This document shows, in pieces, positions 1-64,000 of a stretch of 64,000 bases of DNA. The stretch is from Branchiostoma floridae (taxonomy: Eukaryota; Chordata; Leptocardii; Amphioxiformes; Branchiostomatidae): assembly GCF_000003815.2 (NCBI RefSeq), contig NC_049980.1, positions 4,174,370-4,238,369 on the forward strand. Reading direction: 5' to 3'. The position numbers and the translations under genes are program-made. The notes beneath the pieces are model-generated. The model was not told where the DNA came from and did no database searches. It saw only the letters and a list, made by a program, of their open reading frames with translations. Every line of letters begins with the position of its first letter. Position 1 is the stretch's first letter.

Positions 1-575
1 TTGTTTAGATGTCACTTTATAGACTATGACTGACGCATCGATGATAAAGAAAGTACGCGAAGATAAAACTCACCGTACATTGGACTTTTTAAGACAGACA
101 GACTTCTTTGACTACATGATGCTGTCCTTTATTTTGCGTATTCTTACTGTGTGATAGACGTGTTGTTTTGTTGGAGGGTTTTATGTTTTATTTGTGTGTT
201 TTGTATCATGTGTTTTTGGGTGACCTTTGCCACTTTTTACTCTATTGGTTTCTTTTCTTTTCTTGCTTTTTTTGTTTGTTTTCCTGGGTGATATCAGCAC
301 ACACCCCAGCTTTTCTGTGACCGGGGTCCAGTGAATTCTGTTTGCGACCAGAGTCATGGAGAAGTTGACCTGCGGGTATAAAGAGACAAAAGGACATAAA
401 TATAACAATGCCTTGAACGGATTTTCTGTTACAAAATGTACTGTGTAGGTATACCCTTCCTCTGTATAAACAGAGTCTTATTTTAGAGTACGTTTACAAA
501 ATGCAAAGGACCGCAATGTAAAATGAAAAGCTGATAGAATGCTCCGTAAATAGTTTCATCAGGTTGGTAGATCAA
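1..575. other. Intergenic, nothing recognised
   Basis: AT-rich sequence with T-rich runs. The short open frames have no family signature. A 13-bp string ending in agaatgct occurs near 531-543 and again just after the fold-back element at 817-829, so it may be a target duplication of that element. Confidence 0.5.
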
Positions 576-816
576 TCGAACAAAGTCTCCTTCGTTTCAC
601 TACCTTCTTCTAATTCCCCTGTAGACGTTTCGGTGACTGTCACCTTCATCAGTACAAAATGAACCATACTAACATTATCAGTGCGATATGAGCTATATAG
701 TAATTACCGATAACGTTAGTATGGTTCATTTTGTATTGATGAAGGTGACAGACAGTCACCGAAACGTCTACAGGAGAATTAAAAGAAGGTTGTGAAACGA
801 AGAAGACTTTGTTCGA
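576..816. mobile_element. Fold-back (long inverted repeat) element
   Basis: The two halves are near-perfect inverted copies of each other: about 105 bp from tcgaacaaag on the left against ctttgttcga on the right, with a short centre near 690-705. The direct repeat ctgatagaatgct flanks it at 531-543 and 817-829, though with about 30 bp between the left copy and the arm. No coding capacity. Each arm carries a hammerhead-ribozyme-like string (617-657 on the minus strand, 732-772 on the plus strand). Confidence 0.8.
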
Positions 817-1904
817 CTGATAGAATGCTGTTTTCGATTCATCAAGAAAAACGCTTACAATGACAATTATTGCATATCACCCAGATCAACAGAAAACAAC
901 AAATACACTATTGTCTCTGGACATATATCTTGTCACTATAAGACATGATCTTTTACGTTGACCCATAGGCTGTGGGCCCTTTCTCTGTAACGAATTGTTA
1001 GTCTACCTCACCTTTATGCTCTGAGCAGTGATTCCTTCTGAAGTCTGCGGGTGGCCATGCTACCTGCGCGAACAGAGATAGAATAGGCATGAATACATTG
1101 CAGCCATTTCCTGCCATTCACCGAGAATCAAATTGGTTTGCCTTTTATGAAAAACAGCTGGTCGTTACTGGAATATTCATTGAGTCATATGAGTCTTGTC
1201 GAAAAGGAAGGGATACTACATAAAGATAAGGCCAAAAAATCCCGGCGGAACATTTCCTAAACACAATTCCGTGCGCAATTAACTGCCAACGATCAACTCA
1301 AGGATCTCAGCAATCATACAGTCTAATTAATGCATGTTGGGTCGGTAACAAAATTAAAACTGGACCGCTCGGTTGGGTGGCAGTGTACCCAAGCGTACAA
1401 TTTATAACACTTTAAGCTTGTTGACACATTGGACCATGGTCGTCGGAATATCTGCTGAAGAGACTAATCAACGCATTAACATAGAGAACTGTTACATGGG
1501 CACCATTGCAAACGTGGACAAGTACAGGTAGACCAGAACTATGTGACAGTAACCTCTTACAACCACACCGCCAACACAACACGCTTACAAAAAAATAAAC
1601 ATGTCCAACAAGAATGTACAATCCGTGTAAACGAACAAAAATACACGTCTAAACTGACATCAAATCACAACAAAACCGGTACAAAGAAAAAAAAGAGGTG
1701 CGAAATATCTGATTCAATGACAACAACAAATCATTACTATCACATCTATCACGCATCAAACAACAAAACAAAGTCTCAAAGTAAAATTACTAAAATTTAG
1801 AACCTACAACTTACAAGAGCAAAGCCGATGACCTTAACTGATGATATCAAAAGAAAGACTACATTACGATACATGCAATGCAACTTTAGCATACTATTTT
1901 TGAT
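817..1904. other. Intergenic, nothing recognised
   Basis: Unique-looking AT-rich sequence. Open frames here are short, mostly without plausible starts, and show no domain motif. Confidence 0.5.
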
Positions 1905-2110
1905 ATCTTCAAATTATCATAAAAGTTTCAGTATCAAATTCCCTTTTCCTTCGAGGGCTCCCCGGCACCTCTACGGTGCTAGGAGTGATGCATGTCCGCC
2001 AAGGCATCTGCGCATACGGGGTCGTTTACGGGCTCGCTCCCTCCCTGGGACCCCAGTAACTGAATCCTGCTTTTGCTTGACTTCCAGTTTTGTAAGATCC
2101 AACCTTTCCC
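1905..2110 (+). repeat. Dispersed element, left-end copy
   Basis: The order of short blocks (atcataaaagttt, a C-rich segment, then gctaggagtgatgc and tttgcttgacttcca) matches the segment at 3520-3740 (atcataaaaaagttt, gctgggagtgatgc, tttgcttgatttgga). It is a degraded copy of the element described at 3517-4080 and 44175-44692. Confidence 0.5.
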
Positions 2111-3157
2111 CTTCCATATTTACATTTCGGAACGGCCATGAAATCCGCAATCAACACAGCTTTCTAATCTTATTAGTCGCGAATCCAGCAAAACCTTTCT
2201 AGAAAAACAGATGGCATCTACAGTAAGTCTACTCAAATTAAGTGCTACAACGGTTTGACTTTCTTTCTCTCTTGCTAGCGGTAGAATTTGACGAAGCTCG
2301 AAAATCTGACGGGGTTTAATAGCACCGCATTTTCACTACGGTAAACCTGACTTGCGGGAGATAAACTCGTATTTATGAAATATAAACAGATTTTGGCTAT
2401 ATCTAGAGGGCCAAGAAAAGGAGCGGTATCGCAGTACCTCTCTCCGTACAATTGAAGCTTAGTCTCGTCACAAAGAAGCGTACAATTTAAGCTTTGAAAG
2501 GGTTGAAATCACATCACCGTAGAATTTATTCACCAATCCAGACACAAGTACATGTAGAAAGGCATCAACTGGAAGTCTAGACCTTGATGATTCTAGGAGA
2601 GATATACACGGTATCGGCCACGGAACAATGACACTACACAATGAATGCCGACCGATCTAACCGGAGAGGGAATATCAAAAACTATATTCTTTCAATGATA
2701 TAACTCTCCGCTGCACCAAATGCAAGGAACAGGCCATTTAACCGGAGAAAAACCAACATACCTTGTCAGAAGTGACGCATGTCCTTGTATCTGCAGCGGA
2801 AACAGAGTCCAACCTACAGTCGTAGCTTCCAGAAAAGTTACAGCTGAGATGACCTCAGGCCCGATGTTAACACATAGAACGCCCCGCTCTTTCTGTCTCG
2901 TCAACAGACAAGAAACGGAGTGTATACCCGGACCCTCCCAGTTTCGGAAGATTGACAGGAGGGTGGCCAGTTTTGTCCTATTGGTCAAATGTCTTAAGAC
3001 TTCTCCCTGATTGGAGAAGCCATAGGTCTGGGGGGATCAAACCAGTTTGAACCAGTTCCGCCTTATCCAAGAACTGGCCATAAGGTCCCTGGGGAAAGCA
3101 TTGAGTCACTGACCTTTGAAAGGTTTCTAGGTCACACGCCCGAGGTCTGTCCCTGAT
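2111..3157. other. Intergenic, nothing firm
   Basis: There is a weak echo of the dispersed element around 2765-2790 (agtgacgcatgtcc). Overlapping open frames on both strands between 2692 and 3010 show no recognisable domain or codon signature. Confidence 0.4.
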
Positions 3158-3325
3158 CAACAAACAGCCGGACGTACAAAACAGACGATGGTAGAAATGT
3201 GTTTTCGGGTCTGTTCCAGATCAACAAACAGGCGAGCTAACAAATACAGGCGATGGTAGAAATGTGTTTTCGGGTCTGCTCCAGATAAACAAACAGGCGA
3301 GCTTGAAACAGGCGATGATGTTTTC
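3158..3325 (+). repeat. Short tandem duplication, unit about 66-70 bp
   Basis: Two and a half copies of a unit containing gatcaacaaacag, gatggtagaaatgtg and ttttcgggtctg. The last copy is truncated and has an internal deletion. Confidence 0.75.
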
Positions 3326-3516
3326 GAACGTGCAAGATTTGGCTCCAGGTATGGATTTATAGTTGCTGGGCGGACAGGACAAGTCAAAACAGGACAAAAA
3401 AACGACCATGTGCAGGGCACTGTTTATTTTTGACACAACCAAGAAACCTACCTGATGGATCTTTAACTTCAAAACAATAACTACGTTCTGATACTGTAAC
3501 TCCATCATGTTTATCA

Positions 3517-4080
3517 CCAATGATAACTTATCATAAAAAAGTTTGAGTTACAAATTCACTTCACCTACTATTGTTTAGCCTGGTATTAAAGCTGTAACTA
3601 CAAACTATACCCCGGTACTATGTATACCTCTAATGTGCTGGGAGTGATGCCGGTCCCTCAAGGAAGATAAGGGATCATAAGGGCACACGAGGTCTATGGA
3701 TGATATCAGTGGGCTCATCAATTTTTGCTTGATTTGGAAGAAAACTAAAGGACCCCCCCCCCCCAAGATGTTGAATATGTACCAAAATGAGAAGATACAT
3801 CGTGTGATAGCTTTGCAGAGGTCACACTAGTGAGGTGCATGTAGCCATGACAGTAGTTGTAGAAGTGAAACTAGTTCGAAAGTACATGTATATATGATGT
3901 TATAGCCATAACTGTAGTTGTCCCATTGGTGATAAAGTGATAACAGTCTAGCACACTAGTGATACTTTTTTGTGCACCTCTTGAATACAGAAATAAAAGA
4001 CTTGTTTGCTGAGGTACCATGTCTTGTCAATTCTATCATAGTCTTGAAAACAAAAAGAAAATTTAGGAGCACATCATTAT
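3517..4080 (+). mobile_element. Dispersed non-coding element copy (MITE-like)
   Basis: Blocks in the same order as at 44175-44692: taccaaaatgag, agttgtagaaatgaaact-like, and cttgaatacag followed by ccatgt. No transposase is visible. A poly-C run interrupts it at about 3752. The open frame on the minus strand at 3956-4399 overlaps this repeat and is not believed to be a gene. Confidence 0.6.
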
Positions 4081-5619
4081 GATCATAAGGTTGGTATGGG
4101 TTCACACGTGTGTATATATTCAAGTCTACGAGGCAGGCTCCACCGTCACTGATTGTAGGAAATGGACAGACAGGTAACATACCAGAGGAGTTGCCGTTTA
4201 CTAATTTTTCATGCACAAATGCCCATTTCTGCAAAAAACATAATTGTGTCCTTCTAATTCTCCACGCGTTCCTCCTCCAAGTGTGGCCCCACTTGTGGTC
4301 CATGTACGGGAACCCTGTCGGGTTTGGGTAGACTACTCTTCTACGACAGAGGACACAGACTGAGCTCATGAGGTGACTCGGTACTATCTTGAATGGCAAG
4401 ATGTTGTATCCATTGCATTATCCCACATTTCCGTGTTTTTCCTGACCCCCTCCCAATACCCTAATTATGTTGTTGCTTTGACCTCAAAGTCATGTAGCTC
4501 TATATTAACCTTTTCGATCTGCGAATTTACTGCGCTTCTGACCGGTGGGGGCTAACGGTACATGTTTTGTCTGCACCGATCTTGCTGGCCGATAATTGTC
4601 ATTCCGGGCGAACAGGTTGTTTGTTTATGTTGCTTACCCAGCAAACCGCCTAATGGCGGCGTTACACCCCAGGTTTGAACTGAATAGTGCAAGCTGCATA
4701 TCCGGACAGAATCCATTCACGTCGGGAAAGTGTAACGTTACATGTTGTAGGTTCTTTAACGTGCCCGAGGTGTCCGGTTTTGGAGGTTGAGGTTGTAATG
4801 TCCATCGGAGCTGGGTGTGTAGTGGTACATGGTGGAGTGTAATCATATCTCCGACAGGAAATGTATTGTCTTTGAGGGTGTATTCCTCTTCTTCTTCTGT
4901 CATGTTTGAACACATTTTTCACATGATTTAAGTCAATAACAAATGAACAGAACTTTTTGAGAATTTCTGGGCCCTCGTGTGAGTTGATTAGAGATGAGTA
5001 CGACGAAGTAGCAATTACTCTGAGTGGAACATAACTTGCATAATTAATTAGAAAACGATACATTTTGTGGGGATAATCCATAACGGTGAACTATAGGAAT
5101 TCCGAACATATAAGGCAGGTACCTTATCAACAGCTAAACTTTACCCCAATGGATTGACCTAATTTGGATAAAGGAGGACATGCCGTATTTCCTAAGATAT
5201 CTTTTATCTCCTGTCTTCTAAACGATAGGAAGGTAATACTCACAGTATGCAGCTAATATATATACATACATATACGATTCTATATAAATGAATAGCTATC
5301 AATCATATAGTTAGTTCCTAATTTGCATGATAATACCAGCAACACTGTAATACTTAGAAACGTGCGATATATTCTACAAATACCCCGAACATAATGAATA
5401 AGAACACCTCGAACATTTCTGCATTTACATGTGAGTACGAGCATTGTGTATGAAGACCGTGGTGCTATTGTTTTCTCTCACTAACTTGAAATAAGGTACA
5501 GTGCATAACCAGATCAAAATTGCTGTGCCATAGGCATAATTATCTCAAATCAGAGGTAACGGTCGGGGAAGGGGGTAAGGGGGAAGTTAGTAGAGTGGGT
5601 CGTATGGAGTAAGTATACA
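4081..5619. other. Intergenic, SINE-like remnant near 4750
   Basis: No gene recognised. The string around 4745-4785 (gttctttaacgtgcccgagg) resembles the body of the SINEs elsewhere in the window read from the minus strand (for example gttcttttacgtgctc near 30285). The rest is unassigned. Confidence 0.45.
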
Positions 5620-5872
5620 TAGTGTTCGGCTCAGACCCAAGTGGTATCGGCTTCGAATCCGTCACTGATCTTGTGCCCTTGAGGATTGGAAGGTACACAT
5701 TACATGACTTTGCTCACTTCACTCATATGAAAATGAGTACTTAGCTAGTTTGGGACGTCCCTCGGATAGGACGTTAAATGAGGGTCTCGTGTGTGAGGAC
5801 AGCCGTAAAAGAACCTGCCACACAAAAGAGTAGGGGTCCTTCCCGGTGTGAGTGGATCAAGGAGTATCAAAA
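5620..5872 (+). mobile_element. SINE copy, degraded tRNA head
   Basis: Reads in order ggcttcgaatccgtcac (B-box-like), ttgtgcccttgag, cttcactcatatgaaaatga, gggacgtccctcgg, gacgttaaatg, and ends gtgagtggatcaa. The same sequence of blocks appears in the better-preserved copy at 38318-38705. It lies just upstream of a LINE fragment of the type whose tail this SINE family shares. Confidence 0.75.
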
Positions 5873-5889
5873 GCATGTGGCTATGATAA

Positions 5890-6440
5890 TGTAGGTAACC
5901 GTTCCCTTAAATCCATATGTCCCTACATCTCTCCGACAAAATTGCATATGTTTTTAATTTGTCCCTAAACCACGGAGTCTTCCCTGAATCCCGGAAAAGA
6001 ACAAATGTGGTACCAATTTACAAAAAGGGGGACCCCGAGGAACTACCGATCTGTATCCCTAGATTCTCCCTACTCACCTCTCTGTCCAAAATCCTTGAAA
6101 AAATTGTATTTAAATACTTGTACAACCACCTGATGTCCCAAAACTTATTATATCCTCTTCAGTCTGGATTTATCCGGGGAGATCCAACTGTAGGCCAACT
6201 TGTTTATGGTCACACTCGTCAGTATCTTCAGGAGCTGATCACTCCTGAAGTCTCTGCCTCTACTCCCTACGACCTTCGTAACAAACACAATTTACAGCCA
6301 CCTACTTGTACCACAACTCGTTACCAAAGGTCCTTTATTCCGTATACTACATATCACTGGAATGGTCTTGATATAGCTGTATGGTCACTTAATCTTTCGT
6401 CAATCAAAAATTACTTAGTAACATTAGCTCGCCCTTCCCT
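5890..6440 (+). pseudogene. Internally deleted non-LTR reverse transcriptase
   Basis: An open frame of about 175 residues. Its first half has the fingers region of a CR1/Jockey-group reverse transcriptase (NVVPIYKKGDPEE, then LTSLSKILEKIV and QSGF). After residue ~105 it jumps directly to the C-terminal region (TPYDLRNKHNLQ, then FIPYTTYHWNGL). The palm motifs A (DxxxAFD), B and C (YADD) are missing, so it cannot be active, yet the junction near 6225 keeps the frame open. The continuation of the same element resumes after an inverted-repeat insertion, at about 7174. Confidence 0.8.
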
Positions 6441-7175
6441 TTAAGCCCCGGTCACAAAGCGTGTACGATTCCTTGCGATGCGCAGTATGAGCATGGGCTA
6501 TAGGCCTCGGAATTATTGTTGAGATAGCGGGGGGCCAATGGGCGCGAGCCGCCAACCCGCCGCGCACAGGTGATGCAGACAATTGTTTGATCGCTACATG
6601 TACGTGAGTTCATAATTAGATCAAATCTCAGCTCTCGTCGGCCCCGGGTCAGTTTACCATAATCATAATAACCATAGGGACAAGTCGAACAGAAAGGCAG
6701 GCTCTATGAGTCGCAAATATATGTGATATAATGCTTATGATATGATTTTTGTATGATGGCATTTTTTGTTGACAGCATATCATAATACGATCTTCGAAAA
6801 ATCCTGACTCGTAGAGCCCGCAAGCAGGCAGAGATAACCATACCAGTACTTTTGCTTGATTTGAACCTTTGCTTGTACATGTAATACACATGTTGTCATG
6901 GTCTCTTTTAATCTATTTTTACAGTTAAAGATATCATAGAAAGGTATTCAACAGCTACGTCCACATTTGGTCGGATAAAGAAGCGCAGAAGCGGTCATGC
7001 GGCTATTCAGAAGAGACACAAGTGAAAAATCGTACGACGCTGGAAAGATTTTGAACATCATCCGATGCATTACGATGGCTGATTTTGCTGCGATTTACTG
7101 CGCTCATCGTACGATATGCGGAATACTCCATCGCCAGAAATCGTACGCGCTTTGTGACTGGGGCTTTACACACAT
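6441..7175. mobile_element. Terminal-inverted-repeat element inserted in a LINE
   Basis: The left end aagccccggtcacaaagcg pairs with the right end cgctttgtgactggggctt. The inverted match extends over about 28 bp, including gtacgatt / aatcgtac. No transposase frame is visible in about 730 bp. It separates the LINE fragment ending at 6440 from its continuation. The exact target duplication could not be resolved by eye. Confidence 0.75.
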
Positions 7176-7600
7176 TTAGTCACGGCCCCAGATACGCCTG
7201 CGCTTTACTCACACGCCTCCGCATCGGGACCTGTAGTTTGAACTTTAGCTTATCCACACGTAATTTAGTCGATAGTCCTTCTTGTAGCTGTGGCTCCCGA
7301 TGTGAAAGCGTTGCCCATTATTTACTGTACTGCCCTAACTACAACCAACTTAGAATATCCCTTCTCTGCAATCTTCATGACCTTGTAAGCTCAACCCTTG
7401 ATTTGAAAACTTTGTCTGATCCAGCCCTAGCTCAACTCTTACATAGGGGTTCACCCTCTTTTTCAAAGGAAACAAATAGCAACATTATGATTTTCCTGAT
7501 ATGCAGCCTGTCTCCTACAGTAGAAACCTGTTATGTTTCGCCATGTGGCGGTTTACCGGATATGGCACACATGCAAACAAACAAAATAGTGGCCACGATT
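7174..7600 (+). pseudogene. LINE C-terminus and 3' end
   Basis: Encodes a C-terminal segment typical of Jockey/CR1-type LINEs: ALLTRLRIGTCSLN, then a Cys/His cluster (CSCGSRCESVAHYLLYC) that matches the C-terminal zinc-knuckle-like region of these elements. The coding part ends before about 7500. The 3' tail at 7497-7590 (gatatgcagcctgt, cgccatgtggcggtttacc, then caaacaaacaaa) is shared with the SINE tail at 38615-38705. It is presumed to be the other half of the fragment at 5890-6440. Confidence 0.75.
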
Positions 7601-7847
7601 TCTCCCTCTCTTCGATCGTGGCGGGAAGCAGACAAATATAATGAATCCCAGACCCACCCACCCCCAGCTCTTTGGGAGAAAGTCATGATTGTATTTGAGC
7701 CTCCTAGTAGCAGCTTTTTCTTGAATTGCAAGAATAGATTTTGTTCAAGAATTCGAGAATAATAAGTTATCTAGGAGTTAATAATATGGATCGTCATAAT
7801 TCTAGCATGTATACATCGACATAAAAACGGATAGGATGTTAGTTGTG
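7601..7847. other. Intergenic, nothing recognised
   Basis: No motif, repeat or exon signal seen. Confidence 0.4.
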
Positions 7848-8162
7848 TAAAGCTGAGGGCACAACCCGCCGTACGTGATTTTTGTACGTACGTTTTTTTT
7901 TGGGGGGGGGGGGAGGGGGAGGTCCCATCCGCCACGTTTTCTGAAAACGTGGGGAAGGAATGGCAAGAGCAGGGAGAGAAGGCAGAGAAAATTTCGACAT
8001 GCACGTAGAGTTCTACGGCGTGTCTGCGTACTCCCAAACCCGTTGGATTTCGTACGATTTCGTACGGAGACGGTACTTACTACTTACGGTTCCAAAGAAC
8101 ATTGCCCACGTTTTGGCACGTAGATACCACGCATGTTCAGCGGGTTGTGCCCTTAGCTTTAA
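7848..8162. mobile_element. MITE with taaagct..ggcacaacccgc inverted ends
   Basis: The left end taaagctgagggcacaaccc and the right end gggttgtgcccttagcttta are inverted copies over about 23 bp. The 315-bp interior contains a poly-G run and no transposase. A second copy in the opposite orientation is at 8676-8870. Its right end abuts the MITE at 8163. Confidence 0.75.
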
Positions 8163-8370
8163 GGTGGTATCTCACTGCACTTGCGTCAGGCTTGCGTCAC
8201 TGCGGAATTCGAAAGATACTTAACGAATTTCAGAGATAAAGAACGAATATCCTTATGTCTCGTGTATTTAAGACATACTTTTACGTATTACGCAAAATCT
8301 AAATTATAGAAAATCTTAGAAAATAACAAAGCAGTGATGCAAGCTTGACACAAGTGCAGTTGGATACCAA
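8163..8370. mobile_element. MITE with ggtatctcactgcacttg inverted ends
   Basis: The left end ggtggtatctcactgcactt is inverted at the right end as aagtgcagttggatacc. The match extends inward (gcgtcaggcttgcgtcactg against cagtgatgcaagcttgac), giving arms of about 40 bp. AT-rich, non-coding interior of about 120 bp. A one-ended copy lies at 39165-39245. Confidence 0.75.
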
Positions 8371-8675
8371 CATAACTACAACCATTGTTGTGTCCTTGAT
8401 TGCATGATCATAACCGGCTTTGGTTTGACATTAACTCTCATTCTTACCTCCATGAAAAAATGGAGATAAATATAGTTTTGGGTGTGTCTGTCTGTGTGTT
8501 TGTGTTGTCAGCATAACTATTAAAAGAAACTCTAGACGGATTACAATGGTATTTGGTATGTGGATAGGTGTTAAGAAAACAAAGGTCAAGGTCAATTTTG
8601 GGCCCCTAATATGTGACCTTGGTACTGCAGCAGAAATTCCGTTTTTGTATCTTTTGACCTGGATGTGCTTGGTGG
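8371..8675. other. Intergenic, nothing recognised
   Basis: No repeat or exon signal seen. Confidence 0.4.
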
Positions 8676-8870
8676 CTTGTGACGTAAAGGTAGGGGCACA
8701 ACCCGCCGTACGTGCAAATACGTGCTGTCTAAGTGCCAAAACGTAGGCAATCTTTTGGGATCCGTAAGTGGTAAGGACCGCCTCCGTACGAACTCCTGGG
8801 AATCGGAGTGATTTTGGAGCACGCAGACAGCCGTAGAACTTGCAGGCAAAACTGTGTGCCATTTCAGAGG
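8674..8870 (-). mobile_element. Half copy of the MITE at 7848
   Basis: Read on the minus strand it matches 7990-8160: gttctacggctgtctgcgt, ttcgtacggaggcggt, cacttacggatccc, gttttggcacttagac, then gcgggttgtgcccc. The first 49 bp (8674-8722) recur exactly at 9121-9169. Confidence 0.7.
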
Positions 8871-9120
8871 ATAGCTAAACAAAGAAACGACGACTTTCCT
8901 TCATCTCTAGTATACAGGTAGTTTAGACAGAGATGTACTACAGATATGGTATGCTTATTATGTAAATGATGACTTAATTTACATGTAATTAATGAGGAAA
9001 TATGTGTTTCTAGTGTTTTCCTTAATAGGATTTTTATGCACCTAAAATAAATAATTCATGGGAAGTGTAGCATTAACGTATGCTAAATATAAAAATAAGA
9101 GTCTAATTTGCATATAATTT
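8871..9120. other. AT-rich spacer, nothing recognised
   Basis: No coding or repeat signal seen. Confidence 0.4.
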
Positions 9121-9169
9121 GGCTTGTGACGTAAAGGTAGGGGCACAACCCGCCGTACGTGCAAATACG
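9121..9169 (+). repeat. 49-bp exact repeat of the MITE end
   Basis: Identical by eye to 8674-8722, from ggcttgtgacgtaaagg to gtgcaaatacg. The sequence then switches abruptly into material that belongs to, or abuts, the LINE 5' region. Confidence 0.8.
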
Positions 9170-9198
9170 AAATACCAAGGCTACAACATGACAGGGCT

Positions 9199-9393
9199 AT
9201 GGAACGATGGGGTCCAGCACACGAATCCAGCGGATGGCGACGTGACCCTTTCCCCCCATTCCAATCCTACCGTGGCTACGACGATCTGTACATGGACTGG
9301 TTTCCGTCAAACCTGAATGGACAACGGAACCGGTTCCAGCCTGAGCGCTCTCGTGACTATCCGTGGTACAGGGACTATGACTATGAATACTAA
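9199..9393 (+). pseudogene. Possible ORF1 remnant of the LINE
   Basis: A 64-codon open frame rich in Arg, Tyr, Asp and Pro (RSRDYPWYRDYDYEY at its end), 170 bp upstream of ORF2 and in the same orientation. The N-terminal part is cut by a stop just upstream in this frame, while a second frame is open over the same DNA. That it is the C-terminus of a LINE ORF1 is an inference from position only; no conserved ORF1 domain is visible. Confidence 0.3.
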
Positions 9394-9565
9394 CTCAAGG
9401 TTTAGTATCTACTTATATAAGACATCGTATAGTACTTGTTAACAAGTTATAGTAGATTGCAAACGTAGTTGTTTAAGTAAGCTCTTCAGTGATGAAGTAA
9501 AAGTTTTAGTAAAGGTAGGGAATAAGTCAGCACTCTGATAGTTTTGTCGATACTCTTATTAAGCC

Positions 9566-12500
9566 ATGACAATGTCAAGGTTACAAATGTCTCCTCACTC
9601 TATATCCATAGGTTTTTGGAATGTTCATGGTTTAGGAAAAAAACTTGAAGTCAACGATTTTAGAAACAGTTTAGAAAAATTAGATTTCTTCTCCCTCCTT
9701 GAAACATGGAGTAATGATACGTCAGAAGTTGATCTACAACATTATCAGCACTTTTCATCTCTAAGGAACAAACAAAGTAAAGCCAGACGGAACTCAGGTG
9801 GAATTATCTTTTATTTTAAAAACAAACTAGCAAAATTTATAAGACGAGAGAGCAGCACTTCAGAAAGCAAAGATATTCTCTGGATCCGTGTAGCCAAGGA
9901 ATTGTTTGGCCTATCCAGAGACGTATTCATAGGTAATGTATATATCAGTCCTGTAAACTCTTCGATCCACAAAAGATCTGAAGAATCTATCTTTGATGTA
10001 CTGGAACAGGACGTGGCACGTTTTACGTCCAGAGGTTTTGTGATTCTCGGAGGAGACTTTAATAGTCGATTAGGTCCTGAAAAGACTTCGCGGACGAAAC
10101 TCCAATAGATTCTGACGTTGAGCATATTCCAATTCTCAACATCCCAAGAAATTATTCTGATAAAAACCCGCCAAACACATTTGGCAAAGATTTGACTGAT
10201 TTATGTTACCAATCCAACCTCAACATTCTAAATGGGCGAGTCCTGGGAGATCTCAGCGGCCGATTCACCTGCTACCAGCCTAACGGCTGTAGCACTGTTG
10301 ATTATGCCATAGCTAGCAGTACCCTCTTCCACAATATCAATATATTTAGAGTACATCCATTGACCGAATTTTCTGATCATTGTATGATCTCGCTAAACAT
10401 TAAGACACTTATACAAGAATCTCAAAACGAAACACCCAAAATAAATATGCGACCTTTGCCAGACAGATTTGTCTGGGGACCGGACTCCAGCGAAAAGTTT
10501 ATAAATGCTTTACGCAGCCAAGCATTATCGCACAAGCTTGAAAATTTTAATTTGTCAACGCATCTAAACTCAATCTTAAATGCAGACATCGACAAAGAAG
10601 TTCACAATTTTCAGGAAATCTTAGAAATAGCGGGGAAAATGTCACTACAAATCAAACATAACAGTAAACAAAAAAAACTACGAACAAATAAAAAGTGGTT
10701 TAACAAAAATTGCTTCGAGGCCCGGAAAGAGCTCCGTAATCTGCAATATTTATTGCAACGAAACCCAAAGAACCCTTTTATTCGAGGTAGCTATTTTAGG
10801 AAGAAAAAGGAATACAACAAACTAATTCGAAAGCGCAAAAAAGACTATGAAACTGACTGTTTAATGCAGCTCCAAAATCTTCAGGAAAATAATCCAACCG
10901 CCTTTTGGAATCTACTCAAACAATTTAAAAACGCCAATTCTACTCCAAAAGCTTTAGAAGAAATTCCGCCTGATTCATGGGTAACTCACTTCAAAGCATT
11001 ACATGAAAAACGTAGGCTTGAGAGGCAAAATTTTGACACTGAATTTGAAATGAAAATTAAAGACAATCTAAAGGCACTGGAGGAACACAACAAAGAGCAA
11101 GGGCCTCTTGATTGCCAAATCACGGAGGCTGAAATAAGTAGTGCAATAACGGCTCTCAAAAACACAAAGGCGAGCGGCGAAGACATGATAATTAACGAAA
11201 TGCTGAAAGCGGGACACAGCTTACTTTTAAAGCCTCTTGTTGCATTATTCAATCGCACCTTTTTTAGTGGAAAATTCCCCCAAACCTGGTCAAAAAGCTA
11301 CATAGTGCCCATATTCAAATCAGGGAGAAAAGACGACACTAACAACTACCGCGGGATTTCCATTTCTAGCTGTCTCGGGAAACTGTTTACCTCTGTACTA
11401 AACAAAAGGCTCTCCTCTTTTCTCGAGGAAAACAAAATTCTTAAACCTAATCAAGCAGGGTTCCGAAAGAATTACAGAACGTCAGATAACATATTTGTTC
11501 TGAAAACGTTGATTTCCAAATATACACAGTCAAGAAATCAACTATTTGCTTGCTTTGTGGATCTATCCAAGGCATTTGATTCAATTTGGCACGAGGGCCT
11601 ATTATTCAAACTCATATCAAAAGGCATTTCCGGTAGATTTTTTGATATGCTAAAAAGTTTATATAGTCAATCCGCAGCGAGTGTGAAAACAAATATAGGT
11701 TTAAGTGAAAATTTCCCTGTCAAAATAGGAGTGCGGCAAGGTTGTGTTCTAAGTCCCTCACTATTTAACCTATATATCAGTGACTTAGCAGACGAACTGA
11801 ATACAGGAGATTTTGATGCGCCCTTGCTAAATACATCTGAAGTATCAAGTTTATTTTATGCCGACGACCTTGTCCTACTATCAACTAGCCAAAATGGTCT
11901 TCAAAATGCAATTGATAAACTAGGTCTCTATTGCAACAAATGGAAATTATCAGTTAACATAAATAAGACAAAAATAATCGTATTTAACAAAAAGGGTCAT
12001 ATGTTCTCAAATCTCAAATTTCATATACTCAACGAAGACATAGAGATAGTTTCTTCATATTGCTATTTAGGAGTGGTGCTTACAACAGGTTGCAACTTCA
12101 CAACAGCATTAAAAACACTACAAAAGAAGGCGCTAAGAGCTTTGTTCAGTATTAAAACAACACTAGGTGAAACCAATCCTTCAATTTCAGTATATTGTAA
12201 ATTATTTGATGCCTGCGTTGTCCCAATATTGACTTATGGTGCAGAGGTATGGGGCAAAATCGGATTAAATGATAAGTCACCCATTGAACAAGTTCATCTG
12301 AAGTTTTGCAAGTCGTTATTAGGCGTAAGAAAAAACTCAAGTAATCTTGCAACAAGGGCAGAACTAGGCAGGTATCCTCTGTGGATCGAAGTATATACTA
12401 GATTGTATTCATACTACAAAAGATTAGTTAAAGAAGTGCCAAGAAATAGTCTACAATTTGAAGCTTTTCTTGTACAGCAGGACTTACACAGTCGCAACAT

Positions 12501-13098
12501 ACCATGCTGGTTTTCCAATGTTAGTAAAATCCTGGAGGAGTCTGGTTTTGCCTATCTTTTGATTAACAGTGATCGCAACACATCTTTCGCTCAGTCCGAA
12601 GTAAACCAAAGACTGAAAGACAACTTTGTTCAAAATTTTTACTCCGAAATGAATTCTCCTGGCATGAAGGAAAACCAAGGTAATAAGTTAAGAACCTACA
12701 GAAAATTCAAGCTTACTTATGAAAGAGAAAAGTACCTAGAGATAACAAATTTTAGTTATCGCCGAGCCATGACTAAATTAAGGATCAGCGATCACCCACT
12801 GCAAATTGAAGCTGGCAGATACACCCGAACTCCTCCTGACGATAGAATATGCATGTTTTGTAATAAGAATGTCAGATGTATAGAAAATGAAATGCACTTT
12901 GTACTAGAGTGTTCTCTGTACAATGATATGCGTAATAGCCTTGTTAATGTTAAACGTGTTAAAGAGAAATATACAAACATAACAAAGGTAGACATGTTTA
13001 AATATCTGATGTCATCAACTAACTATGACATATTGGAAGAACTATGTAAGTTCGTTTACTCTTGTTTTAAGAGGAGGGACGAAGCTTGTAGAAAATAG
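9566..13098 (+). pseudogene. LINE ORF2: endonuclease-reverse transcriptase, one frameshift
   Basis: The first 180 codons (9566-10105) hold the start of an APE-type endonuclease: GFWNVHGL, the catalytic-Glu segment LLETW, and ILGGDFNSRLG. A frame change at about 10079-10084, in a short A run, moves the reading to the frame that stays open to 13098. The second part continues the endonuclease (VDYAIAS and FSDHCMI with the catalytic His). The reverse transcriptase follows, with VPIFKSGRKDDTNNYRGIS, motif A FVDLSKAFDSIWH, motif B RQGCVLSPSLFNLYISDL and the catalytic YADDLVLLS. The C-terminus has a Cys/His cluster (CMFCNKN...HFVLEC). All visible catalytic residues are intact, so the frameshift is the only obvious break. 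In the cell this class nicks DNA and copies its RNA at the nick (target-primed reverse transcription). Confidence 0.9.
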
Positions 13099-13196
13099 TT
13101 ATTATTAGGATATATCATTGTTTATTTGTTGTCATTAACTTTATATCAAACTTAATGCATTTAGCCCCATTGGGGCATGAACATGCAATAAACATC

Positions 13197-13247
13197 ATTG
13201 TCATTGTCATTGTCATTGTCATTGTCATTGTCATATTCAATGTGACA
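13197..13247 (+). repeat. (TCATTG)n LINE tail
   Basis: About seven near-perfect copies of the hexamer tcattg follow directly after aataaaca. They mark the 3' end of the LINE. Confidence 0.9.
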
Positions 13248-13594
13248 ATGTCATAATTCCATAGTGGTTAATGGTGGGGATTACCTACTTCACATGTGTA
13301 AGTTAGTTATTGATGTACACGACGATGCACCAAGTATGTAATATATGTATGATTTATAATAGGATGTAACTATGGAATTTTGCGAAACTTGGACATCTAC
13401 ACATACGATATATGCATTTTCGGTTAAGAAGACCATCATACAAAATAGATTATGCCTAGCAAATACTTAGAATAAACAACTTACATTTCATGATGATTAA
13501 AGTTCGTCTGTGTTGGTGAATTACATTATGACAGATAAGTATACTCGTATAAGTACACTCGTACTATTGACAAATTTATGTTTGTTGCGTATTG
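13248..13594. other. Intergenic, nothing recognised
   Basis: AT-rich sequence without exon or repeat signal. Confidence 0.4.
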
Positions 13595-13800
13595 TTAATA
13601 TCAGGCCACAGCAAGTACCTTTTATGAACGACATCCTCTGCAAACTCCAAATTTGATAAGAGAGGGAAAAAAACATCAAGCTTTTTATTTCTATATTCAA
13701 AAGGTGCACCAAATGACACCAATATGGACTGGTATCACTTACCAACTTGACAACTACGTGCTTTTATAATCGACCTAGTTTCCATTCGACAACTACGGTC
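13595..13800. repeat. Fragment of dispersed element (gccacagcaagta family)
   Basis: Contains ggccacagcaagta, gacatcctctgcaaac and tgacaccaatatgg, which also occur in the element at 44175-44692 (ggccacagcaagtacatttt, tgacaccaatatgga). Confidence 0.55.
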
Positions 13801-14062
13801 ATAGATACATGTTCCTCGTGTCGCTCATGATCAGTCAATTCAGCGCGTACAATCTCGTCGTGCACGTGTTCACCATCTTTTGAGGGAAAATTTTTTTTTT
13901 CAAAATCAGGTGAAAATTAATGAGCGCATTGCTGTCATCCATAAAACTTGCTTACTTACTTGCTGTGGCCTTACACAGAACAAATATTTTCAACCTCCTT
14001 GCACAGATTTAGAAGGAGTCGGAGTAAGACAAATCTACTGGGAACAAGAACTTAGAGGTTAC

Positions 14063-14544
14063 NNNNNNNNNNNNNNNNNNNNNNNNNNNNNNNNNNNNNN
14101 NNNNNNNNNNNNNNNNNNNNNNNNNNNNNNNNNNNNNNNNNNNNNNNNNNNNNNNNNNNNNNNNNNNNNNNNNNNNNNNNNNNNNNNNNNNNNNNNNNNN
14201 NNNNNNNNNNNNNNNNNNNNNNNNNNNNNNNNNNNNNNNNNNNNNNNNNNNNNNNNNNNNNNNNNNNNNNNNNNNNNNNNNNNNNNNNNNNNNNNNNNNN
14301 NNNNNNNNNNNNNNNNNNNNNNNNNNNNNNNNNNNNNNNNNNNNNNNNNNNNNNNNNNNNNNNNNNNNNNNNNNNNNNNNNNNNNNNNNNNNNNNNNNNN
14401 NNNNNNNNNNNNNNNNNNNNNNNNNNNNNNNNNNNNNNNNNNNNNNNNNNNNNNNNNNNNNNNNNNNNNNNNNNNNNNNNNNNNNNNNNNNNNNNNNNNN
14501 NNNNNNNNNNNNNNNNNNNNNNNNNNNNNNNNNNNNNNNNNNNN
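14063..14544. other. Assembly gap (482 N)
   Basis: Run of N. Any open frame spanning it is artificial. Confidence 0.99.
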
Positions 14545-14578
14545 TGTTACCGTTCGAAGGCGGGAATTTGTTCCTGAA

Positions 14579-14761
14579 TTATTTTAAGAGTCTCTTAAAG
14601 GAAGCCAGAGTTGGGGCTGTGCGTATGTCCGGTGGTAGACTGTTCCAGATGGTGGGTCCACGGTAGGCGATGGCTCTTCTGAAGGTTCTCGGTGGGGTTT
14701 TGGGACAGCAAGTTGATTGCTTGTGCTTTGCCTGGTTTTTCTTGTGCTTTGGTCTCGGCAA
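14579..14761 (-). pseudogene. LINE C-terminal fragment
   Basis: On the minus strand this encodes FRRAIAYRGPTIWNSLPPDI followed by RTAPTLASFKRLLK, the characteristic C-terminal tail of CR1-like LINE polyproteins (YRGPxxWNSLP...SFKRxLK). It runs into the gap. It lies directly downstream of the T-box gene stop codon, so it may be part of that gene's 3' UTR or an insertion beside it. Confidence 0.7.
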
Positions 14762-14832
14762 TAGACAAACATCTGGCGCATGTAGGGTGGGAGTTGTTTT
14801 GTACGTTTGTTGTTGGCACAGTACGCGTACGA

Positions 14833-15095
14833 TTAGTCTGGTGTGGGCGATGGCGGCAGAACAGCACTGTGGGTAGGTCGGAGGGTGGTGTTTCCTTCAG
14901 GGCTCCAGCTGATGTTCCCATTTGGAGACATGAAGCCACAAGCAGGCAGTGCCCAGATGGGAGTTGGGCGTACGACTTGATCATTTTCCTCAGACTCGTT
15001 TGGCTGACGTTGTTTGGCGCTGGTGCTCACCGATGTAGACAGATCTAGAGGCATCTGTCTGGAGTTCATCACAATAGGCCCACTGAAGGGATAAC
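14833..15095 (-). CDS. T-box gene terminal exon with CtBP-type motif
   Basis: Acceptor catcttgcag followed by GTTATCCC. Open for 86 codons to a TAA at 14833-14835. The product starts [25 protein letters not shown] is the classic PxDLS docking motif for the co-repressor CtBP. The remainder is rich in Pro, Ser, Thr and Asn, as in the low-complexity C-termini of transcription factors. Attachment to the T-box exon is inferred from strand, spacing (about 1.5 kb) and phase. Confidence 0.55.
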
Positions 15096-16874
15096 CTGCA
15101 AGATGGTTTAAGTCAGTAAATGTTGTTTCAGAAATGAAGGTATGATGTCCATGAATTCATCAACTCAAACTCACGACACGAGTATCCGAAAATTACAAAT
15201 TTGTTAAAGCCTCTGTCTTGACATTGAAGGACCTACATTTTTTCATCACATAATGTTTACATCATATACAACATCAAATAATGCCGCCTAGCTATAATCC
15301 TTAGTCCTGAAATAGACTTTCTTCACTCTGTTTATACTTCCTAGCCAAATAAACACATTAAAAGAGCAACGTTACAACGAAATGTTCTGCCACAACCTCT
15401 ATCCCCATAGACCGCTTGGTAGGCACCGGCGTCACTTCCTGTAAGGAGTCGGGCGCCCTCCAAGATCCTGTAATAGAAGGTAAAACAAAAATGGACAAAA
15501 ATGGAGCTTTAGTGGAAATATCTAACGTAACAGCAAATTTCCAGTACAATAACGTACAGAGTACAGAAGCAAGAAAACGCATCGTATTGAATACCAGTTC
15601 AATGTGGATGATCTATGTCCAATATCAGGGTGAAGTGTCAGAAGGGCGGTAGAAGTTGACAAAGGTTAGATCAAGGAGGTTAACAAATCTCATTGGTTAG
15701 ATGACGTCATTGGCGTAACTTTTGCCACCAACCAGATCTCAGAGTAGCAGGTGGCAGAAGTTGGGAGAAGTTAGATGACGTCATTGTAACTTCTCCCACT
15801 GAGAAAGGTAGGGTGGCAGGTCACTGAGGTGGCAGGTGATCTATCCCAAATGTACTCCATCCCAAGAGCGCGTTTGGGATAGAAGCACATCTGGGATAGA
15901 CCTGCATCCAAGATGTGCCTCTATTCCAAAAGCGCTCTAAACCAGAGCGCATCCTGGATATCCCAGACGCGCTCCTTTTGAGATTTTTGGTTTGAACTCA
16001 AGTGATGTTAAAGGGGCATCGAACTCCAGGAGGGAGTGTTATTTTCCGATTACTATCAAGTTTAGGAAATAATGAATGATACTACTTCACATTATACGAT
16101 AAAGTACCCATTTGCCCCACGCGCATTAAAAACGATCCAGTCTTCCACGAAACTCCCCAATCTAAGACTATGGAGTGATAGAATGTGCCTGACAATGCCA
16201 GACTAAAGGTTGGTTACAATGCTAATTTCAGGAGCGCTAAGAAAAACTCGTCTTGTTCTGTGTTCTTTGATATCTACAGAGCATTTGGCCTTCTTAGTGT
16301 GCTTGGTGCTCCTCATGTATTCCAAAAATATGCACGGTAAAGGAAGTGTCTATACTTATAGAGAATGTATCGGCAGGGTTGCATGGGTTTACTGAGTGTC
16401 ATATTGTTTTACAAAACATATACCGCGTAATTTACCACAAGTGGAATCCCACAAATGGTCGGCTAATTATGCATTTGTTGATACGTTATCTATTGGAAAA
16501 TAACACTCCCTTCTGGAGTGGAATGCCCCTCTAAAATGCAACGTTACTCTTCTGCCCTATTCGTTAAGATCATCATCATCATATTGATAAAGATGTTCAT
16601 CACAAAATGTTTTGTCTGTAAAACCTTGATGAAAAAGATGAAATGTTACTAACGCCATGACATCCGAGTCACGAAACGCCTTGGCGAAGGGGTTGTTCTT
16701 GATCTTCAGCCGTGTGACCCGGTGGTTCTGATACGCCGTCACGGCCACAAAGGCTGTTTCCTCGAACTGGAAGGTGTGTGTGTGGTCACCAAGACAACTC
16801 CGGGCTTTCTTGTCGGTTTCTTGACGGGATATAATGATTTTTGTCTGGTACTTGTGCATCGAATGGAGAAGAAA
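14833..16874 (-). CDS. T-box transcription factor, partial (last three exons)
   Basis: A sequence-specific DNA-binding nuclear protein of the T-box family; only the 3' part is present. Three minus-strand exons have compatible phases: 16874-16654 (T-box C-terminal half), 15467-15397 (linker) and 15095-14833 (terminal, with stop), together about 184 codons. The T-box part starts with the conserved HSMHKYQ, then [20 protein letters not shown] and [14 protein letters not shown], matching the family's core and the C-terminal DNA-contacting helix. The subfamily cannot be assigned: the segment between MHKYQ and FQFEE is short and divergent, and Gly is replaced by Ala in FAKAFRD. The 5' exons (first ~100 residues of the T-box) were not found within the window; some may lie in the gap at 17079-17178 or beyond repeats. 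The intron between the first two exons contains the inverted-repeat element at 16010-16536. Confidence 0.75.
15397..15467 (-). CDS. T-box gene linker exon (predicted)
   Basis: Acceptor ctattacag followed by GATCTTGG; donor ATAGAG followed by gttgtg. The 71-nt exon enters in phase 2 and leaves in phase 1, which joins the flanking exons in frame and gives [19 protein letters not shown] and then YGDR. No domain is expected here. Another frame is open too, so this exon rests on splice signals and phase agreement rather than homology. Confidence 0.45.
15600..15865. other. Intronic short repeats
   Basis: Two copies of ttagatgacgtcattg (near 15697 and 15772) sit among several agaagtt and ggtggcag motifs. 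The sequence appears to be low-order internal duplication within the T-box gene intron. Confidence 0.5.
15866..15946. repeat. Inverted repeat (hairpin), arms about 28 bp
   Basis: The left arm agagcgcgtttgggatagaa pairs, with a few mismatches, with the right arm ctctattccaaaagcgctct. The inner gcacatct / agatgtgc also pairs. It lies in the predicted T-box gene intron next to a longer inverted-repeat element. Confidence 0.7.
16010..16536. mobile_element. Inverted-repeat element, copy 1 (ggagtgttattttcc family)
   Basis: The left end aaaggggcatcgaactccag, then gagggagtgttattttcc, is inverted at the right end (gaaaataacactcccttctg, then gagtggaatgcccctc); arms about 38 bp. Non-coding interior. 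Two other copies are in the window: 20690-21560 (interrupted) and 63416-63879 (reverse orientation). It lies inside the predicted T-box gene intron. Confidence 0.8.
16654..16874 (-). CDS. T-box exon (C-terminal half of domain)
   Basis: Acceptor: a pyrimidine-rich run ending cgccag immediately before TTT CTT CTC CAT TCG ATG (FLLHSM). Proposed donor: ATGGC followed by gttagt (phase 2), which makes the next exon's frame work. A later possible donor (CAAG followed by gttttac at 16625) would give another phase. The 221-nt exon encodes the T-box segment from HSMHKYQ to FRDSDVMA. Confidence 0.8.
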
Positions 16875-17078
16875 CTGGCGGGAATAAAAAAACGGAGTGT
16901 TTGTTGCATGCGTTGTTCAAAATTCAAGGAGAGGAAGATATGAGTCTATTGTATAATTAGATGCACATGTATGTAAAAGTAGGCAGAATATCTTAGCAAA
17001 TTAGTTATCTAGTTAGGACATGTGATGTCCGGGTTTATCTATTTTAAATCATTACCTGCATTAGATATTCATTTACTA

Positions 17079-17178
17079 NNNNNNNNNNNNNNNNNNNNNN
17101 NNNNNNNNNNNNNNNNNNNNNNNNNNNNNNNNNNNNNNNNNNNNNNNNNNNNNNNNNNNNNNNNNNNNNNNNNNNNNN
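17079..17178. other. Assembly gap (100 N)
   Basis: Exactly 100 N, the usual placeholder for a gap of unknown size. It lies just upstream (in gene orientation) of the first visible T-box exon, so a missing exon could be here. Confidence 0.99.
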
Positions 17179-17560
17179 CCAGTATACGAAATGCTTATTT
17201 TTGCGATTTTTTGGTCATTTTTTTACCAAAAAAGGACAGTTTTGGCTCCTGTACCTTGGTTTTAGAACCGGATGACCTGAAATTTAGTATAGGAGTGCCC
17301 TAGACATATGCGCACATGGATTCATTAACAGTTGAGGCATACAGTACAACAAAATGCTTAATTTTGCGATTATTTGGCCATTTTATGACCAAAAAGTACA
17401 TTTTTGGCTCTTGTGCTCTGGTTTTAAAACCAAATGACCTAAATTTTGGTAAAATGGTGCACTAGATATTTATTCAAATGACACATGTATAGTTTTTGTC
17501 ATAGACTACGTCAAAATGATATATTTGGGGATTTTTTTGTCATTTTCAAATAGCCTGAGG
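17179..17560 (+). repeat. Copies of a ~163-bp dispersed repeat
   Basis: About two copies of a unit holding aaatgcttatttttgcgatt, accaaaaaaggac, ttttggctcctgtaccttgg and gacctgaaattt. The same unit is arrayed at 46220-46700. Confidence 0.8.
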
Positions 17561-17689
17561 GGTCAATGACCTTACTGGCATATATGTCTATTTAATCTAA
17601 TTAGATAGGTAACCAATCACTTAGCCTGAATCACTTATCCTAAAGAGGGGGGGGGGGGGGACAGCCAATCAGCGAGTCCAGTGTTATCT

Positions 17690-18445
17690 GGAAGAGTCCA
17701 TTCTTACACGGAGGGGTTCATTTTTTTTAAAAATTCATCCTCGGACTGGTGAAGTCTTTCAGTGGGTGTATTTTTGGACAGGTCTATTTTGCAGTTTTAC
17801 AGAAGGTGTGCTGGAAGAGTCTATTCTCGCACGGAGGGGGTTTTTTTTTTAATTCAGATTTTGGACTTTGGCGACTTCTAGTTTGTCAAAGTCTTTCAGT
17901 AGGGTTATTTTTGGACTGGTCTAATTTGCAATTTTAAATGGGTGTGCTGGAAGAGTCCATTCTTGCATGGAGGGGGGATTTTTTAAAAATCCATTGGCTT
18001 TTTTTAAAATCCATTTTTGGGACTTCAGTGATTATGTCAAAGTCCTATTTTAGCGGATGTATTTTTGGACTGCTCTACTTTACATGGAAGAGTCCATTTT
18101 TTGCACACGGAAGGGGGATTTTTCAAATTCAGTTTGGACGGGTGATGATTCAAAATTCAATTTTTAGTGGAAGTGTTTTTAGACTGGTCTATTATACCTT
18201 TTCATGCACTGGGACCTTTTTTGCTAAATTCAATTTTGGATTTGGTTTCTTATTCAAAAGGCCAAGGTTTCAGTGGGAGTATTTCTGGACTGGTCTATTG
18301 TGCAAATTCACATAGGGTGCACTGGAGTCCATTCTTGAACGGGGGAATTTTGTAAGATTCATTTTTGGGTTAAACCGTCATTAGTAAAAGTGATTTTTCA
18401 AATGGGTGATTTTGAAATAGTCTATTGTTGCATGGGGAAGGAGAT
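17690..18445 (+). repeat. Tandem repeat, period roughly 130-190 bp, degenerate
   Basis: At least five divergent copies of a unit with ggaagagtccattcttgca, gggggatttttt, and cagtgggtgtatttttggac followed by tggtctatt. Its downstream flank (atggctgaaatatgctgtat, then aagcaaatgtcggcctttct) occurs again at 49150-49205. Confidence 0.75.
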
Positions 18446-18927
18446 GGCTGAAATATGCTGTATTTGCTCTCAAGCAAATGTCGGCCTTTCTAGTTAAATG
18501 TTGTTTTAAGCCGGCAAATGTTTTCTTTGAACAAAGAAACACGCACTGCCGATGCTAATAGAGGGAGCAACCCCCCCCCCCCCCTGACATGCCTGTACTT
18601 ATTCCCCTATCTTGACAGATGGACGATTCCTGGATATCTCATTCTGATTGGCCAGCGTCCTGTTCGTCTGTCCTTCTGCTTGGTTCAAACTTTCAAAAGT
18701 CATTAATGCACACGTGCAATAATGAAACGATTAATGCACGGCTGTTGATGATTTCCCATATGTTACGGCGTCATAACCAGCATGAAATGGGGCCTTCTGA
18801 TTGGCCCACGTCCCATTGCTATATGATAATCAGCATACACGGGTTTGGCGGGTAATCTATAAGGCAATTAAAATTGTTCGGCATAACGAAAAATGACAAA
18901 CAGTTACTTGAATACAGATATACAAAA
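18446..18927. other. Intergenic, end of dispersed repeat
   Basis: Starts with the segment shared with 49150-49205. Beyond that nothing is recognised, apart from a poly-C run at 18571-18584. Confidence 0.5.
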
Positions 18928-18962
18928 GCTGGTGTGTTACACCTAAGGGCGGTTATAGTATT
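18928..18962 (+). repeat. Solitary retroposon-tail / minisatellite unit
   Basis: gctggtgtgttacacctaag then ggcggttata: one isolated unit like those of the 50-bp arrays at 40370-41585 and 43450-43975. Confidence 0.7.
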
Positions 18963-19744
18963 AGGTTGCCGATATAATCCAATTAGTATGAGCTTCAAAT
19001 TGACACTGAGAAAAGTGCAATGACCTGTAAGAAAGGGCAATGCCCTTGTCAGAGACCTTGCCGATTGCACAGCTCTCTCTATATATATCCGTTGGGACCA
19101 CTTATTTCTCAAGATCCACTTCCTTTGATGACTTTTGACCGATTACCGAAGAATGCCATCCCGTTAGAAGATGCTGCAATTCGTCTCCTGGCCAACCGTA
19201 TTTTTGCATTGTAAAGAGAAAATCTGAGATTCCCTGTGCTCACTATTGTGCTTAACGTCCACAGTGAAAATATAAAGTTAGTTCAGCTTTTTTCGCGGGG
19301 TAACCTATATCCGTTGTCTTTTCAAAACAGAAGCAGAGAATGTTTTCAATTTTGAGGCCAAAATCTTACATCTTTAAGCAAAATCCGGGGAATACTCCCA
19401 GAGAACCATATGCCTATAACATTAAGATTCTGTAGACATAACCAAAATGACGATTGATTTTATTACTCATGACTCTATATCCACTTTTTTGTAGTTCATA
19501 ATTGGCCATACAAAAGTCAATGTACTTTTTGTCGTGTCAATGAGTTAAGTTGAAGTTAAACCTTCCCACGCCTGATGGCGCATAGGGCGGTGCCCATCTC
19601 TGTTTCCTTAGCCCTGGGCCACACAACGCAATCACTACAACAGAGGGCTAGTCCACTGGTAGTGGCATGTGTTCAACTTCCATACTCTTTCCCGAATGCT
19701 GAGTGCTAAGCAGAGAAAGCAGCATGTACCATTTTTAAAGTCTT
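18963..19744. other. Intergenic, nothing firm
   Basis: A short string (gcggggtaacctatatccgt, near 19297) recurs at 32940 and, inverted, near 54590. Nothing else is recognised. Confidence 0.45.
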
Positions 19745-19832
19745 TGGTATGACTCGGCCGGGGATCGAACTCACGACCTACCGAATGCAAGGCGGACACT
19801 CTACCCACTAGGCCATTGCACCGGCACCGTGT
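19745..19832 (-). mobile_element. tRNA-derived SINE head
   Basis: Read on the minus strand this is tRNA-like: an A-box-like ggcctagtgggtagagtg and a B-box-like ggtcgtgagttcgatccccg. The anticodon stem is imperfect and no clean cloverleaf forms, so it is treated as a SINE promoter head, not a working tRNA gene. Confidence 0.65.
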
Positions 19833-20689
19833 CAATAAAGCTTGCTATAAATCTGGATGTGATAAACGTCTATAAGAGGGCATTGCCCGTGTCAAAGCTT
19901 TGACCGATTATGCAAATCGCTATCTGGCCGGCCGTCTCACTTTGAAACTCCGCAATATCCGTTTTATTGCTTGTCTTTGTTCTGCGTTTGCCTGTCTATA
20001 CAACCAGTTAGCGCGTGGCCAACGGCGGTCTACTATCAAATTGATAAAAGCAACTTCGCCTTTTCTTTTCTTCACACGCCGTAGGACGAGAACACTTCAA
20101 AGAAAATAGTACGTCTATTATCTTCTTCCACGACAAAATTTGAAAAGCACGATTACAACAAGTAACCTTGACGGCAAAGTATGGCAAAGCAAAGCAAAGC
20201 GTGGTGCTTAATTGCGGTTAACGACCTCACCGACACCGTTAGATAACGGTTATTATTTGTGACCTTTGTAAAACGCCCACAAGGCGAACTTCCTTGTTTA
20301 GAATTTGTTTTCAAGATCTTGGGGGGGGGGGGTTCCATTTTGTGCATTTCATCCGTAGACATTACAAATGAAATGATGTACAAAATGTTCAAATGAACTT
20401 TATTGAACGACATTTGTACATGGCAACGACTATTACACAAAGTACAAAATAGGTCTATACAATAAGAATTAACATCCTAGACTTAACATAACAAGAAGGG
20501 CTAATGCAAGTCTTTGATATAGTGTTACAATCGAGTTGGGCTAATCATGAGTTTCAATATTCTTTCTTTGATAGCAAAGCAGTCTTTGATATATTTGCCT
20601 ATCTTTGCAGTATGGGAGTTGTGGCTTCTAAATATATATACAAATCTGTCTGTAGCATCGAGTCTCTTGAAATCTGCTGTACTGGTTAC
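19833..20689. other. Intergenic, nothing firm
   Basis: Unique-looking sequence with a poly-G run near 20320. No exon or element boundaries recognised. Confidence 0.4.
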
Positions 20690-21560
20690 AAAACTAATTT
20701 CAGGATCGCTAAGAAATCTCGTCTTGTTATGTGTTCTTTGCTATCTTATGAGCGAGCTGCCTTCTCGGTGTGCTTAACGATACTCATTTATTCCTAAAAT
20801 ATGCACAATAAACAAAGTGTCTATGCGTATAGGGAATGCATGGGTATGGTCTGCATAGATTTAGTGAGTGTCCTATTGTTTTACAAAACACACATCGCGC
20901 AATTCATCCCAAGGTGAATTCCACAAAATTCGGCTGATTATGTATTCATTGACACCTTACGAGGGGCATTCAATAAGTAATACCCCTGACCCATTTTCAG
21001 TTGTCTGATCTAAATCAAATTTTGCACGTATAATGATTCGTATCTCTATGAATTATGTTGCAAAAAAACAGCTCTAAATTAATTGTGATTTCTGATTTAC
21101 CGGTGTTTGAACTGAGTCACGTGTGAAAAGGAGCCAGTTGAGTGTCGCGCAGTGATCCGGTGTAAGGACGCACACCAAACGAGGCTTTTGATCAAAAAGA
21201 AACTTATGGTGATGATGCTCCATCATAAGCGTTTTATAAGGTCATATGATGGGGCATCATCACCATAAGTTCCTTCATTTCATCAAAAGTCTCGTTTGGT
21301 ATGCGTCCTTGCGCCGGATCACTGCGCGACACTGAACTGGCTCCATTTCACACCTGACTCAGTTCAAACACCAGTAAATCAGAAACCACAATTAGTGAAG
21401 AGCTGTTGTTTGCAACATAATCCATAGATATATGAATCATTATACGTGCAAAATTTCATCCAGATCAGACAACTGGAAATGGGTCAGGGGCATTACTTAT
21501 TGAACGCCCCTCGTATCTTTTGGAAAGCACCACCCCCTTCTGGAGTGAAATGCCCCTTTA
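20690..21560. mobile_element. Inverted-repeat element copy 2, split by a fold-back
   Basis: Matches 16231-16536 (caggatcgctaagaaatctcg, ttatgtgttctttgctatc, and an end with ccttctggagtgaaatgccc). It is interrupted at 20957/21516 by the mariner-like fold-back. The left terminal repeat is not recognised, so this copy is probably truncated. Confidence 0.75.
20958..21515. mobile_element. Mariner-like fold-back element
   Basis: A 558-bp near-perfect palindrome with arms of about 270 bp around a centre near 21230. The ends are cgaggggcattcaataagta, the style of Tc1/mariner termini, flanked by TA on each side. Comparison with the uninterrupted copy at about 16485 (gatacgttatctattgg) shows a single TA at the empty site, duplicated here, as expected of mariner insertion. 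The arms carry sequence that could encode a remnant like the N-terminal region of a mariner transposase (YGDDAPS), but there is no intact frame. Confidence 0.85.
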
Positions 21561-22204
21561 ACCCTACACTACGTACATTTAAATCCAACAGACAAGCAAG
21601 ACAGAACGGAGTACCGATGCATAACAACAGGAAAGACTTCAGAACCAAGGACAGGACGTCCGTTTTGAAGTTGTTATTTTGGCACTAAGTGGCAGACCTG
21701 TTTGACATTTGCGTATCCTTTCCGACAAACAGTCTTCTCCGTGACTTCCGGTGGAGTTTGTAGTTTTCTCTACTACGCGCGCCTTAGAATGATCCGGTTG
21801 TATATTCTAGCGACAAGCTTTCATGTAAAGGACGGTGAAAAAAGTCGTTTTTTTTACAGAAGGTATAAGATCGAGGCATTCTTTAGGCAAAGATTTTAAA
21901 CGTTTGAAACAATTTTTGCAACACACTTCTTGACTTTCCACGATCGCATTTTTTTGTATATCAAGCTTTCAGACTCTGTAAGGATAGAAAGTCACACAGC
22001 ACACTTGCACACAATCCCTCGAGATTTGCTTTGCATTTGCTATTGTCAGAAGTTTGCAAAGTCAGGAACTGACATATAGCTTGCATGTTACGCTTCAAAT
22101 ACAAATAGATAAAAGATAGATAATCAATATAGATTCATAGAGTGATACATACAGATAGAGATACAACGTCATAGATAGGTGGCTTCTATACGACAGTGAT
22201 TGCC
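21561..22204. other. Intergenic, nothing recognised
   Basis: No gene seen. A weak (gata)-rich stretch runs from about 22105 to 22170. Confidence 0.4.
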
Positions 22205-22290
22205 CGAGTCCAAAGGAGGCCATAGGACTGTAGGTTTTGATCCACTTACACCGGGTAGGACCCCTACTCTTTTTGATTAGTTTTTTGCCT
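22205..22290 (-). mobile_element. SINE 3'-body fragment
   Basis: On the minus strand: aaagagtaggggtcctaccc then ggtgtaagtggatcaa, as in the SINE bodies at 5845 and 38570. Confidence 0.65.
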
Positions 22291-23214
22291 TGCCGCCGGC
22301 AAGGCTTTACGCCAGCTTTCTTCCATGGATCCATGGATGGACGGACCTGTTAACCCAGCCCTTCCAAAGCCCCTTCCAAAGGCCCGTTTTTAATGGGGGT
22401 ATAACAAAATCAAAAAAGAAAGAAAACTAGACAAGAGAGACAAGACGTTTTTTCACTGTTTTCATTTTTTTTTTTACATCATTTCAAAGAACATACAAGA
22501 GAAGAAGGAAAGAAAAAGGGATGTGTCAAGCTACCCACAACAGGTTACTTGTCCGCCGAGCTCCCACCAACCCACTCCTGCCAACTTGACACATCCAAAT
22601 AAAAAAGACATACGAAACGTACAAGACAGACAGTTCATACCAGACTGATACAACTACAGGGGGGAAGCAGGGGATTAAAAGCTTAGTCGCAGTTTTCCCC
22701 CGTCGACCCTGGCCCACTGCACTGAGCACCACAGAGACATAAACGTTGTTTCGTTCAGACGTACAAAGTCAAGCTTTATTCTTGAGCGGAGGCACTCCTT
22801 GATGTATGGGACCATCTCGACATGAGTCGAAAAGGCCCTTCTTTCCTTGCCGAGTTTCATGGCTTAGTTAGACAATGGTACATTCCAGGCGAGTATTAAA
22901 ACGCTCTTCTAGACGCATGTTACTGTATGTGGTCCAGCGTAATAAATCTACGCTTTAACTCACCATGTTTATATAAAGATATATCACAAATTGCATCAGA
23001 AGGAACTTAGTTTGTAATAAAATATAATGCATATTCACTGTGGGTCAAAAAGTTTTACAAAACCTGTTTAATGTGCCAATAATTCATCTGACATAAATTA
23101 TGATAATGAGAGGGGAGGGGGGCGACATGTGGAACTCGGGATTTTTAAGCGTAGAATCTAGTCTAACTTACCAAAATAACATAAAATACGCGACAAGGCA
23201 CAGCTTTTTTAAAA
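22291..23214. other. Intergenic, nothing recognised
   Basis: A 61-codon minus-strand open frame (22675-22860) has balanced composition but no family signature or clear splice sites, so it is not called. Confidence 0.4.
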
Positions 23215-23440
23215 AGATTTCTTGTTTTATGTGCTCGAGGTGTGGCTCTCCTCAAACACGGGACCCCCTATCCGATGGTAGGCCCCTATGTACTCATTTT
23301 CACCTATGCACAGAAAGGAAAGTCATGTAAAGTGCTTTTTCCAAGGCCAAGAGATCGATGGCATATCAGCAGATTTGAATCCAGAAGCCCTATATGGGCT
23401 ATATGGGTAAAGCACCTTGCCGTTGCGCCACATAACCCCA
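23215..23440 (-). mobile_element. SINE copy, degraded
   Basis: The minus strand carries SINE body blocks: a gacc-like tRNA head near 23430 (gcgcaacggcaaggtgcttt), then tgaaaatgagtacataggggc and gtttgaggagagccaca. Confidence 0.65.
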
Positions 23441-23454
23441 CATTTTCCCCCTCC

Positions 23455-23935
23455 TTCATGGGTAGCCGCCCTAGTATACTGACCTCTAACCAACCTTTAG
23501 GTAAGATGTTTATTGCAAGTTCAATAACCCCTATCCAGATTCCCAGAACTGTCCAATCAGCTCCATTTTTCCTTATTTGGTATTCCTAATGTGGTAATCT
23601 GATTACGTTTGCTCTATTGAAGCGTCTTTTCTTGGCCTTCATGCCTAGCCGCCCTAAGATACTAACCTCTAAATAACCTTCAAGATGTTTACTGTCAGTT
23701 CATACCTTATTTGGTATTCTTAAAGTGGTAATTCAATTACTTTTGCTCTAATGAAGCGTCCTTTCCAGCTCTTCACATCTTTTCGCCCTAAGATACTGAC
23801 CTCTAACCAACCTTTAAGATGTTTACTACGAGTTCAAAAGCCTTTACAGACACACAGAACTGTCCAATCAGCTTTGTTTTACCATATTTGGTATTTTTGA
23901 TGTAGTTACATCTTCATGTTTGCTCTGGTAACTCG
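23455..23935 (+). repeat. Tandem repeat, three copies, period about 155-180 bp
   Basis: Each copy has gccctaagatactgacctct, accaacctttaagatgttta, cttatttggtatt and ttgctctaatgaagcgtc. The middle copy lacks the segment with agaactgtccaatcagct. Confidence 0.85.
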
Positions 23936-24239
23936 CAGAAGAGGATGACGTGAGGCATAACAACATTAGATGTTACATAAAAGTCTGGGTATGGATTAGA
24001 ATAGAAGTAGGCAACAAAAGAACGACAAAAACAAGAGAAAAAACACAGACCGCATCGCAAAATGCCAGGCAGAGCCCAAATATTCAACATTTTAGAAATA
24101 TAGCATTCTCTATGACAGATAAAGAATAAACAGTCTCTGTTGTTTGATGATACGTTGAATATAGCTAATCATAGTGCGTATAGCGATATTTGCAATGCGG
24201 CTTTGTTATGTTGTGGGAAGGTCGCGAAACTTTGGGGCA

Positions 24240-24751
24240 CATGCGCACGCGCACACACACACAGACAGACAAAAATGTGCACACACATCCCATACATGGA
24301 TAAACACACACACACAGTCCCTTCACACACACACACATCGACATACACACACAACCATTCCACACACATACACAAACTCACATAAATGCACCCCCACACA
24401 TGCGCACACACATACACACTTACACATAAATGTACACACATACACACACACACACACACGCGCACATACACATACACTCACGCATGACTATACCCTAACA
24501 CAAACACTTTGAACCTTGAACTTGGACATCAGGGATGCCATCACGGGTCACAATGGATTCTTCCTCTCCCTTAGACTATACCAAAACGCACACACAGAGC
24601 CCACAAACACGCAAACGCACACAAACGCACACACATGGATTCACACTGCTGACACACACTCACACACACATATGCTGTACACATACACACACCACACACA
24701 CACATATACACAGTCAAACACACACACACACACACACACACATACACACAT

Positions 24752-24806
<55 letters not shown>

Positions 24807-24840
24807 CACATTTACACACACACACGCACACACACAAAAC
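24240..24840 (+). repeat. CA-rich imperfect microsatellite
   Basis: Long (CA)n tracts broken by cg, tg and unique bits, in two blocks (24240-24485 and 24585-24840). The Cys/Val- or His/Thr-rich open frames on both strands here are artefacts of the repeat. Confidence 0.95.
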
Positions 24841-25469
24841 GGCAGCGAAAGCATAACTTTCTTGACGAGGGTAAAAATCCTTGAACAAAAGTAACCACAC
24901 TTTAGAAATCGTCTAACAGGTGAGACCGCAATTAAAGACATAGGAAAGCCCATTAAAACTCAGTGCGGCAGACGTGAACAAAGCCCACCTGCGATTCAAG
25001 GTGAACTTAAGTAAGTTTTCACTCGTAGTCAACAACACTTGACTTGAAACGAACTCCCTCGAGGGCAAGGGCACTGTTGTCTTACTAGCGTCATGTTTGC
25101 CATAGCAACTTGTTACTCAGCAACAACGTTTTGTTGCCGTAGGACCGTTGCTAGTTTTAATTGAGCTCGCGAACGTTTCTCGTGTAATGAATGCATAATT
25201 ATATACATTGCTGTAATACCACTGTTAGGTCGGCATAACCTCCTGAGGGGTAACCAGGGGCAACGCAAACGACACAAGTAATTTGATACTTGGTTACAAG
25301 CTCCCCCTTTTCTGTTTTTGTCGGATGTTTTGACGTTGATAGAATCTTAATAACTTGAAATTGGACATGACTTTGGCTAAGGACAGAGTCTTTTGCTGAA
25401 ATACCGTCGGTATGACGTCATGAGAGGTAACTAGGGGCAACGCAGACGACACAAGGTAACGTTACTATG
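24841..25469. other. Intergenic, nothing recognised
   Basis: No exon signal. Two copies of gaggtaacyaggggcaacgc occur at about 25247 and 25425. Confidence 0.45.
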
Positions 25470-26735
25470 AGGTATTGAAGCTTTTCCTTGCCTTTTTTGT
25501 CGAATGAAGGGTACTTTGATATTTTGAAGCTTCCCCTTACGTCTTTTCTTGATATTTCGAAGTTTCCCTTGTTTTTTTGTTGGATACAGGGTACTTTGAT
25601 ATTTTGAAACTTCCATTATCCTTTTTCGTCGAATACATGGTACTTTGATATTCTGAAGCTTCCATTGCCTTTTTTTGTTGTATACAGGGTACTTTGATAT
25701 ATTGAAGGTTTTGCCTTTATTTTTTCTGTCGCATGCGGAGTACTTTGATATTTTGAAGCTTCCCCTTACGTCTTTTCTTGATATTTCAAAGTTTCCCTTG
25801 TTGTTGTTATTTTGTTGGATACAGGGTACTTTGATACTTTGAAACTTCCCTTATCCTTTTTCGTCAAATACTTGGTACTTTGATATTTTGAAACTTCCCT
25901 TTTCCTTTTTCGTCGAATACGTGGTATTTTGATGTCCTGAAGCTTCCCTTGTCATTTTTTTGTTGGATACGGAGTACTTTGATATTTTGAAACTTCCCTT
26001 ATCCTTTTTCGTCGAATACGTGGTACTTTGATATTCTGAAACTTCCCTTTTCCTTTTTCGTCGAATACGTGGTACTTTGATATTTTGAAACTTCCCTTTT
26101 CCTTTTTCGTCGAATACGAGGTACTTTGATATTCTGAAGCTTCCATTGCCTTTTTTTGTTGGATACAGGGTACTTTGATATGTTGAAGGTTTCCCTTTAT
26201 TTTCTCTGTCGCATGCAGAGTACTTTGATATTTTGAAACTTCCCTTTTCCTTTTTCGTCGAATACGTGGTACTTTGATATTCTGAAGCTTCCATTGCCTT
26301 TTTTTGTTGGATACAGGGTACTTTGATATGTGGAAGGTTTCCCTTTATTTTCTCTGTCGCATGCAGAGTACTTTGATATTTTGAAGCTTTCCCTTGCCAT
26401 TTTTTGTCGGATACAGGATTCTTTGATATGTTGGAACTTCCCTTATCCTTTTTCGTCGAATACGTGGTACTTTGATACTCTGAAGTTCCCCTTGTCTTTT
26501 TTTGGCGGATACAGAGTACTTTGATATATTGAAGGTTTCCCTTTATTTTTTCTGTCGTATGCGGAGTACTTAGATATTTGAATCTTCCCTTTGATTTTTT
26601 GTCGAATACAGGGTGCTTTGAAATTTTGAAGCTTCCCCTTGCCTTTTTTATCGGATACAGAGTACTTTGATATGTTGAAACTTCCCCTTGCTCTTTTTCT
26701 GTCGGATACGGGGTACTACTAATTTGATATTTTGA
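25470..26735. repeat. 49-bp minisatellite, about 25 copies
   Basis: Unit consensus: tactttgatattctgaaact followed by tcccttttcctttttcgtcg and aatacgtgg; 49 bp where the array is regular. Copies vary at the gtcgaatac/gtcggatac positions and in the T run. A longer superstructure can be seen (a unit with cgcatgcagagtactttga recurs near 25735, 26210 and 26360). Because 49 is not a multiple of three, minus-strand frames read through in a three-unit cycle; they are not a gene. Confidence 0.95.
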
Positions 26736-26801
26736 AATATTGGGGGTGTTTTTGTTCTTCTAAGATTACCATCTTAGATAATGTATGGACCTTGATTTTG
26801 T

Positions 26802-27872
26802 TTAAGGTAGTACCCTCATGCATAAAGATAATTTATGCACATTGGTATGACGTCACAATGACGTCATCGAATACTTTAAGGCCACGCCCATTTTTAGAAA
26901 AAAAGCCTAAAAGGCTTAAATTTTGGCTTGTAATTTGTCTGTTATTATTGAAACTTTTCAGAAGTGTGCATAATAGTGATTTGAATAGATCTGGGTGTGG
27001 ATTTTATCTTATCTTGTCATGCTGATTTTTTATTAATTTTTTTCCTGAAATTTTAATTACCCCTTATGCTAACAGCATTTGGGAGCACTAAATAGCATCT
27101 TTTTGCGGCGGGAGCGCACGAAGTTCTTCCTTACAGGGTAAATTTTAAAATAAAACTTATTTTACCCGTTTTCAATGAACAGTTTTTCAAAAATGATACA
27201 GTAAAAATCAAGTTGTGGCGGTAGTAGTGACGTAATCCACTTTTACAGGTCATAAAAAGACCAAAGTGATGTTTTTGAGGTCAAATTTGCATGCGGCATG
27301 TGCCAAAACCCCTGTATACTAATTTTTTTTCAAGGATAGGGAAAATATGGTGATTTTGCATATTTAATTAGCGGATTTTATTACCCCTGGAACTCAATTA
27401 TTCAGAATTTGTAAACTAGATGTATAAGTTTAATGACCATATTTCAAATCAACATATTATAAAACCCCTGTACACCAAGTTTTTTTCTTGTATCTTGTAT
27501 GAATGCAGAGATGTTGTAATCTTGCATGTTTAATGAGCTGATCAAGAGAAATTATGCATAATTTCCAGGCCTTTGAATGGCCATAACTCTCTAACGGTAT
27601 GTCCGATTTTGTTGGAATAAAAACCATTCTATTTGTTTCACTGAGACCTAGCCAATGATATCAAGTTTGAAAAGTTATGATGAGTTTGAAATTTTTGCGT
27701 TATTTGAGACAGCTACTTTGACCTCGAATTTTTACAGACAAAAAGCGACATTTGATAGGAAAGTATGCTAGATTATGAAAATAGAACTACATAACAAATA
27801 ACATTGATAGTTATTTTTTGGAAAATATTATTTTGAAATTTTGCTCAGCCACCCTGAAATCCTACCTTAATA
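26802..27872. repeat. AT-rich possible inverted-end element
   Basis: The edges read taaggtagtaccctc and ccctgaaatcctacctta, weakly inverted. The interior has two similar halves (cccctgtatactaatttttt near 27310; cccctgtacaccaagttttt near 27465). Non-coding; a large non-autonomous transposon is one reading, but the boundaries are unsure. Confidence 0.35.
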
Positions 27873-28097
27873 GCTTGAACCCAGCCATGCATATGGTTAC
27901 GGTCGGCAACGTTTGAAAACAAGAAAATATCAGAGCTATCAAACTCTCGCAGAGTAAGTTACTGACAAAATACCATTGTTGAGTTGGTATGCCCCCCTAA
28001 GAAGTAACTACAAAGCCAACAAGAAAAAACGTACGTACTTTGATATTTTCTTTGACATTGAATGAACGAAACTGTGGTGTTGTTTCGCTGTTGGTTC

Positions 28098-28229
28098 GCG
28101 ATTTTCAACGTTGGCTGGGTTCTCTTGTGCTGGGAAAGGGAGTTTGCCGAGGAAGGGAGTTTGCATGCTGTGCATGGGAGTTTGCCGTGATATCACGGCA
28201 CAAGAGAACCCGGCCAACGTTGAAAATCA
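28098..28229. repeat. Fold-back, arms about 32 bp
   Basis: The left arm gattttcaacgttggctggg then ttctcttgtgc is inverted as gcacaagagaacccggccaa then cgttgaaaatc. The loop contains three copies of gggagtttgc and a gtgatatcac palindrome. Confidence 0.85.
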
Positions 28230-28257
28230 TGAATCAACGCAACGGAGTCTAGCTTTA

Positions 28258-28760
28258 ACCCACCCCCGAATACCTTATGTAATGAAAACCTGCCCTTCGG
28301 CCACACTTAACCTGAATACAGAAAAGAAGGCAATCACAAAAACGCTCAGATCTGACCGCTTGATTCATCATACCGTTTTCAAAACGGAAATTGCTTTAAC
28401 TGAAACTCGCGTACGGTCGCCATAACAATGTCAGGCGAACCGCCGACGCTAATTTCCATATCGTATAAACGGTCGTTGCCTTCCAAAATGGTCATCGATA
28501 ATGGTGAATTACGTAGCTTTAATCCACTTCCAAATGCCTTATGTAATGAAAACCTACCCTTAGGCCACGCTTAAGTTAAATACAAAAGAAAGAAATCATA
28601 AAGGCGTCCCGACCGCTTGATTCATCATGCGGTTTTTTTTTTAACGGAAATAATGCTTCAACATAGACTCGCGTACGGTCGTCATGGCAACGTCAGACGA
28701 ACCGCCGACGCTAGTTTCCGTGTCGGAAAGGTTTGTCGCCTTAACAAAAGGTCGTTGCCT
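28258..28760 (+). repeat. Tandem duplication, unit about 250 bp
   Basis: Two copies share ccttatgtaatgaaaacct, gaccgcttgattcatcat, actcgcgtacggtcg and gaaccgccgacgctagttt. Confidence 0.85.
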
Positions 28761-29334
28761 TTTGATGTCTTTTAATACGCCCGTCCCTCTAAGTGCATAC
28801 GTATTAGCACGCTCTGCCCACACTCTACTGTTTCTTGGCGTAGATGATAAGGGATTTAGACTTGTGACTCAGGTTCGAACCGGAGTTTTCTTTATTTTTT
28901 CTCTTTTTTTTTCTTTTTTCTTTCTTATTTTTTAAATTATTATCTATCACGATGCTGTCAATTGAAATGTCAAATTTATATGCGTTTTTTGCTGATTGAC
29001 AGTCGCCTAAAAAGGTATGAAACAGTCGGATATGGTATAGATATCGCTACGGTTAGCGATACAGCGACGGCCGTTCAAAAAGGCGCTGACGGTTTAGGCT
29101 TTGGTCCTTTTAAAAGCCGGCAACACAAGAAGGAACAAACATTATCATTTCGGTATCTGCACTTGCTGTTACATTTTTGGAGCAAAACGTGACGTTTTCT
29201 GAGAATACCCTATTTTCATGGGTCCGGCCAATACAATCAAATTGATGACGTCATAATTACGTGATATTGAGTCAACGTATGTCAAACGTCTTGTACTTGT
29301 CAGATATTATGTCTATATCATCTACTAAACATTT
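28761..29334. other. Intergenic, nothing recognised
   Basis: T-rich run near 28890-28935. No gene signal. Confidence 0.4.
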
Positions 29335-29590
29335 GGTGGCCGTACGACCCGTCTTTCAAGAGTTATAGGACTTAGAAGTGGAGGGCCTCAACCACCCCCC
29401 CCCCCCCCACGGTCCAGGGATGATAAAAAAAGCCCGGTCTGAATAGGGTTAAATTCGATCCGGGGTCCGGCCGGGCCCCAAAAATAGCCCGGCAATCCGC
29501 AAGGTGTCCCACGGGACCAAATAGTGGTCGCACAAGGAAATGCCCTAAAACAGCCCGTAAACTGCCTGGTAAGGCCCCTTTAAACAATTT
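29335..29590 (-). repeat. Dispersed repeat (ggaccgggg / cctattcagaccgg family)
   Basis: The minus strand reads ttaaccctattcagaccggg, tttatcatccctggaccgtg, a poly-G run, then gaggccctccacttctaagt. The same order occurs on the plus strand at 31725-31830. The inner part (aaaatagcccgg) also matches 35509-35640. Confidence 0.75.
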
Positions 29591-30229
29591 GGGACCTATG
29601 ACTTGGAGAATTTCACGACCAACAGGTCAAAATGTATTTTTCCGAGAGCTGGAGATGGTGACGTCATGCACGGTGACGTATAGTAGTAAGGATAGGTTCA
29701 ACGTCTTCTAGTTTTCTCAATGCAGCTATAAATGTAAGAACAGATGGTGCTTATAATTCATGGCTTATCTAAATGCATAAAGATATAAATATATATGATT
29801 AGTATGTCAGCGCGTTCCAATCTGCGGGGTTTAGTCACCTTGGTGACACGTTGGGCCGCCCCCCTCCCACGTCACAAGAAGTGAATTGTTTTCCTGGAAA
29901 TAAAAATGGTTTATCAGCGATTTCTTTTGAAACTGATGGTATCCTAGGAAAGGTAGTACCACTGGTTACAAGTCAAACGACTGTCCAAATACCCCTGCGA
30001 TGCTTAATGAAGCATACATATCAGGCCTTCGAAACTAGGAAAATTTTACCAGTAACTTAACCAGTAATGAAACACAAAGAATGCAATACTGTTCGTTTAT
30101 AAAGGTTTTAAAACATTAGAAACGAATCAATGTATGCAACTGGATAGGCTGCAAACATTTCTTCCTGACGTTTTCAGTGACATCCGTGATTCTTTTTCTT
30201 TCCTATTTGTATTGCACACTCGGTAAACT
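29591..30229. other. Intergenic, nothing recognised
   Basis: No gene or clear repeat seen. Confidence 0.4.
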
Positions 30230-30483
30230 AGCTCTGGCACACTCACACCAGGGAGGACCCCTTCTCTTTTCATAAGTGTGGTGGGTTCTTTTACGTGCTC
30301 TTTAAACACGGGACCGACATTATATGTATTATCTGAGTGACGTCCTTAAGTGAAATTTGTCCATCTAAGTGAAGCGAGAAAAGACTTGTAAGGTGACTTT
30401 CCAAAGGCACAATGTCGGAAGCATGTCAGAGGTCAGGACCTGTAGGTCCTGGGCCATACACCCCAACCGTTACGCCAACGTGA
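30230..30483 (-). mobile_element. SINE copy
   Basis: The minus strand holds a tRNA-like head near 30440-30483 (cgtaacggttggggtgta), a central body, and ends with agaagggg-tcctccctggtg followed by tgagtg. The block order matches the copy at 38318. Confidence 0.65.
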
Positions 30484-30540
30484 CGCCAATCTCAGTAGTA
30501 TCCAGCTGTGGATGTTCATTTGTCTTTGTATACAAAATTT

Positions 30541-30993
30541 TATCACCGCCGAGCCATGACTAAACTAAGAATTATCGACCATTCGCTACAAATTGAAGTA
30601 GAATTGGTAGACACAGCAAGACTCCTCCAAATGACAGAATATGTACATTTTGCAACGATAGATGTGTAGAGAATGAAGTACATTTTCTTTTAGAATGCCC
30701 ATTATACACCGAGATGCGCACATCTGTCATAAATACACTTCAACTAGATAATGAATATATGTGTTTAAGTAAGGACCAAATGTTCAACTACTTTATGACG
30801 GCTAATAAATACAACGCACTTGAAAAGATTTGTAAATTTGTTCACACAAGTTTCAAAAAGAGAGAAGAGACTATGTAGATTTTAGATGATATAAGATGTA
30901 ACCTGTTTCACGTATACTAAAGTTATCCAACCCAATGTATTTAGCCCATGTTGGGCAGGAATATGCAATAAAGATCATTGTCAATGTCGTATA
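30541..30993 (+). pseudogene. 5'-truncated LINE, 3' end only
   Basis: Homologous to 12759-13210 of the full LINE: cgccgagccatgactaaact, a Cys/His cluster (CTFCNDRCVENEVHFLLEC when read with a frame change), then tttagcccatgttgggcagg and aatatgcaataaagatcatt. Frameshifts are visible. 5' truncation is normal for this class. Confidence 0.85.
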
Positions 30994-31724
30994 ACGTAAA
31001 ACTACTGCTACATGATCTGTTACGCGATCTTATCTGGTACATGATTTCAACATACTGGGCCTTACCTGTACCACTTGACGCTAAGAACTAATTGGCCATT
31101 TATTATAATCAGCTAACTACGACGTCATAGAAGGACTCAAGTCAAGAAGAGAGAAGAAAAAACGTAGAATATGGAAAGGCATTGCATAACTTTCCTGTCA
31201 GTCGCTTTGTATGTAATTTACTGCATTTAGCTCAATGGGGCATAATTATGAAATATTTCATTGTTCGTGGCATTGTTGTAGATATCCCACCGCTGCCACT
31301 TTATACTTGTATAACGTACTGGATTCATAAACGATGGACATTAGGGCTGGGTATCGGTACAGCGTACCGGTACAAAACCATTTTTTTCTTATCGGACCGG
31401 TTCAGAAAAACCGGACCTAAAAATACTAGGTGGACCGGATGTTGGACCGATTAGAAAATAAACAGATTATTTTATCAGGCATCCACACGTTCTGGCGCTT
31501 GCAAGAGGAAGAAAATAACAACAATGAAAAAGAGTAGAGTTTATAGTAATTTCTACCACGCTTTACAGCCAATCGCACAAGTTGTAGGATTTAAAACGCT
31601 AGTGTAAGTCTAATACTCCACCAAACAGATTTCTTTGTAGTGAAATGGACCATTGATATGAGTCATACTACATCATACATACCCACCTCTAATAGACATA
31701 GCTTATGAGGGCTGACTCCATTCT
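30994..31724. other. Intergenic; one transposon-like end
   Basis: The segment at 31340-31455 (gggctgggtatcggtacagc, then several accggacc strings) has the look of a dispersed DNA-transposon end, but no partner end was found. The rest is unassigned. Confidence 0.35.
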
Positions 31725-32130
31725 TTAACCCTATTCAGACCGGCCTTTTTTGGTCATCCCTGGACCGGGGGGGGGGGGGGCTTTTGAGGCCCTCCACTTC
31801 TAAGTCGTATAACTCTTAAACGAAATTAGCATAATTTATGCATATCTAATTATGAAAGATAATCTAAATAACAATAGCAGTAATATAGCAAATAAAACGT
31901 CAAAAATACATTGTTAGAACCGAAATTACCGATTTTTGGCAAAACTGCCTGTCAATAAACGGTTGCCATGGCAACACGAAAAATGGACAATTTGTGAAAC
32001 TTCGTGAACTTGTTTCCAACAATATTTTAGGAAAACTTACCAAATTTGGTGGCTCTAGCATAAGCCGTTCTGGCGTTATAAGACATCAAATTAGGCGCGG
32101 GCCTCAAAAGCACCCCCCGTGGGGTTAATC
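31725..32130 (+). repeat. Dispersed repeat, plus-strand copy
   Basis: Starts taaccctattcagaccggcc, then ggtcatccctggaccggggg, gaggccctccacttctaagt and cgtataactcttaaacg. It matches the minus-strand copy at 29335-29440 and more distantly 53385-53470. Confidence 0.7.
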
Positions 32131-32231
32131 TGCCTGCTCATCTTCCGTGCTGTGCGGCTCCCTACCTTCCCTCTTCATGACTTTGTCCGCCCTGGCGCCA
32201 CTTTTGCCCCTTATCATGGCTTTCCAGGCAG

Positions 32232-32495
32232 CAGACTTCTTATATAGCTAACAACGTCTTCTAAGATGAGACGGTAGTATCTAGTAGTCCATCTTTCCAT
32301 TATTTTTAAGCTTTTCTCGAGGTCTCCAGTTAAGAAAATCTTGTTGCTATGCCTGGTGAACTGTAGCGTCTGTTCGTATTCTAAGAGGAGTCGGTAGTAT
32401 CTAGTAGTTCATCTTTCCATTAATTTTTAAGTCTTCCTCAAGGTCTCGAGTTCAAAAGATCCTATTGGTAGGCTTAATGAACTGTGGCGTCTGTT
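32232..32495 (+). repeat. Tandem duplication, unit about 130 bp
   Basis: Two copies of ggtagtatctagtagtccat, ctttccattatttttaag, aggtctc and gaactgtagcgtctgttcg. Confidence 0.85.
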
Positions 32496-32819
32496 GGTGA
32501 TATATGTTCATTGCCCAACCACATACATGAACGTTTACCGTGTAATTTTGCATCATGGATTCCAACAAGAATAGATTATACTTGCAATTTGTAACGTCAA
32601 ATGGGATCGCAATAAACAAGCGAGAAAAACATTACTTAAGGGAAAGATATTGTTGATGTTGTTGTTGTTGTTTTCCTCTGTTTCCTCCTCTTTTTCTTTC
32701 ATTGGAAACAAATAAGGTCGTTGACTTGGAAAACGGTTGTTGCCTTGGTTCCTGGAAAAGAAGCAGACACCCTGTGGTGTTCAATTAGCAAGTGGTAGGA
32801 CAAAGCTGGAAAGGCTGTT

Positions 32820-33330
32820 TACCGTATGTTATGAACGAGTTTGAGTAAGATTGAATAGAACATTAGCTTGTAAGGTTAGACAATGTAGCAAGTGCCAAGA
32901 CAAAGGCTGTTCACCATATAACGCTAGTTCACCTTTATCCGTGGGGCAACCTATATCCGTTGTATTTATAAACAGGGTACATGTATTTAGGAATGTCACG
33001 TCGACAGAAGGCGTTTTAAAGACTGCATTTTTTCTAAATATTGCAGTTTGAAAACACCATCCGTCGACGTGCCTTCTCCAAATTCCCTGCTTTCAAATAC
33101 AACGGATATACATGTAGGTCACCCCACATTTATACGAATTAGTTTGAGTAAGATTAAATAGTCCATTAGCTTGTAGGGTTACTAATAGACAAAGAAGCAA
33201 CGACAAAGCTGAAGGGGCTGGTCGACACATGAGTGAATGGGTTTGGGCAAGATTGGATAGAGCACAAGCCATAAAGCTAGGCAATGTGAGGGGGTGCGTA
33301 GACATTGTCAAATGTTATACTGGCAAATGT
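32820..33330 (+). repeat. Degenerate repeats (gagtttgagtaagattgaat)
   Basis: Three related segments at about 32830, 33140 and 33235 (agtttgagtaagattraata, then cattagcttgtaggtta). Between the first two lies an inverted pair, ggcaacctatatccgttgta against tacaacggatatacatgtag. Confidence 0.65.
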
Positions 33331-33784
33331 TACCTTTGTAGTCTCCATGTAATTTTTGTTGGAGATATGTTTATGTGTGCATGTGTGTGTGTCTGTTTGT
33401 GTGTCTGTGTCTATCTGTCTATTTCTGTTCGGTGAGGTCAACATAGCTTAAGAATCTCTAAAGTATTGTTATGGTATTTGCTTTGTAGGAGGACAAGTTC
33501 CCTCAATACTGTTCATTATTACCCCGTATTCACATAGGAAATTCCCTATTCTTTATAAGCAGCACACATGTTCACCCTTATATTGGTTAAACTAACACAA
33601 AGAAAAAGATTGATACGATGAGTAACAAGCGTATGTTACTTAGAACAAGTCATCCGTCCAACTTAAGGATTGGTACTGCTTTGTCTTTTTTGTTTTTACT
33701 TAATAGTCACCACGTAACAAGGCCTGAAGGCCACTCCAAGGTTACGGGTTACATGATTGGAACTGTAACAGCATCTCTTCACCC
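33331..33784. other. Intergenic with short TG-rich tract
   Basis: A tgtgtgtg-rich stretch lies at 33375-33420. No gene seen. Confidence 0.5.
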
Positions 33785-34065
33785 TCGGTCAGAAACATCA
33801 TGATTGAGACCAGCCCAATTGCTCACTATGAGTGAGGACTAACTGACCCAATAGGCGAAGCAGGGGTTACGAGGGCTGCTCGGGAGATTTCCTACCCCAT
33901 TTTGGCCGGAATGGTTTGATCCGCTACATGTTCGCACATGCAGTGGGTTCTTCAACGTTCTTGGGGTGTTGCTCTCCCCGAACACGGGACCTCCATCAGA
34001 AGGCGGCCCTAGCCGAAGCTAGGTACTCATTTTCACCTGAGTAAAGTGAGGAAAGTGGATCTCCA
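33785..34065 (-). mobile_element. SINE copy
   Basis: The minus strand shows cactttcctcactttactca, ggtgaaaatgagtacctagc, gttcggggagagcaacacc, ttgaagaacccact and a ggatcaaacc end, in the order of the 38318 copy. Confidence 0.75.
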
Positions 34066-34614
34066 TTTTCTTAGTATTTCTATGATCTACATGCATTCTA
34101 TCTGCCTCTGTGTCCTCTATAAATGTTTTGCGAAACGGTCCATAGTAATGAATGTATATATATATATATACTGTATAGTAGGCTTCATAGTAATGCTAAA
34201 GGGGTTTGATTAAGCTAAGAGCCAGTGAGACTTAGACAGGTTGGAGCCGAGTTTGAACTCCCAATTAATCATACATCCACTTACACAATCCATCCATTCT
34301 CGTTATTCTCAGCAATGAACGTCTCAAAGCGACACCTTAAGCATTAAGTAAGCCTCCCTAAGATGCCAATTTGTTATATCTTAAGTCATATTTTGAAGAA
34401 AACTGATATGTAAGAGACCGTCCTGTCTAGTGGTGGGCGACAACTTAATTGTAAGGAATCTCTTAAGACCGCGATCTTGGCTCTTGAATGGCGGCGACTG
34501 TGCATACTTAATCAATCACTCTAAACGCTTCTTGGAGCAAATTTGATGGCCACTTTGTCTGGTCTTGTCAATGAACTAAACTTTGTGGCAGTTTTTTCTT
34601 CAGTCCAGAATTAA
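34066..34614. other. Intergenic, nothing recognised
   Basis: A short (ta)n run lies near 34155. No gene seen. Confidence 0.4.
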
Positions 34615-35085
34615 GGGTCTTGAGTTTGATTCCCTAACGTGACCCGATGGTGTGAACTTGGGAAAGGCACTTCTCACTTCACTCAGGTGAAAATGAATAA
34701 CCTACTTTGGTTAGGGTGTACGTCCCTCAGATAGTTTCCTATCTATCATTCGTAGCTACCTGTCGTCCGATATGAGTGATTCTGAAATCGCTGTCTGTAG
34801 CCTAAAGTTTTGAGCGGATATGTTGCTATTCGGTAAGCATGCGCGCCTGTACTCCCCAAAATACGCCTAGGCTCCAAAGGCAAACTGTGTATTTGACAAA
34901 CGTCTGCGGTGCTTGTTAACTATGACGAAGTCGCACTGCCTCTCCTGACCAATGGCTGAGCATGATAAATAGGACTTTAGATGGAGGACCCGTGTTTGAG
35001 GAGAGCAACACCTTGAGCACTTTAAAGAATTCACCAGACATATCGAAAAGAGTACCAGTCCTTCCCGGTGTGATTGGATCAGTCC
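34615..35085 (+). mobile_element. SINE copy split by an insertion
   Basis: The left part (34615-34734) has a gagtttgattccct B-box, cacttctcacttcactcagg and gtacgtccctcagatag. The right part (34973-35085) continues with gactttagatggagg, tgtttgaggagagcaacacc and ggtgtgattggatca. Between them, 34735-34972 is foreign, with atag at each edge. Confidence 0.75.
34735..34972. mobile_element. 238-bp insertion inside a SINE
   Basis: Defined by comparison with intact SINE copies (gataggacgttaaatg in the copy at 5620). The 4-bp atag at 34731-34734 is repeated at 34969-34972, a possible target duplication. No terminal inverted repeats or coding frame are recognised. Confidence 0.6.
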
Positions 35086-35422
35086 TTTTAGTCAGGTTTT
35101 CGGGTTGACATCTTATTAAAGTGGAAGCTACCCGCAATGTCAACCTTTTCACTTTCCACAAAATGTGGCAAACGATGTGATAAAATAGATGAAATGAAAA
35201 TCCGTGTGTACAAAGGCGAATACTCTGGGAAACCTAACAGAGCCTCTTTGTCCAGATAATACTTTTGCTACGTAACGCAACGGTCTCATTTATAAGGAAT
35301 GTAGCCCCTGCCGGGCTACAAAGCCACGAATTTGTCCCTTGGTGTACTGACGGATACGGAGGGTCGTACATCTCGGTCTTTTCACGATTAGGTCATGGCG
35401 TCTAGTTGTTGCTGGGTCCCTG
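35086..35422. other. Intergenic, nothing recognised
   Basis: No gene signal. Confidence 0.4.
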
Positions 35423-35502
35423 GTGAGTGAGTGAGTGAGTGAGTGAGTGAGTGAGTGAGTGAGTGAGTGAGTGAGTGAGTGAGTGAGTGAGTGAGTGAGT
35501 GA
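35423..35502 (+). repeat. (GTGA)20 microsatellite
   Basis: Twenty perfect copies of gtga with no interruption, which suggests recent expansion. Confidence 0.98.
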
Positions 35503-35508
35503 TGAAAA

Positions 35509-35640
35509 AATCCAGGGGACCGACCGTGTCCCCAAAATAGCCCGGAAATTACGGGTGAGCAGGAAAGTGCAAAAAATCGTCCGTAACTACTCGGAGGGGC
35601 CCCTTTTTGTAAATGGGACCGTAGAATAAGATAGACCCGA
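35509..35640. repeat. Dispersed repeat fragment (aaatagcccgg)
   Basis: ccccaaaatagcccggaaat, then gcaggaaagtgcaaaaa and gggaccgtag, parallel the blocks at 29457-29590. It abuts the (GTGA)n tract. Confidence 0.6.
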
Positions 35641-36074
35641 CTGATAATAAATTCGAGTTACAGAAGGTTGAGGACACTCAGACTCCCTGACAACCCAACA
35701 GATGAAGAAAGAATGGTTTCCACTCTCCTAGCCTATGATTGCGGATCATAAATCTTATCAGACCAATTTGCGCCAAAATTGCTTTATAATTATTAATTTT
35801 GAGCATTTGTGTCAAATCTTCCGTGCGTACGCACTGATTGAAGTCCAGATTGGCGGGCTATTAGAAATAAGTATTGCCTCTAAGATGTCATGTTTGGTGC
35901 TACGTGCATTTTCCAAGGATACAACGCCGAGGCCTTCTGGTATTCTTGTGGTTGTTGACCCAGAAATGGAGAACTCCCTCCATTCACGGGATCTACGTAC
36001 ATACCATAGGTATTTGATAAGCGCCAATAAAGGATAGACATCCAGGTAATAAGATACACCAAAAAGCAGTAACT

Positions 36075-36117
36075 GTCACTGACGAAAGACACCGGATGGT
36101 CGTCTGAAACGTCTGAC
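36075..36117 (+). other. Hammerhead-ribozyme-like motif
   Basis: In order: gtca; the core ctgacga (36079-36085); one extra a; a pairable stem agacacc..ggt-c-gtct; the core gaaac (36106-36110); gtc; and tgac, which pairs with the leading gtca. This is the order of hammerhead elements with a minimal stem III. Departure from canonical: an extra A precedes stem II and the stem has a bulge. Activity is unproven. Confidence 0.4.
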
Positions 36118-36125
36118 CGTTTCCA

Positions 36126-37789
36126 AATTCATATGGAGTTGCTTTTAAAGTAACTGCGTTTTGGGGTATTTAATAAGTTTCGGGCCTTTACCAAGAAATA
36201 ATGTGCACAACTTAATCTTCAGTATAAAGACTTTATGTTAGGGTCAAAATTCAAATCATTGCGATCGTTACTTTGCAAGTAAGTTGATGCATCACACCTT
36301 TTAAAGAACTAGAGAAGGATATTTTTGAGAAAGAGGACAATTGAGCTGCGTCCTTACGTAAACTTTAGCTCTATTGAAAGTCCAAACACGAAGGAAATAC
36401 TCATCAAACATTTTGACAATGTCTTCGTGGATTTCAAAGCACAAATGACACAACCCGCATGCAGCTCTGATATCTCAGTTCACTCTTGATTTTCTCACCA
36501 CGTACTTACTGATTTTCGAACGGACGTAGATTGGAAGCTAATGACTACAATGATTTGAAAATTTGTGGAAATCGATGGAACGCTAAATACTATAAAATTG
36601 TGGACCTACATTTGAGTTGTGCATCTTGTTTCTGGGTGAGGTCCAGCAGTTTGTGGTCACCCCTTGTAATAATATGGTTCAATTTGGAAAAACTGACCAC
36701 TCGTTTTTCTGCAATTTCAAGCGTGATCTGTAAGTGGACCTGTGGCTATTTTTTTTTATACGTAGTTAAAATAAACCCGGGACGTGGTGACAAACGGACG
36801 CCTTGTTCTATCCGTGAAAAACCCCAAGAGGCACCCCCAGTATGGCCTACGTCACAATTTCAAACGTCACAAAGTCACAACGTCAAAGTTTGTGCTAATA
36901 GCACATTTGCACAAGGCATGCTGTTGAATCGGTTTTTCGGTCCGTTTTGTGTTTATCTTGTCTTTTGTATCGTGCTTTTCATTCCACCAAACTGCCCGGT
37001 AGAGCCCCTTTGCGGAAATGAGACGTTAGTCTATCTTGGAGTCTACCGGGACGAATTTCTGACTTCGGAGCCAAGCCGGGGCTAAAAGGGCACCATTACA
37101 AATATGACTGTAGCACAAAAAGAGCGATAGACTAACACGTGCTAATGTTTCCTACAGAACTATGTTGGCATAGCCTGGGCTTGAAAAGTTAGTAAGGTGT
37201 CGTTTTCTCTAAAAGCTAAATGTCACTTGAGATTTTCAAATAGCTTCCCTGTCTCAGATGAGACACTTACAGGTGGGTCTTGCGTCTTTAGCGGAGCAGA
37301 GCAGTTCTGTTTAATGTCTGCCCTCGGAGAAAACAAAAGCGTGATGATACTAGTGATGGTTTCATTGTAAGCTGTATGTCTGGGAGTGTCGCGGTCTTAC
37401 AGTGTTTTCATCGTCTGGGGGAAATCCTATATCTCTCCCGAGGAGACTGAAAGCATGTCTTGTATCTTATCCTGCGGCAAGGCGTCTTAAAAGTGGGACA
37501 ACGACACACTAATTGTCTTCGGTTACGGCGTCTGTAGCCCCTTGGCATGATCATTAAGGCTGAGAACCCTCGTTAAGGATGACACCTACGCACAAGGTGA
37601 GTGGTTTACCTGAAGATATGTAACAGGGGAGATAGTAACGCAGTCATTGGGTCTCGTCTCGGCGAGCTGAATCTAAACTACGCGCTAGGGTGCTTCCGCC
37701 TCCGGCCTTATAGGTCCTTCACACTGAAGCTGAATTAACTGGAATCAATCAGAACCAGGCAAAATTAGTGCCACATTCGAATGGGAATT
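36126..37789. other. Intergenic; one long unrecognised open frame
   Basis: An open frame of 184 codons at 36531-37085 starts at TTG. It has no recognisable domain, uneven composition and a long T run, and I do not call it a gene. No repeats recognised. Confidence 0.35.
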
Positions 37790-38222
37790 CCAAATGGACC
37801 TTGTATCCCCTTCACACGAGAAGGAATGAGCCAAAATGCCGTGAGAATAACTATTCTTTTTCTATTCCTCGGTATTTGTAGAGTGCATTCCAGACACTCT
37901 CACTGCATTCTATACATTCTTATTGAAGTTGCTTGCCGTTTCGGTTTTCCATCGAATGAGATGTTTCAAATAATGTTGGAATGCCGTAAATGTGGTCATA
38001 CTGCAGTTAAAATACGTACATTTTGAATGCCATTCTATTTCTCCGCTTCAAATGCACCTCGAAGCTTTTGAGCATGACAAAAACATTAGAGACGGCCCCA
38101 AGAATGGGCAGAAATATCTGGAACGCAGTGAGAATGTCTACGAATACCCAAAAATATACAGAAAAATAGTCATTCTCATGGCATTACAGCTTATTCCGCT
38201 TCTCGCGTGATGGGGCCTTAAG
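37790..38222. mobile_element. Long inverted-repeat (MITE-like) element
   Basis: The left half (tatccccttcacacgagaag, aaaatgccgtgagaataact, ggtatttgtagagtgcattc, actctcactgcattc) is inverted in the right half (38085-38220, ending cgcttctcgcgtgatggggc). Arms about 130 bp, centre unique, no transposase. Confidence 0.75.
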
Positions 38223-38317
38223 GATCGCATTTATGTAAAAACAAAACGAATCGCGATATGATTTTCTGGTGCAGTGTATAGTTAATCAAACGCGCGCACA
38301 CACATGTACACATCGTG

Positions 38318-38705
38318 GGGGCGTGTAGCGCAGCTCAGCGGCAAGGTGTTAGGTTCGTAACCCAGAGGCCCTGGGTTCAAATCCGTTATGCCGCCGACCG
38401 TGTGCCCTTGAGAAGGACACTTTACAAGACTCCTCACTTCACTCAGTTGTACATGAGTACCTAGCTTCTGTTAAGGCCGTCCCTGGGTTAAGACGTTAAA
38501 TGGAGGTCTCGTATTTGAAGAGAGTCAAATATCGAGCACGTTGAAGAACTCGCCGCATTTATCGAAGAGAGTGGGTGTCCTTCTAGGTGTGAGTGGATCA
38601 AATAAACCTGTCCGGATATGCAGCCTGTACAATTCAGTACAATTCTGGTGTGTTACGCCTGATGACGGTTTACCAGATACGCAATCTGAACAAAGAAACA
38701 AACAT
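38318..38705 (+). mobile_element. SINE, best-preserved copy, with LINE-type tail
   Basis: The tRNA-like head has an A box (gcgtgtagcgcagctcagcg) and a B box (ccctgggttcaaatccg). The body follows: ttgtgcccttgagaaggaca, cttcactcagttgtacatga, ggccgtccctgggttaagac, gttaaatggaggtctcg, and a gtgtgagtggatcaa end. From 38615 the tail gatatgcagcctgt, gtgttacgcctgatgacggt and ttaccagatacg, followed by an A/C-rich end, is shared with the LINE 3' end at 7497-7590. SINEs are transcribed by RNA polymerase III from the head and copied by a partner LINE. Confidence 0.85.
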
Positions 38706-39159
38706 GTACAGGCAGACTCACACCTGAGTCAAACAAAGCCAAGCTCTTGTAGTAAATCCAAAACTCACACTGCCAGCTGAGAAGTACTGTTATAGATTCG
38801 TTGCCCTCGGGCGGTATTTGTATGTCGATTTTGCTTCTTTGATGATTTTAAAAAAGCTTGGAAGCAAGGATAAAACTTTAAACAGCAAAACCGAACGTAA
38901 ACCTCGTACAACACGATCCACGGATTTATCTGCCAGTGTATACATAGCTACTACTTTAATAAAAAGCATGATGGATAAAGGACTAAAATACGCTTACAAA
39001 CATGAATGAAAATATTGAACTTCAGGTGGTGACTTGTATGTTTGAAGTTTAAATTTCACCTACTCGAACAAGACTTTCAAAGCATTAAAGAAAACTTTTA
39101 CTGCTTTCACTTAAAGTCAGGGATGAACGTAACATATTCAATGCAATTTAAGTGCATTT
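38706..39159. other. Intergenic, nothing recognised
   Basis: No gene signal. Confidence 0.4.
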
Positions 39160-39164
39160 CAGTG

Positions 39165-39245
39165 CAATTTAAGGTGGTATCTCACTGCACTTGGGGCACC
39201 GGTGCGGCACTGCGGGGTTCGAAAGATTACTCAATGAATTTACGA
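39165..39245 (+). repeat. One-ended copy of the MITE at 8163
   Basis: Shares ggtggtatctcactgcactt, then cggcactgcggggttcgaaa and gagataaagaa. The right end is absent. Confidence 0.75.
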
Positions 39246-39634
39246 GATAAAGAATGAACGTTTTGTGTATTTTGTCTTCTGAGTCTTCTTCTGATTAGGG
39301 CCAAAAAGCTGAGTTTTTCTGGTTGTTGAGGGGTATAAAGTTGGGAATTTTTTGTCCTAGTACATGGCCTCCTCACTGGGCTGTGGTGCTGTTTTGAGGT
39401 TAAGGGTCAATTTTGCAGTTTCCCAGAAGTTCGTGCCGTTAGATTCATGGCGAAATGTGTTTTTAGATAGCTGAGATATTGGGCTTTCATATGAGGGTAT
39501 GTTTGTGTGCCAGTAAGGTCAGAAAGTTGAGTTATCAACAGTTGCTTTCTCCTCTTTTTTGAATAGGGAATCATTGTTTAGAAGCTGTATATTGAATCAC
39601 TGGCGGATACCCATAACTCTCCACATTTTACATT
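39246..39634. other. Intergenic, nothing recognised
   Basis: No gene or clear repeat seen. Confidence 0.4.
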
Positions 39635-39815
39635 CCCACCTGAAGTCAGGTACCGATTTCTACACCTGGGCGGAGTGAGAAGAGTGGTCTAGAGTGCTTT
39701 TCTCCAAGGAAACAATGTTAAGACAGTAATGCCATGGAAACGAACCCATGACCTCTAGATTCCGTGTCTGTTACCCCAGTCAGTCGGCCATTCGACGCCA
39801 CTCGCCACGTCCTTG
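39635..39815 (-). mobile_element. SINE copy (second subtype)
   Basis: The plus-strand order cccacctgaagtcaggtacc, gatttctacacctgggcgga and gtgagaagagtgg, then a tRNA-like region (cgaacccatgacctctagat), matches the copy at 62905-63085 in the same (minus) orientation. Confidence 0.65.
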
Positions 39816-39989
39816 ATAAAGGACTAAGATTAAAAATGCATAAATAATGACAATAAATTGTAGATGAAGGCTTACAAGATTAATTAATTTATCATCATTT
39901 TAGACATATACCTACATGACGACGACGTCAATGACGGGGTAGACTTCTTGATCAACATTGTGAGAATGTTTCGTGACTGAGACATAACT

Positions 39990-40345
39990 TAAATTCTCTC
40001 CGTCTGGTCTTCAAACAGAATGAGAGAGAAAGTGAAACAGCAAATGTCTGTTTGATAGTAATGAACATCATCTTGACGAGCAGAAAAAGATCAAGCTCTC
40101 TCAAGGACTTCTTAATTGCCTTCATGTGTGACGTCGGAAAAGCCTCTTATGCATAATCGCCACGTCATCCATACAGACGAGACGATGAGAAGGTGAAAGT
40201 CATATCTAACAGATGGATACTTTCGCTTGGAGGCTTATTTAAGAGTAACGATCTTTTAAGGACTGTAAGGTCCTACAAGTGTACAAAAGCGCCTTAAGTG
40301 TGATGTCAGACGTGTATGACGGATCGTCATTTCTTCTTTCACTTC
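39990..40345 (+). repeat. Block A, copy 1, flanking the 50-bp minisatellite
   Basis: Shares with 42650-43030, in direct orientation: gaatgagagagaaagtg, gctctctcaaggacttc, tcttatgcataatcgcc, aacagatggatactttcgct and cggatcgtcattt. Each copy sits directly upstream of a minisatellite array. Confidence 0.85.
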
Positions 40346-40369
40346 ACAGAGGCTTGTGTGTTGCACTGA

Positions 40370-41585
40370 AGGGCGGTTATACCGACTATACAGGTTCAGA
40401 AGTTGGCGTGTTACACTGAAGGGTGGTTATACCGACTATACAGGTACAGAAGCTGGCGTGTTACACTGAAGGGTGGTTATACTGACTATACAGGTACAGA
40501 AGCTGGTGTGTTACACTGAAGGGCGGTTATACCGGCTATACAGGTACAGAAGCTGGTGTGTTACACTGAAGGGTGTTATACCGACTATACAGGTACAGAA
40601 GCTGGTGTGTTACACTGAAGGGCGGCTATGCCGACTACATATACAGATACAGAAGTTGGTGTGTTACACTGAAGGGCGTTATACCGACTATACAGGTACA
40701 GAAGCTGGTGTGTTACACTGAAGGGTGGTCATACCGACTATACAGGTACAGAAGCTGGTGTGTTACATGAAGGGCGGTTATACCGACTATACAGGTACAG
40801 AAGCTGGTGTGTTACACTGAAGGGCGGTTATACCGACTAAACAGGTACAGAAGCTGGTGTGTTACACTGAAGGGTGGTTATACCGACTATACAGGTACAG
40901 AAGCTGGTGTGTTACACTGAAGGGCGGTTATACCGACTATACAAGAACAGAAGTTGGTCTGTTACACTGAAGGGTGGTTATACCGACTATACAGGTACAG
41001 AAGCTGGTGTGTTACACTGAAGGGTGGTTATACCGACTATACAGGTACAGAAGCTGGTGTGTTACACTGAAGGGTGGTTATACCGACTATACAGGTACAG
41101 AAGCTGGTGTGTTACACTGAAGGGTGGTTATACCGACTATACAGGTACAGAAGCTGGTGTGTTACACTGAAGGGCGGTTATACAGACTAAACAGGTACAG
41201 AAGCTGGTGTGTTACACTGAAGGGTGGTTATACCAACTATACAGGTACAGAAGCAGGTGTGTTACACTGAAGGGCGGTTATACCGGCTATACAGGTACAC
41301 AAACTGGTGTGTGACACTGAAGGGCGGTTATACCGGCTATACAGATACAGAAGCTGGTGTGTGACACTGAAGGGTGGTTATACCGACTATACAGGTACAG
41401 AAGCTGGTGTGTTACACTGAAGGGCGGTTATACCGGCTATACAGGTACAGAAGCTGGTGTGTGACACTGAAGGGCGGTTATACCGGCTATACAGGTACAG
41501 AAGCCGGTGTGTGACACTGAAGGGTGGTTATACTGACTATACAGGTACAGAAGCTGGTGTGTTGCACTGAATTTTCGAAGAGCGG
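40370..41585 (+). repeat. 50-bp minisatellite, about 24 copies
   Basis: Unit: gctggtgtgttacactgaag, ggcggttataccgactatac, aggtacagaa; exactly 50 bp through most of the array (for example 41041-41160). Variable sites are ggc/ggt, accgac/accggc and aggtac/agatac. Degraded units continue to about 41750. Open frames in it are repeat artefacts. Confidence 0.97.
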
Positions 41586-41819
41586 TTATACCGACTTTAC
41601 AGGTGCAGCTACTATATGCTGGCGTGTTACGCTGAATTAAGTTAATACCAGGTATACATAAACAGATACAGAAGCTGATGTGTTACGCCGAAGGGCGACT
41701 ATACTATCTGTTAAGATACCGCTACAGAAGCAGGTTTGTTACGCGGCTTTACCCTCTGTATTTTGTGAGTTTTTTTCATGAGGGAGGTAAGGATAGATTA
41801 TTCTTTCATTCACGAAGCC

Positions 41820-42290
41820 AGTAATGCCCTTCAAGTTCATTCAAGTACACGTTGTACGAGTTCGCTTGTAATCCTAGCGTGGGTAGATGTAAGGCGTTGG
41901 TTATGTCAAATGCAAGCTTTTCATGATACTACGTCAATAAAAAAAACGACTACACGTAATTTCCGAGAACAACACTCGTGTGGCCAACATGCAAAATGTA
42001 TGAAAATCCAAGAACATGCTGCGTTTTGATGTGAAAATCCCCTCTTGTTTTTTTACGAATGGGCGTCGTTAAATCCCTGCACGTGGACTTACTACTGTGG
42101 TGTACTAAGCGGTGGCACACGTGGTACGGCCTACACATGGTTCGAGCCTTGTGTGATGCCACAGGCGTAAAGACTTAGATTAAGTCTTTGAAAGAGCTCG
42201 AGCTTGATATTGGTGAATTAAGTGAAAGCGAAGGTCTCACGTCAGATTGAGGATTCCGTTCGAAAGTTATACTTAATATACAGCAGCCAT
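41820..42290 (+). repeat. Block B, left arm of a large inverted repeat
   Basis: Inverted relative to 43980-44990. Shared strings include gatgtgaaaatcccctcttg, atccaagaacatgctgcg, gcgtgggtag, tactacgtcaata and cacgtg. It runs into the reversed minisatellite at 42300. Confidence 0.85.
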
Positions 42291-42299
42291 ATTTTGCTA

Positions 42300-42610
42300 A
42301 CACACCTGCTTCAGTCTGTATCTGTATCTGTATATATGTATAGACAGTATAATCGCCTTTCAGCGTAACACATCTGCTTCTGTATCATTCTGTATCTGTA
42401 TAGTCGGTATAACCGCCCTTCAGCGTAACACACCAGCTTCTGTATCTGTATAGTCGGTATAACCGCCCTTCAGCGTAACACACCAGCTTCTGTACCTGTA
42501 TAGTCGGTATAACCGCCCTTCAGTGTAACACATCAGCTTCTGTATCTGTATAGTCGGTATAACCGCCCTTTGAACAGTGTAACACACCAGCTTTTGTTTC
42601 TGTATAGATA
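42300..42610 (-). repeat. 50-bp minisatellite, reverse orientation, about 6 copies
   Basis: The plus strand reads cagcttctgtacctgtatag then tcggtataaccgcccttcag and cgtaacacac, the reverse complement of the unit at 40370. Confidence 0.95.
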
Positions 42611-42649
42611 TCAATGACTATCCAGACTGTTTCGTGGCACATTTTTTTC

Positions 42650-43030
42650 AGTCTTAGTTCAAACGAATGAGAGAAAGTCAAAGTGAAACTGAAACTGCAG
42701 ATGTCTGTCAGATAAGATGGACTTCATATTGGCGGTGATGTCAGAAGAAGATCACGCTCTCTCAAGGACTACTGCTGTCCTTAATTACCCTCTCGTGTGA
42801 CGTCATGCAAATCTCTTATGCATAATAGCCCCGTCATCAATACAGCTGCAACCGACCAGACTTTGAGAAAGTGAAGGTCATTTAACAGATGGATACTTTT
42901 ACTTGGAGCTTGATGCGACGGTCACGATCTCTCAAGAACTTCAAGGGCCCCCAAGTGTACGGTAGTGCCCTTAAGTGTAACGTCAGACATGTACGGCGGA
43001 TCGTCATTTTCACCATATAAAGTGGGAGTC
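42650..43030 (+). repeat. Block A, copy 2
   Basis: Direct repeat of 39990-40345 (gaatgagagaaagtc, gctctctcaaggac, tcttatgcataatagcc, aacagatggatactttt, cggatcgtcattt). It forms the centre of the large inverted repeat and precedes the array at 43090. Confidence 0.85.
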
Positions 43031-43089
43031 ACAGTCATCGTGTAGTGTAGGTGACGTCACCATTTGCATGGAATTCATTGTCACTACCA

Positions 43090-43975
43090 AGTATAGGAAA
43101 GACTTGTGTTACGCCAAAAGGCTGCTTTACCAACTGTATAGATGCAAACAGGAAAGCTTGTGTGTTACGCTAAGGGGCGGTTATATCGACTGTACAGATA
43201 CAGATACAGAAGATCTTGTGTTACACTTAAAGGCAATCATAAAGACTATACAGAAAAGGATACAAAAGTTTAGGTACTACGTTTATGGGCAGTCACAATG
43301 GCCTCAAAGATATACAGACGCTGAATACTGAAGTGCGGTTATACAGGCTATACAGATACAGATGCTGGTGTGTTATGCTGAAGGGCGGTTATACTAGCAA
43401 TAAGGATACAGATACAGATGCTGGTGTGTTATGCTTAAGGCAGTTATACCGACTACAGAGAAACAGGTACAGAAGCTGTTGTGTTACACTGAAGGGCGGT
43501 TATACCGACTACAGAGAAACAGGTACAGAAGCTGGTGTGTTACACTGAAGGGCGGTTATACCGACTACAGAGAAACAGATACAGAAGCTGGTGTGCTACA
43601 CTGAAGGGCGGTTATACCTACTACAGAGAAACAGATACAGAAGCTGGTGTGTTACACTGAAGGGCGGTTATACCTACTACAGAGAAACAGATACAGAAGC
43701 TGGTGTGTTACACTGAAGGGCGGTTATAACGGCTATATAGATACAGAAGCTGGTGTGTTACACTGAAGGGCGGTTATACCGGCTATATAGATACAGAAGC
43801 TGGTGTGTTACACTAAATGGCGGTTATACCGGCTATATAGATACAGAAGCTGGTGTGTTACACTAAATGGCGGTTATACCGGCTATATAGATACAGAAGC
43901 TGGTGTGTTACACTAAATGGCGGTTATACCGGCTATATAGATACAGAAGCTGGTGTGCTTTAGGACGGTTATACC
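43090..43975 (+). repeat. 50/56-bp minisatellite, second direct array
   Basis: The first units are degraded (43090-43440). A block of 56-bp units with gactacagagaaacag follows (about 43450-43720), then perfect 50-bp units with ggctatatagatacagaagc and cactaaatgg (about 43725-43965). Confidence 0.95.
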
Positions 43976-43979
43976 TGCA

Positions 43980-44990
43980 GTTAAGCTTCCCGTTCGAACG
44001 GAATCCTCCATCTGACGTACGACCTTCACTTTCTCCTTATACACCAACACCATGGTGGTAAGCCAATATCAAACTCTTTCAATCACTTAATTGAAGTCCT
44101 TACGGCTATGGTTTTCACGTGCATACGTACCGTGCCACGTGTGCTGTTTGCGCAAAGCTTCTCTTACAACTTGCTTTAGGCCACAGCAAGTACATTTTAT
44201 GGATGACATCAGCACGCGCATTAATTTTCGCCTGATTTCACACAAAAAAACAAGATTTTTTTCTTCTGCAGGGATGGTTAACATGACGATAAAGTACCAA
44301 AATGAGCAAATATATTGTGTTGAAGCCTAATAATTGCACTTGTAGAAATGGCACTTGCGAAGTACCTAGGACTGTAGTTGTAGAAATGAAACTTATTGGA
44401 TAATTGTAAAAGTGACACCAATATGGAAGCTATGAGTGTGGTTACCAACTTTGTTGGTGATGCCAATCTACCACACTAATGTCACTTTTACCACATCAGT
44501 ACATGTCTTGAATACAGTACATGCCTTGTTGGCTCTGATACCATGTTTTGTTCCTTTAATGCATTTTACAACAGTCATCACAACTTCATGGTGCCTATTT
44601 TTGAAAATGTAGCCATCTTGTTTTTTGTTTTTTTCACCCATCTTGTTTTTTTCGCCCTATCGCACTATTTTTGCAGTCTGCAGAGGGTGTCATCCAGAAA
44701 ATTTACTTGCCGTGGCCTTATCAAAGTAGAAGGCCACGTGCAGAGATTTAACAACACCCCTTCGTGAATAACAAGAGGGGATTTTCACATCAAAGCGCAG
44801 CAGGTTCTTGGATTCTAATACATATGGCCTTTTACCCACACGTGCGTTGTTCTCGGTAATAACACATAGCCTTTTTTCTATTGACGTAGTGAGATGAAAA
44901 GTTTGTAGTTGTCATAACCAGCGGCTACCCACGCGAGGATCACAAGCGCACATGTGAACTCGCACAACGTGAACTTGAAGGCAATGGATG
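43980..44990 (-). repeat. Block B, right arm of the large inverted repeat
   Basis: Inverted copy of 41820-42290, expanded by the insertion at 44175-44692. After subtracting that insertion the arm length agrees (about 490 against 470 bp). Confidence 0.85.
44175..44692. mobile_element. MITE-like insertion with ggccac..gcaagta ends
   Basis: The left end taggccacagcaagtacatt, then ttatggatgacatc, is inverted at the right end (gtgtcatccagaaaatttac, then ttgccgtggccttat). It interrupts block B, which is uninterrupted in the left arm. Relatives: 3517-4080, 13595-13800, and short pieces at 55230 and 55700. No transposase. Confidence 0.75.
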
Positions 44991-44999
44991 AAAGAGTTA

Positions 45000-45410
45000 A
45001 GGAGAAGAAAATTTGGAGACACGCGTACGCGTACGCGTGTGTATGTCTTTGTGTGAATGTGTCTGCGTGCGTTTGTATATGTGTTTGTATGTATGTGTGT
45101 GCGTTTGTGTGTGTATTGATGTTTGTTTGTGTGCGTGTGTGTGCGTGTGTGTGTGTGTTTGTGTATGTGTGCGATCGTGTGTGTTTGTATGTTTGCGTCT
45201 GTTTGTGGGTCTTTGTACGTATGTGTGTGTGTTTGTGTGTGTATCTATATGTTTGTGTATGGTTTTGCGTTTGTGTGTGTGTGTGTGTGTTTGTGTCTTC
45301 GTATGTATTTCTTTGTGCGTGTTTGTGTGTGTATTGTATTATATTGTATGTTTGTGTGAGTGCATTTGTGTGTCTTTTTATGTTTATGTGTGTGTGTTTT
45401 TGTTTGACTA
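45000..45410 (+). repeat. TG-rich imperfect microsatellite
   Basis: Long tgtgtg/tttgtg tracts. The Cys/Val-rich open frames across it are artefacts. Confidence 0.95.
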
Positions 45411-45419
45411 TATATCAAT

Positions 45420-45960
45420 GACCGTGTGGTCTTTATGTAGAGGTGATAACTTGTACAGGTTTGACTGTATATCATTGGTCAGGTGGTCCTTATGTAGAGG
45501 TGATAACTTGTACAGGTTTGACTGTATATCAATGGTCAGGTGGTCCTTATGTAGAGGTGATAACTTGTACAGGTTTGACTGTATATCAATGGTCAGGTGG
45601 TCCTTATGTAGAGGTGGTTACTTGTACAGGTTTGACTGTATATCAATGGCCAGGTGGTCCATATGTGGAGGTGGTCGCTGGAACAGGTTTGACTGTATAT
45701 CAATGGCCAGGCGGTCCTTATGTAGAGGTGGTTACTTGTACAGGTTTGACTGTATATCAATGGCCAGGTGGTCCTTATGTAGAGGTGGTCACTTATACAG
45801 GTTTGACTGTATATCAATGGACAGGTGGTCCTCATGTAGAGGTGATCACTAGTACAGGTTTGACTGTATATCAATGGCCAGGTGGTCCTTATGTAGAGGT
45901 GATCACTAGTACAAGTTTGGCTGTATATCAATGGCCAGGTGGTCCTTATGCAGAGGCAAG
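45420..45960 (+). repeat. 57-bp minisatellite, about 9 copies
   Basis: Unit: ggtttgactgtatatcaatg, gtcaggtggtccttatgtag, aggtgataacttgtaca. 57 is a multiple of three, so several frames on both strands remain open with a 19-residue period (LTVYQWSGGPYVEV). No start, signal or partner exons make it look like a gene. Confidence 0.95.
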
Positions 45961-46061
45961 GAGGTTGAAAAAAAGGAGTTCCTTTTTTCAACCTCCTTCG
46001 TAGAGGTAATCACTTTTTATATTTCAGCCATACATAGTATGGTGAAATATATTGTATTCGT

Positions 46062-46094
46062 AATGTTTCTTTCTTTCTTTCTTTCTTTCTTTCT
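46062..46094 (+). repeat. (TTTC)n microsatellite
   Basis: About eight ctttc-type tetramers. Confidence 0.9.
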
Positions 46095-46219
46095 CCTGTC
46101 AAATCTTCAAAGTGATTCATCTCCGCCGTTCCTGGACCGAATGACCTGAAATTTGGCACAGGGGTAGAATGGGCCAATACCTTGATGCTTTTTTCTCAGT
46201 TTCTTCATATCTGCCTCTA

Positions 46220-46700
46220 AAATGATTTTATTGAGATTTTTGGGTCAATTTTAGACCAAAACTGTATATTTTGGCCCCTGTACCCTGGTATTACAACCAA
46301 ATGAGCTGAAATTTGACAGAGATGTGCCCTGATAATGCCCCCATATAAATTCAATAACACTTTTGGTGTACAGTACAACAAAATGCTTATTTTTGCGATT
46401 TTTTTACCAATTTTTGACCAAAAAAGGACACTTTTGGCTCCTGTACCTTGGTATTGCAACTGAATGAGCTGAAATTTGACACAGATGTGCCTTGATAATC
46501 CCTTCATATAAATTCAATAACACTTTTGGTGTACAGTGCAACAAAATGCTTATTTTTGCGATTTTTGGCCAATTTTTGACCAAAAAAGGACACTTTTGGC
46601 TCCTGTACCCTGGTATTACAATTAAATGACCTGAAATTTGGTATAGATAGGCATTAGATACTTGGTAACAAGATTCGAGTAAAATTTTTGACATAAACAA
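46220..46700 (+). repeat. ~163-bp tandem repeat, three copies
   Basis: Unit: ggctcctgtaccctggtatt, aaatgagctgaaatttgaca, cattcaataacacttttggt-like, gtacaacaaaatgcttattt and ttgaccaaaaaaggacac. Same family as 17179-17560. Confidence 0.85.
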
Positions 46701-47860
46701 CTTTAAAATGATTAATTTTGGCACTTTTCTGAGGGGAAATTTGTTTTCTTTTGGCCTCCTGACGTGACCTTCCGTGACCCCGCACAGAGCCACACCTGTG
46801 CGCGTCAGCCGGAGAGTTAATTGAATCAAAGACCTAGCCAATCAGCGAAGAGGAGGCCAAAGGCTAATTAATATTCATAAGCGGGGCCTCATGATCCCGC
46901 ATATAGCAGTGTTCCCGCCAGGGGGAGCGAAGCCCGCCTAAGGCTCTCGCATTTTAGACTATTCAGAAGGCTTTATATTGTATCAGTTCTTAGGGGCATA
47001 TCTATGATAATCGCAGCAGTCACTTAACTTCTCTTCAGGAGTTTAGCGTAACACTATTTCAGGTCAAACCGTCAAAGGCAACTAAAAACAAACTTTAACG
47101 TTACTGAGTTCAACAGTACTTATAACTTGTTATCCGAAGTTGAAACGCTAGCGATGGTATTTTCGCTGCGCTGTTAACTTTTAGCTCCGTGCGACTGTTG
47201 TTGACGGTCTTATAACGGTATATTTTGCACCCCTGTACCCTGGTATGAGTAACATTTGGTATAGATAGGCATAAGATAGTTGGTAAAATGATCCAAGTGA
47301 AATTTTCGGCATAAAGTACTGTAAAAGGCTTAATTACAGCACTTTTTTGGGGGGAAATTGGTTTTCTTTCGTTCTCCATGCCATGACCTTTCGGACGTTC
47401 ACCCCACAGAGCCGACATCTGCACCTGCGTCTAGCCGGCAGGAAGAGTTAATTCAATTAATGGTTCAGCCAATCAGCGAAGAGAAAAGCGAAGGCTAATC
47501 AATATTCATAAGCGGGACCACACAATACGTTAACTTGAAGACTCAGGCCGTACAGACTTCTCGCCAGGATTTTTTCAAAGCGTCGGAGAGGGGTCCGGGG
47601 GCCGCCGAATGTCCCTGGCGGGGTCCAGGGGCAGGGCCACTGTGGGGGGGACCCAGGTGGGCGAAGCCCCCCCGGAAGCTCTTGCATTTTAGACTATTGA
47701 GAAGGCTTCTTTTATCAGTTTTTTTAGGGCCATATCTACGATAATCGTAGCAGTCACTTACTTCTCTTCAGCAGTTTGACTTTAAAATATTTCGGGTCAA
47801 AGCTTCAAAGACAACTAAAACCTCATAAACAACAAACTTTACTTAGCTCAACAGTATACA
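46600..47860 (+). repeat. ~630-bp direct duplication
   Basis: 46600-47110 and 47230-47860 share ggtatagataggcat, gcacttttttggggggaaat, cagccaatcagcgaagag, aatattcataagcgggacc, gcattttagactattgagaa and cgcagcagtcactta. The second copy has extra G/C-rich sequence near 47580-47680. Confidence 0.8.
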
Positions 47861-49099
47861 AAAATATTGTACGGGTTGCCATTATTAGTTGAAGCGCTTA
47901 TTTATAGCGCTAGTATCTTCGCTGCGCCGTTAGCCGCCGTGCGACTTTTGTTGACGGTCTGATATCCCTACGTCGCCGCCTCGCTGATATTCCCACGGAC
48001 ATGTTTTAAGAAAAATACCCAGCAAAAAATGCTGTTCTGCGTCAAATTCTATTCTATAAAACATGTGGGACTCAGTGTTACAGTCTAAATATTTTGTAGA
48101 AGCACCGCTGTAGGAAAGAAGGTCCAAGCAATGTAAAACATCACGTAGCATGAAGTTCGCTGTCAACTGGCACACAGCACATGACTGTTTGAAACTCTAA
48201 GTCTAATCAACAGCCGTGTTTGATTGATAGCCGGCGGTCCTTTGATGAAGTCGGCGAAAGGTGTGTTAGTTAGAAAATCTGCGTTTAGTTTTGATACGTA
48301 ATTATAAGTTAGACAGTGGCGAGAATGATTATTTTCTCATCAATATTTCTCTTCAGAATTATTTGAACTTAATTGTACATCTAAACAATTGGCTTACCTG
48401 TGCAATGTTTATATGATTAATGATCAGTGTACTGAAATCATGTGTAACGTATGGCTCCTAGTCAATAGATCAGCATTTTCTCTATAGTGACCACCTGTCT
48501 ATAGTTGCCACATTTTCTAGTGCTGTTGTTGTTTGACATAAACTTTGAACATTTAAATTGTAAGTAACTTTAAACTGCCAGAGTTTCAGCCTAATAAAAC
48601 ACTCTCAGCGCCAGGGTATGAACAGACTGACCAGACAGACGAAAATAAATCCTCGGACAAGGTTCAATCGTATCTTCCGGGTCTGGCAGGAAGTTGTTAA
48701 ACTAAAATAAGAATAGGCTCGATGGCTGATTGCATACAAAGTAAAACAGTTTAACAGTTTTACAGCTTGAAGAAAACAAACGCTCCTACAGTACCTGCAC
48801 CTGCTTGATAATTATTAAATCGTATGCCCTACTTGAATAAAAAAAGTTCACTGCAATAATAAATGTACCCACATCACAAGGAGCTTATACTTTTTTAAAC
48901 TTACACCTAGTTATCGTACTGAAAATTGTTAATGACATTACATGAAGTCATTCAACAATTTTCAGTCATGATGAAAATTTTCTGAATGGAAGGTGTGATT
49001 ATTGTCATTTTCTGAAAAATAGAAGCAAGCTCTGTTTTTACCTGGAATCAATTCACAATACCAGTCCACTTTGGGGGATAATGTACTGTTAAGAGGATG
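47861..49099. other. Intergenic with one small hairpin
   Basis: No gene. A hairpin at 48919-48966 has the arms ctgaaaattgttaatgac and gtcattcaacaattttcag. Confidence 0.5.
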
Positions 49100-49215
49100 T
49101 TCCATTTTTGCGCAGGGGTGATTTGGAACAGTCCAATGTTGCGTGGGAAGGGGTATGGCTGAAATATGCTGTATTTGCTCTTAAGCAAATGTCGGCCTTT
49201 CTAGTTCAGGTATGT
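49100..49215 (+). repeat. Dispersed repeat copy (cf. 18390-18500)
   Basis: Shares atggctgaaatatgctgtat then ttgctc and taagcaaatgtcggcctttc with 18445-18500. Confidence 0.85.
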
Positions 49216-49837
49216 CTTTAAGGCCGTGGTTATTTGAATATACCGATGACATCATCCGGCAACCCCAAAACTGATGCGAGCGTGAGAATAAAAAAATTTC
49301 GGCCGAAATAAAGTTGCCTTCATAGTGAAATCATTACATCCTGGTCAGTAAGGTTGAAAAAATAATTATACATACAGAGTGGGGTAAACCAAGTAATACT
49401 TGTTTCTTCATTTTGTTTTTACATTTCTTTGACTTTTTCGTAGATTTAAGCATTCTATGACATTAGTATTCGATCCGGGTTTTTTATTTCATTTTGGTTG
49501 CAATCTACGACATCTTACAGCTGCAGTTTACAGTATGGTTGAAGCCGGTAAAAACTTAATCGAATACCCTTTCTTGAAGATATAGAAACATTGAACAGTG
49601 TTAGTAGAGAGATATGAGAAACAGGGACGTGTTAGGGATGAATGATAGGTGTCTATTGGTATCACGGAACGGAACAAAACCGAACGATAAAAAACAAACA
49701 TGTAACCAAAACCAAACGTAAAATTGCCAGTCCAGTCACGTCTCTAATGTCAACCAAGGAAGATCAACCTGAAAAAGATAACAGGAAAACACTTATAGCG
49801 TTTAACATGCGACCAAGATAGGATAATAATCAAGTGT
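49216..49837. other. Intergenic, nothing recognised
   Basis: No gene signal. Confidence 0.4.
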
Positions 49838-49925
49838 AACGAAATGACCTTGCCATGTGTAACGCAATGACTAGTCATGATGTAACGAATCGACTGTAAC
49901 GAAAAGGCGATGTAACGAAACGAGC
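49838..49925 (+). repeat. Short degenerate tandem (gtaacgaaa-type), about 5 copies
   Basis: gtgtaacgaaatgacc, gtgtaacgcaatgact, gatgtaacgaatcgact, gtaacgaaaaggc, gatgtaacgaaacga. Confidence 0.8.
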
Positions 49926-50979
49926 GGTTACCGTTGAAAACCCTTTTCTGAAACGACCAAATCTAGATGCATGCCATCCATATAATCGAATTATGTAATA
50001 AAATCAACATGACCTAACGACCATTCACTTTTTATTCCTCACGTGCTGGATTTGTGACGTGATGAGTGGGTTAGAGCTCTTTGTGTCCCTGCATGACCAA
50101 CTATGCCCCCCCCCCCCACACACACACACACATCCGTTAATTCGTTAAGCCGGAAGTGCGTACACGTAATACATTTTTGTGTGCATTTCCAATAAATAAA
50201 ACGTCGAAATTCCCCATACAAGTGACTTCCTGCCTGCTTTCTGATTATATTCAAGTGTTGGACGTACGTAAGTCGTCCCTTCCGGTTTCCTGGACTTCCG
50301 TGTTTAAATAAGAGTGAACTGTTAACGGTTAACACGCACACACAGGTGAGCAACCATATCCCGGTGCTGCGCAAAATTTCTACTCCGCCAGATTTGTGCC
50401 CCTTCTATTAGTGTTGGTTAGGGTACGGATTAGGCTAGAGTTGGACTCGACACAGGGTTAGCCATCGAGTGTTACGCAATTTTCATTCAATACAGGTCTA
50501 CTGGAAGTCTGGAACCCCCCAAGCAGTGTTGAGGCAAATATTTGTCAAGGGGCAAAAATTTGACATGACACCGGGTCGCCAAACATTAACCTTATTTCAA
50601 AGCACGCGGGGTGTGACGTATACAAGTGGGGGAAGTTGCCGGGATAAAATAACAAGTGTCAAGGGAAACAGCGTCACCATGGTAACGATATACTTAAGGA
50701 AAGACGTGGGGCAACCCCCTTAAGGGCAAACCCCCTTAATACACTCTTAATGAAGGCTATTCATTGCTAGTTTGCGTCACGAAGGGGCATGTGTAACTTC
50801 CCCCGAAGCTGGGTTTTCCCCGCTGTGCCCTGAAAGCGGATTTGGTGCGTGGTTACGTGGTGTGTGATTTGTGCATTCATTATGCATTAAGGGCTGTGGT
50901 GCTAAGGTGGCTCGTGTGTTTGTACAACTCTCGTGTGCTCCTTTTAACGCGGGGTTCGTGTGACACGCTCGGCAAACCT
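49926..50979. other. Upstream region of the C2CD4-like gene
   Basis: No coding exon. A C run followed by (ca)n lies at 50105-50130. No clear TATA box or other promoter element stands out. Confidence 0.4.
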
Positions 50980-51055
50980 CGCTTGTTGTTATCGCTCGGT
51001 CGTGTCGAAGAAGAGAGAGCTAGAGAGAGACAGAATCATTTTGTACAATCACAAG
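50980..51055 (+). promoter_or_regulatory. Possible 5' UTR exon end with splice donor
   Basis: Purine-rich gaagaagagagagctagaga leads to acaag followed by gtaatct, a fair donor at 51056. It could splice to the acceptor at 51573-51574. Only the splice-site match supports this. Confidence 0.3.
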
Positions 51056-51574
51056 GTAATCTCCATTCAGATGTAGAGTAGATCTTGTTTTTGGTATGTG
51101 TGTTCTGACGGTTTGTACGTATTTGTACGTATTTGTGGTCCGTATTTTCAACTTAGAAATGCGTAGAAAAAGAAATGCTGCAAACAACACGTAAAAACAT
51201 TTTGGAGCTATATCTTCTTTGAGATTTAAAAGCGGTCAGCTACCACAATCTTTTTTTTCCCAATTTTACCAAAAGGAAACTGAAGAAATTTTGTGTTCAA
51301 ATCTGTAACGTTAGGGCGGTTTAAATCATCTAGCAAATTATCAAATCCATTTTGACATTTCTTAAACTTATTTTGCAGCAACCAAAATATTATTTGGTGG
51401 ATACTAGTTTGCGTTTGAGCGCTGTGAATGAAGGCGGGGCCGTGCTTTGGTCGACCTCTTTAATGGACTTGTTTTAATCGTGGTTGGCGCAGGTGCAGTT
51501 CGCGTGCGTCGCGCCAATTAGAGCTAGGAAGAGCTCGAATAACGCTTGCCTCTCTCTTTTTATCCATCCAACAG

Positions 51575-51659
51575 GTCATAGGTAAACACTTCACTCTACC
51601 ACAGCCCGCGACACAGACGTCAGACAGAAGGAAAGCAAACCGTGAACACAGCCGTTACG
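51575..51659 (+). promoter_or_regulatory. 5' UTR part of first coding exon
   Basis: A strong acceptor (ctctctttttatccatccaacag) ends at 51574. The 85 nt to the ATG at 51660 have no upstream ATG in context. The ATG at 51660 is chosen because the family begins MW; an upstream in-frame GTG is not a plausible eukaryotic start. Confidence 0.55.
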
Positions 51660-52601
51660 ATGTGGCTGGTGAATAGCGTGAAGAGTCTGAGGTCTCCTCG
51701 GGAGGGGTTGCCCGGTCGCCCGTTCGAGGCTGATGGAAGGCCGCGGTGTACCAACGTGCTCACCCCCGAGACCATTCCGGAGTTTCTTATCCCTCCTACG
51801 GAGTTGCCCTCGCGGAAGCGCAGCGATAGTGGCTCCAACGACTCGGAGGCGGCTTACGGGCTCCTTCCCGGGGAGGATAGACTCCTACCGCCGGGCTCTC
51901 TTCCAGGGTACGCTCCTGATTCAGACGCTTGGAGCTACGTTACCCCGCCCCGCTCTCCTGCCGTGTCGCCCTACCGTGCCCGGCGGGCAGGAGTGGTGAC
52001 CGCCCCCGCCGACGCAGACTCCTGGGGCGCGCCCGGGCAAGACGCTTCCGAGATGGACAACAACGCCGACCCCCTATCCCGTATGGGCATGACTCTACAG
52101 CATCTCGGACGCACCCGTACAGCGTACGGCTTTACCACCCTCACCCAGTCCCCCACAACCAATAGAAAAGAGTCGCTATACTTCCACAACGGAAGGTCCG
52201 GTAAGAAGCAGCGTGGGTCGAGCCCACTGGTCATCACGCCCGAGTCGGACTCAGACAGCGGGTGGTCTCAGCATCAGCAGCGGCGCAGCACCGGCTCAAC
52301 CGGGGGGAGCGTATTCTACAACCCCAGCTCCTCCGAGTCGTCACCCGTCTCATCCCCGGCGTCTTCCCGCTCCAGACGTAGCTCCGGCGACGCCAGCTCC
52401 CTCGGTAAGAAGTCTCCCAAGGCGCCCAAGTACGTGCGGCGGCAGAGGTTCCACACCCGGCGGCGCTCCTCGCTTGCCGTGCCGATCGACTTCTCGTCCA
52501 CGGAGCCGAGCTCGACCGAGCCCAGCCCGAATGTGCCCCGCAAGACCAGCCCGTGGGGAGGGGGGCACCTGCCCACCAGGCCACGCAGCAACTCGCTACA
52601 G
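51660..52601 (+). CDS. C2CD4: C2CD4-like gene, coding exon 1
   Basis: 942 nt, 314 codons, GC-rich compared with its surroundings. Ends NSLQ at ctacag followed by gtgggt. It holds both conserved N-terminal motifs of the family and the disordered Ser-rich region (SSSESSPVSSPASSRSRRSS). Confidence 0.9.
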
Positions 52602-55600
52602 GTGGGTGGTTTCCCATTTATTTTTAACCCTTACCGCACTTAAGTATCCGTCTAGCTACCTGCTCTCTATTAGTTACTGATTCGGTTAGCAGATAGAAGG
52701 TTAACTTTGTAAAGACTTCTTTTGAATGAAGAAAAAAAATCTAATCTTTTTTTTTTAATTCATAACTCTTATTATGAAAACTTTGCGGTTGAAATCTAAT
52801 ATCACATCTTTTTCCGACCGCCTAGGCGCTTGAAAACATTGCAACTTAGTCGGGCGCACTTCTTTAAAAACATAATGTAGGAAAAACATATTTGCTTTCA
52901 TCTTCTTCATTCATAATTCGTATTATGATAAAAAAAATAATATCGTATCCTTTTTCGACCGCCTAGGCTCAAACATTGCAACTTATCCGGGGGCACTTTA
53001 AAAAATAATGTCTGAAAAACATATTTACTTTCATCTTTTTCATTCATCTTTTTCATTCATATTTCTAATAATGCTGACCTATAAAAGATTTAATATTGCA
53101 TCCTTTTTCGATCGCCTAGTTAGGCTCAAACATTGCAACTTAGCCGGGCGAACCTCATTAACCCTCAAGCACCCGACCTTTTTTTGCGACTTAAATGACC
53201 GAGTGGGGTCCAAACGGACCCCAAAATGTTTTGTTCATAAAATCTCAGTACCATTTCTTATCAGCGATCAATGTATAAACATTGCTTTGTCAATGTAAGA
53301 GGAAGATTTTGAGATGTTAAGGTGTTGATAATTCCAACTCATTATCATAATCTATGCAAAAGTTCAGAAGGTCCACGTTTTGCACTAAACCTATTCCGAC
53401 CAGATAGGGGAATTTTGAGGCCCTCAGCAACATTTATGTCGCATAACTCATGAACGGCTGGAGCTAAAGCTACGAAACTTGGTAATTTATCACAAGATAT
53501 TGTTTGCAAAAGTTTTTAGTCAATAAAGTAAGTCTATCATTTTGGGGGGTTGCCATGGCAACCATATTCTAACGCATATTTTTGCCAAAATTTGACAATT
53601 TCAATTCAAATAAGGTTTTCTTGGTAAACTACCTGTTTTCTGACAACAATTAAATTCTATGAAATTCAATGTAATTTTCATGACTTAAAAGTTATAATTT
53701 ATGCTAATTTCATGACGTCATTGGTCAAAATCCAAAATGGCCGCCCTGATTAGGCAAATGACGTCATAATGTCGTCACATTACATGTTGATGACACATAA
53801 ATTTTTGTGATGATTTAGGTTTACATTATTATTATTGTCTAAAAGTTTGGTAGTCATATTGTAAGTGGTTAAGGAGTTAGCCTCCAAAGTTTCTTTTAAA
53901 AACTGCACATTTTTGCTGGGGTCCGTTTGGACCCCAGAGGGACTGAACACAAACTATCTTTATAATTTCCACATTATTGTACTAATCTTTGCGAAAACTT
54001 AGGAGAAGGTATAAGACATATTGACTGACAAAGTCACGGAAGTATTTTTTCTTCAGATCAAAAATGTTCAAATGGCACTTCAAAATGTACGCCTGGGGTC
54101 CAAATGGACCCCACTCGGGTGTTTGAGGGTTAAAAATCAGTGCATTTGAAACCACATCGCGGACGTATTTACTTGACTAATATTGGTCCAGTGGTTATGG
54201 TCTCACGACTCTATAGAAGCTCCATGGAACCGAACATAAATTAGATAACGTCTTTGTGGTTTCATTGCAATATGTTTATACTATTCATAAACCATGGAAA
54301 GACGTTTATTGCATATTCCTGTTGCAGTGGCATAGCTACTGGACGACTATGCATCAATTTTAAGATAATATTACACCAAGTTTTGCAAACGTGAACACGA
54401 ATGCATATTTATTAACGTTATGTTTCCCCGATAGAAAAAAAAAGCATATAATTTTTTGCTGTTGTGATGTTCTTTCTTATTCTTCTTTCAAACCGGTGGT
54501 TTTAAACCGCAATGTTTTTAAAAAATCTTGAACTTTGACACCACCGGAAGTCGACTTGAAATCCCTGAGTACCCTGTTTTAAAAGCAACAGATATAGGTT
54601 ACCCCGCGGATAAAGGTGTACTAGAGTTACCAGGCCTTGCATAGACTTCTCGCTTGTCAACGTACTATCAGGTGAATGTATCGACAGATGAAATTCACTC
54701 TATATTGTTGGGCCAAACGCATTGAATGGTTTATACGCACGGTAACATTATTCAATGTTACCGTGGCTTTTACTGTAAAGGAGTTCGATACGGCAATGGG
54801 CAATTTACCATAACCGTGGTAATTGTCACGACGCGTATTTCCTGACGGGCGGCCATACATAAACGTTGTGTTGTTCGGCTGTCAGTTACAATGATACACG
54901 CTTGTGTTGGGCCATGTGGATTCAGTTATATGGTTGACACCCTCGCGCATCAATTTTCTTTCGTTTCCAATAAATACATTTATGACCATAGTCCAAATGA
55001 CGCAAAGTAGCTACAAAATTAGCAAATAAGTTGAGCAAGTTGAAAAATATCAGAAAAGAGATTCGAAGGTTGGTTGATACCAGTGTCAGTTCCCAAGTCT
55101 AAGAAGATGTGAAAGAACAGAAATTAAGAACCTATAATACGGTTGACCATACTCTGTCTGTTCAGTCATTTGTTCAACTTTTCCTGATCGCTTTTTGTCA
55201 AACTTTTCGTTTTTCTTACCACGCTTGCATCAGTTTTGGGTCCCCAGAGGATGTCATCCATATAATCAAATCAACATGGCCTTATCTCTAGCCATAACGA
55301 CCCATAAAGGCGAGCACGCGTGGTGGTTTTGACGACCAAAAACCGACAAGAGAAACTAGGCCACCCGTGTGTGCTCACGCGGACTTTTGAGTTATTGTGA
55401 CTGGAAGAAGAAGAAGAAGAAACAAAATGCTAAGCCCAGTGACACATGTACGCAACGTGAACAGTACTATGACGTAACCACCACTAGGCACATGTACACA
55501 AAACACTAAACATCTGTTTGAATGAGGCCACTTCAAGTCCTGTGCATGCATGCAGATGTTTTGAAATCAAATTATACCATTTGATGAAAAGACAGGGCTA

Positions 55601-58600
55601 TATAGTCAATCTACAGTAACCGTGTTAATTGTCACGACGTTCCTGACCACTTTTTGTCACACTTTCCGTTTTTCTTACCACGCTTGCATCAGTTTTGGGG
55701 TTCCCAGAGGATGTCATCCATATAATTAAATCAACATGGTTTCATCTGTAACCATAACGCAGCAATCGACCCATAAAAGACGGACCTTTATCGCTTTGTG
55801 AAGACTGAAAAATGTCTCGGCCTTTGTACTGGGTTTCTGGAGTGGCCCTCAATGGCTCATCACCATCATTATCGGTCGAAGTGCTTACGCACGACGGGGT
55901 TATACCGCCCCTTACGGGGTGACATACCCTTTCTCTGGCTAATTACAAGACGGGGATGCGCCAGGTCTCCCGTCCGTTTGAATGATGTTAATCACCGTAT
56001 GGCTGATACGAGACAGAGGTTCGCAAGGCCTCTACCTGGGTGATTTGAAGTGAATTACCAACTCCAGACAGAAAAATTTGCACCATCGCACACCGCACCA
56101 TCGTACGTGCATGGGGTGTGACTTTTCCCATACACGGAACCTCCATTAACGTCCTATCCGAGGGACGGCCCAAGCCGAAGCTAGGTACTCATTTTCACCT
56201 GAGTAAAGTGAAGAAAGTCGTGTAAAGTCGTGTATTTATTTTTTCCTTTTTATCCGCCGGTTTGTCATAAGTTGGACAATTTGAAGAAGACAAAATGTCG
56301 GCTACGTGTTTATTGTAGAAATGGCAAAAAAAAAGTTCTGTTTCTGACGGATGCACGTTTGTGTCGCAGAACAGAATCCATTTGGGTATCAGATTCTGTG
56401 GTGAATTACTGTGCATGGCCTCTGTTATGTCTCGTAGACAATGTTTGATGTGTCTACGGACACCCTCCCCGCCAGCCATCAGTTTGAAGCCTTAGACCTG
56501 ACGTCACAGACATGAGTTCTCCCGTAAATGTTGCTAAGTAGACTGGGGCGGAGATGTTTTTGTGGCGATTAGTTAAAAGGTTAAGGTAGTAACGTAGTCT
56601 TTTGGGGGCCGTAGGGGTCGTGGATTGTTATATACTGTGTCTAGGGGACGGTATTCGAAAGCGGAGCCCATCCCTCTCCTTCCACAAATTAACCCCTGTA
56701 ACCACATAACATACATTTTCATAATTCCACCAGGTGCCATTATACCGCCACCTCAAAAAACGTTGTTATAGATGCCTTCTCAATATTGTCTTCAACACCT
56801 AAATATCTGTATTGTATTTCATTTGGTGTTGAAGGCAATCTTGGGAATACTTCTATTCTAACGTTTTTTTGAGGTGGCGGTATTATGGCACCTGGTTGAA
56901 TTATGATAGTCCATGTTACCCATTTTTACGTCTGGATGGAGTGAGGAAAGTCGTGTTGAGCGCCGTTCCAAATGACGCAACGTCTGGCCAAGACATTTAA
57001 CCCGTTATATCACTAGCCTAACTACTCGGCTATTCGACATCGCTGTATAAGCCGTGGTTTTGACGAACAAAAACCGACAAGAGAAACTAGGCCAGCCCGT
57101 GTGCTCTCACGCGGACTTTTGTTAAATGTCTCTGGGGGCCGAAACAGGATACTACTAAGCCCAGCGACACATGTATGCAACGTGCACAGTAGTGTTACGT
57201 GTCCGTCACTAGATACTCAAACACTTGACTTTTGTTTGAATAGGGCCACTTTGAATTCTCAGTCTGTTTGTTGAAACGTTTTGAAATCTAATGTTGCAAC
57301 TTAATGATGCGGGCCTATAACTTTTATCTATTACTTAATGAACAATTATCAATACTAAATAGGCACATATTTCAATGCTTCTATACTTGACATACACTTT
57401 ACACCAACCGTTGGTATGCAAAACCCCACAATTCTCTTCATTAGCGATTTACACTAACCAATACAGTATAACCTTTCGTCTAGAGGTCTGTACATTCATA
57501 CCACACGTAATATATAGCAACTATAAATTCATATTCTTTATACAATTAGATATAATTTAAGCTCCGTACATTTTCAGCTTTATCAAGAAGCGAGAAGTTG
57601 AACCTGTACATACTGAATTAAGTATACGTATACATTAGTTGTAGATTTAGCAAAATCTCATTCTCATATTACTGTATCTGTGCTACTGCTTTTTTTATTG
57701 AAAAATGAATGTAATAATACAAATAAAGGTACGAGGACGAAGTAACGGCGGACTCAAATTGTACTTATTTCAGCGTCGCCACATATACAGAAATTGAAAA
57801 TAATATATTGCACATGACTATAATAACTAAATAACTAGATAAGAATATACATACATGAAAATAGAACAGTGAGCGTGAGTCAACCCCCCCCCCTACCGGT
57901 AGAACAATGAAACAGAGAATGATACTTGAACTTAATAACGTTTTGAAGATATGATATAAACATGTGTAGCCGGCATAACATTAGCTCGCTGAAGCATAAA
58001 CGTGAAATAAAAGCATCTCATTCATTTATTCATTTATCAATCGGTAGAGTTCATGAACACTAAGCATCTATCACTATCTTATCCTACCCGCTACAGGTCC
58101 CGACATTCACACCGTACGCCCTACGGGAGTCCAACGGGCAGGATAGACCAGTAGACCACTACCTGGGGGAACTCAAGTTCGCCATCGAATTCGTCAAGAG
58201 AGGCAGACAACTGAAGGTACAAATTATCATTGAAGAAGTGTTGTTTGGTAATTTTTGTTGCCATACATTGTACCATGTACGATTGTCGAGCAAGAAATAT
58301 GTTGATCTCTCCTTGGTACTGAAAGAATGACTGTAGTAACTAGAAGTACAAGGTATTGCATTAGCGTACTTTGCACCAAGCAAACTGTGATGTTTCAAAC
58401 AAGTGTACAGTATGTTGTTGTTAAGGACAGAATGGCCTACTTTGCGGTATTTCAAAAACTTAGCAGGCCTTTTTCATCTTGCTTTATACAGCTCACATAC
58501 GTCAGAAATACGATGCAAATGATGCAAATATGCTGAAAAGTTTTTTTTCAAATCATTCACGTGAAGGTCTTGTTCTCGAGAACATTATCAATTTCGGTGT

Positions 58601-61424
58601 AAAATGTTACATACTGTGCCTTTAAACGACACATTTTTGGTGCCAATCTTTAAAAGGGAATTTTTGTTTGTTTTTCAGGTGTCAATCATCAAGGCAGAGA
58701 GTCTAGGTGGCCACAAACACGCCAAGAACAACATCAACAGCTACATCCGGCTGTACCTGCTGCCCGGTAAGGTGGGGCGACAGCAGACACGGACAGTCAA
58801 ACACACCAGGAACCCCATCTTCAACGAGGAGTTCTACTTCGGTGGACTAGGTCTACAGGTGGGTTTATGAGTATGTAATTTGATGTAAGAATAGTGAACG
58901 CCATCTCTAGGAACTCCTTTTTCAACCAGGAGTTCTACTTCGGTGGACTAGGTCTACAGGTGGGTTTATGAGTATGTGATTTGATATAAGGATAGTGAAC
59001 GCTATCGCTAGGAACCCCATCTTCAACGAGGAGTTCTACTTCGGTGGGCTAGGTCTACAGGTGAGCAAAAAACTTATGAGTATGTAATTTGATATAAGGA
59101 TAGTGAACGCTATCGCTAGGAACCCCATCTTCAACGAGGAGTTCTACTTCGGTGGGCTGGGTCTACAGGTGAGCAAAAAACTTATGAGTATGTTATTTGA
59201 TATAAGGATAGTGAACGCTATCGCTAGGAATCCCATCTTCAACGAGGAGTTCTACTTCGGTGGACTAGGTCTACAGGTGGGTTTAATAGTATGTAATTTG
59301 ATATAAGGATAGTGAACGCTACCGCTAGTAACTCCATCTTCAGCGAGAAGCTCTACTTCAGTGGGCTGGGGCTATAGGTGGCTTCAGTACTAAGCACATG
59401 TACAGTAAATATGACATAAGGATAGTGGACACTATCGCTAGGAACCTCTTCTTCAAAGAGGAGTTCTTCTACAGTGGGCTGGGTCTAGGTTGGCTAAGGG
59501 GTATAAACAATATAAGGACATTGTGAAGATAGCACTTGATATGAGGAAAGTTGGTTATTTCTAGGTAACCCCGTTTTCAGCGAGAAGTCACTGGCTACTC
59601 CGTATTTTAGCATTATATAACATCATGGACTACCCAAACCAAAGCAAAATGCCGTGTTCTCTGTTGTTGTATTTATCTCTGTCAGTTTTAGTTTTCATTT
59701 GCCATAGGTGAGACTAATTTTAGCTGCTTGCTTGTCGAGTTGATAGATACATAAAAAAGCACTTACAAAACATGTAAGTCATACATGCTATATATGCCCT
59801 TTGACCCAAAAACTTGGTTGCAAACACGTGTACCCAAGGCACGTTGCTCAGACGATCTGCAACGTGCTCCTTCCAAGTATCCCGCAAAGACGATCTTATT
59901 ACAGCATCCAGCCACTTCAGTCAGCTTCAGATGTTAACCTTGTTACATGTTCAGATTGCTTCTGGTGGCAGTTGTGATTAGATTGGCGGCGGTCTCTCCG
60001 TAATTAGAGCACGGCTAAATCTGATTTCTGCTCCCCCAAGCTGAAACGACTGACGCCGGCATTGTCAGGAAAAAGTCTGCGGGGGGAAACATATATATAT
60101 ACGTATCGGCTATATTTGTGTCTGTCTACGTGCAAGGTACTGCAAATAGGCTGGAAAAATAGAGCTATACTCGTACAACCTTGGATATTTAAAGGCGTCT
60201 AGAAATAGATAGGTAAACATTATATGCGCAACGTACCGCAAGAATCGCCTTGAGTGAATTTTGCGGCGACGTCGAGAAATGATATTACCTTTATCGAACG
60301 CAGAAAATAGCGCAGAATTTGTTAGTAACGGAAGTGTTATTTTGTCAACGTGTCGACACAACCAGGCAAATCAAGGAACCATTTTCTCCTTGTCCGAGAA
60401 AGAAAATAAAATTAAGTCTTTCCTAATTTAAAAAAAAAAACGGGTAAAGTTCCTAAGCAGGTACCCCAAATCACCAAAAGACTTAGACAGGAGGTAGCTA
60501 TCACGACACAATTAATAATTTCCTAGAACGTTCAGACGAAGAGCAGCAAATCAGTATTTTACAAGGGGTGAAGTTTCCTATCTCTGCTGATTGTTTTTTA
60601 AACGGTGTTTTTGTCCTGTTTTTTAGATGCTGAACGACATGAAGCTGCGCATGAAGGTGTTCAGCAAGACTCCGCACCTGCGCAGAGACGAGCTGCTGGG
60701 GGAGGTGCAGGTGGTGCTGGGTACCCTGGACCTGAGTCACGAGAACCGCCTCTGGAGAAATCTAGAGCCCAAAACTGAAGCGGAGGTAAGATCTTGTCAT
60801 CATTAAGTTAGGGATAGGGCAGACAATTAAGATGAGCACAACCATCTGAAGTAAATAGCGCGGTGCAGGCGGGATTTACAGACCAAACCATATAGTCTTT
60901 CTCGAACTCGTAACTCCGGTAGTGGGCCACTGGTACCTGGAAGTTTGTATCTCACACAAACATCTCGGCACATTTGAACGAACACTGTTTCAGTCCGTTG
61001 AATCACGTGACTCTTGTCATGGGTCAAAGGTGACAGAAAGTCAAGTACCATCTAGTACATGTACCGAAAATGGTCGGCGCAAATTTCCAAAAAAGCTTTA
61101 AAGAAGGGAATAATAAAGTCATGTGTTCGATGTAGTGCGCCTTTCATCATAAAGAAGCTTTAACTTAAGGGTCGACGTAGCGATGACCTATATAGCTAGC
61201 CCTAACCTAACACATGCACACATCACACATACACTTTTGTTTGTTGCATCTTTTGTATATTTGTATTAAAAATTATATCAGTGTCATTAATGTTATTTTC
61301 CTTTCCACACAGGACCTGGGCATGCTGAATGTGTCTCTCTGCTACCAGCCCAGATCAGAAAACCTCATCGTTACCGTCATCAAGGCCGAGGGGATGCCGA
61401 GAAACAACATCTTAACTCCACCTG
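51660..61424 (+). CDS. C2CD4: C2CD4-family C2-domain protein, partial at 3' end
   Basis: Predicted cytoplasmic/nuclear C2-domain protein related to vertebrate C2CD4A-D. Exons: 51660-52601, 58097-58216, 58679-58858, 60627-60785, 61313-61424; the gene continues past the window. The first four junctions are phase 0 and the last donor is phase 1. Residues 1-314 hold the two C2CD4 signatures: TNVLTPETIPEFLIPP (31-46) and RTRTAYGFTTLTQSP followed by RKESL (151-173). A Ser/Pro/Arg-rich low-complexity linker follows. Residues ~338-467 form a C2 domain (GELKFAIEFVKRGRQLK; NPIFNEEFYFGGLGLQ; DELLGEVQVVLGTLDL). Residues 468-504 (DLGMLNVSLCYQPRSENLIV, then TVIKAEGMP) begin a second, C2B-like domain, as in synaptotagmins. 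Vertebrate C2CD4 genes are known as single-C2, essentially single-coding-exon genes, so this layout is unusual. C2A lacks most Ca2+-binding aspartates. Confidence 0.85.
52740..53157 (+). repeat. Intronic tandem repeat, about 3 copies, period ~145-160 bp
   Basis: Shared: tttttcgaccgcctaggc, aaacattgcaacttagccgg, and tttcatcttttcattcat. It ends directly at the TTAA target of the piggyBac-like element. Confidence 0.85.
53162..54129. mobile_element. piggyBac-like non-autonomous element
   Basis: The ends ccctcaagcacccga and tcgggtgtttgaggg are inverted repeats, flanked on both sides by TTAA (53158-53161, 54130-54133), the hallmark target of piggyBac transposons; piggyBac ends also typically start CCC. 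968 bp, no transposase. Inside are three 20-bp palindromes of the form tggggtccaaayggacccca at about 53203-53222, 53917-53936 and 54092-54111, probably transposase-binding or structural sites. It sits in intron 1 of the C2CD4-like gene. Confidence 0.85.
54738..54765. repeat. Perfect 12-bp hairpin
   Basis: cacggtaacatt, loop attc, aatgttaccgtg. A related string (ccataaccgtggtaattgtc) follows at 54810. Confidence 0.9.
55160..55770 (+). repeat. Intronic duplications
   Basis: 55185-55290 and 55645-55750 share ttttcttaccacgcttgcat, cagttttggg and gaggatgtcatccatataat. In addition 55310-55590 recurs at 57047-57310 (aaaaaccgacaagagaaact, cacgcggacttttg, taagcccagtgacacatgta). Confidence 0.8.
55771..56099. 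other. Intron 1, nothing recognised
   Basis: No exon signal. A gggcggtataac-like string near 55900 loosely recalls the retroposon tail. Confidence 0.35.
56100..56225 (-). mobile_element. SINE fragment
   Basis: The minus strand reads tcttcactttactcaggtga, aaatgagtacctagcttcgg, cgtccctcggataggacgtt and aatggaggttccgtg, as in the other SINE copies. Confidence 0.75.
56226..56719. other. Intron 1, nothing recognised
   Basis: Overlapping open frames on both strands at 56195-56479 have no domain signature. Confidence 0.4.
56720..56905. mobile_element. Fold-back MITE
   Basis: cataattccaccaggtgcca then ttataccgccacctcaaaaa, inverted at the right end (tttttttgaggtggcggtat, then tatggcacctggttgaatta). 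Arms extend to about 80 bp with mismatches. No coding. Confidence 0.85.
56925..57045 (-). mobile_element. SINE fragment (second subtype)
   Basis: The plus strand reads acgtctggatggagtgagga aagtcgtg (split here), then a tRNA-head-like tattcgacatcgc, in the pattern of 39660-39800. Confidence 0.5.
57047..57310 (+). repeat. Second copy of the 55310-55590 repeat
   Basis: Shares ggttttgacgaacaaaaacc, gacaagagaaactaggcc, ctctcacgcggacttttg and gcccagcgacacatgtatgc. Confidence 0.8.
57311..58096. other. Intron 1, 3' part
   Basis: AT-rich; ends at the acceptor cccgctacag. No other signal. Confidence 0.5.
58097..58216 (+). CDS. C2CD4: C2CD4-like gene, exon 2
   Basis: 120 nt, 40 codons, phase 0 at both ends (acceptor ctacag, donor CTGAAG followed by gtacaa). 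Encodes the linker and the first strand of C2A (YLGELKFAIEFVKRGRQLK). Confidence 0.85.
58679..58858 (+). CDS. C2CD4: C2CD4-like gene, exon 3
   Basis: 180 nt, 60 codons, phase 0 at both ends (acceptor gtttttcag, donor CTACAG followed by gtgggt). Encodes VSIIKAESLGGHKHA, then SYIRLYLLPGK and NPIFNEEFYFGGLGLQ, the middle of C2A. In loop 1 the usual Asp pair of Ca2+-binding C2 domains is replaced (GGHKH and NSY). Confidence 0.9.
58810..59600 (+). repeat. Tandem array of the exon-3 end, about 8 copies
   Basis: Units of 101-124 bp, beginning aggaaccccatcttcaacga and running through ggagttctacttcggtggac, taggtctacag and a donor gtgggt or gtgagc, then atttgatataaggatagtga and acgctatcgct. The first unit includes the real exon-3 end. 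The next four keep the coding string (NPIFNEEFYFGGLGLQ or near) and a donor. The last three decay (stop codons, lost donor). The two middle copies carry an 8-bp difference (gtgagcaaaaaactt). Confidence 0.95.
59601..60626. other. Intron 3 remainder
   Basis: No exon. Ends with a good acceptor (ttttgtcctgttttttag) before exon 4. Confidence 0.6.
60627..60785 (+). CDS. C2CD4: C2CD4-like gene, exon 4
   Basis: 159 nt, 53 codons, phase 0 at both ends (donor GCGGAG followed by gtaaga). Encodes MLNDMKLRMKVFSKTPHLRR then DELLGEVQVVLGTLDLSHEN, the C-terminal strands of C2A. In loop 3 the usual DxDxxxxxD ligands are absent (FSKTPHLRRDE). Confidence 0.9.
60786..61312. other. Intron 4
   Basis: Plain intron with acceptor ttttcctttccacacag. 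Nothing else seen. Confidence 0.6.
61313..61424 (+). CDS. C2CD4: C2CD4-like gene, exon 5 (start of second C2)
   Basis: 112 nt ending in phase 1 (donor CCACCTG followed by gtgagt). Encodes DLGMLNVSLCYQPRSENLIV then TVIKAEGMPRNN, the first two strands of a C2B-type domain (compare the generic LGxLxxSLxYxPxxxxLxV pattern). The next exon lies beyond the window. Confidence 0.85.
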
Positions 61425-62904
61425 GTGAGTACTCTCGACTTGTCCTGTATCAAAGTTTGTAACTGAAACGCCACTGCAGTTCTATAGAAAGTCGTTGGAG
61501 GGCCCAAACTTCGTTCAGTTATTTTCGAACACGAGAGCTATCTAAGACTTAAACTTGTGACGACAGCTTGTACAGAATATAAGACAGAAACACGTTCTCC
61601 TGTAGTACTAAGGATAACCGCCAGGGAGCCAAAATAACGGTTCTTTGATAGGACAATATATAGCTAGCCTGCGCTTTCTTGCAAATGAACTATATCCCAA
61701 ATCCACCGAATACACTCTACACTCAAACACTACATTACAAATGAATATAACACCAACATAGAAAACAGCGCCTGCGAATTCCTGGAATACCAATCATGCT
61801 TAACACGCTTCGCAGATTGCTTCATTAGTTTTTCCAGGAATATATCTGAACATTCCAGGAAAAAAAGAACATGAGAATCACCACGGGTTGTTACAAAGAC
61901 ACCTCTGAAATTGGACTGTCTTTGAAACATTTTTTTCACGTATACGTAGTCCGGGTATAGACATTCATTATTGCAGTCTAGTGAAGTCAGATATCTTTGA
62001 ACATTAAGCCAAAGGCCTAGTACGAAGTAATCTCCAGAACTGCACTGCAATCCTCAGACCTCCGAGGCGTTAAAGTCATCATTACAAAACTACTTCTAGA
62101 GTTTCTTCCGCCTCTTTCAAACAAAAATCGATAGACAAAAGCGTCAGAAGAAAGTTTCTTCATGGATATACAGGGAAGCGAATCCAATTCTCTTGCGAGC
62201 CTATCTACTGACTACAGCGCGCATCCAAGAATCCCAAACACACATTTATATTCAGAACCACATCTTATCCAGACCTTCAAAGGCCTCCAATTAGGGACTC
62301 GGCGCTTTTTAATGTAGAGGTCGTGTAGGTGTTGCCTGATTGTCTCCTAGATTATTGGAAGTTGAGGGGAAAACTCCGGAAGAATCCGAACCACCATCAG
62401 CGATCGGTTAAAACAGCATTTTCCAACGCAGGGATCAGAAAGGGGTCATGCGAGATTGTTTTAAAAGCCGCCAGCGCCTGCGGTTTTCTCTCAGTGGACG
62501 TCCATCAAAAAGCTCACGCCGCACAAACGTCTTAAGATTTCCAAGAATTACTCATAGGTTAGAGAAGACACCGACAAAGAACAGGGAATGGAGACTTAAT
62601 GCGATGTTGAGACGCGACCAAGGAGAAGGAAATCACCAAGTCTTGGAGCTGATTTCAGATAACTTCAGCGCAACTACAGACGGAATCATCCATAGACATG
62701 GTAACCACTGGCGTAATCTTCTCACTTGCTAACCACGATCATTTGACGTCAACAATGGGTCAAAGGTTATTAGAAGTCGATATCGCCCCCTGGTCTGGAA
62801 AAGGAATACCCTCTTTGATCCTTTTTCATATTTGCTTTTGGACTGACATGGATAACGTGGCATTGCACTCAAGGTTTGTAACTTATATTAACAGTGCCAC
62901 ATAC
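61425..62904. other. Intron 5, nothing recognised
   Basis: No exon signal. Open frames at 62329-62955 have no domain signature. Confidence 0.45.
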
Positions 62905-63085
62905 ACGGTACAGGCAGAAGGTAAAGGTAGTCTTTTACCTCTCCCACCGAAGTGAGGTACCCATTTCTACACCTGGGTGAAGTGAGGAAAGTGGCACAAT
63001 GTCGGGGGGGGGGCACGGCGGGGATCGAACTCAGGACCTGTAGATTCCAAGCCAAGCGCTCTACCAGTTACGCCACGCCCGACGC
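62905..63085 (-). mobile_element. SINE with tRNA-like head (second subtype)
   Basis: The minus strand begins with a tRNA-like head at 63015-63085: cgtggcgtaactggtagagc (A box) and ggtcctgagttcgatccccg (B box). The body follows: cactttcctcacttcaccca, ggtgtagaaatgggtacctc. The stems are imperfect, so it is a SINE and not a tRNA gene. Confidence 0.75.
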
Positions 63086-63415
63086 TGATACTTGCTCTCG
63101 TGGATTGCAAGCATAAAGGTTCATACAAATGCAGCTATAAATATCTAGCCCTTAATCTTCCGGTTCGTTCGAGGCTTAGCTCGGTAAGAGCCCGCGACAG
63201 CCTGCTTGAGTGACCCACAGGAATCCCCATCAGAGCCCCGGGGCAATGTTCATCCGGCTGTTAACAGCTTCCATCTAAATGGACCTTTAGGTGTTCTCAT
63301 CCTGTGAAGAATAAAATCCCGAACAAATTCCACGCCTCACGCCTCCTTCCACGGTTTAAAGACGTCCCATTAAAGACCACACGTGGGTTTGAGTAGGTGT
63401 AACACGAGTGTCATT
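63086..63415. other. Intronic, nothing recognised
   Basis: No exon or repeat signal. Confidence 0.4.
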
Positions 63416-63879
63416 TCAGAGGCATTCCTCTCCAGAAGGAGTGTTATATTTTCCAACAGATAATGTATATCCGACCTTTTGTGTCATTCAACTTTTGTGG
63501 CATTCCCTATACGTGCAGACACTTCCATTATCGTAAATATTTTCCAAATGAGTGAGAAGCGCTAAGCACACCAATAAGGCCAATTACTCATGTAATATCA
63601 AAGAACACGAAACAAGAAGAGTCTTTTCTAAGCGCTCATGAAATTAGTTTTGTTAACTTACGTAAGTCAGGTGTTTTCAGGCAAATTGTATTCGGCCACT
63701 GGCTGAGATTGATTACTTGAATTTGAGTGTACTTGGGAGGATCAGCAGAAGCTTGTTATACACATGGAGCTAATGAGTACTTTTTAGTTTAATGCGAAGC
63801 ATAATCTTTTTTATTACTTCCTAAGATTAATATATATCGGGAAAGGTTACTACCTTCTGGAGTGGAATGCCCCTTTAAC
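63416..63879 (-). mobile_element. Inverted-repeat element, copy 3 (cf. 16010)
   Basis: The ends cagaggcattcctctccaga, then aggagtgttatattttcc, and ggaaaggttactaccttctg, then gagtggaatgcccctttaa, are inverted. The interior (aagcgctaagcacaccaata, tcaaagaacacgaaacaaga) is the reverse complement of 16225-16310. Confidence 0.85.
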
Positions 63880-64000
63880 AAGCCGCACCCAGTGGAGCCG
63901 ATGGAGCATTTACATTCAGAAGAACTCCTAATTCAGCACCGTGAACAGACACGGATCAATCAGAGGCGGTTCAATTCACCTTGAATGTTCACCTTGTAGT
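63880..64000. other. Window end, intronic
   Basis: No feature seen. The C2CD4-like gene is expected to continue beyond. Confidence 0.4.

Follow-up and report, generated by a model that had tools for sequence, protein, structure and literature searches.

The window, a stretch of 64,000 nucleotides from the genome of Branchiostoma floridae, carries on its forward strand a gene with a synaptotagmin-like C2 domain, the third intron of which holds a tandem array of copies of the end of the preceding exon. Exon 3 gave a Pfam C2 match (E 6e-10), and the best matches among solved structures, obtained with exon 3 joined to part of exon 4 as the query, were synaptotagmins. The relevant parts of the gene are as follows.

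58097..58216, + strand: host-gene exon 2, with 40 codons and in phase 0, recognised by its open frame and splice signals and by a tblastn match to a paralog (63% identity)
58679..58858, + strand: exon 3, with 60 codons and in phase 0-0, which codes for the first half of the C2 domain; synaptotagmin-like
58859-60626, + strand: intron 3, bounded by exons 3 and 4, with the array inside
60627..60785, + strand: exon 4, phase 0, second half of the C2 domain

A tandem array across the 3' boundary of exon 3

The array is real and lies beyond what chance produces. TRF reported it at 58808-59487 (period 101, 6.5 copies, score 811). In 100 dinucleotide shuffles of 57801-60600, no array reached a score of 50, compared with scores of 811 and 578 for the unshuffled sequence read by the same parser. 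A repeat finder returned a 23-nt family of eight members with spacings of 101, 101, 108, 108, 101, 113 and 124, and the units start at 58808 (in the exon), 58909, 59010, 59118, 59226, 59327, 59440 and 59564. Each repeated unit corresponds to the last 51 nt of exon 3, the splice donor and about 50 nt of intron. A previous sequence-only reading had counted about eight copies; more precisely, the span from 58808 to about 59587 comprises the exon copy (c1), four well-kept copies (c2-c5), two decayed copies (c6 and c7) and a 24-nt remnant (c8).

58808..58858, + strand: c1, the source of the array, that is, the last 51 nt of exon 3; peptide RNPIFNEEFYFGGLGLQ
58859..58908, + strand: intron part of c1, 50 nt, with the exon 3 donor CAG/GTGGGT
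58909..59009, + strand: c2, 101 nt, three amino-acid changes; donor the same as that of exon 3
59010..59117, + strand: c3, 108 nt, peptide exact, one synonymous change; donor CAG/GTGAGC, which outscores that of exon 3
59118..59225, + strand: c4, 108 nt, peptide exact, two synonymous changes; donor CAG/GTGAGC
59226..59326, + strand: c5, 101 nt, peptide exact, one synonymous change; donor the same as that of exon 3
59327..59439, + strand: c6, 113 nt, decayed, in-frame stop; weak donor TAG/GTGGCT
59440..59563, + strand: c7, 124 nt, decayed, boundary short of two bases; weak donor TAG/GTTGGC
59564..59587, + strand: c8 remnant, 24 nt, exon part only, no splice signal

The last exon-like bases of c1-c5 lie at 58858, 58959, 59060, 59168 and 59276; two of the four extra donors named earlier (58959, 59059, 59168 and 59277) were therefore off by one, the correct positions being 59060 and 59276.

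Compared with c1, the exon part shows 4 differences in c2, 1 in c3, 2 in c4, 1 in c5, 10 in c6 and 11 in c7. The gradient of decay away from the exon that had been proposed captures only part of this pattern: c6 has acquired a stop and c7 is decayed, but c2, the copy nearest the exon, carries three amino-acid changes (P3S, I4F and E7Q) and c3-c5 carry none, and c2 thereby rules out a decay that is monotonic with distance. In the same way, the near copies were said to keep the coding string and a usable donor, which is true of c3-c5 for the exact peptide and of c2-c5 for the donor, but not of the peptide of c2. The distal copies were said to have stops and lost donors; c6 does have a stop and c8 has no donor, but TAG/GT is retained, as a weak donor, in c6 and c7. 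The suggestion of homogenisation was supported, given that c3 and c4 are nearly identical and have a 7-nt insertion in common, and that the units show exon haplotypes and intron types in shuffled combinations, as described below. With c6-c8 decayed, the array displays concerted evolution from which the outer units are left out. The intron part of c1 has private changes.

A sister array in a paralogous gene

In the 513-Mb genome, a search that skips very common words reported one other match to the array DNA, at G000:C2:460155-460535, which lies in a paralog on the same contig, 3.77 Mb away and in the opposite direction. This sister array has its unit in common with the window array and contains four copies (p1-p4), compared with about seven plus a remnant in the window, as counted in one assembly. 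The two genes are identical at 59 of the 60 residues of exon 3 and nearly identical in exon 4, with 63% identity in exon 2. When a 9.5-kb stretch around the paralog is compared with the window, the gene can be aligned in exons 2-4, in the array and over about 35 nt ahead of exon 3. Further matches of the 9.5-kb stretch fall elsewhere in the window.

Between the paralogs, the first 43 codons of exon 3 have a dS of 0.30, and exon 4 has one of 0.16. Exon 3 shows no differences in its last 51 nt (17 codons) versus nine in its first 129 nt, a contrast of marginal significance (P 0.046, or 0.073 when restricted to synonymous sites). Copies p3 and p4 keep the peptide with four and five synonymous changes, respectively, and p2 has GC instead of GT at its donor. 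A 21-bp minisatellite of 27 copies adjoins the paralog array, and a motif from it, by our reading, also occurs in p1 and p4, on the intron side of these units.

We assigned the intron parts of the units to a short type (c1-c5, p2 and p3) and a long type (c6, p1 and p4). Similarities within the long type are z 6.5 (p1-p4), 7.9 (c6-p1) and 5.0 (c6-p4), but c6 is equally near the short type (z 8.4 with c3 and 7.9 with c5), so that c6 is intermediate and the types are not clean. Two exon haplotypes, GGA CTA and GGG CTG (codons 56-57 of exon 3, with GGG CTG as the array type), each occur with both intron types, even when c6 is set aside, which points to recombination inside units; in a tree, the units of the two loci interleave, with weak supports (21-70). 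Because the array is common to the paralog and its units are reshuffled, the array would either predate the split of the two genes or have moved between them.

These results also bear on the reference itself, in which copies could have been added or merged. The copy number comes from one assembly and may be off, but the paralog has its own version of the array with different flanks and most units have substitutions of their own, which makes it most improbable that the array is an assembly artefact.

Amphioxus mirages and arrays at other exon edges

Mirages, as tandem repeats over exon-intron boundaries are named, have been put forward as a possible origin of new introns. They were described in the amphioxus Adh3 and globin genes, and the available text of PMC3087553 reports many copies with AG/GT, haplotypes that differ in length or copy number, and concerted evolution in which inner units are homogenised and outer ones excluded, as in Gb6, with a unit of 150-160 bp in B. 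floridae; for Gb9, the same text describes a single duplicate of the 3' exon boundary. PGBD5, with 60-bp and 108-bp repeats over splice sites, is a further mirage according to the accessible parts of PMC3902484, in which a troponin C mirage is also cited. The array in the window is a minisatellite-like tandem repeat across an exon-intron boundary, and many of its copies, though not every one, carry AG/GT signals (CAG/GT kept in c2-c5, weak signals in c6 and c7, none in c8); it has the structural features of mirages that we examined and is of a kind already known in amphioxus. It resembles Adh3, Gb6, Gb9, PGBD5 and troponin C in these respects and differs from the known mirages in that it lies in another gene, is common to a paralog and has had a synonymous bias measured (see below); unlike Gb9, it has more copies than one duplicate. 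Duplicated exon sequence with AG and GT ends is also found in intron gain by tandem duplication, as described by Rogers, by Zhuo and by Gao and Lynch (cited in the available text of PMC3087553) and, in potato RdRp, in the accessible part of PMC4974935; here, in contrast, the copies lie inside an existing intron and no new intron was seen.

A Pfam globin search of the genome gave nine places, and at one of them, L016, the 5' boundary of the globin exon is spanned by an array with a 158-bp unit in 4.2 copies. In the length of its unit and in its position, this array fits the published Gb6 mirage. For C2 domains, the genome gave at least 87 matches, and we read 23 of them, consisting of 15 of the first 17 stop-free matches and eight others (picked from further down the list, plus one of the two skipped), with the host gene and its paralog left out. 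TRF placed an array over an exon edge in two of the 23: L038 has a donor-side array with eight anchors, all ATG/GTAGGT, and L055 has an acceptor-side array whose two copies, over 25 codons, depart from the exon by five synonymous changes and no more than one amino-acid change. Elsewhere in this set, L047 has one degenerate second copy, and L045 has a 41-bp array just past the C2 match that may be related to the exon end.

Arrays of period 40 or more cover 3.4% (lengths summed by hand) of a 200-kb sample made up of the 20 lowest of 60 random bins, unevenly spread over 1.89-10.9 Mb of one chromosome. With two edges for each match, our arithmetic gives a chance expectation of about 1.6 in 23, compared with the 2 in 23 observed, and this small sample does not support the idea that exon edges are especially prone to arrays. 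In our reading, tandem duplication occurs at a high rate, and mirages are those of its products that are tolerated because their copies land in introns.

Splice signals and reading-frame consequences

On a human-type splice matrix that serves for ranking only, the donors score 9.94 (exon 3), 11.23 (c3 and c4), 4.24 (c6) and 3.13 (c7); c2 and c5 carry the same donor sequence as exon 3. The copies had been proposed as alternative donors, but as a source of protein this idea is not supported, since all five downstream donors tested (c2-c6) lead to the same stop after V-G-L, which rules out a lengthening of the protein. The donor for the normal mRNA is most likely the first one, at 58858/58859.

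Early stops could nevertheless serve regulation, if occasional use of a downstream donor produced mRNAs that are destroyed and array length thereby tuned the output of the gene. The c2 and c5 donors, which equal that of exon 3, the higher scores of c3 and c4 (11.23 versus 9.94 on the human-type matrix) and the stop three codons on from each copy donor agree with such a role, but in the published mirages regular splicing is apparently undisturbed, as stated in the available text of PMC3087553 and likewise in that of PMC3902484, and we regard this regulation as improbable.

A second use of the same signals would leave the mRNA unchanged: the CAG/GT at the unit ends of c1-c5 might act as a dual-specific (recursive) splice site, acceptor and then donor, with the array removed unit by unit. 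Tandem dual-specific sites are known in the human polyubiquitin gene UBC, according to the accessible part of PMC10809524, and the array resembles UBC in having AGGT at unit boundaries (CAG/GT in c1-c5, TAG/GT in c6 and c7). However, the sequence upstream is 55% pyrimidine, compared with 70% and 80% upstream of the acceptors of exons 3 and 4, and in the paralog p2 has GC for GT. Whereas the UBC units described there are coding, 228 nt long and frame-keeping, those of the array are intronic and mostly 101 or 108 nt long, and we did not find the UBC-type property that a unit can be kept or removed without a change of frame: retained units bring a stop (5/5 donors). We consider recursive removal of the array quite unlikely.

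The copies had also been proposed as duplicated mini-exons, on the grounds that each unit begins with ag. The ag is present, but it comes from an AGG (Arg) codon of the exon itself, whose first two bases it supplies, and it has only 45-50% pyrimidine upstream. Single 49-nt mini-exons from c2-c5 shift the frame in four of four cases, which rules them out as coding sequence; what is left of the proposal is the inclusion of three together (147 nt), which restores the frame and is stop-free in two of the four triples, c3+c4+c5 among them, with the outer copies read in shifted frames. That the copies are alternative mini-exons under coding selection might be argued from these frame-keeping triples, from the exact exon peptide in five of the nine intronic copies compared (c3, c4, c5, p3 and p4), and from the six variable sites among those five copies and the two exons, all of which are third positions. 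Yet the five copies were chosen as perfect ones, and a copy read in a shifted frame does not yield the peptide that would be selected. Moreover, in the seven collinear units (c1-c5, p2 and p3), 12 of 51 sites vary in the exon part and 14 of 50 in the intron part; as the two halves are about equally variable, conservation is not clearly stronger in the coding half overall, and selection on the copies themselves is not needed. We therefore consider coding selection on mini-exons very unlikely. Judged from the reading frames, no single extra donor or mini-exon would give a useful protein; the possible outcomes would be mRNA that is short-lived, recursive steps that leave no trace in the mRNA, or the inclusion of three mini-exons.

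Synonymous and non-synonymous changes

For the less decayed copies of four arrays, we compared each copy with the exon of its array, counted the distinct codon changes and obtained 22 synonymous to 9 non-synonymous changes in total. The window locus contributed 7:5 (seven less decayed copies, with c6, c7 and c8 left out), the Gb6-like array 8:3 (up to a frameshift), L038 2:0 (copies with a 4-nt insertion left out) and L055 5:1. The pooled ratio differs from that of freely mutating copies (P 1.4e-7 at p 0.255, a value derived for exon 3 alone) and from that of decaying copies in which only the exon is constrained (P 4.8e-4 at p 0.4, that is, about 40% synonymous, which is our assumption), although the counts are post hoc and the copies share ancestry. 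At p 0.4, the three other arrays without the window array give 15:4 (P 6.4e-4), and the window array alone gives 7:5 (P 0.16), or 8:16 with c6 and c7 (P 0.81), which is no bias; with c6 and c7, the pooled count becomes 23:20 (P 0.051).

The results listed by our literature searches included no earlier report of a synonymous-bias measure for mirage copies, and we know of no report of such a comparison between copies and exon. The synonymous bias in the less decayed copies suggests exchange with exon alleles; the simplest account would be an exchange between diverged alleles, by which these copies would have been exons for much of their past.

Discussion

Taken together, the findings describe a genuine mirage, probably an old one, for which the paralog is informative. 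We put at about 0.78 the probability that it arose from the 3' boundary of exon 3 and was reshuffled by unequal exchange, with copies that are captured exon ends and most likely have no function of their own. A minisatellite would have been seeded when sequence on both sides of the 3' boundary of exon 3 was duplicated in tandem, and it would later have grown, shrunk and been reshuffled by unequal exchange. The well-kept copies would be exon ends taken from other alleles or from earlier states of the exon, and distal copies would leave the exchange and then decay. The copies look like an archive of older exon versions more than like working extra exons.

More tentatively, the exchange in amphioxus may run in both directions between the exon end and its intronic copies, such that the last codons of the exon are replaced at times and selection on the exon filters the survivors; we consider this possible but doubtful. 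If it is true, the copies would preserve past exon alleles in place, and where an exon end carries a mirage, that end would evolve unlike the rest of the exon.

The paralog and the three further arrays, all in one genome, make it possible to ask whether a coding exon joins in the exchange. If the exon takes no part, the array would be a clear case of tolerated minisatellite growth. If the exon does take part, minisatellite turnover would edit the ends of protein-coding exons, and a record of alleles could be read in the tandem copies.

The paralogous gene and its neighbouring minisatellite

The paralog of the window's synaptotagmin-like gene, which lies in the region L003, differs from it unevenly: exon 2 is strongly diverged between the two genes (63% residues), whereas they are almost the same in exons 3 and 4, and the introns are mostly not alignable. 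Either conversion or uneven constraint could explain this contrast between exons. The array of the paralog is directly adjoined by a second repeat:

L003, 4075-4648: 21-bp minisatellite, 27 copies

A motif of this minisatellite can also be seen in the intron parts of units p1 and p4 of the paralog's array; the 21-bp repeat is perhaps a minisatellite that arose out of another minisatellite.

Other arrays in the window

Three separate arrays share, as judged by eye, a common unit of ~50 bp, and one of the three runs in the opposite direction:

40346-41571
42388-42607
43327-43957

Two further arrays, at 17189-17546 and 46219-46640, lie far apart and have units of ~162 bp that appear related by eye; they are perhaps a dispersed repeat.

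Arrays at exon boundaries elsewhere in the genome

Four loci elsewhere in this genome, three at C2 matches and one at a globin match, belong here:

G000:C8:25173216-25174034 (L055), reverse strand: array of 133 bp at the acceptor side of a C2 exon
G000:C18, globin place 7180855-7181067 (L016): array of 158 bp across a globin exon's 5' boundary
G000:C5:9389868-9391295 (L047), segments 355-436 and 521-609: apparent exon acceptor end and a second copy
G000:C4:7446595-7448112 (L038), reverse strand: another array at the donor side of a C2 exon, the second of this type

Over 25 codons, two copies in L055 show 5 synonymous differences from the exon and no more than one amino-acid change. The globin array fits the published Gb6 mirage, a minisatellite spanning an exon-intron boundary, in both length and position. 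The lone second copy in L047, which is degenerate (75.6%) and lies upstream of the apparent acceptor end, may form with it an old mirage remnant.

The L038 array contains 8 anchors, each consisting of the exon end and ATG|GTAGGT, at spacings of 76-86. Potential mini-exons running from AG|GAG to ATG would be 33 nt long and in frame in those copies that lack a 4-nt insertion, and the pyrimidine content upstream of them is 60%. With this frame and this upstream pyrimidine content, L038 is a stronger candidate than the array in the window for having duplicated mini-exons.
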